In this document: positions 1-39,482 of the stretch, piece after piece
Position numbering within the stretch: position 1 is the stretch's first letter
How the letters are laid out: the number at the start of each line of letters is the position of its first letter
Assembly (NCBI GenBank): GCA_024228115.1
Contig: JAAETT010000153.1
Location: 1-39,482 of the forward strand
From: a bacterium
GTDB lineage: Bacteria > Myxococcota_A > UBA9160 > UBA6930
DNA length: 39,482 bases
Reading direction: 5' to 3'
Position numbers and translations under genes: made by a program
The notes under the pieces: model-generated
The model's database searches: none
What the model saw: only the letters and a program-made list of their open reading frames with translations
Told to the model about the DNA's origin: nothing

Positions 1-95
1 AGAAGGCGCTCGGCGGAGTCGGCGAAGACGGCCGTCTGCATATCGGCGAATACGTGCTGAAGCTGGCCGTGTTCACGGGCGACGCGACGAGCTGA
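1..95 (+). CDS. C-terminal end of an unidentified protein (partial)
   Basis: An open frame runs in from the left edge (codons in phase with base 3) and ends at TGA 93-95, leaving about 30 residues rich in Gly, Leu and Val. It contains no motif I recognise, so no function is assigned. It converges on the DUF445 remnant that follows on the minus strand. The reading could be accidental, because only the last 30 codons are visible. Confidence 0.35.
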   Translation, partial: KALGGVGEDGRLHIGEYVLKLAVFTGDATS

Positions 96-137
96 GCCGC
101 GGCTCGTCCGGAATGAAGGCCTCGCTGAAGACCCGTT

Positions 138-281
138 CTAGAACCCGCCGAAGAGGAAGACCACCTGCAGCGCTCCGATGATCGTGCCGATGACTCCTCC
201 GGCCAGGACCAGCTTCCATTCGTCCTTCTGGAAGACGGGTCGCAACACGCCACCGAACTCGTCCGAATCGAGGCCTGGTAT
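138..281 (-). pseudogene. C-terminal remnant of a DUF445-family membrane protein
   Basis: Read on the minus strand, the last roughly 45 codons before the TAG at 138-140 have the look of a DUF445 C-terminus: an EFGGVLRPVF-type stretch, an acidic/aromatic DEWKL, then a Gly-rich membrane helix (GGVIGTIIGALQVVFLF). DUF445 proteins are usually several hundred residues long. Upstream of about 281 the minus frame stays open but no longer resembles DUF445; there it is the antisense of the phosphotransferase fragment. The gene has therefore lost its front part at a junction near 255-285. The family assignment is from motif memory and the exact break is inferred. Confidence 0.5.
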
Positions 282-698
282 GGCGAACCCCTCACGCTCA
301 TCCACGGAGACAGCCACCTCGCAAACTGCTTCGAATACACCACGCCCGACGGCCCGCGCATGGGGATGATCGACTTCCAGGGTGCGCAGTGGTGCAAGGG
401 TATTCGCGATGTCCAGTACCATCTCATCGACTCGCTCGAACCCGAGGTGCTGGCCACGCACGAAAGCGCCCTCATCAATCACTACGTCGCAGAACTCGGC
501 CGCCGCGGGGTCGAACTCTCCGGCGACGACGCGCGCGACCAATACCGCGCGCTGTCGTTCCAGACGTTGATGGTCGCCGTGGTTTCGATCGGGTTGGGGT
601 CGCTGACCGAACGCGACGATACCGTGCGCACGGTGCTGGCACGCAGCGTCGCGGCGATCGATCGCCTGCGATTCCGGGAGTGGCTCGAGTCGCTATGA
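264..698 (+). pseudogene. C-terminal half of an APH/ecdysteroid-kinase-like phosphotransferase
   Basis: The plus frame carries the C-lobe signature of the aminoglycoside phosphotransferase/choline-kinase superfamily: the Brenner-type catalytic motif LIHGDSHLAN (about 297-326), followed by MIDFQGAQ with the metal-binding Asp, and a helical tail ending at TAG-free TGA 696-698. Such kinases are normally 330-380 residues. Here only about 145 recognisable residues remain, and the N-lobe with its nucleotide-binding lysine is missing. The sequence upstream instead encodes the DUF445 C-terminus on the other strand. An ATG at 360 would leave out the HGD motif, so an intact short protein is unlikely. 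I read it as a truncated gene or an assembly chimera. Confidence 0.6.
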
Positions 699-861
699 AT
701 CCGCGACGAAGAGCGGTGAACAGGTGTTTCAACAGGGGATCGATGAATCCCTGGGCCATGGGTCGGCTCTCCGGGGTGGGGTCTCCGGAAGTAGATACCA
801 GCCGCCACCGGCTGTCGGCGGGCGAACCCCGTGGTACCCTGCCCACCGAAAGCGAGGAACC

Positions 862-2097
862 GTGCCTGGCAACGACGGACTGCGACTACTGGACCCTTCC
901 CTCTACGCCAGGGGTGGCCCGCCCCACGAGCTCTTCACCGAGCTCCGCCGGAACGCTCCGGTATCGCGATGGGAGATCGAACGCATCGAGCCCTTCTGGG
1001 CCATCGTGAGGCACGCTGACCTCACCTCCATTTCCAAGCAGCCCGACATCTTCCTGAGCGAGCCTGGCATCACGCTGGCTCCGGTCGACGGGTCCGCGAC
1101 GGACGTGCCGGGCTTCAGCAGCATGCGCGTCGTGATCAACATGGACCCGCCGGAGCATCGTAAGGTGCGCAAGGTAGCGAGCCCGTCGCTCACCCCTCGC
1201 GCACTGAAGCGGATCGACCCGATCGTCGAGGAGAGTGCGAATCGCCTCGTCAGCGCGCTGGCCGAAACGGCGGGAGACGAGGTGGATCTGGTCACCGCGA
1301 TCGCCGCGAAGCACCCGCTTCGCGTGCTCTCCACGGCCCTGGGCATCACGCACGAGCAGGAGGAGAAGGTCCTCGAGCTCACCAACCGCCTGTTCGCGGC
1401 TGACGACGAGGAACTCGGTGGCGGCAACCAGCCCAACGACTTCGCCCAACTCGGCAAGGAGTTCCTGGAGCTCTTCCTTCCCATCATCGAGGACCGCCGC
1501 CAGAACCCCTCTGACGACCTGGCGAGTGTCCTGGCCAACGGCCAGATCGACGGCGCTCCGATGGGGCCGATGGAGACGCTCGGCTACTACCTGATCGCCT
1601 TCAGCGCCGGCCACGACACGACGAAGAACGCCCTGGCCGGCGGCCTGCGCGCGCTCGTCGAGCACCCGGACCAGTTCGAGAAGCTGCGACGCGATCCCTC
1701 CCTCGTGCCCTCGGCGGTGGAGGAGATCCTGCGCTGGACCTCCCCCGTCAACTACATGAAGCGGACCCCGAACCGGGACGTGGAGGTGAACGGCCAGAAG
1801 ATCCCGGAGGGCGAGGCCGTGGTCATGTTCTACGCCTCAGCCAACCGGGACGAGGATTTCTTCGACGACCCCTTCACCTTCGACATCGAGCGCAAGCCGA
1901 ACCCGCACGTCGCCTTCGGCCACGGAGAGCACTTCTGCATGGGCTCCCACTTCGCACGCCGATCGATGGCCGCCATCCTGAACCAGCTGGTACGCCGGGT
2001 CGAAGGCTGGGAGCTCGCCGGCGAGCCCGAGTGGATCAAGGCCAGCTTCGTCGTGGGGCTGAAGCACCTGCCGGTGCGGTGTCGCATGGCGAGCTGA
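862..2097 (+). CDS. Cytochrome P450 monooxygenase
   Basis: Soluble bacterial P450 of 411 residues, the usual size for class I enzymes that use a ferredoxin and reductase. The I-helix oxygen-activation motif AGHDTT is at 249-254, the K-helix ExxR at 288-291 (EILR), and the heme loop FGHGEHFCMG has the thiolate ligand Cys359. I chose GTG 862 because a GAGGA lies just upstream and the product then starts at the normal P450 N-terminus. An earlier ATG at 724 would add 46 residues of non-family sequence. General type resembles the steroid/terpene/fatty-acid hydroxylase P450s of actinobacteria and deltaproteobacteria, but the substrate cannot be read from sequence. No ferredoxin partner is adjacent. 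Confidence 0.95.
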   Translation: MPGNDGLRLLDPSLYARGGPPHELFTELRRNAPVSRWEIERIEPFWAIVRHADLTSISKQPDIFLSEPGITLAPVDGSATDVPGFSSMRVVINMDPPEHRKVRKVASPSLTPRALKRIDPIVEESANRLVSALAETAGDEVDLVTAIAAKHPLRVLSTALGITHEQEEKVLELTNRLFAADDEELGGGNQPNDFAQLGKEFLELFLPIIEDRRQNPSDDLASVLANGQIDGAPMGPMETLGYYLIAFSAGHDTTKNALAGGLRALVEHPDQFEKLRRDPSLVPSAVEEILRWTSPVNYMKRTPNRDVEVNGQKIPEGEAVVMFYASANRDEDFFDDPFTFDIERKPNPHVAFGHGEHFCMGSHFARRSMAAILNQLVRRVEGWELAGEPEWIKASFVVGLKHLPVRCRMAS

Positions 2098-2131
2098 GCC
2101 CGCCGAGCTGAGTGTCGATCTCGGCGTGGCG

Positions 2132-2269
2132 ATGCTAGTCGGACTCGCGCTGATCGGGCTTGCTGCCACTCGCGGACGCCAGGCGTGGCGCGCGAGCCGG
2201 GAGGCCGAGGCAGCCCAGGATGGCGCCGATCGCTTCCTCCGATCCGATGGCAGCGAGCAGGGTCTCTGA
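2132..2269 (+). CDS. Possible 45-residue membrane peptide
   Basis: Between the P450 and the convergent phosphodiesterase gene, the plus strand has an ATG frame of 45 codons ending at TGA 2267-2269. It encodes one hydrophobic segment (MLVGLALIGLAA) followed by a basic then Ala/Glu-rich tail, as in many single-span peptides. There is no clear ribosome-binding site, and the frame extends upstream without a better start. It could equally be a chance frame or the decayed end of something larger. Confidence 0.2.
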   Translation: MLVGLALIGLAATRGRQAWRASREAEAAQDGADRFLRSDGSEQGL

Positions 2270-2287
2270 CGACTCGCTCGAGCCTCC

Positions 2288-3187
2288 TCAGCTTCCCGGT
2301 TCGTTCAGCAGCTTGCGGACCACTGCGTGGGTATCGAGTGTCGTCTTGATCGACGAAGGGTCGATCCCCACCCGATCGCCCCACAAGATCCACGGGATCT
2401 GGCGGTTCAGAGGCGTGTCCTGATGATGCGAGGTTTCGGTTCCGCCGTGATCAGCCGTCACCAGGATCGCCAGCGGGCGTGGAAGCCCGGCCAGGGCCTC
2501 GGTGAACGCGCCGAGGCGAGCATCGATCTCGGCGATCGCCTGCATCTGGTGGGTGCTGCCCCACCCCGCTTCGTGGCCCGTGCGATCGACCTCGGCAAGG
2601 TGCACGAACAGGAAGTCGGGATCTCGTTGCTCGGCGTAGTGGAGGGCCTGGCGGAGCACCTCCTCCGCGTTCTCGCCGAACTGGTACCGCTCGGCTCCCG
2701 GCTCGTGTTCGGCGAAGTGGGCGAACTTCCGCTTGCCGGCGAACAGCCCACAGCGGAGCTTCGCTTCGAAGCAGGCGGAATAGATCGTGGGGAAGCGCAG
2801 ATCCCGCCACGGCTGATAGCGGTTGAAGTAGACGCCGTGCTCTTCGGGTGGAAGTCCGGAAAGCATGGTCGCGTGGGAAGTCATGGTGATCGACGGCACC
2901 ACCGTGAGGACACCGTCGACACGCATCCCCTCTTTTCCAAGCCGATCCAATGCGGGTGTCGGCACGGCCGCCAGGAACCGCGGTGCCAGGCCATCGATGG
3001 AAACGAGCACCACCAGCCGCCCAGCGGGAGAGCGGGCGCCGGGCGCCTGCGAGGTCCGGTCGATCGAGAGCGCAGCGCGGCCGTCGAAGAGCGGCGCGAA
3101 GCGTGCCACCCCAAGCACGACGAGCGCGAGGAGGCCCAGGCTGATGAACCCGATCCACCGCCCGATGCGGCGGCCGCGAGAACTCAG
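2288..3187 (-). CDS. Type I phosphodiesterase/nucleotide pyrophosphatase (alkaline phosphatase superfamily), membrane-anchored
   Basis: About 299 residues with an N-terminal signal-anchor (basic RGRR then a helix of Leu/Val/Gly) and an extracytoplasmic phosphodiesterase domain. Metal and catalytic positions look complete: SIDGL near 65, the nucleophile Thr in PSITMTSHATMLSG near 101, VDRTGHEAG, and TADHGG. The family hydrolyses phosphodiester or pyrophosphate bonds in nucleotides or lipid headgroups; the substrate here is unknown. The start is uncertain: the frame is open to 3298, but no ATG/GTG/TTG suits. A CTG at 3187 overlaps the TGA of the upstream dehydrogenase gene (CTGA), suggesting translational coupling. 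The gene contrasts with the active-site-less relative at 18632-20029. Confidence 0.85.
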   Translation of the reverse strand: MSSRGRRIGRWIGFISLGLLALVVLGVARFAPLFDGRAALSIDRTSQAPGARSPAGRLVVLVSIDGLAPRFLAAVPTPALDRLGKEGMRVDGVLTVVPSITMTSHATMLSGLPPEEHGVYFNRYQPWRDLRFPTIYSACFEAKLRCGLFAGKRKFAHFAEHEPGAERYQFGENAEEVLRQALHYAEQRDPDFLFVHLAEVDRTGHEAGWGSTHQMQAIAEIDARLGAFTEALAGLPRPLAILVTADHGGTETSHHQDTPLNRQIPWILWGDRVGIDPSSIKTTLDTHAVVRKLLNEPGS

Positions 3188-4350
3188 GGAATGAGATCCT
3201 TCACGGCTTCGGGCATCTCGTCCGCGATGCGCACGATCGGAATGCCCGTCTGCGTGTTCAGGTGCATCTCCTGGTGGGCGCGCGGCAGATCCGCCCAACC
3301 GTAGATTTCCTTGTGCAGCGTCGGCTTGAACACGCTGCCATACAGCTCGGTCGCGGCGGCACAGCCGTCGGGCGTCTCATAATGCGTATGGTCGATCGTC
3401 ACCTGCTTGACCGACATCAGCGTCGAGTTGTACTCGACCTTCTGGGAGAGCTGCCAGCCGGCACTCACGTTCACCGCCTGACGTGCGGTACACGCGAGGC
3501 CCGCGGCGAAGACCGGCCCGCGCAGCATGTCGCAAACGATGTGCATCGAATCACCATCGGTGCGCTTGCGGCATTCCTTGCTGAAGGCGCGCACGTCGTC
3601 CCGGCCGGCGAAGCGGTTGAATGCCGCCTGATCGATGCCTTCGATACCGTGCTTCTCCAAGGCAGCCCGGCGCTCCGGACTTCCGGAACAGAAGAACGCG
3701 CGATGCCCCTCGGCCTTGGCCAGCATCAAGAAGAGTTCGGAGACGCCGCCGCCGAAGCCCAGCACGTTCACCCTCGCCCGGCGCTCGGTGGGAACCTTCA
3801 AGCGATAGATGCCGATGCCTCGCCGCCAGAGGTGATACGCCGTGGGGGCACGGAGCGGCAGCGCCGCGATCTCCCAGAGGTTCAGCCCGCAATCGAGCGG
3901 CGCCTTGATCAGCTGCCAATCTCCGACCACGGATTCCTTGGAGTACCAGCCGATCGAATCTTCGGCATCGTAGGCCCAGATGCGGGTCGGGAAACCGTAC
4001 TCGTCCGGCCCCCCATTGCAGTGGGTGATCACGATGTCGCCAGGCGTGAACTTCGTCACGTTGGCGCCGACTTCCAGGACCTCGCCCGTAGCGCTGTTGC
4101 CCGGGTAGATCTTGCCGCCCCGCTGATCGGCAATGTTGATCGTATCGGCGGTGGTGGCGTGGTCGATGTTGTGCTCGGCCGAAACCGCCAGGATCTTCAT
4201 CCGCACATCGTTCGGGCCGACCTGGCGAAGCTCGAGCTCGTCGAGGCCGAGGACGTTCGAGACGTCGAACTCCGTGAGATCGGAGCCGGCGCGGGCCTGC
4301 TCCTTGGCGATGGACTCGGTGCTGATCGAGTAGGCGGGAACGGTCGACAT
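3184..4350 (-). CDS. Medium-chain dehydrogenase/reductase, crotonyl-CoA carboxylase/reductase-like
   Basis: A 388-residue MDR-superfamily protein: GroES-like N-terminal domain, Rossmann fold with the Gly-rich turn VLGFGGGVSELF at about 196-207, and a C-terminal substrate domain. The usual zinc-ligand Cys of alcohol dehydrogenases is absent, and the segment from GDIVITHCNGG to TRIWAYD resembles the corresponding part of crotonyl-CoA carboxylase/reductase (Ccr), as does WADLPRAHQEM near the end. It is shorter than Ccr (about 430-450 residues) and clearly divergent, so enoyl-CoA reductase activity is only a hypothesis. ATG 4350 has AGGAG about ten bases upstream; the longer frame to 4539 runs through the divergent promoter region. 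It is transcribed divergently from the acyl-CoA ligase operon. Confidence 0.85.
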   Translation of the reverse strand: MSTVPAYSISTESIAKEQARAGSDLTEFDVSNVLGLDELELRQVGPNDVRMKILAVSAEHNIDHATTADTINIADQRGGKIYPGNSATGEVLEVGANVTKFTPGDIVITHCNGGPDEYGFPTRIWAYDAEDSIGWYSKESVVGDWQLIKAPLDCGLNLWEIAALPLRAPTAYHLWRRGIGIYRLKVPTERRARVNVLGFGGGVSELFLMLAKAEGHRAFFCSGSPERRAALEKHGIEGIDQAAFNRFAGRDDVRAFSKECRKRTDGDSMHIVCDMLRGPVFAAGLACTARQAVNVSAGWQLSQKVEYNSTLMSVKQVTIDHTHYETPDGCAAATELYGSVFKPTLHKEIYGWADLPRAHQEMHLNTQTGIPIVRIADEMPEAVKDLIP

Positions 4351-4449
4351 GGGTGGGGGCTCCTGAATTCGCGAGGTGGCGGAGGGTAACACTGACACCT
4401 CGGCTCGCTCCAGCCGGGCCCGAGCCCGCAGCCGGGATCCGAGTGCCCC

Positions 4450-4477
4450 TTGAAGAGGGTGGACCCGGTGGTACGCT
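4450..4477 (+). promoter_or_regulatory. Putative sigma-70-type promoter of the ligase operon
   Basis: TTGAAG (4450-4455), a 16-base spacer and TACGCT (4472-4477) precede the ligase beta gene by 60 bases. The -10 region and following bases (GTGGTACGCTGCCCA) are nearly repeated upstream of the P450 gene at 831-845. This is a match by eye only. Confidence 0.3.
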
Positions 4478-4537
4478 GCCCAGCCGGCTTCCCCCGGGCC
4501 CAGCGCACTGCCGCGCGGCCCCCTGGAGAGAACAGAC

Positions 4538-5734
4538 ATGCGCTTCTACGAGTACGAGTCCAAGGCGCTCTTTCGCAGGCACGGAATGCCCCTCGGCGAA
4601 GGCCATGTGGTGAATTCCAACGCCGAAGCCCGCGCCGCCGCCGAGGCCATCGGCGGGCCGGTCGTCATCAAGAGCCAGGTGCTCTCCGGTGGCCGTATGA
4701 AGGCCGGAGCCGTGCAATTCGCCGATACCCCGGACGAAGCCGCCGAGAAGTATGACTTCGTGCTGCCGATCGAGGTCGGCGGCGAGAAGGCCCGCTCGGT
4801 GCTGATCGAGGCGAAGAGCCCGGTCGCCCACGAATACTTCGTCTCGGTCACCTGGGATGGCCGGCGCAAGCTGCCCGTGCTGCTGTTCAGCGATATGGGC
4901 GGCATCGATATCGAAGAGGTTGCCGAGACCCATCCGGAGCATCTCTCACGCACCCACTTCTCGACCATCCTTCCGATCTCCGAACGCATCGCGAAGGAGG
5001 CCATCTCCTCGGTGGGCGTTTCGGGGGGCGATCTCAATCGGCTGGTCCCGATCGTCTACAAGCTGATGCAGGTCTTCCTCCAATACGATCTCACGCTGGC
5101 CGAGATCAACCCAGTGGCGAAGCTCGAAGACGGCAGCTTCATCGTCCTCGATGGCCACGTCGATCTGGAAGCCGAGGCGCGCGGCGAGCACAAGAAGCTG
5201 CTGGTCGAGCTCGGCATTGGCGAGGACGAGACCCGCCTGGCCCGCCCGCCGACGGAGTTCGAGCTGGAGGGCGCCCGCCTGAATGCCGTCGATCACCGCG
5301 GCGTTGCGGGCAACGTGGTCGAATTCGACGGCAACCTGGGCCTGATCATCGGTGCCGGCGGCGGCTCGCTCACGCTCTTCGATGCGGTGCGCAAGCACGG
5401 AGGCAAGCCCGCCAACTACTGCGAGATCGGTGGCAACCCCAGCGTGGGCAAGGCCTGCAATCTGACGAAGCTGATTCTGGGCAAACCCGGCGTCGAGAAG
5501 ATCGCCGTGATGATGAACGTCGTCTCGAATACGCGGGTCGATATCGTGGCTCGCGGCGTCATCAAGGGTTGCCTCGAAGCCGGCAAGGATCCGTCGAAGG
5601 TGATCACGATCTTCCGGATCCCGGGTGCCTGGGAGGATGAGGGCTTCAAGATCCTCGAGAAGTACGGCGTCGAGTACTGCGATCGGTCCGTCTCCATGTA
5701 CGAAGCGGCCGGACGCGCCGTGGCAAAGCTGTAG
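4538..5734 (+). CDS. sucC: Succinyl-CoA ligase (ADP-forming)-type beta subunit, ATP-grasp
   Basis: 398 residues, the length of SucC. The N-terminal half is an ATP-grasp domain (VIKSQVLSGGRMKAG near 45-60; LAEINPVAKLEDGSFIVLD near 187-205) that activates phosphate with ATP. The C-terminal half is the ligase/CoA domain, with GNLGLIIGAGGGSLTLFDA and YCEIGGNPS. In canonical SucC the corresponding segment reads NGAGLAMATMD, so this protein belongs to a divergent clade. Malate-CoA, citrate-CoA or another acyl-CoA ligase remains possible. ATG 4538 follows GGAGAG. The alpha subunit starts nine bases after the stop, so the two surely form a complex. Cytoplasmic. Confidence 0.9.
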   Translation: MRFYEYESKALFRRHGMPLGEGHVVNSNAEARAAAEAIGGPVVIKSQVLSGGRMKAGAVQFADTPDEAAEKYDFVLPIEVGGEKARSVLIEAKSPVAHEYFVSVTWDGRRKLPVLLFSDMGGIDIEEVAETHPEHLSRTHFSTILPISERIAKEAISSVGVSGGDLNRLVPIVYKLMQVFLQYDLTLAEINPVAKLEDGSFIVLDGHVDLEAEARGEHKKLLVELGIGEDETRLARPPTEFELEGARLNAVDHRGVAGNVVEFDGNLGLIIGAGGGSLTLFDAVRKHGGKPANYCEIGGNPSVGKACNLTKLILGKPGVEKIAVMMNVVSNTRVDIVARGVIKGCLEAGKDPSKVITIFRIPGAWEDEGFKILEKYGVEYCDRSVSMYEAAGRAVAKL

Positions 5735-5743
5735 GAGGCCGCA

Positions 5744-6652
5744 ATGTCGATCTTCATCACGAAAGACACCACGTTCATCATCCAGGGCATCACCGGCCGC
5801 GAGGCGGTGAACCTCACCCGTGAGAACCTGGACTACGGCGCAAAGATCGTCGGCGGCGTCACGCCGGGCCGGCGCGGGCGCGATGTCTACGGCGTACCGG
5901 TCTACGACTCGGTCAAGCAGATCGCCGAGGCTCATGGCACGCCGGACGGCTCGATCGTCTCCGTGCCGCCGCGCTTCACCCGCGACGCGGTTTTCGAGGC
6001 CCTCGAGAACGGCATCAAGCTGATCGTCGTCGTGACGGAGAACATCCCCCGCGGCCAGGTCGCCCAGATGGTCGAGCTCGCAGAGCTGCGTGGCGCCCGC
6101 ATCATCGGGCCGAACTGCCTGGGCATCATCTCGCCGGACGAGGCCAAGATGGGCGGCATGGGTGGCCCCGCGGCCAATACCCGGCAGGCCTATACCAAGG
6201 GGCCAATCGGCGTGATGTCCCGCTCCGGCGGAATGACGACCGAGATTGCCTCCACGCTCACGGCCGCGGGCCTGGGCCAGAGCACCTGCGTCTCGATCGG
6301 CGGCGATGCGATCGTCGGAACCACCTACGCCGAGCTGATGCCCTACTTCGAGGCCGACAGCGAAACGAAAGCCATCGCCATCTACTCGGAGCCCGGCGGC
6401 CGCATGGAGGCGGAGCTCGCGGAGTGGGTCAAGGTGAACGACTCCCGGCTACCGATCGTGGCCTTCATGGCGGGCCGTTTCATGGATGAGATGAAGGGCA
6501 TGCGCTTCGGCCACGCCGGCACGATCGTCGAAGGCAAGGAAGACACGACCAGCGAGAAGATCGAGCGGATGGAAGCGGCCGGCATCTCGGTCGCCGAACG
6601 CATCGAAGAAATTCCCGATCTCCTGCGCAAGCGCATGGCGGAGGCCAACTGA
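5744..6652 (+). CDS. sucD: Succinyl-CoA ligase (ADP-forming)-type alpha subunit
   Basis: 302 residues. An N-terminal CoA-binding Rossmann domain (FIIQGITGREAVN near 11-23; GGVTPGRRGRDVYGVPVYD near 37-55) is followed by the ligase domain with IGPNCLGIISP near 121-131. The active-site phosphohistidine is His257 in FGHAGTIVEG. Together with the preceding ATP-grasp subunit it converts an acid, CoA and ATP to acyl-CoA, ADP and phosphate, or the reverse in the TCA cycle. GGAGG lies just upstream of ATG 5744. The TGA overlaps the ATG of the ferredoxin gene (TGATG), indicating coupled translation of all three proteins. Confidence 0.93.
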   Translation: MSIFITKDTTFIIQGITGREAVNLTRENLDYGAKIVGGVTPGRRGRDVYGVPVYDSVKQIAEAHGTPDGSIVSVPPRFTRDAVFEALENGIKLIVVVTENIPRGQVAQMVELAELRGARIIGPNCLGIISPDEAKMGGMGGPAANTRQAYTKGPIGVMSRSGGMTTEIASTLTAAGLGQSTCVSIGGDAIVGTTYAELMPYFEADSETKAIAIYSEPGGRMEAELAEWVKVNDSRLPIVAFMAGRFMDEMKGMRFGHAGTIVEGKEDTTSEKIERMEAAGISVAERIEEIPDLLRKRMAEAN

Positions 6653-6876
6653 TGCCCGGACTCTTCATCGACGTCAAAGTGGCCGACGAGGTCGCCAAGA
6701 ACGCAGAAACGGCAAAGAAGCTCGTCGAAGTATGCGCCGTCGACATCTTCGCCCAGAACGACGACGGGAGCCTTCGTGTCGTCGAGGAGAACCTGGACGA
6801 ATGCGTGCTCTGCGATCTCTGCATCGACGCAGCCCCCAGGGGCAGCGTCGAGGTCATCAAGCTCTACGAGTCCTGA
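6652..6876 (+). CDS. Small ferredoxin with a single [4Fe-4S] site
   Basis: 74 residues with exactly four cysteines: Cys28 (VCAVDIF) and Cys51, Cys54 and Cys57 (CVLCDLC). In two-cluster ferredoxins one cluster is held by the CxxCxxC of one motif and the remote Cys of the other. This protein keeps just one such set, so one cluster is expected; AAP replaces the usual CxxxCP ending of the second site. The ATG overlaps the stop of the ligase alpha gene, which ties it tightly to the ligase. What it donates electrons to is not visible: no oxoacid:ferredoxin oxidoreductase subunits lie nearby. It may serve as a delta-like subunit of an enzyme encoded elsewhere. Confidence 0.85.
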   Translation: MPGLFIDVKVADEVAKNAETAKKLVEVCAVDIFAQNDDGSLRVVEENLDECVLCDLCIDAAPRGSVEVIKLYES

Positions 6877-7517
6877 TCGCCGCGCTCCTGCTCTTCGGCT
6901 GCGCATCGGGCGGGACCCGGGCGAAGCGCGACAACTATATTCGTTATGTCGCAGTCGAGCTGCCGGGCCACGAGTACGTGACCCTGCGCTGGCAGAAACA
7001 CAAGATGCCGCTGAAGATCCACCTTCCGAAACCGCCCGACGATTTCGTCGACGATCCGGAGGCCGTCTGGGATAGCGTGCGCGATGGCGTCACGGATTGG
7101 ACGGATGTTGCGGCGCCAGGCATTCCGAGCTTCGTCTTCGTCGACAACGCGGGCGATGCCGACATCCCGATCGTCTGGGAGCGCAAGAGTCTCGGCGGGG
7201 ACCGCTGGTACATCGCGTACGCGGCATCCGACATCGACGTCTTCGCCCAGCGCTTCGGCATCGCCCACATCTTGGTGACGGCACGGCGAGGGGACGGCAG
7301 CGAACCCTCCCTCGGGCTCCTCTACGAGACCGTCCTCCACGAAATGGGACACGCCCTCGGCCTGGCAGGCCACAGCCCGGACAAGGCCGACATCATGTAT
7401 CCCAGGATCGTGGGCGGTCGGGACGAACGCCTATCGGCGCGGGATCGCGAGACCCTGCGACTCCTCTACAAGCGGCCCAACGGCCACCACATCGCCGGAG
7501 CAAGACAGGCCGACTAA
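6801..7517 (+). CDS. Matrixin-like zinc metalloprotease, lipoprotein
   Basis: The catalytic motif HEMGHALGLAGH (His180, His184, His190) followed by the Met-turn DIMYP identifies an M10/matrixin-type metzincin, probably cutting proteins outside the cytoplasm. A lipobox-like LLLFGC at about 30-35 follows an Arg-rich N-region, so lipid anchoring is likely. I chose ATG 6801 because GAGGAG lies eleven bases upstream and it gives a basic signal peptide. This start overlaps the ferredoxin gene by 76 bases. A CTG at 6873, overlapping the ferredoxin stop, is the alternative but would give a very short signal. Total 238 residues, with no pro-peptide or hemopexin domain. Its place at the end of a metabolic operon is odd. 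Confidence 0.85.
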   Translation: MRALRSLHRRSPQGQRRGHQALRVLIAALLLFGCASGGTRAKRDNYIRYVAVELPGHEYVTLRWQKHKMPLKIHLPKPPDDFVDDPEAVWDSVRDGVTDWTDVAAPGIPSFVFVDNAGDADIPIVWERKSLGGDRWYIAYAASDIDVFAQRFGIAHILVTARRGDGSEPSLGLLYETVLHEMGHALGLAGHSPDKADIMYPRIVGGRDERLSARDRETLRLLYKRPNGHHIAGARQAD

Positions 7518-7839
7518 CTCCCGACCCCCAAGACGCCTCCCCTCCTTCAGGAGCTCTCGAGCCCCTCCGCCTTCTCTTCCGCAAGGGAGAATCGCCGAGC
7601 AGGGAACAGGGCTCCAGCTACCAGCACGACCGATCGCGGGGCGGGGGGCGGTCAGCGCGGAAATAAAGCGCAGGCATCTCCCCCCGTGAGCGTGCGCTCG
7701 TTCGCTAGCGGCGAAGCCGCGTAAGCGAACCTGCCTCCAACTCGAACGCGGCCTCCCGGGCCCCGGCCGAGCCATTCCGCGATGGCCGCCCCCCGCCCCG
7801 CGATCCGACACGAGAAGCGAAGCGGCCCCCCGTCCCCGG
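7518..7839. other. Intergenic region between convergent genes, holding repeat copy A
   Basis: These 322 bases separate the metalloprotease (+) from nadA (-). I see no convincing gene. Most of the right half is the folded repeat at 7632-7805, described separately. The left 110 bases are pyrimidine-rich and show no clear terminator. Open frames across the repeat are by-products of its GC-rich palindromes. Confidence 0.6.
7632..7805 (+). repeat. Intergenic folded repeat, copy A (174 bp)
   Basis: The ends form inverted arms of 31 bases (7632-7662 and 7775-7805) with two mismatches, beginning GATCGCGGGGCGGGGGGCGG. Inside, a core starting GCGGAAATAAAGCGCAGG (7657 on) is followed by a second hairpin with arms GTTCGCT (7700-7706) and AGCGAAC (7724-7730) around CGGCGAAGCCG. 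The element recurs at 13816-13989 with the same length and identical outer arms (20 bases). A relative with different but still complementary arms is inverted at 13617-13788. It could be a MITE-like element or a structured RNA. Confidence 0.85.
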
Positions 7840-8808
7840 CTAGGAGAGTTCCAGCATGCGCTCGATCGGCGCGAGGGCCTCGAGGCGAAGATCCTCGGGG
7901 ATGGTGATCTCGGGCTTCAGGTCGCGCAGGCAGAGGTAGAGCTTCTCGAGGGTGTTGAGGCGCATGTAGGGGCAGCGGTTGCAGGCGCAGCTTTCGTCCA
8001 TGCCCGGTGCCTGGATCAGCGTCTTCTTCTTCCCGAGGGCTTCGAGCTTCTTCTCGATCTCGTGGAAGACACCGTCCTCTGTCGCGATGATCAAGGTGTC
8101 CGCTGGCCCTTCCACGGAACGCTGGATGATGCCCGATGTCGACGCGATGAAATCCGCCTGATCGAGCACCGACGCGTCGCACTCCGGATGGGCGAGCACC
8201 TCGGCTTCCGGGTGTCGCACCCGGAGCTTCGTCAGCTCCTTCGCGCTGAACTGCTCGTGCACGATGCATGCGCCCTGCCAGATGATCAGGTCATCTCGAT
8301 TCGCTTGCTGACCGATCCAACGGGCCAGATGCCGATCCGGTGCGACGATCAAGGGCTGGCCCTCGAACTCTCGGGCCATCTTCACGGCATTCGATGAGGT
8401 GCAGATCAGATCGCTCATCGCCTTCACGTCGGCGGAGCAGTTGATGTAGGAGAGCACCTTGGCGCCCGGATGCTCGTCGATGAACTTGCGGAACTCAGGC
8501 GCCGGGCAACCGTCCGCAAGGGAACAGCCGGCATCGAGATCAGGCACAACGACCTTGCGATCCGGGTTCAGGATCTTCGCCGTCTCTGCCATGAAATTGA
8601 CGCCGCAGAAAACGATCACGTCCTTGTCCACGCTTGCCGCAGCCTGGGCCAGGGCCAGGGAATCTCCGACGAAATCAGCGAGATCCTGGATCTCGGATTC
8701 CTGGTAGTAGTGGGCGAGCACGACAGCGTTCTGCCGTTCCTTCAGCTCAAGGATTCCGGCCTCGAGATCGTCGGGGAAGTCTTCGCCACGCTCAGGGATC
8801 ATGCTCAC
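7840..8808 (-). CDS. nadA: Quinolinate synthase A
   Basis: 322 residues. NadA condenses iminoaspartate with dihydroxyacetone phosphate to quinolinate in de novo NAD synthesis, using an oxygen-sensitive [4Fe-4S] cluster. Expected cluster cysteines are present: Cys124 (YINCSADVKA), Cys210 (HPECDASV) and Cys279 (CNRCPYMRLNTL). The family's LAHYYQ and NFMAETAKIL segments are also seen. GTG 8808 is preferred because GGAGGA lies seven bases upstream; the ATG two codons later is less well spaced. The open frame to 9408 is read-through over the VOC gene. nadB and nadC are not in the window. It lies 62 bases downstream of the VOC gene on the same strand. Confidence 0.96.
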   Translation of the reverse strand: MSMIPERGEDFPDDLEAGILELKERQNAVVLAHYYQESEIQDLADFVGDSLALAQAAASVDKDVIVFCGVNFMAETAKILNPDRKVVVPDLDAGCSLADGCPAPEFRKFIDEHPGAKVLSYINCSADVKAMSDLICTSSNAVKMAREFEGQPLIVAPDRHLARWIGQQANRDDLIIWQGACIVHEQFSAKELTKLRVRHPEAEVLAHPECDASVLDQADFIASTSGIIQRSVEGPADTLIIATEDGVFHEIEKKLEALGKKKTLIQAPGMDESCACNRCPYMRLNTLEKLYLCLRDLKPEITIPEDLRLEALAPIERMLELS

Positions 8809-8870
8809 GCGGTGTCCTCCGGGGCGCACATCCGCCAATGGAGAAAAGCTCGGCTCCGGGAGCGCATTCG

Positions 8871-9770
8871 TCAAGCGTCGGAAAGGGTGGACTCTTCCCG
8901 AGACAAGGGCTGTTTCACGAGGGTGGGCACACCGTTGGTGGGCCCGCGCACGCTGAAGACCTTCGTTCCTGGCTTGCGCCCGTCGCGCACCTCCGAAACA
9001 TCGAGGCCGGCCTCCGCCATGCGCGCCTGGGCTGCATCCGCGTCGCTCACCCGCCACGAGAGCCCCCAGAGCCGATCCTCGTCGGGCGTGGCCGCCGAGT
9101 CGCCCTCTTCCCCGAGCTGGGCGGCGAGCTCTACCGTCACGCCACCGACGCGGAAGAAGATCAGCCGCGAGCCCCACTTCGGAAACTCCCGGTCGAGGCC
9201 CAAGCGAAGACCGAGTTGCTCGCCGTAGAGACGAATCCCGGCCTCCGGGGCGCGCGTCTGGACCACGACGTGATCCAGCCCCCCGATGCAGGCCGACGCC
9301 TCGGCCATGAGCGGCGCCTCGGGCAACGTCTCCTCCAGCGTCCGATGCTCGATGGCGAACAGCAGCAGGCCCCGCGTGTCCGCCGGGGGAAGGAACACAT
9401 TCGTCCACTCCCGGAAGGCGCCGGATTCGATGTCGCGCCCGAGTCCGGGCGAGGGCTCGGGAGGATGGAGACCGGCCTTCGTCCAGGCCTCATGGCAGGC
9501 CGCGGCATCCGGCGTACGAAACGCCAGCCCGGCCGGGCCCTCTCCGTGCTCCGCCATCCGACCCCGCAACATGTCCGCAACGTTCCCCTCCCCCTCGGGG
9601 GAAAGAAGCTCCAGGTACATGTTCGACACCCGGAACAGCGTGTTCGCCGTGCCCATCGCGGGATGCTCGCCGCGCCAGGAGGGGCTGCGGCCCAGGAGCC
9701 GGGCGTAGTTCCGTGTGGCCGCGGTGAGATCTTCTACGGCAACGATGACGTGGTCGAGGGCGTCGAGCAT
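8871..9770 (-). CDS. Two-domain VOC (glyoxalase/dioxygenase-like) protein
   Basis: 299 residues with two VOC modules, at about 1-130 (starts LDALDHVIVAVEDL) and 150-285 (starts GGLDHVVVQTRAPEAG). Each begins with the family's beta strand containing a His after Asp. The first has a late MYLELLSP strand and the second VTVELAAQ. Members act as lyases, dioxygenases or isomerases on small, often glyoxal-like or aromatic substrates; nothing fixes the substrate here. ATG 9770 has only a GGA immediately upstream, so the ribosome-binding site is poor. It probably heads a two-gene transcript with nadA. Confidence 0.88.
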   Translation of the reverse strand: MLDALDHVIVAVEDLTAATRNYARLLGRSPSWRGEHPAMGTANTLFRVSNMYLELLSPEGEGNVADMLRGRMAEHGEGPAGLAFRTPDAAACHEAWTKAGLHPPEPSPGLGRDIESGAFREWTNVFLPPADTRGLLLFAIEHRTLEETLPEAPLMAEASACIGGLDHVVVQTRAPEAGIRLYGEQLGLRLGLDREFPKWGSRLIFFRVGGVTVELAAQLGEEGDSAATPDEDRLWGLSWRVSDADAAQARMAEAGLDVSEVRDGRKPGTKVFSVRGPTNGVPTLVKQPLSREESTLSDA

Positions 9771-9875
9771 TCCTACAGGATGACAAAGGCCAGGGCGGGT
9801 TTCGCGGGATTGCCCACGTTGGCGCCCGCGCGCGTGATTCTTTAGCCTTTTCGGTCACTTCCGCCCGGAGCCCCG

Positions 9876-11864
9876 ATGAACGACCCCGCCCGTCCGGAGC
9901 GAGACCGCCCCTGGGTCTTCCGCACCTACTCCGGCCATTCCTCGGCCGAAGCCAGCAATGCGCTCTACCGCTCGAACCTCGCGAAGGGGCAGACGGGCTT
10001 GTCGGTCGCCTTCGATCTGCCGACCCAGACCGGCTACGACTCGGATCATCCCCTGGCCCGAGGCGAGGTCGGTAAGGTCGGGGTGCCGGTCGGGCACATC
10101 GACGACATGGAGGTGTTGTTTCGGGAGATCCCGCTCGACCAGATGAACACCTCGATGACGATCAACGCCACGGCGGCCTGGCTGCTGGCGCTGTACGTCG
10201 CCACCGCCGAGCGGCAAGGTGTGGCCGCGAATCAACTGCGCGGCACCACCCAGAATGACCTGATCAAGGAATACCTCTCCCGCGGCACCTACGTGTTCCC
10301 GCCGGAGCCCTCGATGCGCCTGATCAGCGACATGGTGGCCCACACCGTGAACGCCATTCCGAAGTGGAACCCGGTCAATATCTGCTCGTATCACCTGCAG
10401 GAGGCCGGAGCGACTCCGGTACAGGAGATCGCGTACGCCATGGCCAACGCCATCGCGGTGCTCGATGCGGTGAAGGCACGCGACGACGTTCCGGACGATG
10501 TGCTTCCGGAGGTGTTCGCACGGATCTCGTTCTTCCTGAACGCGGGCATCCGGTTCGTGGAAGAGATCTGCAAGGGCCGCGCGATGACCGAGCTATGGGA
10601 TGAGCTCGGCCGGGATCGCTACGGGGTCGGGGATCCGAAGCTGCGACGCTTCCGCTACGGCGTGCAGGTGAACAGCCTCGGCCTGACGGAAGCCCAGCCC
10701 GAGAACAACGTCATCCGCATCGTGCTCGAGGCCCTTGGCGTCACCTTCTCGAAGAAGGCCCGCTGCCGGGCTCTCCAGCTACCGGCCTGGAACGAGGCCC
10801 TGGGCCTGCCAAGGCCCTGGGACCAGCAGTGGTCGCTTCGTATCCAGCAGATCCTGGCCTACGAGACGGATCTGCTCGAATACCCGGATCTCCTGGACGG
10901 CTCTCATGTGGTGGAAGCCAAGGTCGAAGAGCTCAAGAAGGCGGCCCAGGAAGAACTCGAACGGGTCTTGGCCATGGGCGGTGCCGTAGCCGCGGTCGAG
11001 AACGCCTACATGAAGCAGCGGCTCGTGGAATCCCATACCGCGCGGCTGCGTGCGATCGAAAGCGGTGAGCTTCCGATCATCGGCGTGAACTCCTACACGG
11101 AGACCGAGCCGTCGCCGCTGGTGGACGACGACGACGCTTCGATCCTCAAGGTGGATGATGCCGCCGAGCGCGAGCAGATCGAACGGCTGAATGCCTTCCG
11201 GGCGAAACGCAACGCTGCGGATGCAAAGACGGCGCTCCAAGGCCTGCGCGACGCCCTGTCCAATGGCGAGAACGTCATGCCGCCCTCGATCCGCGCCGCC
11301 CATGCGGGCGTGACCGGTGGTGAGTGGGCCGACACCTTGCGGGAACTCTTCGGCGAGTACCGCGCCCCGACCGGCGTCGTGGCAAGGGAGTCCCAGGTGA
11401 CGGACGATGCCAACCAGAGGGTGCGGGAGCGCGTGCATGCATGCGGGGAGCGCCTCGGCCGGCCTCTCAAGATCCTGGTGGGCAAACCCGGCCTGGACGG
11501 ACACAGCAACGGCGCCGAGCAGATTGCCGTCAAGGCCCGGGACGTCGGCATGGAGGTCGTCTACGACGGGATCCGTCTGACCCCGGCGGAGATCGTGCAG
11601 TCTGCCCGGGACGAGGGCGTGCACGTGATCGGGCTCTCGATCCTCTCGGGTTCCCATCTGATCCTTGTGCTGGACGTACTCGCGGGCCTGAAAGACGAGG
11701 GGCTCAGCCTCCCGGTCGTCGTGGGCGGCATCATCCCCGAGGAAGATGCGGAAAGCCTGCGCGAAGCGGGTGTCCAGCGCGTCTACACGCCCAAGGATTT
11801 CGACCTCACCCGGATCATGGGCGAGGTCGTCGATGTCGTGGAGGCGAGCGCAGGCATTGGCTGA
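9876..11864 (+). CDS. ecm: Ethylmalonyl-CoA mutase-type B12-dependent acyl-CoA mutase
   Basis: 662 residues: a TIM-barrel substrate domain (1-about 510) fused to a cobalamin-binding domain (about 530-655). The start (RPWVFRTYSGHSSAEASNAL) and the barrel match the MeaA/Ecm branch rather than ordinary methylmalonyl-CoA mutase. The DxHxxG motif is DGHSNG with the axial ligand His543, followed by LSILSGSH and GGIIP. Ecm converts (2R)-ethylmalonyl-CoA to methylsuccinyl-CoA in the ethylmalonyl-CoA pathway. ATG 9876 follows GGAG at 9867-9870. The G-protein chaperone gene overlaps its end and an adenosyltransferase gene lies close by. A related isobutyryl-CoA-type mutase is less likely because both domains are fused here. 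Confidence 0.93.
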   Translation: MNDPARPERDRPWVFRTYSGHSSAEASNALYRSNLAKGQTGLSVAFDLPTQTGYDSDHPLARGEVGKVGVPVGHIDDMEVLFREIPLDQMNTSMTINATAAWLLALYVATAERQGVAANQLRGTTQNDLIKEYLSRGTYVFPPEPSMRLISDMVAHTVNAIPKWNPVNICSYHLQEAGATPVQEIAYAMANAIAVLDAVKARDDVPDDVLPEVFARISFFLNAGIRFVEEICKGRAMTELWDELGRDRYGVGDPKLRRFRYGVQVNSLGLTEAQPENNVIRIVLEALGVTFSKKARCRALQLPAWNEALGLPRPWDQQWSLRIQQILAYETDLLEYPDLLDGSHVVEAKVEELKKAAQEELERVLAMGGAVAAVENAYMKQRLVESHTARLRAIESGELPIIGVNSYTETEPSPLVDDDDASILKVDDAAEREQIERLNAFRAKRNAADAKTALQGLRDALSNGENVMPPSIRAAHAGVTGGEWADTLRELFGEYRAPTGVVARESQVTDDANQRVRERVHACGERLGRPLKILVGKPGLDGHSNGAEQIAVKARDVGMEVVYDGIRLTPAEIVQSARDEGVHVIGLSILSGSHLILVLDVLAGLKDEGLSLPVVVGGIIPEEDAESLREAGVQRVYTPKDFDLTRIMGEVVDVVEASAGIG

Positions 11865-12834
11865 CCTGGGAGAGCGGCTGCTCGCACGCGAGCGCGCTGC
11901 GGTAGCCCCGGCGCTCAACCTGGTCGACGACCGCCGGCCCGAAGCACGGCAGGAAGCGACCGCGCTCCTGGCCGGCCTGGAGGAGACGGTCCTCTTCGGC
12001 GGCGCGCGGCGCATCGGGCTGACGGGAGCGCCTGGAGCAGGAAAATCGACCCTGCTCGGTGCCCTGGTGCAACGCTTGCGCAGCCGCGGCCAGACGGTGG
12101 GCGTGATCGCCGTCGACCCATCCAGCCAGCGCACGGGCGGCGCCTTGCTAGGCGATCGCATGCGCGTGCGTTCCGGATCGGCGGATCCGGGGGTGTTCAT
12201 CCGTTCGTTGGCGGCACGAGATCAGCTCGGCGGGCTGGCCGAGGCGGCGCGCGCGAGCGTGACGATCGTGGCGGCCGCTTTCGATGTCGTACTGGTCGAA
12301 ACCGTCGGCGTAGGACAAAGCGAAGGTGAGGTCGTCGACCTGGTCGATACGCTCGTCTACGTTGCGCAGCCCGGCGCCGGGGATCTCCTGCAATGCATGA
12401 AGGCCGGCATCCTCGAGCTACCCGATGTCGTGGCCGTCAACAAAGCCGATCTCGGTCCCGTGGCCGAGCGCACGGCCAATGAACTGATGGCAGGAGCCGG
12501 ATTGGGAGAGCGCACGACGGAATGGGTGCCGCCGGTGGTGCTCGTCTCCGCCCAGGAGGGCACGGGCCTGGACGAATTCGAGAGCGCCCTCGACGACCAC
12601 GTGGAGAGCCTTGGACCGAACGGGCTCCAGGAGCGCCGGCGGCGCGGCCGAGACGCAAGCGTTCGCGTGAGCCTCGAAAGGCGCTACGGCAGCCATGGCC
12701 TGGCGGCCTGGGGAGGCCATGCGAAGCTGGAAGCGCGCCTGGCCGAGGCGCAGGATCGCTCGGGCTTCGCGTTGGCCGCCGTCCTCGGCCTGGAGATCGA
12801 AGCTGCACTGCGCGGCGGAGGGAGCGACCTGTGA
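11833..12834 (+). CDS. meaB: MeaB-type GTPase, mutase chaperone
   Basis: 333 residues of the MeaB/ArgK family of SIMIBI G3E-type GTPases, which load, protect and reactivate B12 mutases. Walker A is GAPGAGKST at 65-73. DPSSQRTGGALLGDRMRV provides the switch I/III region, ETVGVGQSE switch II, and NKAD base specificity. ATG 11833 has GAGG six bases upstream and lies within the mutase gene, overlapping it by 32 bases. A TTG at 11854 is an alternative. The overlap with ecm makes the partnership near certain. Confidence 0.95.
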   Translation: MSWRRAQALADLGERLLARERAAVAPALNLVDDRRPEARQEATALLAGLEETVLFGGARRIGLTGAPGAGKSTLLGALVQRLRSRGQTVGVIAVDPSSQRTGGALLGDRMRVRSGSADPGVFIRSLAARDQLGGLAEAARASVTIVAAAFDVVLVETVGVGQSEGEVVDLVDTLVYVAQPGAGDLLQCMKAGILELPDVVAVNKADLGPVAERTANELMAGAGLGERTTEWVPPVVLVSAQEGTGLDEFESALDDHVESLGPNGLQERRRRGRDASVRVSLERRYGSHGLAAWGGHAKLEARLAEAQDRSGFALAAVLGLEIEAALRGGGSDL

Positions 12835-13031
12835 AGCGATTTGGCCGTTGGCTGCTGATCCTGCTGGCCCTCGAGCTGGTCCTCGCCTTCTGGCTCGGCA
12901 GCCGCATGCGGGCGCGCTTCGAGGCGCCCGTGCGAATCATCGGAGCGCTAGCTCCGTCCTTCCCAATCCACGTCGGGAACTCCGGCCCGATGGTTCTCGA
13001 CCCGGGCGAGCACGAAGAGCAGATCGGATAG
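12831..13031 (+). CDS. Small single-span membrane protein, possibly truncated
   Basis: GTG 12831 overlaps the meaB stop (GTGA), a common coupling arrangement. The 66-residue product has a basic start (KRFGRW), one membrane helix of about 18 residues and a short Arg-rich tail. From 12948 on it is read antisense to the C-terminus of the adenosyltransferase gene, so its last 28 residues may be accidental. This pattern suggests a longer envelope protein cut short when the convergent gene was placed here. Function unknown. Confidence 0.4.
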   Translation: MKRFGRWLLILLALELVLAFWLGSRMRARFEAPVRIIGALAPSFPIHVGNSGPMVLDPGEHEEQIG

Positions 13032-13502
13032 CCGATTCAGGAAACGCAGCGCCAGCGGATCGAGCGCGTCAGCCCGATCGAGGCTGACAGCGCGGCGCTC
13101 CGCCCTTCGGCACACGGTTCGCGCCAGGTGGAAGGCCGCCGCAGCCGCCGTCCCACCGGGAAGAATGAACCGACGCAAGGGTTCGAGTTCGGACTCGAAC
13201 GCATCGATCTGCTTCTCCAGGACTTCGACATCCTCAGCCCGAGGCTCGGGAACGCGACTCTTCGCCCTCCGCTCCGCGTCCGGCGAAGCAAGGTAGGCGC
13301 CTAGATCGAATAGCGTGCTCTGGAGGCCCTGAACCAGTTCGCCAATGTCCTCCTGCGACGAGGCCGCAGCAGCCATTCCAAGGACGGAATTGAGCTCATC
13401 CACCGCACCATACGCCTCGACACGCTGGTGGTCCTTGCCAACCCGCTCCCCACCCAACAGATCCGTCTCACCGCGATCGCCACGCTTCGTATAGATCTTC
13501 AC
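12948..13502 (-). CDS. PduO-type cob(I)alamin adenosyltransferase
   Basis: 184 residues, a trimeric helical-bundle ATP:corrinoid adenosyltransferase. Family signatures are all seen: N-terminal KIYTKRGDRGETDLLGG for ATP binding, FILPGG near 112, RTVCRRAERR near 128, and LNRLSDLLFVLAR near 155. The enzyme makes adenosylcobalamin, the cofactor of the mutase encoded 1.1 kb away. It converges on the mutase operon and its 3' end overlaps the small membrane protein gene. The start is GTG 13502; a TATACT lies just seven bases upstream, so the transcript may be leaderless. Confidence 0.95.
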   Translation of the reverse strand: MKIYTKRGDRGETDLLGGERVGKDHQRVEAYGAVDELNSVLGMAAAASSQEDIGELVQGLQSTLFDLGAYLASPDAERRAKSRVPEPRAEDVEVLEKQIDAFESELEPLRRFILPGGTAAAAAFHLARTVCRRAERRAVSLDRADALDPLALRFLNRLSDLLFVLARVENHRAGVPDVDWEGRS

Positions 13503-13509
13503 AACCCGA

Positions 13510-13515
13510 AGTATA
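13510..13515 (-). promoter_or_regulatory. Putative -10 box of the adenosyltransferase gene
   Basis: On the minus strand TATACT is followed by seven bases and then the GTG start. Transcription would begin at or next to the start codon. No good -35 is seen at the usual distance. Confidence 0.3.
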
Positions 13516-13616
13516 CCGACCCACAGACGCCCACATCTCGAATAGCCCGAGTCCCCAACACCTCGTCGACCGGCTCCATACCTCCCCTTCCCTCGTCTCT
13601 TGCGTGACGTCGAGTC

Positions 13617-13788
13617 GCCGGGGCTGGGCCCAGGCCGGGCGGAATTGCTCGGCCGGCGATCGGGTGGCCGCGTAGAGAGCTGAACAGAGTGTTGCCCTTC
13701 GCGGCTTCGCCGCGGGGCAACCTACGCGCACGCTGAGCGGAGTCTATGCCTGCGCTTTATTTCCGCCCGGCCTGCGCCCAGCCCCGGC
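13617..13788 (-). repeat. Intergenic folded repeat, copy C (172 bp, inverted, diverged)
   Basis: Terminal arms of 28 bases (13617-13644 and 13761-13788) pair with one mismatch, but their sequence (beginning GCCGGGGCTGGGC) differs from copies A and B. The core GCGGAAATAAAGCGCAGGC is shared and here reads on the minus strand ending at 13766. The inner hairpin has arms GTTGCCC (13691-13697) and GGGCAAC (13715-13721) where copy A has GTTCGCT and AGCGAAC. Conserved pairing with changed bases in both stems is the notable point. Confidence 0.8.
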
Positions 13789-13815
13789 GAAGCGGCCCCG
13801 GTTGCCAGCACGGCC

Positions 13816-13989
13816 GATCGCGGGGCGGGGGGCGGTCAGCGCGGAAATAAAGCGCAGGCATCTCCCTCGGTGAGCGTGCGCAAGTTCGCTAGCGGCGAAG
13901 CCGCGCAAGCAAACCCGCGTCGATGTCGTAAGCGGCCTCCCAGGCCCCGGCCGAGCCATTCCGCGATGGCCGCCCCCCGCCCCGCGATC
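13816..13989 (+). repeat. Intergenic folded repeat, copy B (174 bp)
   Basis: Same length as copy A, with the same 31-base outer arms (13816-13846 and 13959-13989). The inner hairpin arms are GTTCGCT (13884-13890) and AGCAAAC (13908-13914), with one mismatch. Similarity to copy A extends some bases on both sides, for example CCAGCACG on the left and a GAGAAGC stretch on the right, so the mobile or duplicated unit may be about 205 bp. A 21-base perfect inverted match also links 13841-13861 with 13746-13766 in copy C. Confidence 0.85.
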
Positions 13990-14055
13990 CGCAACGAGAA
14001 GCAAAGCGGAGTCCCGATGCGCGGAGCAAACGATGTGCGAGGGTGAAAAGAGGGG

Positions 14056-14505
14056 CTAGTCGCGGAGCTCTTCGTCGAGCATCCGTTCGAGTTGTTCGTC
14101 GTGCACCTGGGGGGACGGTGCGGCGGTGGCCGGTTGGAGCGCGGGGGAGCGAGAGCGCCTCAGGAAGACCGCTACGAGCAAGCCACCTGCCGCGAACAAG
14201 ACGATCGGAACCACGTAGGAGACCAGGCCAACCCCTTCCGCCTTCGGCGCCTGCCGGAGTTCCTCGCCGAAGCGGGAGTAGAGCTGGGCCTCCACTTCCG
14301 CGCGGCTGCGGCCGGCCTTCTCCTGGTCGAGGATCCAGCTTCGGAGTTCTGCGGCCTTTGGGCTCGGGCACTCCGGAAGAGCTCGTCCCGGGCAGTAGGG
14401 GCTCATCAGTTTCCCGGCCAGCTCGTAGCCCCAGCCTTCTTCGGCGAAGGCGGGAGCCGCCAATAGGAGGGCTGCAAGACCGGCGAGGAGGGCTGCTCTT
14501 CTCAT
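14056..14505 (-). CDS. CcmH/CycL-like cytochrome c maturation protein (variant Cys motif)
   Basis: 149 residues: a signal peptide ending near AFA-E (about 21), a short periplasmic domain, one membrane helix at about 94-116 and a charged tail. The domain has the CcmH layout (AAELRSWI, then QEKAGRSRAEVEAQLYSRFGEE). CcmH keeps apocytochrome thiols reduced for heme ligation through an LRCxxC pair. Here the pair is Cys38 and Cys46, C-x7-C (YCPGRALPEC), so thiol chemistry may differ. No other ccm gene is in the window. The gene follows the DUF1080 gene by four bases and has no ribosome-binding site of its own, so it is probably translationally coupled. Confidence 0.78.
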   Translation of the reverse strand: MRRAALLAGLAALLLAAPAFAEEGWGYELAGKLMSPYCPGRALPECPSPKAAELRSWILDQEKAGRSRAEVEAQLYSRFGEELRQAPKAEGVGLVSYVVPIVLFAAGGLLVAVFLRRSRSPALQPATAAPSPQVHDEQLERMLDEELRD

Positions 14506-14509
14506 GCGC

Positions 14510-15457
14510 TTAGAGTAGCGGGCGGGGAACCAGCCAGACGTTCCGGTAGAAAACCGGGTCCCAATGGTCCTGGAGGTAGAGCGGACCCGGTGCGGCGCTC
14601 TCGTCGTCCCCTAGCCCGGTCGGGCCGGGCAGCTCCAGGTCGTAGTGAATCACGACTCCGTTGTGGCGGACCGTGACCCGCGCCGCTGCCAGCTTGGCGC
14701 CGCCTTCGTCGAAGCGAGCGGCGCGAAAGGCGATGTCGTAGGTCTGCCAGGCGAGTGGCGGCAAGGCCATGTTCACATCCGGTTTGGCAACCTCGTAGAT
14801 GCCTCCGCACTCGTTCCATTCGCCGGTCTCGCCGAAGGAATCGAGCACCTGGATCTCGTAGCGATTCTGCAGGTAGACACCGCTGTTGCCGCGTCCCTGG
14901 CCACTGGCAGTCGGCATGAAGGGTGTACGGAACTCCAGGTGGAGATCGAAGCTACCGAAGGCTTCGCGGCTCTCGGCACCTGCCTCGAGCTGGCCCCGCT
15001 CGTCGACCTCACCGTCGAACCCACCCGGGCCCTTCCCATCGAACAGGACGACCGCGCCCTCAGGAGGCGCAGCACCGAGGGTCGGGCTTTCGCGTTCGGT
15101 CTTCGGCAGCGTGAAGGCGTCACCGCCCGGACGAACTCCATGCAGCAGGCCTGCCTCGATGCGAAGCTGCCAAGGCCCAGAAAAGAGGACGGACGAACCC
15201 TTCCACGCGCCTTCGAAAACCTGGCGGCTCGCAAGGTCGGCGCCTGCGCCCGGCAGGCCGCCGTCGTGGAGCACGAGATCGAACGTGCCACCGCCCCGCG
15301 CCACGACCTGGGCACCGAGGGCCGGATCCCGCGAGCTGTACTCCCCCTGCACCGGGAAATCGGTGCCGGCCTCTTCCGGTTCGAGGGCGGCTTGATGGGA
15401 ACAACCCAGCGTGAAGCCAACCAGCCCGATCAGTAGGACACGAGTCAGATATCCCAA
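14510..15457 (-). CDS. DUF1080 (3-keto-disaccharide hydrolase-like) lipoprotein
   Basis: 315 residues with a lipoprotein signal (FTLGC, Cys19). The C-terminal part, about 130-315, is a concanavalin-like DUF1080 domain: VVLFDGKGPGGF, GRGNSGVYLQNRYEIQVLDS, CGGIYEVAKPDVN, and a final QDHWDPVFYRNVWL. Members include 3-keto-glycoside hydrolases and many uncharacterised carbohydrate-active exported proteins. The start is TTG 15457, inside the end of the acetyltransferase gene (13-base overlap), so the three genes 16320-14056 probably form one operon. Substrate unknown. Confidence 0.88.
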   Translation of the reverse strand: MGYLTRVLLIGLVGFTLGCSHQAALEPEEAGTDFPVQGEYSSRDPALGAQVVARGGGTFDLVLHDGGLPGAGADLASRQVFEGAWKGSSVLFSGPWQLRIEAGLLHGVRPGGDAFTLPKTERESPTLGAAPPEGAVVLFDGKGPGGFDGEVDERGQLEAGAESREAFGSFDLHLEFRTPFMPTASGQGRGNSGVYLQNRYEIQVLDSFGETGEWNECGGIYEVAKPDVNMALPPLAWQTYDIAFRAARFDEGGAKLAAARVTVRHNGVVIHYDLELPGPTGLGDDESAAPGPLYLQDHWDPVFYRNVWLVPRPLL

Positions 15458-16320
15458 TGCATTTGCTCCGGTTTCGTCTCGGCGCCAGCCCGCTGGCGCA
15501 CCTCCTGGCGCGGCGCTTCCGGGATGACCCGGGAGTTCGGCGGCACGGATTCAGTCACGTAGGCGTTGCCGTTCACGACACTACCGCTCCCGATCACGGT
15601 CTCGCCGCCCAGGATGGTTGCACCGGGATAGATCGTCACGTTGTCGCCGATCGTCGGATGGCGCTTCGTCCCCCGGAGCGTCTGACCGCGGCGCGGAGAA
15701 AATGCGCCTAACGTAACTCCGTGATAGAGCCGCACATCATCACCGATCTGACTGCTCTCACCGATCACCACGCCCGTTCCATGATCGATGAACAGGCGCC
15801 GCCCGATCGTCGCGCCCGGGTGGATATCGATGCCCGTGCGCGCGTGGGCGTGTTCGGACATGATTCGCGGGAGTTGGGGCACCCCCAACCCGACGAGGAC
15901 ATGAGCCAGCCGGTAGATCGTGATCGCATGAATCGACGGATAGGAAACGATGATCTCGCCGAAGCTGCGTGCGGCCGGATCGCCCTCGAACGCCGCCTCG
16001 ATATCCTCGGCCAGCTGGGCGCGCACCTGGGGAAGACGGGAGATGAATCCGGAAACCGCCGCACCCGGATCGAAGCCCTCTTCACGACGCACGTCGGCGA
16101 GGAGCGCCGCGAGTCCACTCGCCAGGTCCGGAATCTCGCTGGATAGAGCGTATTCGTTCCGCTCGTGGAGGATCACGTTCTTCAAACGCTCTACCCACGC
16201 GACGGACCGGGTCCAGTCCGGATACCCTTCTTCGTCGGCCTTCGCGAGCGCGTCGCCGCGCGGAGTCGATAGGCTTGCAGCCGTGGCTGCGCACACCTCT
16301 TGGAGCGACTTCGAACTCAT
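15445..16320 (-). CDS. cysE: Serine O-acetyltransferase, EpsC/SrpH type
   Basis: 291 residues: a helical N-terminal half and a left-handed beta-helix of hexapeptide repeats (from about 165). Catalytic region HARTGIDIHPGATIG with FIDHGTGVVIGE fits serine acetyltransferases, which make O-acetylserine for cysteine synthesis; the long N-terminal half is typical of the EpsC/SrpH subgroup. ATG 16320 has an AGGGG stretch upstream; the open frame to 16746 overlaps the divergent Nudix gene and is read-through. No cysteine synthase gene is adjacent. Confidence 0.9.
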   Translation of the reverse strand: MSSKSLQEVCAATAASLSTPRGDALAKADEEGYPDWTRSVAWVERLKNVILHERNEYALSSEIPDLASGLAALLADVRREEGFDPGAAVSGFISRLPQVRAQLAEDIEAAFEGDPAARSFGEIIVSYPSIHAITIYRLAHVLVGLGVPQLPRIMSEHAHARTGIDIHPGATIGRRLFIDHGTGVVIGESSQIGDDVRLYHGVTLGAFSPRRGQTLRGTKRHPTIGDNVTIYPGATILGGETVIGSGSVVNGNAYVTESVPPNSRVIPEAPRQEVRQRAGAETKPEQMHWDI

Positions 16321-16389
16321 GAATCCCCTGCGGAAGGACGCCAACCCGGAGCCCCGAAAAGGGATTCTAGCGCGTGGGCGGAGGCCCGC

Positions 16390-16854
16390 GTGAGTGGATC
16401 GCAGGCCGAGGCGGAACTCTCTGCCGGAGGCGTCGTGACCCGCCCGACTGGCTCGGAGACCGAGATCTTGATCGCCGACCAGGTGGATTGGAATACCGGC
16501 CGGCGCAATGTGCGTTTGCCAAAGGGCCATCTGGAGGCCGGCGAGAGCCTGGAAGAGGCCGCTGTCCGGGAGGTCGCCGAGGAAGTCGGGGTGAAGGCGC
16601 GGATCCTCCTGCCGCTCGAGCCCGTCCACTACGCCTTCTGGCACGAAGCCCGCGGCTGCTTCATACCGAAAGTCGTGCACTACTTCTTGATGGAGTTCGT
16701 TTCCGGCGAGTGCCAGGCCCTCGACGGCGAAATGGAACAGGTTCATTGGTGCAGCCTCGACACCGCGCAGGAACGGCTCACGTTTGAAGGCGAGCGAGCC
16801 GTGGTGGGTGAGGCCCAGCGGCTGCTAGGCTCGCATGACCCCTCGGGCACCTGA
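16390..16854 (+). CDS. Nudix hydrolase
   Basis: 154 residues with a complete Nudix box at 46-68, including GHLEAGE, REVAEEVG and the final Val. These enzymes hydrolyse nucleoside diphosphates linked to another group, such as diadenosine polyphosphates or oxidised nucleotides; the substrate is not evident. Start GTG 16390 has GGAGG five bases upstream. The ATG at 16300 would overlap the divergent acetyltransferase start. It stands 69 bases from that divergent gene. Confidence 0.93.
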   Translation: MSGSQAEAELSAGGVVTRPTGSETEILIADQVDWNTGRRNVRLPKGHLEAGESLEEAAVREVAEEVGVKARILLPLEPVHYAFWHEARGCFIPKVVHYFLMEFVSGECQALDGEMEQVHWCSLDTAQERLTFEGERAVVGEAQRLLGSHDPSGT

Positions 16855-16905
16855 TCGCCCAACCCAGAGCCTCGGCCCTCCACCGGCGTAGAAGAGCGAA
16901 ATCGG

Positions 16906-17742
16906 GTGCAAAAGACCTTCAGTCCGTCCAGCCTGAACTGTTTCGAGAACTGTCCGCGGCAGTACTACTACCGGTACGTCGAAAAGCTTCCCGTCGAGTC
17001 CGAAGGCATCGAGGCGTTCGTGGGAAAGCGCGTCCACGAGGTCCTCGAGCGCCTCTACACCTTCGTCGACCGAGGCATGGTTCCCTCCCTCGAGCAGGTG
17101 ATCTATCGCTACCACGTGCTCTTCGCCGAGCACTACGACGCGGATCGCATCCGGATCGTTCGCAAGGAGATGGATGCGGAGGCCTACCGGAAGAACGGAA
17201 CCCGCTGCATCGAGAACTACTACCGGAAGCACTACCCCTTCGATGCGGACGAGACCCTCGGGCTCGAGACGAAGATCCAATTTCGGATCGACGCGGCGGG
17301 CCGCTATCCGATCCGGGGCATCATCGACCGCCTGGTGCGCGCTCAGGATGGCGTACTCGAGATCCACGATTTCAAGACCGGGCGGCGCGTTCCCAGGCAG
17401 GAAGAGCTGGACAAGGATCGCCAGCTCGGCCTCTACGAACTCGGCATCCGCGATCAAATGGGCGAGGAAGGTGAGATTCGCCTGGTCTGGCATTTCGTCA
17501 TGAACAACCAGACCCGGGTTTCGTGTCGCTCGGATGCCCAACGCGACCGGTTGAAGCGTAAGACGGGCCTGGCCATCGACGCGATCCGAACGGAAGAAAC
17601 GTGGGAGCCCAAGGAATCCGGGCTCTGCGGCTGGTGCGAGTTCCGCGGCGCGTGCCCGGCCTTTGCCCATGAACGCGATGACGAGCCTCCCCAGCAGCCC
17701 GATCAGCCCGACCTGTTTGCCGGAGCCAGCGGCGGCAAGTGA
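16906..17742 (+). CDS. RecB-like PD-(D/E)XK nuclease with Fe-S cysteines
   Basis: 278 residues. The nuclease core has GIIDRL (Asp141) and EIHDFKTG (Asp155, Lys157), the D...DxK signature of Cas4/AddB/RecB-type exonucleases. One N-terminal cysteine in NCPRQYYYRY (Cys16) and three near the C-terminus (Cys241, Cys244, Cys250, GLCGWCEFRGACP) match the [4Fe-4S] arrangement of that family. It is a stand-alone domain with no helicase, no CRISPR array and no cas1/cas2 nearby, so a general DNA-repair or exonuclease role is likelier than Cas4. Start GTG 16906. It overlaps the thioesterase gene by four bases (GTGA). Confidence 0.9.
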   Translation: MQKTFSPSSLNCFENCPRQYYYRYVEKLPVESEGIEAFVGKRVHEVLERLYTFVDRGMVPSLEQVIYRYHVLFAEHYDADRIRIVRKEMDAEAYRKNGTRCIENYYRKHYPFDADETLGLETKIQFRIDAAGRYPIRGIIDRLVRAQDGVLEIHDFKTGRRVPRQEELDKDRQLGLYELGIRDQMGEEGEIRLVWHFVMNNQTRVSCRSDAQRDRLKRKTGLAIDAIRTEETWEPKESGLCGWCEFRGACPAFAHERDDEPPQQPDQPDLFAGASGGK

Positions 17743-18167
17743 TCGAAGCGCCCCCCTCTTCTGCCGCCGTCAGCACCGTCCTGCACCGCGTGCCTTTCTA
17801 CGAGACCGATGCGATGGGCGTCGTCCACCACTCCAACTACGTGCGCTACCTGGAGCTCGCCCGCATCCGGTGGATGGATGAGCACCACCGCCCCTACCGG
17901 GAGTACGTGGCCGAGGATCGACACTTCGCCACCACCCGGGTCGAAGTCGACTACAAGCGCGTCACACGTTTCGATGAGGAAGTCGGCATCGCGTGTTGGC
18001 TCGAGTGGATCCGCGGCGCCTCTTTGCGCATGGCCTACCGATTGGAAGGCCCCGACGGCCTGCTCGCCGTCGGCGCCACGGAGCACGCCCTCGTCGATAC
18101 CGAGGGCCGCGTGCGCCGCATTCCCGCCACCGACCGCGAACAGATGCGCACCCTCCTGGCCAAATAA
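17739..18167 (+). CDS. Acyl-CoA thioesterase, YbgC/4HBT hotdog family
   Basis: 142 residues with the YbgC signature YETDAMGVVHHSNYVRYLE, where Asp24 is the catalytic residue. Hotdog enzymes of this type cleave acyl-CoA or acyl-ACP thioesters and are often linked to Tol-Pal or phospholipid metabolism. No tol genes are present. GTG 17739 overlaps the stop of the nuclease gene. The stop is one base from that of the convergent DUF1232 gene. Confidence 0.93.
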   Translation: MIEAPPSSAAVSTVLHRVPFYETDAMGVVHHSNYVRYLELARIRWMDEHHRPYREYVAEDRHFATTRVEVDYKRVTRFDEEVGIACWLEWIRGASLRMAYRLEGPDGLLAVGATEHALVDTEGRVRRIPATDREQMRTLLAK

Positions 18168-18168
18168 G

Positions 18169-18642
18169 TCAACCAGCGGGGACGACCTTTCCCAGACGGC
18201 CGGTGAACTGGTCTTCAGCCCAGCCAGTGAGGCGTTGGATCGCATCGAGAGCGTCTCCCTGGCCGGCCCAGTGGGAGCGGACGATGTCCGGGTGAACGTG
18301 GTTGACCAGCCGGGAGAGTGTCGCGGAAATCACGAGCACATCGTCGATGAGGCCAAACGGGCCGAACAGGAACTCTGGGATCAGGTCGACGGGTGACAGC
18401 ACGTAGCCGATCCCGAGCAGGGCGATGGCCTTGTCTCCGACCGCCACCCGCTCGTCGCGCAACAAGCGGAACATCAGCACGGTGAGATCCGGAAGCAGGA
18501 GCAGGATGTCCTTCAGCCCGGTCGACGCACCATGGACCGGTGCCTGCAGTTGTCCGCGAATGCGATCGTAGAAGCGTTGCTCCCGGCTCCCGAGTTCGAT
18601 CTCGACGGAGGGCGTGCGACCGTCGCCTTGACTAGCGCTCAT
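18169..18642 (-). CDS. DUF1232 (YkvA-type) membrane protein
   Basis: 157 residues. The central segment, about 70-105, carries the YkvA signature YVLSPVDLIPEF then GLIDDVLV, flanked by membrane-associated helices. The family's function is unknown. It is the last gene of a four-gene minus-strand operon and overlaps the stop of the preceding lipoprotein gene by eleven bases. Confidence 0.9.
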   Translation of the reverse strand: MSASQGDGRTPSVEIELGSREQRFYDRIRGQLQAPVHGASTGLKDILLLLPDLTVLMFRLLRDERVAVGDKAIALLGIGYVLSPVDLIPEFLFGPFGLIDDVLVISATLSRLVNHVHPDIVRSHWAGQGDALDAIQRLTGWAEDQFTGRLGKVVPAG

Positions 18643-20029
18643 CGGCGGCCTCCTCTTCGGGCGGCGCGGCCGCCACAGAGCCTGGGACCCGAAGCAAGCC
18701 GATCAAACCACGGCCTTCGGCATCCGGCAGGTCCGTCTCGAGCAGGTGCGCGAGAGTCGGCGCGACATCCAGCTGATGCAGGCTCGGTGCAACGATGCCA
18801 CCGCGAACGCCGCGCCCCCAGGCAACGAAGGCGGGCGAGTTCGTCGCCGGCGCGAAATAGCCGGCGGCAGCGCGTTGCGGCGAGGGAGCGACGAGGGGCC
18901 CGCGGGCGCCGTCCAGAAAGACGAAGCCAGGGCTTGCCTCGAGGCCGAACCAGGCCTCCGGGTCTGCGGCGTTCGCGATCATCTCTTCAGCCGAAACCAC
19001 CCGATAGGCCCCTGTCGCGTCGGCCTCCTCGGTGAGGACCTTCCGCGCCTGCAATGCAGACTCGGGGGTTTTCGCGTAGACGAAGGCCGACCCGCCGTTG
19101 GAACGCACCAACGCCTGCCAGGCATCCTCGCCGGAAAGGCCCGCATGGGCCAGCGCACGGTTCGGACGGACAGCCGTATGCACCGGTTGAAGGGCACGAT
19201 CGCCGACCACGATCACTGCCGATTCCGACAGCCCCGGGCCTGCGTCCAGGCAGCCGAGTAACCGGGTCAAGGCTTCGTCCACCTCGGTGAAGGCAGGATC
19301 CGCGGCATGAGGGCCCTGTTCGAGCAGCGGACGTTCGGGCCCGCGGAGCCGCACCAACAAGAGCCGAGGGCGCTCAGAGGATGCCAACGCGGTGCAGGCC
19401 GCCTCGACGAGGAAGCGATCCCGCTCCGGGCCAGCCTTGGCGACGGCTTCTGGGGCGGCTGTCGCGAGAGCCAGCAGCCAGGGCGTCGTCGAATCGGAAA
19501 TTGCAGAGAGCCAGGTCTCGTCGCGCCGGGTCGGCTGCACGTCGGGCAAGACAGCGGCCAGCGGCGCGCCCTGGGTCGAGGGCCAATCCAACGCCAGCAC
19601 CTTCCCATCGAGTGCATCCCACAACGTTCGGCTACGAGCGTGGCTGGCGTGCCAGGGCCGGCTGCGGCGCAACCCGCGCTCACCGATCAACCGGTCACCC
19701 AGAATTCCGTGGTCTCGGGGACGACGACCACTTACCCAGGTGGCATGCACCGGATAGACGCTCTCGGGCATCACGACTTCGACACGCTCGGCCGCCACGC
19801 CTGTTTCTGCCAGGGCTGCGAGCGTCGGCATCGGGCCGCCAACCCTGTGCAGTTCCGGAGTGAGGCCCGACACGCTCGCCAGCACCAACACGGAGGGGAT
19901 ACCGGCGGACGGAGCCTCCCAACCGGGCGCCGAAAAACGGGCCTGGATCTCCGGGCCCGACGTCTCCGCCATACATCCCACCCAGAACAACCCGAGGCTG
20001 AGCTGCGCCAACGGCCTCGCCCACTTCAT
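18632..20029 (-). CDS. Phosphodiesterase-fold lipoprotein lacking the active site
   Basis: 465 residues with a lipoprotein signal (LFWVGC, Cys19). The overall layout follows type I phosphodiesterases of the alkaline phosphatase superfamily: an opening VLVLASVSGL, PTLAALAETG, YPVHATWVSGRRPRDHGI, a late VIVVGDRA, then SLHQLDVAPTLAHLL. But the catalytic positions are changed: Ser for the metal Asp in the SxDGL motif, Val-Tyr in place of the nucleophile Thr, and DRA in place of DHG. I therefore expect no hydrolase activity; it may bind ligand or act structurally. ATGA overlap (4 bases) with the acyltransferase gene upstream. The end overlaps DUF1232. Confidence 0.8.
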   Translation of the reverse strand: MKWARPLAQLSLGLFWVGCMAETSGPEIQARFSAPGWEAPSAGIPSVLVLASVSGLTPELHRVGGPMPTLAALAETGVAAERVEVVMPESVYPVHATWVSGRRPRDHGILGDRLIGERGLRRSRPWHASHARSRTLWDALDGKVLALDWPSTQGAPLAAVLPDVQPTRRDETWLSAISDSTTPWLLALATAAPEAVAKAGPERDRFLVEAACTALASSERPRLLLVRLRGPERPLLEQGPHAADPAFTEVDEALTRLLGCLDAGPGLSESAVIVVGDRALQPVHTAVRPNRALAHAGLSGEDAWQALVRSNGGSAFVYAKTPESALQARKVLTEEADATGAYRVVSAEEMIANAADPEAWFGLEASPGFVFLDGARGPLVAPSPQRAAAGYFAPATNSPAFVAWGRGVRGGIVAPSLHQLDVAPTLAHLLETDLPDAEGRGLIGLLRVPGSVAAAPPEEEAADER

Positions 20030-20916
20030 CGGAACACCCCTTCTCGCTGCTCACGGCCATCCGCGAGCAGCTCGTCGATCGCGGCACGCACCCGATCCAC
20101 CTTTCGCTGGATGACCTCGTCCTCATCCGTGCTCTTGCCGTCGAAATGAAGCGGCTCCCCGAAATGGATGCGGTACTTTACGGGCAGCGGCAGCATCCCA
20201 AGGGGCCCGAGGAGTGGAAAGGTCGCCGTGATCGGAAAGGCGGGCAGGCCGAGGTACTTGCCCAGGGATTCGAGGTTCGCGAGCCCCGGGTTCTGCTCCT
20301 CCGAACCTACGATCCCGACCGGAACGATCGGCGTACCGGCCTCGAGCGCGAGGCGCAGGAAGCCCTGGCCGAAGCGCTGCAGTTGGTAGCGTCGGTCGAA
20401 GGTCTTGTTCATCCCGCGAGCACCTTCCGGGAACACCATCACGCACTCCCCCGCTTCGAGGAGCGCAGTGCAGTTCTCCGGCGTTCCGACGAGGTTGCCA
20501 CCGCGCTCGGCCGCCCAGCTCATGAAGGGCAGTTGGGGAATGAAATACTCGCCCATGCCCCGGACCAGCCGCGGAGGTTCAGCCTCGAGCAACATGGAGA
20601 TGACCAGCATCATGCCGTCGAACGGAAGCTGGCCTGCATGATTGGCGATCAGCAAGACGCCACCCGTCGGGATCTTCTCGATGCCGTACGTCTCCACGCG
20701 GAAGTAGTACTGATAGGCCAGCGCAGACGTGAGCATCTGCTTGCTGGCGGTCTCCGGGTGCAACCCGAAAGCGTCGTAGCCGAACTCGTTCAAGGTGGTG
20801 GGGATCTTCTGGATCCTGTCGGCGATCTCTGTCTGGAGATCACGCACCGCCGACGGCATCGCCGCACCGACCACATCGCCGATCGAATCGAGCCAACCGT
20901 TTCGCTCCGCCATCAC
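20026..20916 (-). CDS. Lysophospholipid acyltransferase (LPLAT/PlsC-like)
   Basis: About 296 residues. Motif I is NHAGQLPFD (His93 to Asp100, spacing H-x6-D rather than the usual H-x4-D), motif III VFPEGARG, and a later PIVPVGIVGSEEQ. These enzymes transfer acyl groups to lysophosphatidate or related acceptors at the inner membrane face. A close relative with the same spacing is at 29780-30691, and both share a TFPLxGPLGxLPLPV stretch near 240-255. GTG 20916 or ATG 20913 could start it; either overlaps the SDR stop. Position in the envelope operon suggests glycerolipid work. Confidence 0.9.
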   Translation of the reverse strand: MMAERNGWLDSIGDVVGAAMPSAVRDLQTEIADRIQKIPTTLNEFGYDAFGLHPETASKQMLTSALAYQYYFRVETYGIEKIPTGGVLLIANHAGQLPFDGMMLVISMLLEAEPPRLVRGMGEYFIPQLPFMSWAAERGGNLVGTPENCTALLEAGECVMVFPEGARGMNKTFDRRYQLQRFGQGFLRLALEAGTPIVPVGIVGSEEQNPGLANLESLGKYLGLPAFPITATFPLLGPLGMLPLPVKYRIHFGEPLHFDGKSTDEDEVIQRKVDRVRAAIDELLADGREQREGVFR

Positions 20917-21839
20917 GAACGCCCCTCTCGCAGGCTGGCGAACGTCTCGGCCAACCCGAAGAGAGGTTGGAAGCCCGTTGCCTCGGCAAACCGCTCGCCA
21001 GAAAGCGTCACCGGGAACTTCAAATAATCCAGGGCACCGGGCGGCCAGGGCACGACACCCGCGCCGAAGAGCATCCGGATCGCCGGACGGAAGAGCGGCT
21101 CCAGGATCGGGGTCGCTCGGCCCCCGGTCTCACGAATCGCCGTGTGAAGCGGCACCTGCCCCGGCCCCACGACATTGAAGACGCCCTGCAGGCCCTGCTC
21201 GAGGGCCTGGGCGATCGCTTCGGTCATGTCGGCCTCATGCATGAACTGCATCATGGGATCGAAACCGAGAACGGTCGGCACGCGCTCACGTCGCAGGAAG
21301 TTGGCGATCGTCGCGCTCACATTCGCACCGAGCACGTTGACCGGCCGCAACACCGCGGTGCGAATATGCGGGTACTTCCACAAGAAAGCGCTGGCGAGGC
21401 TATCGACCTCTACCAGGTCGCGAATTTCGGGATAGCTGCGGCTGGCGGAGAGCGGTTGCTCCTCATCCAGGTAGAAGGGATTTTCCGGAAAGGCGCCGTA
21501 GACGTAGCCGCTCGAGACGACCACGACCTTCTGAACCCCGTATTCGATGCTGTGATCGAGCAGCTGCTTCGTGCCACGGACGTTCACATCATGGCGGCGT
21601 TTCGGGTCCCCCTTGAAGTGGCGGATCATGCCCAGATGGACGATTGCATCCGGGCGCTCGGTCCGAATCACGTCCTCGAATTTGCGTTTGCGCAGATCGA
21701 GGCTGTAGACCGAGACTTCGTCAGGAGCTCCCCGCCAGGGAGCCCAATCCACGCCGCAGACCTTGAAGTTGGCCATCAAACGACTGGCCAACAGCCGTCC
21801 CTGGCCACCGGCGATGCCGGTGATGAGGACTTTTTCCAT
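20913..21839 (-). CDS. NAD-dependent epimerase/dehydratase-like SDR
   Basis: 308 residues. An extended SDR with GxxGxxG near 8-14 (GIAGGQG), VVVSSGYVYG near 113-122 and LRPVNVLG near 170. The catalytic Tyr of YxxxK is in SYPEIR, with Arg where Lys is usual, so catalysis may be changed. ATG 21839 is chosen; the longer frame to 22043 crosses the divergent promoter region. First gene of the overlapping operon 21839-18169. Substrate unknown; nucleotide-sugar or sterol-type reactions are possibilities. Confidence 0.87.
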   Translation of the reverse strand: MEKVLITGIAGGQGRLLASRLMANFKVCGVDWAPWRGAPDEVSVYSLDLRKRKFEDVIRTERPDAIVHLGMIRHFKGDPKRRHDVNVRGTKQLLDHSIEYGVQKVVVVSSGYVYGAFPENPFYLDEEQPLSASRSYPEIRDLVEVDSLASAFLWKYPHIRTAVLRPVNVLGANVSATIANFLRRERVPTVLGFDPMMQFMHEADMTEAIAQALEQGLQGVFNVVGPGQVPLHTAIRETGGRATPILEPLFRPAIRMLFGAGVVPWPPGALDYLKFPVTLSGERFAEATGFQPLFGLAETFASLREGRS

Positions 21840-22016
21840 AGGGGTCCCGAGGGGTTGCGGCCACGAGGGTATCGAGATGATGAGGGCCCCACTACCCCTG
21901 CCGCTTCGAACCGGTATCCTGCGCGGCGGCAAAACTCCGGGGCGCGGGGCCCCAGATTGCCTCCCCCGCGCAGCGCACGCCTGCAAGCAGCACCCCGGGG
22001 GACAGGAGGGCACCGA

Positions 22017-22733
22017 TTGGCCCTGGCCGAAGCGCAATATCAAGACATCGAGATTCCGCTTTCAGAACCGGTCCACGGTCTGGAATCGGTGAAGGGTGTG
22101 CTCGGCGTTCCCGAGTGGTGGCCTACGGGCTCGCGAATCAGTGTCGTCCTCGCCCAGGGCCAGGCCGGGGATGACCCGTTGATCGAGGGCCTCCAGCGCT
22201 CCCTGACCGAGCGAAAATATCTGACCCTGCGCTTCTGTTTCCCGTACCAGCAGGCCGGCAAGAAGAAGCCCGATGATCCGCGCATCCTGCAGCGCACCTT
22301 TCATTCAGCCGTGAACCTGCTCGGCCGGGATCCGACCGCGGCTCCGGCGCATGTCTTCATCGGCGGCAAGAACGTCGGCGCCATGGCCGCAGCCCACGCG
22401 GCGACCGCCCGGTTGCGAATCGAAGGCATCTTCTTCCTGGGCTTCCCCCTCCACAAGCAGGACAAACCGCAAGACCTCCAGGCCGACCGTCTATGGCGGG
22501 TGATCAACCCGATGCTCTTCCTGCAGGGCAACAAGGACCGCCACTGCGACCTTCCGTCGCTGCGAACCACACTCGGACGGGTCGGCGCGCCGGTGCAACT
22601 GCATGTGATCGACGAAGCCGACCACGCGCTCAAGGTCGCGAAGAAATCCGGCCGCACGGCGGAAGAAGTGGAGGCCGAGGTCTTCGCAACGCTGGAAGCC
22701 TGGCTCCTCAAGACGCTCGGCGACGCCGCGTAG
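22017..22733 (+). CDS. TEX30/KANL3-type alpha/beta-hydrolase-fold protein, nucleophile Ser replaced by Asn
   Basis: 238 residues. It follows the COG3571-like alpha/beta hydrolase pattern: ISVVLAQGQAGDD near 41-53, GFPLHKQDKP near 142-151, MLFLQGNKDRH (Asp174) and EADHALKV (His203). The nucleophile elbow, usually GGxSMG, reads GGKNVG with Asn119 in place of Ser. Without Ser, hydrolase activity is doubtful. TTG 22017 has AGGAGG seven bases upstream, a strong ribosome-binding site. The Rieske gene starts five bases after its stop. Divergent from the SDR operon across 177 bases. Confidence 0.85.
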   Translation: MALAEAQYQDIEIPLSEPVHGLESVKGVLGVPEWWPTGSRISVVLAQGQAGDDPLIEGLQRSLTERKYLTLRFCFPYQQAGKKKPDDPRILQRTFHSAVNLLGRDPTAAPAHVFIGGKNVGAMAAAHAATARLRIEGIFFLGFPLHKQDKPQDLQADRLWRVINPMLFLQGNKDRHCDLPSLRTTLGRVGAPVQLHVIDEADHALKVAKKSGRTAEEVEAEVFATLEAWLLKTLGDAA

Positions 22734-22738
22734 CCAAC

Positions 22739-23050
22739 GTGGGCTGGCATAGCCTCGAACCGGCGTCCAAGCTTCGAGAAGGCGAGATCAAGACCTTTCG
22801 GATGGGTGGGCGCTACCTGGCCATCGGACGCACCGCCGATGGCTACTTCGCAATGGACGATCTCTGCCCCCATGCGGGCGGCAGCCTGGGTGAAGGCATG
22901 CTCGATGACGAATGCGTGCTCTGCCCCATCCACGGTTACGCCTATCATGTGCGCACGGGCGAGGGCTTCGACGATGGCAACGAGGTCCAGGTCTATCAGG
23001 TCGAGCTCCAGGGCGAACTGCTGCGGGTGAATCTTCACGACGAGGAGTGA
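22739..23050 (+). CDS. Rieske [2Fe-2S] ferredoxin
   Basis: 103 residues, the size of stand-alone Rieske ferredoxins of aromatic oxygenase or nitrite reductase small-subunit type. Cluster ligands Cys43/His45 (LCPHAGGSL) and Cys62/His65 (LCPIHGY) are intact. No signal peptide, so cytoplasmic. Start GTG 22739. It lies five bases from the alpha/beta-hydrolase-fold gene and seven from the heme monooxygenase gene, and may pass electrons to the latter; that link is inference. Confidence 0.94.
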   Translation: MGWHSLEPASKLREGEIKTFRMGGRYLAIGRTADGYFAMDDLCPHAGGSLGEGMLDDECVLCPIHGYAYHVRTGEGFDDGNEVQVYQVELQGELLRVNLHDEE

Positions 23051-23057
23051 GAAGACA

Positions 23058-23360
23058 ATGTTCATCGCGATGAATCGGTTTCGCATCGCTCTCGGGAGCG
23101 AGGAAGTCTTCGAGGAGCTGTGGCGCAGTCGGGATTCGTACCTGGAAGAGGTGCCGGGCTTTCGCACCTTCCAGCTGCTGAAGGGGCCGGCGGACGACGA
23201 GGCCGTCCTCTACGCCTCCCACACCGTCTGGGAGAGCCAGGAGGCCTTTTCGGCCTGGACCGAATCCGAGCATTTCCGGAAGGCCCACGCCCGGGGCCGG
23301 GCGCCCCAGGGCACCTACCTCGGCCCTCCCCAGTTCGAGGGCTTCGAGGTCGTGCTCTAG
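23058..23360 (+). CDS. IsdG-family heme-degrading monooxygenase
   Basis: 100 residues with a ferredoxin-like antibiotic-biosynthesis-monooxygenase fold. The IsdG/IsdI/MhuD catalytic triad is matched: Asn6 (AMNRFRI), Trp67 (SAWTES) and His77 (FRKAHA), with the TVW and QEAF neighbours also as in staphylococcal IsdG. Such enzymes open the heme ring to release iron using an external electron donor. ATG 23058 comes seven bases after the Rieske stop, with GAG/AGAAGA upstream. No heme transporter is nearby. A general ABM-domain monooxygenase is the alternative. Confidence 0.87.
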   Translation: MFIAMNRFRIALGSEEVFEELWRSRDSYLEEVPGFRTFQLLKGPADDEAVLYASHTVWESQEAFSAWTESEHFRKAHARGRAPQGTYLGPPQFEGFEVVL

Positions 23361-23419
23361 CAGGTTGCGGAAGAACCCCTCCCGTCGCCTGCTTGGCCTT
23401 CGTGGGCGATGATCCCTGG

Positions 23420-24691
23420 GTGGATGCTCGCTGCCTGGTTCACCCGCTCCTGCTGCTCGCTCTGATGCTGACGCCCGCCGCCGGCCCCTCTCCCGTGCGG
23501 GCCGCCGGCCCGCCGATCGCGAAGGCCCCGCACCCTTTCCTGGAGATCGATGCGCCGGCCCTCGCCGAGGACACGACCGACGATCCGCTCTTCGAGGTGC
23601 GAGGCCATGGCGGCAGCCGGCGCGGCGATGGCCACGACGTCGTCATCGCCCTCGACGTTTCTGAGAGCACCTTGCTCGATTCCGGCCTCGAGCTCGACGG
23701 CGACGGCCCCTCGGGCAGGACGGACCCCGCACTCATCGAGTGGCTCATCGAGCAGACAGGCGAAACGCCGCTCGTGCAGCGATTGCGCGACGAGCAGGAT
23801 TTCGAGGACACGGTCCTCGCCGCCGAACTCGAGGCAGCCCGTGCGCTGGCTTCCCGTCTCGATCCGGCGCGCTTCCGCGTCGGCGTCGTCACCTTCGCCG
23901 AAGAGGCCCGGGTGGTCGCACCGCTCGGCGCCACACGCAATGAGTTGGCCCGCGCCTTGACCGACGTTCCCCGCGATCTGTTCTGGGAATCCGCGGGCAC
24001 GAACTATCAGGCCGCCGTCGAGAAGGCCCACGACCTCCTGCGCCCTCCTCTGGGCCTTCCGGACGATCGACTGCGTTCGATCGTGTTCCTGTCGGACGGC
24101 GCACCGACGCGCCCTCTGCTCGGAAATCGAGCCGAGCGCTACGCCCTTGAAGCGGCCGTGGCAGCCGGCCGAGATGAGATCCGCCTGTTCGCATTCGCAA
24201 TCGGCCCCGAGGCCGAGAGTGGCCTGGAGGTGCTCGCCCGCATGACCGGGTGGACGTCTGGCCGGCTCGAGACCGTCACCCGCCCGGGGCTCATCGTGAA
24301 CCGCCTGCGCCAGCTCGACCTCGTGGGCCTCGCGCACCTGGAGGTCGTCAACGTGACGACCGGTGAAGCGGCCCGGGCCTTGCGCGTGTTTCCCGACGGC
24401 AGCTTCGATGCCTTCGTCGAGCTGAAACCAGGCACGAACGAGCTGCGCTTCCTGGCCCGGGACCGGGACGACGAGGAGCATGAGATCGTGCGCCGCGTGG
24501 AGTATCGACCCGGCGCGACGCCTTCGGAAACGCCACCGGCCGTGGCGAGCGGCCCGCCCGGCGCCGAGGCCACGAACCTCGAGAAGCTGCGGACTCGAAC
24601 CGCAGAGATCGAGGCGCTCGCGGAGATGGAGGCTCGCCGCCAACACGCGAAGGAGCTCCAGATTCGTGCGGAAGAGCGATCGCAACGCTGA
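23420..24691 (+). CDS. Exported VWA-domain protein
   Basis: 423 residues: a signal peptide (Leu-rich helix at 7-20 then an Ala-rich cleavage region), a von Willebrand factor A domain (about 70-285) and a charged C-terminal coiled coil (about 385-423). The MIDAS is complete: DVSES (79-83), GTNY and LSDGAPT. Metal-dependent ligand or protein binding is expected in the periplasm or outside. GTG 23420 is my choice; earlier in-frame starts would put acidic residues before the signal. Its TGA overlaps an ATG of the next frame (TGATG). Confidence 0.82.
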   Translation: MDARCLVHPLLLLALMLTPAAGPSPVRAAGPPIAKAPHPFLEIDAPALAEDTTDDPLFEVRGHGGSRRGDGHDVVIALDVSESTLLDSGLELDGDGPSGRTDPALIEWLIEQTGETPLVQRLRDEQDFEDTVLAAELEAARALASRLDPARFRVGVVTFAEEARVVAPLGATRNELARALTDVPRDLFWESAGTNYQAAVEKAHDLLRPPLGLPDDRLRSIVFLSDGAPTRPLLGNRAERYALEAAVAAGRDEIRLFAFAIGPEAESGLEVLARMTGWTSGRLETVTRPGLIVNRLRQLDLVGLAHLEVVNVTTGEAARALRVFPDGSFDAFVELKPGTNELRFLARDRDDEEHEIVRRVEYRPGATPSETPPAVASGPPGAEATNLEKLRTRTAEIEALAEMEARRQHAKELQIRAEERSQR

Positions 24692-24720
24692 TGGTGCACC
24701 CTCATCGACCAGGAGACAGC

Positions 24721-25422
24721 GTGAGCCCTTCAAGCGACCTCTACTTTCATCAGATGCCCGCCGGCGAGATGGCCAACCTGGTCTACCTGGTGGGGAGCCG
24801 TGAGACCCGGGAGTGTCTCCTCGTCGATCCCGCCTGGAATGTCGGCGGACTCCTCGACCAGGCGGCGGCCGACGACATGAACGTGGTTGGCGCACTCGTG
24901 ACGCACTACCACCAGGATCACGTCGGCGGTTCCATCTTCGGTATGGAGATCGAGGGGCTCGCGGAGCTGATGGCGCGCCAGCCGGTGCCGGTGCACGTCA
25001 ACAAGCAGGAAGCCGACGGGTTGCGGCAGGTGACCGGCATCTCAGAGAACGACATCGTGCGCCATGAGGGCGGCGATACGATCGAGCTCGGCTCGATGAC
25101 CATCCGCCTCTTGCACACTCCCGGCCATACACCCGGCTCGCAGTGTTTCCTGGTCGAACCCGCGGATGGACCCGGCAGCCTGGTGTCTGGCGACACCCTC
25201 TTCCTTGGCAGCTGTGGCCGCGTCGATCTGCCGGGAGGCGACCCGACAGCGCTGTATGACAGCCTTCACAACCAGCTGGGCAAGCTGCCGGACGAGACGC
25301 TTCTCTACCCGGGCCACCTCTATTCCACCGAGCCGTCCTCCACGATGGCCGAGCAGAAACGCACGAATCCCTACCTGCGTGTGACGCGGCTCGAGGACTT
25401 TCTCGGTTTCATGGGTCACTAG
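24721..25422 (+). CDS. MBL-fold metallohydrolase (glyoxalase II/persulfide dioxygenase-like)
   Basis: 233 residues. The metal motif is THYHQDHVGG (His62, His64, Asp66, His67), with later HTPGHTPGSQCFL, SGDTLFLGSCGRVDLPGGD and LLYPGHLYS. The GRxDLPGGD type of third motif is common in persulfide dioxygenase and glyoxalase II-like proteins. GTG 24721 has AGGAGA about five bases upstream; ATG 24691, coupled to the VWA stop, is the alternative. Substrate not determined. Confidence 0.92.
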   Translation: MSPSSDLYFHQMPAGEMANLVYLVGSRETRECLLVDPAWNVGGLLDQAAADDMNVVGALVTHYHQDHVGGSIFGMEIEGLAELMARQPVPVHVNKQEADGLRQVTGISENDIVRHEGGDTIELGSMTIRLLHTPGHTPGSQCFLVEPADGPGSLVSGDTLFLGSCGRVDLPGGDPTALYDSLHNQLGKLPDETLLYPGHLYSTEPSSTMAEQKRTNPYLRVTRLEDFLGFMGH

Positions 25423-25479
25423 TCTTCGTCTCGCGGCTGTAAGCCCTCGGATCTGGGGCACTTTCCCCCGCCGCGGTTG

Positions 25480-25508
25480 TTGAAAAGCGCCCCCCACTCC
25501 GTTACCGT
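25480..25508 (+). promoter_or_regulatory. Putative sigma-70-type promoter of etfBA
   Basis: TTGAAA (25480-25485), a 17-base spacer and TACCGT (25503-25508), 84 bases before the etfB start. Good -35 and spacing, weaker -10. It is the best promoter match I found in the window. Confidence 0.42.
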
Positions 25509-25591
25509 CCGCCCTCGCTCGAAGCCCCCTCCCCCGTTGGGACCGGAGCGCCTCGGGCCCCCTTTGACCGTAACCCGGAGGCTGTGTCCCC

Positions 25592-26374
25592 ATGAAGATC
25601 CTGGTCTGCCTGAAGCAGGTGCCGCACCAGGATGCCCGTCTCGATATCGATGGCGCGGGCACCTGGATCAAAGAAGATGGCATCAAGTTCGAGATCAACA
25701 GCTACGACACGTTCGCCCTCGAGGAAGCGCTGCGCATCAAGGATGCAGGCGAAGCCGAGGTGGTGGTGGTGTCGATCGGTCCCGATCGTGTGACCCAGGC
25801 CCTGCGCACGGCGCTCGGCATGGGCGCCGACCGCGCCGTCCACGTGAAGGACGCGGAGATCGACGGTTCCGATGCCCTTGGTATTGCCAAGGTGCTGGCC
25901 GCCGTGGCCAAGGAAGAGAGCCCGGATCTCGTCCTGATGGGCCTGATGTCCGACGACGGCAACGCGTCGGCTGTGCCGCCGATGCTCGCCGAGCTGATGG
26001 GCGTACCGAGCGCCACCGCCGTCATGAAGGCCGAGCCCGAGGGTGACGGCTACCGCTGCGAGCGTGAGCTCGAGGGCGGCGCCCTCGAGGTGGTTGACCT
26101 CGCCAAGCCCTGCTTGATCGCGGTGCAGTCTGGCCTGAACCAGGTCCGCTACGCCTCACTCAAGGGCATCATGGCCGCGAAGAAGAAGCCCCTGGATACG
26201 AAGGGCGCGGGCGATCTCGGCCTTTCGGGCACCGTGGGTGCAGCTGGCGCCAAGGCGCAGATCGAGAAGATCTACGCACCGGTGCGCGGCGAAGGCGCAG
26301 AGATCATCGAAGGCTCGACCGACGAGGTGGTGACCCAGCTCGTTGGCAAGATCAAGGAGCTGGGCCTCCTCTAA
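25592..26374 (+). CDS. etfB: Electron transfer flavoprotein beta subunit
   Basis: 260 residues, full length. KILVCLKQVP at the start, the NSYDTFALEEALRIKD segment, LMGLMSDDGNASAVPPMLAELM, and the AKPCLIAVQSGLNQVRYASLKGIM recognition-loop region fit EtfB. With EtfA it carries electrons from acyl-CoA dehydrogenases and similar flavoenzymes to the quinone pool through ETF-QO. Start ATG 25592. etfA follows 26 bases later with AAGGAGAAC before its ATG. No acyl-CoA dehydrogenase gene is adjacent. Confidence 0.97.
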   Translation: MKILVCLKQVPHQDARLDIDGAGTWIKEDGIKFEINSYDTFALEEALRIKDAGEAEVVVVSIGPDRVTQALRTALGMGADRAVHVKDAEIDGSDALGIAKVLAAVAKEESPDLVLMGLMSDDGNASAVPPMLAELMGVPSATAVMKAEPEGDGYRCERELEGGALEVVDLAKPCLIAVQSGLNQVRYASLKGIMAAKKKPLDTKGAGDLGLSGTVGAAGAKAQIEKIYAPVRGEGAEIIEGSTDEVVTQLVGKIKELGLL

Positions 26375-26400
26375 GGGGAGCCTGCACAAGGAGAACACCG

Positions 26401-27348
26401 ATGGGCAACATCCTCATCGTCACGGAAATCAAGGACGGCGTGATCCGCGAAGCCAGCTACGAGCTGGCCGCCTTCGCCCAGAAGCTCGGCGGCGACGTCA
26501 AGAGCCTGGTCATTGGCAGTGGCATCGCCGGCGAGGCCGAGAGCTTCGCCAAGAAGGGCGGCGGCACGGTCTATGTGGCCGACGACGCCTCGCTCGCCAA
26601 CTACAACGTCGAGGGCTACGCCGCAGCCATTCGCGCCGCGGTCGATGCCTCGGGTGCCGATGTGGTGCTCATCTCCAACACACCGAGTGGTTGGGATGTG
26701 GCTCCGCGCATCGCCGCGGGCCTGGACATCGCATTCGTCTCGGATGTCTTCGATTTCCAGGACGGCGCCTACATTCGCCGCGTCTTCAACGGCAAACTCG
26801 ATGCCCGGATCGCCGTGCCTGGAGACAAGGCCGTCGTGACGATCCAGCCGGGCGCCTTGCCGGCCTTCGAAGGTTCCAGCGACGGTGGAACCGAGAGCCT
26901 CTCGGTCGACACCTCCGGTGCGCGTTCGAAGTTCGTCGAAACCAAGGTCGCCGCATCCAAGGGCGTCGATCTTTCGGCAGCCGAGGTCATCATCTCGGGT
27001 GGCCGCGGCGTGGGAGATCCGGAGAAGTTCAAGGAGGTCATCCAGCCCCTGGCCGACGTTCTGGGCGGCGCCATGGGCGCCTCGCGCCCGGTGGTCGATG
27101 CCGGCTGGCTGCCCCACGAGTACCAGGTCGGCTCGTCAGGTCAGGTCGTGACGCCGAAGCTCTACGTCGCCGCCGGCATCTCCGGTGCCATCCAGCACCT
27201 GGTCGGCATGAAGGGCTCCAACTTCATCATCGCCATCAACAAGGACGCCGACGCGCCGATCTTCGAGGTCGCCCAGATCGGCGTCGTCGCCGATCTCTTC
27301 GACGTCATCCCCGCCCTGACGGCCGCCCTCCAGGAGGCCAAGGGCTAG
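26401..27348 (+). CDS. etfA: Electron transfer flavoprotein alpha subunit
   Basis: 315 residues. The C-terminal FAD domain is intact: [12 protein letters not shown] near 199-210, [19 protein letters not shown], then [15 protein letters not shown] and [13 protein letters not shown], all EtfA signatures. The N-terminal domain pairs with EtfB. AAGGAG lies eight bases before ATG 26401. Transcription runs into the long palindrome at 27361-27459, twelve bases after the stop. Confidence 0.97.
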
Positions 27349-27360
27349 ACCCACTGCGAG

Positions 27361-27459
27361 GCGTTGACTTCGGGGACGGGGTTTACAATTGACTCATCGG
27401 AAGGGGGCTTTGCCCCCTTCCGATAAGTCAATTGTAAACCCCGTCCCCGAAGTCAACGC
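27361..27459. repeat. 99-bp near-perfect palindrome between convergent genes
   Basis: Arms 27361-27408 and 27412-27459 pair at 47 of 48 positions (mismatch C27395/A27425) around a three-base loop. The outer end is GCGTTGACTTCGGGGACGGG. It sits between the etfA stop and the DUF3604 stop, where it could end transcription from both sides, although no T-run follows. The GGGGAC-containing stem recalls REP/BIME units moved by RAYT transposases; no such transposase is in the window. Confidence 0.85.
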
Positions 27460-27462
27460 CGG

Positions 27463-29697
27463 TCAGTCGCCCCGGTAGTCGACGAAGATGGGCGAGGACC
27501 AGGCTCGCTCTTCGGTCTCGGCCAGGCAGTCATCGCTCCACGGGCGGTCCGAGCACGGCGACGTCGCAACGCAGCGCCCCGTCTCGTCGAATGTGCAGGC
27601 GAGCGGGTCCGCTTGTACGGCCCGACTCGGAGCTTCGATCGCGCGCACGTAGTAGACCGCATCACGCTCCGGGCCCGTGAAGTCCGGATCCGTGAAGGCC
27701 GCCTGACAGCCCGACGGATCGCCGCTGCATTGGATCACCCGCCACGGATCCTCGATCAGGGGCGTCACGTCTTCGCTCGGATTCTCCTGGGGAAGGATGC
27801 GGACGATCTCCAGACGGCTGATCGGACGACGCTCGTCCGAGGGGTGGTAGCACTCGCCCTGGCAGACGCGTTCGAGGCGCCCGGGGGCCATCGCCGCACC
27901 GGCGTCAGCCGGGCAGCCCGGCTTCTGCTCGAAGGAGCCGACCGCACGCACCTGGAAGATCGGCGGCTCTGCCAGCGCGACCTGCCCACCCATCGGAACC
28001 GGGCTGCCGTTCGGACCGTTCAACAGATCGAACCACAACAAGATGCGCGGGCCGCTGGTGCCATACACTTCCTTGCGTTGCATGGCATCCCAGATCTCTT
28101 CCCGGCTCCGCCCCTCCGAGTGGACCGCGGCAAGACCGCCTGTCATGAAGAACGAGGACTGACGTTCGGTCTCCCAGCTCGAGAAGACCGCCGTGGAAAA
28201 CTCGGTGGCGGCGGGCTCCGAGTGGGCGACCGGCTCGCGATCCGGCGGCGCTCCGAGTGGAGTGTGCACGAAATTCCCGAACCGGGCCTCCGTCAGCTCG
28301 GCGCGGGAGAACTCCTTGTAGCCGGTGCCCGGCCGGCCCGAATGATTGTCACTCGAAGCGATGATGCCGAAACGGAAGCGATCGGCGTCGGCCTCAGCTT
28401 CCGGATCGGAGAGCGAGAGGATGTACTGGACCGAGCTCTTCGGCCGGTAGTTGAAGGACGGAATCTCGCAGTCGCGACATTGGCCGGCGTCCTGCCATTC
28501 CGTCGCCACCACGCCGGGAACGGTAGAGGCGCCTCCGTTGCGATCTGCATCGACCCAATGCTGGCGAGCCACCGCGGCGCGTTCCTGGCACTCCTCTTCC
28601 CCTGCACCCTCTGCTGCGCAGCGCGCCTGGATGATCTCACCGGCGCGCCAGCAAGAGGGAAGGTAGGAATCGGTCGGAGGAGGACAGGTCCGCGACCCGT
28701 CCGCTCCGAGGATCACTTCCCTGAACGGACGGTACTCCTCCGAGTTCCCATGCCCGCTCATCACCTCGATCAGACGCTGCGCCTCCGGATCGTGCATTCC
28801 CGCTACAAGCTGTTTGTCCCAGGCCGAGCCCGGCGGTGTGTAGTAACCCCAGGTCGTGCCGTGCGGGATGACGAGCGTGGCGAGGTTCCAATCGCGGAGC
28901 TTCTCGAACAACAACTTCGGCGTGGGCGCGATCTCCCTGCAGTTGGTGGGAAGATCGCGGACCGGAACGTCCGCTTCGCAGTCGACGAATCCCCCCGTCT
29001 CCAGGAGGTATTCGGCGAACTCCGGCCCGCCGGTCTTCCAGGCCGCGACACTGAGGAGGCCCAGTACGACCGGCGGTGGGGCCGTGATGCCCTCTTCAGC
29101 CGCTCCACCCGGAATACCAGCGCTGATCGGGCGGGTCGGGATCCGTTCGTCCTCGAGATCCCGGAGGATCACGTTCTTGTGGCCGTAGTGGCTATCGGGC
29201 GTCGTACCGACCTGGGTCCACTCCCAGCCGAGGAACGCCACCGTATCCGGATTCTCCGAATCCCCCGCAACGGCATTGCATTGGCGGACCGTGTCGACAG
29301 TCTCGGCCCAGCGGCGCGGGCCGAGCGTGACCGCATGGTCGTTGATCGACCAGAAATCCAGGCCGGCACAGTGGCGCGCAAAGTCGCAAGCATCGGCCAC
29401 CGGGTAGGCGCCGTCTCCACCGGCCATCGGCAGGCTCATCTGAAATGCGTCGAACGAGAAGGTCGAGTGCACATGGAGATCGCCAAACAAGATCTGCTTC
29501 GAGCGAGCGACCCCAAGCTCGTGCGCAGCACTCTGCACGGCTTCCGCCCGCGCGGCCACGACGGCCGGAGCGATCTCTCGGGCTTCCGGTGTCCCACCAA
29601 GAGGCGCCGGCGTACCGGCGCCGGTGCCCGCGTAGTGGAGAAAGCCGAGCACCCCCGCCAGGAGAAGGCCGAGAATGACGAGAGAGCGGCGCAACAT
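27463..29697 (-). CDS. DUF3604 protein, exported
   Basis: 744 residues with an N-terminal signal or anchor helix (about 5-24). The DUF3604 domain resembles PHP-type metal-dependent hydrolases: LFGDLHVHSTFSFDAF near 71-86, DFWSINDHA, LGWEWTQVG and HYGHKNVIL are the likely metal-site strands, and a later GIIASSDNHSGRPG completes the set. Family members are secreted or periplasmic and uncharacterised. ATG 29697 has GGAG five bases upstream; the open frame to 30144 overlaps the divergent acyltransferase gene and is not coding. Several paired cysteines suit an extracytoplasmic location. Confidence 0.92.
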   Translation of the reverse strand: MLRRSLVILGLLLAGVLGFLHYAGTGAGTPAPLGGTPEAREIAPAVVAARAEAVQSAAHELGVARSKQILFGDLHVHSTFSFDAFQMSLPMAGGDGAYPVADACDFARHCAGLDFWSINDHAVTLGPRRWAETVDTVRQCNAVAGDSENPDTVAFLGWEWTQVGTTPDSHYGHKNVILRDLEDERIPTRPISAGIPGGAAEEGITAPPPVVLGLLSVAAWKTGGPEFAEYLLETGGFVDCEADVPVRDLPTNCREIAPTPKLLFEKLRDWNLATLVIPHGTTWGYYTPPGSAWDKQLVAGMHDPEAQRLIEVMSGHGNSEEYRPFREVILGADGSRTCPPPTDSYLPSCWRAGEIIQARCAAEGAGEEECQERAAVARQHWVDADRNGGASTVPGVVATEWQDAGQCRDCEIPSFNYRPKSSVQYILSLSDPEAEADADRFRFGIIASSDNHSGRPGTGYKEFSRAELTEARFGNFVHTPLGAPPDREPVAHSEPAATEFSTAVFSSWETERQSSFFMTGGLAAVHSEGRSREEIWDAMQRKEVYGTSGPRILLWFDLLNGPNGSPVPMGGQVALAEPPIFQVRAVGSFEQKPGCPADAGAAMAPGRLERVCQGECYHPSDERRPISRLEIVRILPQENPSEDVTPLIEDPWRVIQCSGDPSGCQAAFTDPDFTGPERDAVYYVRAIEAPSRAVQADPLACTFDETGRCVATSPCSDRPWSDDCLAETEERAWSSPIFVDYRGD

Positions 29698-29779
29698 GGG
29701 GACTCCTTCAGGAAGACAATCCGACGCGTAGCGTAGGCCGCCTGGGCGGTCCTTCGCACGGGCGATACCTTCTCCGTCG

Positions 29780-30691
29780 ATGACACCCACGGGCGAAGAC
29801 TCGATTGGAGAGTTGGTCGACGGCATGCTCGGGCGCCCTCGGCTCGAGATCGCCAGCTCAGAGGCCGAGCTCTGGAACGAGGCGCTCGACGGACTCCGCA
29901 CCCGACTTCGTGAGCAGGGCGCCCTGCCCGGCCTACCCACCCCGCGTCCACCGAAAGACCTGGACGACCCCTTCGGCCTCGACCCGGAAGCCATCGGACG
30001 CGCTCGCCCCTTCTTCGAGTTCCTGTATCGGCGCTGGTTCCGCGTGCGCAGCCAGGGCTTCGAGCACATCCCCCAGGACGGCGCCGTCATCCTGGTTGCG
30101 AACCACGGCGGCGTCCTCCCCTTCGACGCGGCCATGCTCATCATGGACGGCCTTCTGCAGACCGACCCGCCCCGGGTCTTACGCGCTCTGGTGGATCGCT
30201 TCGTCGAGCAGATCCCCGCTGTGCGCCCGTTCTACTCGGCGATGGGCCAGGTGATCGGCACGCGCGAGAATTTTCGTGCCCTGCTCGCCCGAGGCGATCG
30301 GGTCCTGATCTTCCCCGAGGGCGTGGCGGGCATCGGCAAGAGCTTCCGCTCTCGCTTCGAACTCGAGCGCTTCCACTCGGGTTTCGTCGAAGAGGCGCTC
30401 CTCGCGCAGGTACCGATCGTACCCGTGGCGATGCTCGGCCCCGAGAGCCAGGCCCCGGTGATCGCGAATCTCGAAACGCTGGCGGGGCAACTCGGGCTGC
30501 CAAGCCTCCCGATTACGCCCACCTTCCCATTGTTCGGGCCGCTCGGGCTCCTCCCGCTTCCTGTCAGCTACCGCATCGCCTACGGCCCGCCGATCGCCCC
30601 GGAGGAACTCCTCGCGGAGCCACCGGAACGGTCCGCCGTGGAGATCCGCCAGCGGGTCATGGGCATGCTCCAGGGCCTTCGCCGGAGCTAG
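29780..30691 (+). CDS. Lysophospholipid acyltransferase (LPLAT/PlsC-like), second copy
   Basis: 303 residues. Motif I NHGGVLPFD again has H-x6-D spacing; motif III is IFPEGVAG, followed by VPIVPVAMLGPESQAP. It parallels the protein at 20026-20916 along its length, including TFPLFGPLGLLPLPV near the end, but has its own N-terminal extension of about 75 residues (FGLDPEAIGRARPFFEFLYRRWFRV leads into the domain). Membrane-associated acyl transfer to a glycerolipid or related acceptor is expected. ATG 29780 lies 82 bases from the divergent DUF3604 start. Confidence 0.9.
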   Translation: MTPTGEDSIGELVDGMLGRPRLEIASSEAELWNEALDGLRTRLREQGALPGLPTPRPPKDLDDPFGLDPEAIGRARPFFEFLYRRWFRVRSQGFEHIPQDGAVILVANHGGVLPFDAAMLIMDGLLQTDPPRVLRALVDRFVEQIPAVRPFYSAMGQVIGTRENFRALLARGDRVLIFPEGVAGIGKSFRSRFELERFHSGFVEEALLAQVPIVPVAMLGPESQAPVIANLETLAGQLGLPSLPITPTFPLFGPLGLLPLPVSYRIAYGPPIAPEELLAEPPERSAVEIRQRVMGMLQGLRRS

Positions 30692-30750
30692 CTGCGGGGC
30701 GATCAGCGGCTACCCTCTCGCGCCCGAATTCCCTGGAGATCCAAAGGCTT

Positions 30751-31317
30751 ATGGCCGTCGACACCTCGAACTTCAAGAACGGTCTCAAGATCGAAATGGA
30801 CGGTGAGCCGTTCGTGATGACCTATTTCCAACACGTGAAACCCGGCAAGGGCGGTGCATTCGTGCGCACCAAGATGAAGAACCTGCGCACAGGCCGCGTA
30901 CTCGACAAGACCTTCCGCTCGGGGGAGAAGGTGGCCGAGGCCGACATCGATGAGCGCCACATGCAGTACCTCTACCAGGATGGCGAAGATCTCGTGTTCA
31001 TGGACAACGAGAGCTACGACCAGATGTCGCTCTCGAAGGCGCAGGTTGGGGATGCGGTGAAGTTCCTGAAAGAGAACATCGAGATCGATGTGATCCTCTA
31101 CAAGGGAACGCCCATCAACATCGAGCTTCCTGCCTTCATCCAAGCCGAAATCGCCACGACCGACCCGGGCGTGAAGGGCGACACGGCCTCTGGCGCCACC
31201 AAGCCCGCGACGCTCGAGACCGGCGCGGTGGTCCAGGTGCCGCTCTTCCTCAAGGAGGGCGAGGTCGTACGCGTGGACACCCGCACGGGCGAATACGTGG
31301 AGCGGGTGAACAAGTAG
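30751..31317 (+). CDS. efp: Translation elongation factor P
   Basis: 188 residues, full length. KOW-like domain I carries the loop KPGKGGAFVRTK with Lys33, the residue modified in many EF-Ps. Domains II and III follow, ending GEVVRVDTRTGEYVERV, the standard EF-P C-terminus. It rescues ribosomes stalled at consecutive prolines. ATG 30751. No epmA/epmB or other modification gene is nearby, so the type of Lys33 modification is open. The WYL regulator starts six bases later. Confidence 0.97.
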   Translation: MAVDTSNFKNGLKIEMDGEPFVMTYFQHVKPGKGGAFVRTKMKNLRTGRVLDKTFRSGEKVAEADIDERHMQYLYQDGEDLVFMDNESYDQMSLSKAQVGDAVKFLKENIEIDVILYKGTPINIELPAFIQAEIATTDPGVKGDTASGATKPATLETGAVVQVPLFLKEGEVVRVDTRTGEYVERVNK

Positions 31318-31323
31318 AGCCAG

Positions 31324-32292
31324 ATGCGCGGCGACCAGCTCGCAAGGCAATGGCGTCTGATCCAGCGGTTGACCCGTAGCCACTACGGAATCGGCCTCGA
31401 CGACCTGGCCAGCGATCTCGAGGTCACACGCCGCACGGTCTACCGCGATCTCGACGCCCTGATGTACGCGGGCTTCCCGGTCACCAGTGAGAAGCGGGAC
31501 GGGCGCGTGTTCTACCGGCTGTACGAGACCTTCGAACTCGGCGACGCACCCTTTACGGCGGACGAAGTCCTCGCGTTGGCGTTCGGCGAAGACCTGCTCG
31601 GCATCCTCGAGGGCACGGTCTTCCATGATTCGATCCACTCGGCCATGGCCAAGGTGCGCGCGAGCCTCGGGCCGGAACTCACGGCCTTTCTGGAGCAGCT
31701 CCGCAGTTCCTTCCGCATCCAACCCGGCCCCCACAAGAAGTACGACGAGTTGCGAGACGTGATTCGCGTCTTCAACGAGGCCGTCCTCGATCACCGCTGC
31801 GTCGCGATGGAGTACCAGACCGGCCGCACTGGCGAGGTGAGCGTGCGGAATCTGGATCCCTACCGGGTCTGGTACAAGAACGGCGGCCTCTACGTGATCG
31901 GCCACGACCACAAGAGTGGTGAGGTGCGAACCTTCGCCGTGGATCGGGTTCGGGAGGCCAGCCTGACCGAAAGCCCCTTCGAAGTGCCGGAGGATTTCGA
32001 CTTCGACGCCTACACGGGCTCCTCATTCGGCGTGGTCGCCGAGCCGCCCGAGCCGGTGCGCCTGCACTTCGAAAAGCGCTGGGCCCTGTATGTCCAGGAG
32101 CATGCCTGGCACCCAAGCCAGGAGATGACGGCCCGCGAAGACGGCAGCATCGAACTCCGTATGCAGGTCGGAACCGGGGAAGAGCTGACCCGCTGGGTCC
32201 TCTCCTTCGGCTCCGGCGTGCGCGTGCTCGAACCCACCTCGCTCGCCGAATCCGTTACCAGCGAACTCCGCGCCACCCTGGACCGCTACTAG
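31324..32292 (+). CDS. HTH-WYL transcriptional regulator (YafY/PafBC type)
   Basis: 322 residues. A DeoR-like winged helix (about 10-65; LDDLASDLEVTRRTVYRDLDAL) is followed by a WYL domain at about 150-230 (VAMEYQTGRTGEV, LDPYRVWYKNGGLYVIGHD) and a WCX C-terminal extension. WYL regulators sense nucleic acids or small ligands and often control stress or defence genes, though its target here is not visible. Six-base spacing from efp suggests co-transcription. Confidence 0.93.
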   Translation: MRGDQLARQWRLIQRLTRSHYGIGLDDLASDLEVTRRTVYRDLDALMYAGFPVTSEKRDGRVFYRLYETFELGDAPFTADEVLALAFGEDLLGILEGTVFHDSIHSAMAKVRASLGPELTAFLEQLRSSFRIQPGPHKKYDELRDVIRVFNEAVLDHRCVAMEYQTGRTGEVSVRNLDPYRVWYKNGGLYVIGHDHKSGEVRTFAVDRVREASLTESPFEVPEDFDFDAYTGSSFGVVAEPPEPVRLHFEKRWALYVQEHAWHPSQEMTAREDGSIELRMQVGTGEELTRWVLSFGSGVRVLEPTSLAESVTSELRATLDRY

Positions 32293-32322
32293 ACCCGACC
32301 CCGCCCGTTGCGTTCTTGCTTG

Positions 32323-32339
32323 ATACCCCATAGGGGTAT
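32323..32339. promoter_or_regulatory. CsoR-type operator
   Basis: A perfect palindrome ATACCCC-ATA-GGGGTAT, the form bound by copper-responsive CsoR repressors, lies eleven bases upstream of csoR. TATAAG at 32337-32342 overlaps its right end as a likely -10 box, so CsoR binding would block the promoter. TSS would be near the ATG itself. Confidence 0.8.
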
Positions 32340-32350
32340 AAGGTATCCGT

Positions 32351-32635
32351 ATGGATGACGACACTCGGACGGCGGTGGAACGGCGGCTCAAGCGGGTTGC
32401 GGGGCAGGTCGCGGGGATTCAGCGGATGATCGACGAGGAGCGCTACTGCGTCGATGTCCTGTTGCAGATCGCCGCGGTTCGGGCGGCCCTCGACCAGGCG
32501 GGGAAGCTCGTGCTTGGGAGTCATGTGGAGACCTGCGTGGCCCAGGCCTTCGCCAGCGGCAGCCCCGCGGAACGCAAGCGCAAGAAGGATGAGCTGCTGG
32601 ACGTCTTCTCGAAATTCGGGCGGCTCGGGCGATGA
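32351..32635 (+). CDS. csoR: CsoR-family copper-sensing repressor
   Basis: 94 residues, an all-helical DUF156 repressor. The Cu(I) ligands of CsoR are matched by Cys33 (RYCVDVL), His58 and Cys62 (LGSHVETC). Apo-CsoR represses its own operon and releases DNA on Cu(I) binding; the palindrome just upstream fits autoregulation. The gene overlaps copA by four bases (ATGA). Start ATG 32351. Confidence 0.95.
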
Positions 32636-34752
32636 GTTCCGGGGCCCCCGAATCTGGATGGGATTGGATCTGCCCGATGTGCCCGGGCGTTGGCGCAATG
32701 GAGCCGGGACCCTGCCTGCAATGCGGGATGGCCCTGGAGCCGGCCGATCCGACTGCAGATGTCGAGGACGACGGCGAGCTCCATGACATGCAGCGACGCC
32801 TGTGGGTCTGCGCGTTGCTCGCGGGCCCCCTGTTGATCTTGACGATGGGCGGCATGGGCCTCGGATGGGAGCCCTCTCCCTGGATCCAGCTGGCCCTGGC
32901 TGCGCCCGTGGTGCTCTGGGGTGGCGCGCCTTTTTTCGCCCGGGGGTGGGCCTCACTCCTGAACGGCCGGGGCAACATGTTCACCCTCGTCGCGCTCGGA
33001 ACGGGCATCGCCTTCCTTTCCAGCCTCATCGCCACACTCTTTCCCGAGATCTTTCCTGCAACGTTCCGCGGGCCCGACGGGCACCCACCGGTCTACTTCG
33101 AGGGCGCGGCGGTCATCGTCACTCTCGTCCTGCTCGGGCAGGTCATCGAGCTGCGCGCCCGCCGTCGTACAGGCGACGCCCTGCGCTCACTCCTCGATCA
33201 CGCCCCAGCTCGGGCCCTTCGAATCGGAGACGACGGGACGGAGGAAGACGTACCGATCTGCCACGTCCATGTCGGCGATCGGTTGCGTGTGCGCCCCGGC
33301 GAAGCCATCCCCGTCGATGGAACGGTGGTTTCCGGCACCAGCGCGGTCGATGAATCGATGGTCACAGGCGAGCCCATTCCGGTCGCCAAGGCGGAGGCCG
33401 ACGAGCTCGTCGGGGGAACCTTGAACGGAACCGGTGCCCTCGTCATGGAGGCGCGTCGGGTCGGCTCCGAAACACTCCTCTCACGCATCGCGGCGCGGGT
33501 TGCGGAAGCCCAGCGCAGTCGGGCGCCGGCCCAGAACCTGGCAGATGCCGTGGCAGCTTGGTTCGTTCCCGCCGTCGTGCTCGCGGCGGCGCTCGCCCTG
33601 CTTGCCTGGCTTGCCGTCGGCCCGGAACCTCGCCTTGCCAACGGTGTGTTGGCCGCGGTGGCCGTCCTGATCGTCGCGTGCCCCTGCGCCCTCGGTCTTG
33701 CCACGCCGATGTCGATTACCGTCGCGATGGGACGCGGCGCCAGCGCCGGTGTTCTCTTCCGCCAGGCCGATGCGCTGGAATCGCTCGCCCAGGCCGACAC
33801 CCTGGTCATCGACAAGACCGGAACGCTCACGGAAGGCCGGCCCCAACTGACGGATCTACTCGCCGTGCAAGGTCGCGACGAGACGGAACTCCTCCAGCTT
33901 GCCGCGAGCCTCGAACGCGGCAGTGAGCACCCGCTGGCCGATGCGATCGTCCGCGCCGCCAACGAACGGTCGCTTCGCCTGACCGAAGCCGAAGCCTTCG
34001 AGGCCCACGTGGGCCAGGGTGTATCGGCAAGAGTCGATGGACACGAGGTTGCCCTTGGCTCTGAGGCCTTTCTGGCCAGCCGGGGAATCTCGGTGAATCA
34101 GGATTCAGCGGAAGCCCTGAGAGCCGCGGGCCGCACGGTCGTCCACGTCGCCGTGGACGGGGCCCTGGCCGGTACGATCGCAGTCGCCGATCCGGTTCGC
34201 GGGCGGGCCAGTGAACTCGTCGCAGAGCTTCAGCAACGCGGCTTCCGCATCGTGATGGCTACCGGCGACACCCAGACAACGGCCCGAGCCATCGCTTCGG
34301 AACTCGGCATCGACGAGATCGCCGCCGGCCTTCTGCCCGGCGACAAGGCCGATCTGGTCGAGCGGTTGCAGGCGGAGGGGCGAATGGTTGCCTTTGCCGG
34401 CGACGGCATCAACGACGCCCCCGCTCTGGCGGTGGCCAATGTCGGCATCGCACTCGGCAGCGGAACCGATGTCGCGATGGAAACGGCCGATGTCACGCTC
34501 ATCGGTGGCGACCTCGCCAGCTTGCCCCGGGCGATTCGGCTCGCGAAGGCCACCGCGCGGAACCTGCGCCAGAACCTGTTCCTGGCTTTCGGATACAACG
34601 GGCTGGCCATCCCCATCGCCGCCGGTGCGCTCTATCCGGCCTTCGGCTGGCTGCTATCCCCCATGCTTGCTGCCGGCGCGATGAGCCTCTCCTCGATCTC
34701 CGTGATCAGCAACGCCCTGCGTCTGCGTAGCGTTTCGATCGGCGGTTCCTGA
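32632..34752 (+). CDS. copA: Copper-exporting P1B-type ATPase
   Basis: 706 residues. N-terminal heavy-metal-binding domain with Cys14, Cys17, Cys28 and Cys31 (CPMCPGV...[10 protein letters not shown]); the usual CPMHPEV has His where Cys17 stands. Eight or so membrane helices follow. The P1B signature CPC (350-352, [12 protein letters not shown]), the phosphorylated Asp394 in [18 protein letters not shown] and [10 protein letters not shown] mark a Cu(I)-exporting pump. [15 protein letters not shown] near the end is typical of CopA TM8. Regulated with csoR. Confidence 0.97.
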
Positions 34753-34939
34753 CCGGAAGCGACCATGATGGCGCCCGACACGGGAACACCGGGCACGAGT
34801 CTTCTTCGGCGTAGGGCAATGCTGAGAGGCGAAGATTTGCCGCGCTCCGAGTTGCACATTCGTGTTGCTGATGGCCGTTGTGCACTCCTGTTGCGTCACC
34901 CTCGGCTCAAGCCAGCGGCGCATCCGTCGAAACACCCTC

Positions 34940-35596
34940 ATGCACCCGGGATGGCGCTCTCTCCGACAGGCCACTACGTCTGCTCTCATTCTGGGACTGA
35001 GCGCGTGCACGAGCCCGGCGCCGGCCCCGACTGCAGATCCTGCGATTGGCACTGAAGTCTATCGACGCGCGGCAGACGAGCGGGCCGACCGACTCCAACG
35101 AGAAGTCGAGAGGTTGCGAGACGACTTGCGTCGCGCTGAAGAAGCCCTGGTCTCGGTCGAGTCGGGCCTGCGCGGACGTCACGGCCGAGCCGATGCGGTT
35201 TCATCCCTGGCCCAGGCCCGGATCGAGGTCGAGCGCGCCGCGGAAGACGCCCCCTGGCGAGCGAGTGACATGGTCGAAGCCCGCTCCAAGCTCGAAGAGG
35301 CCGACCTGCAGATCCGTGAAGAGCGCTTCGGAGCGGCGATCTTCTTCGTGTATCGCGCCAGACGGATGGCGGAGCTGGTTTCCGAAGAAGCGCGCCAGGT
35401 CCGTGATGTCCCTGGCGCTCGGTTCGTCCGCGGCGCCCGCGTGAACCTCCGGGCAGGCCCATCGACCGATGACGACATCGTGACCGTCTTGTCCCCGGGA
35501 ACCCCGGTCTTTCCGGCGAGGGAGGAAGAAGAGTGGGTGCTCGTCCGAACCTCACTCGGGCCGGTCGGCTGGATCCACGGCAGCCTGCTGCGCTAG
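34940..35596 (+). CDS. SH3-domain lipoprotein
   Basis: 218 residues. A lipoprotein signal (LILGLSAC, Cys23), a charged helical region likely to form a coiled coil (about 45-135; YRRAADERADRLQREVERL), and a C-terminal bacterial SH3 domain (about 160-218; VNLRAGPSTDDDIVTVL, then GWIHGSLL). Such proteins often bind the cell wall. ATG 34940 has a weak ribosome-binding site; an ATG at 34862 would extend the N-terminus before the signal. The stop overlaps that of the convergent cyclase gene by two bases. Confidence 0.85.
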   Translation: MHPGWRSLRQATTSALILGLSACTSPAPAPTADPAIGTEVYRRAADERADRLQREVERLRDDLRRAEEALVSVESGLRGRHGRADAVSSLAQARIEVERAAEDAPWRASDMVEARSKLEEADLQIREERFGAAIFFVYRARRMAELVSEEARQVRDVPGARFVRGARVNLRAGPSTDDDIVTVLSPGTPVFPAREEEEWVLVRTSLGPVGWIHGSLLR

Positions 35597-37281
35597 GCGA
35601 CCTCGGGCAGATCGCCTGCCGACACGACACAATCCCGTCCACCTTCCTTGGCTGCGTAGAGCGCACGGTCGGCCTGGGAGAACAAACGCGCAGAATCGCC
35701 GTCGAAGAGCGCGACACCGAACGAAGCGCTCACCTTTCGGTCATGGGCCGCAGGTTCGACGTCGAAAACGGTCTCAACGATGGCAAGACGCAGGCGTTCC
35801 GCCAGGGCCACGGCGCTGTCGAGCTCTGTAGCCGGCGCGAGAACCGCGAACTCTTCTCCGCCGTAGCGTGCCAGTAGATCCGAATCGCGCACGATCTCGG
35901 CCATCGCGTCGGCGACCTGGCGAAGGATCTGGTCGCCAGAAGCATGGCCCAGCTCGTCATTCCAGCATTTGAAGTGATCGATATCGGCCAGCACGAGGGC
36001 GAGCGGTGCGCCTGTGCGATCAGCCCGCCGAACCTCTTTCGCCAATTGGTCCTGGAAATACCTGTGGTTGTGCAGGCGCGTGAGCCCATCCGAGATCGAG
36101 AGCTGCTCCAACACCTCGTTGGCGCGCCGTAGCTCCTCGTTGTTGTCGGTGAGCGCGCGGTTCGCCTCTTCTACCTGCTGGCGACTCTCCTCCAGCTCTT
36201 CGGCTTTGGCAGCGAGACTCGTCGTCATTGCGCGGAAGGCACGGGTGAGGATCCCGACCTCATCCTGGCGGATCTCGGCGGGAAGCTCTGCGGGGTCGCC
36301 CCCTTCGGAGATATGCAGTGCTGCCTCGGAAAGCGCTTCGATCGGTCCGGTGATCGACATGACGATCCGAAATGCCGCGAGCGCAAGAACGATGACGACG
36401 GCCAGATCGATGGCAGCGATACGCCCGATGCTCTGGACGACTGGCGCGAACGCCTCGTCGTACGGGACCTCAAGCGCCAGGATCCAGCCGAAGCGACCGA
36501 AATCGGTGTGACTGCCTACGACGCGGACGCCCTCGAGGTCGATGTAATCCGAGACTTGCCGACCTTCGATCGGGGCGGGCAACAGGGTGCTTCGGGTGCG
36601 CCCGACCTCATCTCGATGGGTCGATGACACGATCCGATGAGAAAGATCGGCGACGTGCGCCCGCCAGGTGTCCGCGAGTTCGAGGCCACTCAACATATCA
36701 TCCAGCTCGCTCATGCGAAGCAGCGCCAACAGGCTTCCAATCGGACGCTCCCGTTCACCAAGCAGCGGAACCGACAGCACCTGAACCCGGCGCCCATGGG
36801 TCCATCTCACCGGCGCCACGGCATCCCCGGCGCTCATGATCTCGACGAGCATCTCTTCCGGGAGGTTCTCCTCGTCGCCGACCCAGCGCGCCACCTCGCC
36901 GGATTCCGAGACCACGAAGAGCGCCCGGTACTGCGGAAAACTGCTCAGCACGTACCGGAGGTATTGGTCGATTTCCGCTTCAGCCCTGGCCGAAGCCCCT
37001 CCAGAAGCTTCGAGGCGCGGAACGTTCTGGCGCAGGATATCGCTCTTGGCGAACACCCCTACATCGAGCTCGCGTTGCTGATACCAGAGGTCGAGCTGGG
37101 AGCTCGCCGTGCGGAGCGTTTCTGGAAACGACTGCTCGATCTCGGCGCGCAGGAAGGAATCGATGGACTGCACGGAGATCGCCGTGACCGTGAGCGATGC
37201 GAACAGCGTCGCCGCCAACGCGAAGAGCGAGAGTTTGGCGGGAAGGCTGCGAGACGGGTGGAGCCAACGAGCCGCGGACAA
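35593..37281 (-). CDS. Membrane-bound diguanylate cyclase (sensor-HAMP-GGDEF)
   Basis: 562 residues: membrane helix about 16-36, a periplasmic sensor region (about 40-270, dCache-like), a second helix near 280-300, a HAMP domain, a coiled coil, and a C-terminal GGDEF domain. The catalytic loop is GGEEF (474-478), with the inhibitory I-site RDSD (465-468) intact. The enzyme should make c-di-GMP from two GTP with product feedback. The start is judged to be TTG 37281, preceded by a G-rich stretch; the open frame to 37728 crosses the PEP-CTERM gene and is not coding. Confidence 0.92.
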   Translation of the reverse strand: MSAARWLHPSRSLPAKLSLFALAATLFASLTVTAISVQSIDSFLRAEIEQSFPETLRTASSQLDLWYQQRELDVGVFAKSDILRQNVPRLEASGGASARAEAEIDQYLRYVLSSFPQYRALFVVSESGEVARWVGDEENLPEEMLVEIMSAGDAVAPVRWTHGRRVQVLSVPLLGERERPIGSLLALLRMSELDDMLSGLELADTWRAHVADLSHRIVSSTHRDEVGRTRSTLLPAPIEGRQVSDYIDLEGVRVVGSHTDFGRFGWILALEVPYDEAFAPVVQSIGRIAAIDLAVVIVLALAAFRIVMSITGPIEALSEAALHISEGGDPAELPAEIRQDEVGILTRAFRAMTTSLAAKAEELEESRQQVEEANRALTDNNEELRRANEVLEQLSISDGLTRLHNHRYFQDQLAKEVRRADRTGAPLALVLADIDHFKCWNDELGHASGDQILRQVADAMAEIVRDSDLLARYGGEEFAVLAPATELDSAVALAERLRLAIVETVFDVEPAAHDRKVSASFGVALFDGDSARLFSQADRALYAAKEGGRDCVVSAGDLPEVA

Positions 37282-37474
37282 TGGATCCCCCCGGCCGCAA
37301 GGATTCGTGCCGTACGAAAGCGAGACCCGGCGGCCTCCATGGGGTATTTCGTCCCATTGGAGCCCGGCCTTTAGGGCTGATGAGGGCCTTCGGCCTGTCG
37401 CGGCGAAAGGAGGGCCGGGAAGAGGCCGGTTCACCAATAGACCCTCGATTCGAGGGCCTGCTGACGGATCGAGC

Positions 37475-38158
37475 CTACCGGCGCGTGTGCAGCGCCAGCA
37501 GGGCCAACCCTGCGAGCAGCGCCAGGCCGGGCTCGGGGACGACGAAGGTCCGGAACGCGACATTCCGGATGCCGACGCCCGCCTCATCCACCGCAAACCA
37601 TGACCTGCCCGGTGCAACGGTACCCGGCGGGCCCAGCGGATCGACGCAGCCACCGGCGGACGGGCACTCGAAATACGCGTCACCGCCTGAATAGCCCGAA
37701 GCTCCGGCCACTGACAAGACGTCGTCATGCTCGGCGAAGAAGACCAGCATGTCGCCGACCTGCAGGGTAATGGCCAGGCCCGACACGTCGATCAGCGTCG
37801 TGCCCGTGGGCGTCGTATCAGGAAAGAAGACGCTGCCGAACCCGATTCCGGTCAGCACCGGGTTCGTGATCGGATCGAACGCCGGATTGAACGGCGCGAC
37901 AACAAACTGGAAGCCCGTGTCCGGCACGACTTCCAATGTGATCTCGATGGACGCGAGCTGGCCATCCACACCGGCGGTGAAGACCTGCGCAAGGGTCGAA
38001 TCGTTGTCGTCCCAGAGCGCGGAGCCCGGCGCACCGGTCGCATCCTGGTCGAGGATCGGCGCACCCATCGCGGGGGCCAGCCCCAATGTGAAAGCAAGCA
38101 GCGCAAGAACCGCCGTGCTTACAGCCCAACTTCCAACGCAACTCGTCCTGCGCAGCAT
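37475..38158 (-). CDS. PEP-CTERM-type exported protein
   Basis: 227 residues with an N-terminal signal peptide (ending near APAMGA), an Asp/Gly/Thr-rich surface domain, and a C-terminal sorting signal: VPEPGLALLAG..., a hydrophobic helix, then basic HTRR. Such proteins are processed by an exosortase/EpsH system and usually end up in the envelope or extracellular matrix. No exosortase is in the window. ATG 38158 or ATG 38179 may start it; I prefer 38158 because of the upstream G-rich site. A palindrome CCCTCGA-T-TCGAGGG lies 19 bases past its stop. Confidence 0.85.
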   Translation of the reverse strand: MLRRTSCVGSWAVSTAVLALLAFTLGLAPAMGAPILDQDATGAPGSALWDDNDSTLAQVFTAGVDGQLASIEITLEVVPDTGFQFVVAPFNPAFDPITNPVLTGIGFGSVFFPDTTPTGTTLIDVSGLAITLQVGDMLVFFAEHDDVLSVAGASGYSGGDAYFECPSAGGCVDPLGPPGTVAPGRSWFAVDEAGVGIRNVAFRTFVVPEPGLALLAGLALLALHTRR

Positions 38159-38327
38159 GCTCGCCCCCAACAATCCCATCTGGAAGGTGAGTGGCTTGGC
38201 GGTCCGGTGTGTGTCACGAAACCCCCAATAGAGGCTCTAAGAGCCCGGTTCTGTGCGAAAAGTCACAAAACTGACCGCGCACGCGAGCGAATTCGGCGTC
38301 GTGTCTCCTTGACTCCCACGCGGTGAT

Positions 38328-39338
38328 CTAGCTCGATCCGGAGCCTTCGAGGGCGGCCCGCAGAGCGGGGTCGGCGGCCTTGGCTTCCCTCAGACGATTC
38401 GTGCCGTACGCGATCGTGGGATGGGGATGCTCGAGGATCGCGGCGCGGTAGCTCGGGCGCGATTTGAGGCGCGCCCAGTAGGCCGCGCACTCCGGCCGCA
38501 GGTCTTCGCGCAGGTGGACGTGCTCGCAATCCACCTGCGCGAGTCGTTCAAAGATCACCGACCAGCTCACGTCCGCGAGGCTGTAGGCCTCGCCGAGGAT
38601 CCACGGCCCGCCGCCGTCGCGCAGCTGCGCTTCGAGCGCGTCGAGATGCTCCCCCATCTGTCGGTGGCTGCGTCGGATGACTGCGACGACCGGGCGCAGC
38701 TTCGCCAGGCCCGCGAGCCCGCGAAGCTTCAGAACGAGGAAGACGACGGGCCGTCGACGATCGATATGGAAGAGCAGGCCTTCGAGGATCTTCCAGAATG
38801 CGATCCGGTCGATCATCGCAGCGAAGATCGGAACCGTGAGGCCGGGCACGGCGTTGCCCGCGCTCTCGTCCCCGTGCTCGAGCGGGTCGTCGGTGATCGA
38901 CGACCGGTCGATCCAGCGCTGCATCTCGGCTGCGAGCGCGGGGTCGTCGGGGACGAGCCTCGGCGAATCCGGCGGCGCGTGGCCGGCCGCGTAGCGAATC
39001 TGCTCATGGGATTCGTAGATGGGGTGGCCTTCGTGGACGAGCACGGGCACCGTGCCCGCCGGGTTCACTGCGAGGAGCGCCGGCCGGATGTTCTCGTAGG
39101 CTCCGGTCTCGATCAGATCGATGTGTCGGCTGGCGTACTGGATACCAAGCTCGGCGAGGCATATGCGCGACTTCATCGAGCAGAGCGAGAGCGAGTTGTG
39201 ATAGAGCTCGAATTCCTGCACATGAGGCAGGGTGATGTCGGCTCGGAGGCAGGCCGGAACCGGATGCGTCTTGCGACGCGACTTCTCCCAGAGCCACCAC
39301 GCGAGTGCGGCTGCGACCGCCACGATTGCAATGGTCAT
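38328..39338 (-). CDS. Membrane-anchored glutathione S-transferase-like protein
   Basis: 336 residues. One N-terminal helix (about 2-17) is followed by a basic linker, a thioredoxin-fold GST_N domain (about 43-118; ELYHNSLSLCSMKSRICLAE, GTVPVLVHEGHPIYES) and an all-helical GST_C domain containing GPWILGEAYSLADVSWSVIFERL near 245. The TVPVL cis-Pro and ES motif for glutathione binding are present. GST family proteins are mostly soluble; this one appears to be tethered to the membrane. Role unknown: detoxification, or handling of lipid or aromatic compounds. ATG 39338. Confidence 0.88.
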   Translation of the reverse strand: MTIAIVAVAAALAWWLWEKSRRKTHPVPACLRADITLPHVQEFELYHNSLSLCSMKSRICLAELGIQYASRHIDLIETGAYENIRPALLAVNPAGTVPVLVHEGHPIYESHEQIRYAAGHAPPDSPRLVPDDPALAAEMQRWIDRSSITDDPLEHGDESAGNAVPGLTVPIFAAMIDRIAFWKILEGLLFHIDRRRPVVFLVLKLRGLAGLAKLRPVVAVIRRSHRQMGEHLDALEAQLRDGGGPWILGEAYSLADVSWSVIFERLAQVDCEHVHLREDLRPECAAYWARLKSRPSYRAAILEHPHPTIAYGTNRLREAKAADPALRAALEGSGSS

Positions 39339-39449
39339 GGGGTCTAGTCCCTTGTATCGACCAAAGGCGGAAGTGTTGTCATGCTAAGCACTGCGTCCCC
39401 CGCAGCCAATCGGTTCTCGCCGTGTCGCGGGCCGATTCATGGGGCCCGT

Positions 39450-39482
39450 ATGTCGAAGAAGCGGTATCGGATTGACTTGACG
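39450..39482 (+). CDS. Start of a possible IS630-family transposase (partial)
   Basis: ATG 39450 opens a frame that runs off the right edge after 11 codons, reading MSKKRYRIDLT. Many IS630-family transposases begin with a short basic segment followed by YxVxLT before the helix-turn-helix. No ribosome-binding site is clear. Too little is visible for a firm call; an unrelated gene is possible. Confidence 0.35.
   Translation, partial: MSKKRYRIDLT

Follow-up and report, generated by a model that had tools for sequence, protein, structure and literature searches.

A 39,482-nt stretch of a Myxococcota genome, referred to below as the window, carries the gene for a Rieske ferredoxin directly upstream of a gene for a 100-residue protein. 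The initial annotation read the 100-residue protein as an IsdG-type heme monooxygenase and the ferredoxin as its dedicated electron donor, in what would be a new arrangement. Does this adjacency reflect a donor-enzyme pair? For most bacterial heme oxygenases the electron donor is not known (PMC6018153). If true, a lineage-specific pairing would open a direct way to the proteins that supply these enzymes with electrons; judged by the literature found, in which no Rieske donor of a heme oxygenase is described, it would also be the first case of a Rieske protein serving an IsdG-family enzyme as donor.

The Rieske ferredoxin and the 100-residue protein

The genes of the region are listed in Table 1. 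Five bases separate the end of the hydrolase gene from the Rieske start, and seven bases the Rieske stop from the HmuQ start; the Rieske and HmuQ genes are probably co-transcribed. Relative to the nearest congener, dN/dS was about 0.015/0.317 for the Rieske gene and 0.026/0.216 for the HmuQ (ABM) gene, indicating purifying selection on both.

Table 1. Genes of the window region around the Rieske and HmuQ genes
Product	Position	Strand	Evidence and remarks
NAD-dependent epimerase/dehydratase	20913..21845	-	Pfam PF01370, E = 1.4e-23; synteny; divergent, upstream in conserved block
Alpha/beta-hydrolase-fold protein	22020..22733	+	Abhydrolase_11 (PF20408), Pfam E = 8.9e-31; TTG start; Ser nucleophile replaced (GGKNVG)
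Rieske [2Fe-2S] ferredoxin, 103 aa	22739..23050	+	Pfam PF00355, E = 2.5e-14; CxH/CxxH ligands; GTG start, TGA stop
HmuQ-type (IsdG-family) heme oxygenase, predicted, 100 aa	23058..23360	+	NCBIfam NF053649; N6/W67/H77; AF2 fold; ATG start, TAG stop
von Willebrand A (VWA) domain protein	23387..24691	+	Pfam VWA_2, E = 1.2e-11; start codon not fixed
Metallo-beta-lactamase-fold (MBL) hydrolase	24691..25422	+	Pfam PF00753, E = 1.6e-20; synteny; conserved-block member
EtfB-like electron transfer flavoprotein subunit	25592..26374	+	Sequence reading; synteny, 70-97% identity
EtfA-like electron transfer flavoprotein subunit	26401..27348	+	Sequence reading; synteny, 63-95% identity

The presence of a full Rieske ferredoxin seven bases before the HmuQ gene was confirmed by the Pfam match, the coordinates and the four cluster ligands (C43-x-H45 and C62-x2-H65) of this single-domain protein. 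Its closest solved structure is CarAc (1vck, E = 5.9e-12), and it scores far under the AndAb, HcaC, NirD and MocE cut-offs.

The 100-residue protein is very probably a HmuQ-type heme oxygenase of a known family. It scored 148.4 bits with the NCBIfam HmuQ model (NF053649), above the cut-off of 130, and was matched more weakly by the IsdI and IsdG models (positions 1-80 of the IsdI model aligned to residues 1-81). The Pfam call is ABM ('antibiotic biosynthesis monooxygenase', E = 3e-18). Asn6, Trp67 and His77, likened to IsdG in the initial annotation, are present and were identical in 110/110 aligned sequences; the triad is therefore not a chance occurrence. An AlphaFold2 model (pLDDT 91.7) gave TM scores of 0.86 against IsdI (2zdp) and 0.85 against IsdG (8avh), with heme-bound structures among the matches; non-heme ABM enzymes reached only about 0.65-0.70. 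Among solved structures, the sequence search put Thermus TT1380 first (1iuj, E = 1.2e-18), with HmoB, IsdI, and MhuD next and IsdG also among the matches; the AlphaFold2 model matched 1iuj in fold as well. In five gammaproteobacterial loci, including that of Pseudohaliea (L010), the orthologue lies directly 3' of TonB receptor-HmuT-HmuU-HmuV-type genes (TonB receptor, substrate-binding protein, FecCD permease, and ATPase), and further loci have HmuQ orthologues near heme-uptake-type genes. Heme-specific models were run on the Pseudohaliea and Mesorhizobium (L073) loci only: the receptor and ATPase of the former passed, and the latter has a heme receptor above cut-off near HmuQ. The family model, the fold, the invariant triad, and the heme-uptake linkage in relatives make a HmuQ-type heme oxygenase the best reading, which upholds the IsdG-type assignment and narrows it to HmuQ.

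Distribution of the gene pair

The search for the Rieske-HmuQ pair covered 80 loci taken from GTDB genomes, the genomes of 60 relatives, and 90 genomes of the class. Some of the 110 HmuQ loci compared are duplicated between collections (L002 and L082, for example, are the same contig as that of congener G003), which leaves about 100 distinct loci. A Rieske profile was searched against all ORFs within 5 kb of HmuQ or within the shorter flank available; many loci have flanks below 5 kb, where a more distant Rieske gene would escape. Among the 110 loci, tblastn and the Rieske profile placed a Rieske gene next to HmuQ in the window genome and G003 only, and no second pair was found outside the genus in the three collections. 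Two further, distant Rieske hits, 3.1 kb downstream of HmuQ in L046 and 3.8 kb upstream on the other strand in L050, were judged coincidental.

HmuQ was detected in 47 of the 90 class genomes (E ≤ 1e-15) and a close Rieske match in 16, the two being adjacent in 2. Just those two genomes have both genes on the same contig; the ten others that carry both have them on different contigs. The co-occurrence is weakly positive, with HmuQ in 12/16 genomes with a close Rieske match and 35/74 without (Fisher p = 0.056, kinship ignored). Within the same family, the Rieske gene alone is present in four genomes and HmuQ alone in three; single gene absences may be gaps here, since the family genomes are drafts of 82-96% completeness. 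A Pfam tally of the direct neighbours of HmuQ contained no Rieske and no recurring redox partner among the 25 families listed, the most frequent of which is an ABC-transporter ATPase.

The pair is thus found in two species of one genus only and is not conserved in relatives, and the arrangement described at first as new is a genus-restricted adjacency. Gene adjacency in a single genome is no evidence for a donor-enzyme pair, and a tempting but weak claim is removed. HmuQ-type heme oxygenases themselves are widespread, occurring in Myxococcota, Pseudomonadota, Planctomycetota, Acidobacteriota, and others, often without adjoining heme-uptake genes. As a side observation, the HmuQ proteins of a Dehalococcoidia MAG (L043) and of a MAG labelled Klebsiella pneumoniae (L039) fall among gammaproteobacterial sequences in the tree, due either to mis-binned or mislabelled contigs or to transfer.

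The gene block around the Rieske gene

The Rieske gene has its conserved partner in the alpha/beta-hydrolase-fold gene upstream; both belong to a block that spans families. The order hydrolase-Rieske-MBL, without HmuQ there, was found in eleven genomes (G001, G002, G005, G008, G011, G012, G022, G034, G037, G038, and G058), and EtfBA follow beyond it in all except G001 and G037, whose available stretch ends. The whole or nearly whole arrangement, hydrolase-Rieske-MBL-EtfB-EtfA with a divergent epimerase-acyltransferase-phosphodiesterase set, is present in G005, G008, G011, G012, G022, G034, G038, and G058; the exceptions are G038, where the expected place holds neither epimerase nor acyltransferase, and G005, which gave no phosphodiesterase hit. 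In G001, G037, and G058 the contig or stretch is too short to show all of the block. The genera that share the block belong to the same and to other families. In the window, an order-wide block of this kind occupies positions 18632-27348: hydrolase-(Rieske)-MBL-EtfB-EtfA on one side and, in divergent orientation, the genes for phosphodiesterase, acyltransferase, and epimerase.

The slot between the hydrolase and MBL genes is variable. The MBL gene directly follows the Rieske gene in G001, and in G002 the Rieske-MBL gap is occupied by another protein, of about 217 residues. The Rieske gene is not universal in the block, since G010, G013, G015, and G020 keep the hydrolase and MBL genes with no Rieske gene between them. 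HmuQ and the VWA gene lie between Rieske and MBL in the window genome and G003 only, a placement confined to one sub-clade of the genus; the VWA gene is also present in G004 and was not detected in G001 or G002.

In congener G004 the VWA gene is kept and the Rieske and HmuQ genes are both gone. What remains of HmuQ is about 17 bases from its 3' end, in register, before the VWA gene (L183, 4675-4707), and the junction aligns gap-free with the end of the G003 HmuQ gene (common TCGAGGTCGTGC) and the sequence beyond. This remnant suggests that the ancestor of the window species, G003 and G004 probably had HmuQ and that G004 lost Rieske and HmuQ together, apparently by a single deletion.

Of 60 related genomes, 59 carry a homologue of the hydrolase-fold gene. 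Where GxSxG would form the nucleophile elbow, the window protein has GGKNVG, and in 30/30 aligned orthologues the serine site is Asn, Gly or Met-flanked Gly, never Ser. It appears to be a conserved predicted pseudo-hydrolase, often with a Rieske ferredoxin gene after it.

Electron supply and comparison with known systems

In the host genome, neither a heme-specific TonB receptor over cut-off nor an HO-1-type heme oxygenase was detected, and no heme-uptake genes lie near the window HmuQ. The best FecCD locus (L224, on C232 of the same genome) is a cluster of TonB receptor, substrate-binding protein, FecCD permease, and ATPase genes; it looks like a BtuB-BtuF-BtuC-like vitamin B12 uptake locus, though no protein in it passes a curated cut-off. 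Given the results for the oxygenase, the receptor and this B12-like locus, HmuQ may act on internal rather than imported heme. Elsewhere the genome encodes a BphA4-type ferredoxin-reductase C-terminal domain (C424:27148-27378), so that reduction of the Rieske protein is possible in principle.

We consider it probable that the gene of a HmuQ-type heme oxygenase ended up within an older block, that its adjacency to the Rieske gene is mainly historical, and that the electrons of the enzyme come from general reductases. The adjacency is taken as historical because the Rieske gene belongs to the older block and has the hydrolase-fold gene as its conserved neighbour. By analogy with its family, HmuQ would be a dimeric ferredoxin-like-fold enzyme that binds heme via His77, in a pocket that also contains Asn6 and Trp67, and uses O2 and electrons to open the heme ring. 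The HmuQ and VWA genes would have entered the block of hydrolase-fold protein, Rieske ferredoxin, MBL-fold protein, EtfB and EtfA in one sub-clade of this Myxococcota genus. Electrons would most likely be supplied by general cellular reductases, presumably as in orthologues without a Rieske neighbour, and the Rieske protein would probably serve the conserved block. The seven-base spacing, the probable co-transcription, and the weakly positive co-occurrence across genomes speak against a mainly historical adjacency, as does the loss of exactly these two genes in G004, which a functional unit would also fit; the heme source is also unclear, with no heme receptor over cut-off and a B12-like FecCD locus.

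It is unlikely that the Rieske protein is a dedicated donor, whose cluster would be reduced by an NAD(P)H-dependent ferredoxin reductase with its gene at another site and would pass the electrons on to HmuQ-bound heme. The close spacing and purifying selection on both genes, the joint loss in G004, the BphA4-type domain, and the scarcity of known donors are in its favour, but the pair was not found outside one genus, about 100 other loci have no Rieske neighbour, the Rieske gene stays beside the hydrolase gene where no HmuQ was found (G001, G002, G008, and G012), and the literature found holds no precedent. Across the order the Rieske gene recurs with the hydrolase gene and not with HmuQ, and the proposal of a dedicated donor is therefore not supported. 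A recruitment of the Rieske protein within the genus as a HmuQ-specific donor, with the G004 deletion as loss of the unit, is likewise improbable. We regard as very unlikely that the ABM-domain protein is a non-heme, cofactor-independent quinone or polyketide monooxygenase of the same superfamily. Pfam calls it ABM only and heme-uptake genes are missing nearby in the window genome, but it passes the HmuQ model, its heme-binding triad is invariant, its closest folds are IsdG/IsdI and not the SnoaB/ActVA-Orf6 types, and its orthologues are linked to heme uptake.

Among known systems, HmuQ of Bradyrhizobium japonicum (NF053649) is of the same family by model score and of the same length, with orthologues in heme-uptake clusters; the B. 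japonicum enzymes are described in a review (PMC6449446) that cites Puri and O'Brian (2006). In contrast, the window HmuQ, whose activity is a prediction, lies in a hydrolase-Rieske-ETF block without heme-uptake linkage. Staphylococcus aureus IsdG/IsdI share the fold (TM 0.85) and the Asn/Trp/His triad, but identity is 20-25% and the products may differ; IruO and NtrA, not a Rieske protein, are the presumed electron partners of the staphylococcal enzymes (PMC6018153). TT1380 of Thermus thermophilus (1iuj) is 42% identical over the full length, under an entry title that assigns no function. The window Rieske protein resembles the CarAc/BphF/AndAb-type ferredoxins in size, CxH/CxxH ligands and full-length match. 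Unlike in those types, its scanned neighbours include no dioxygenase genes, and its conserved neighbours are the hydrolase-fold protein, the MBL protein, and ETF.
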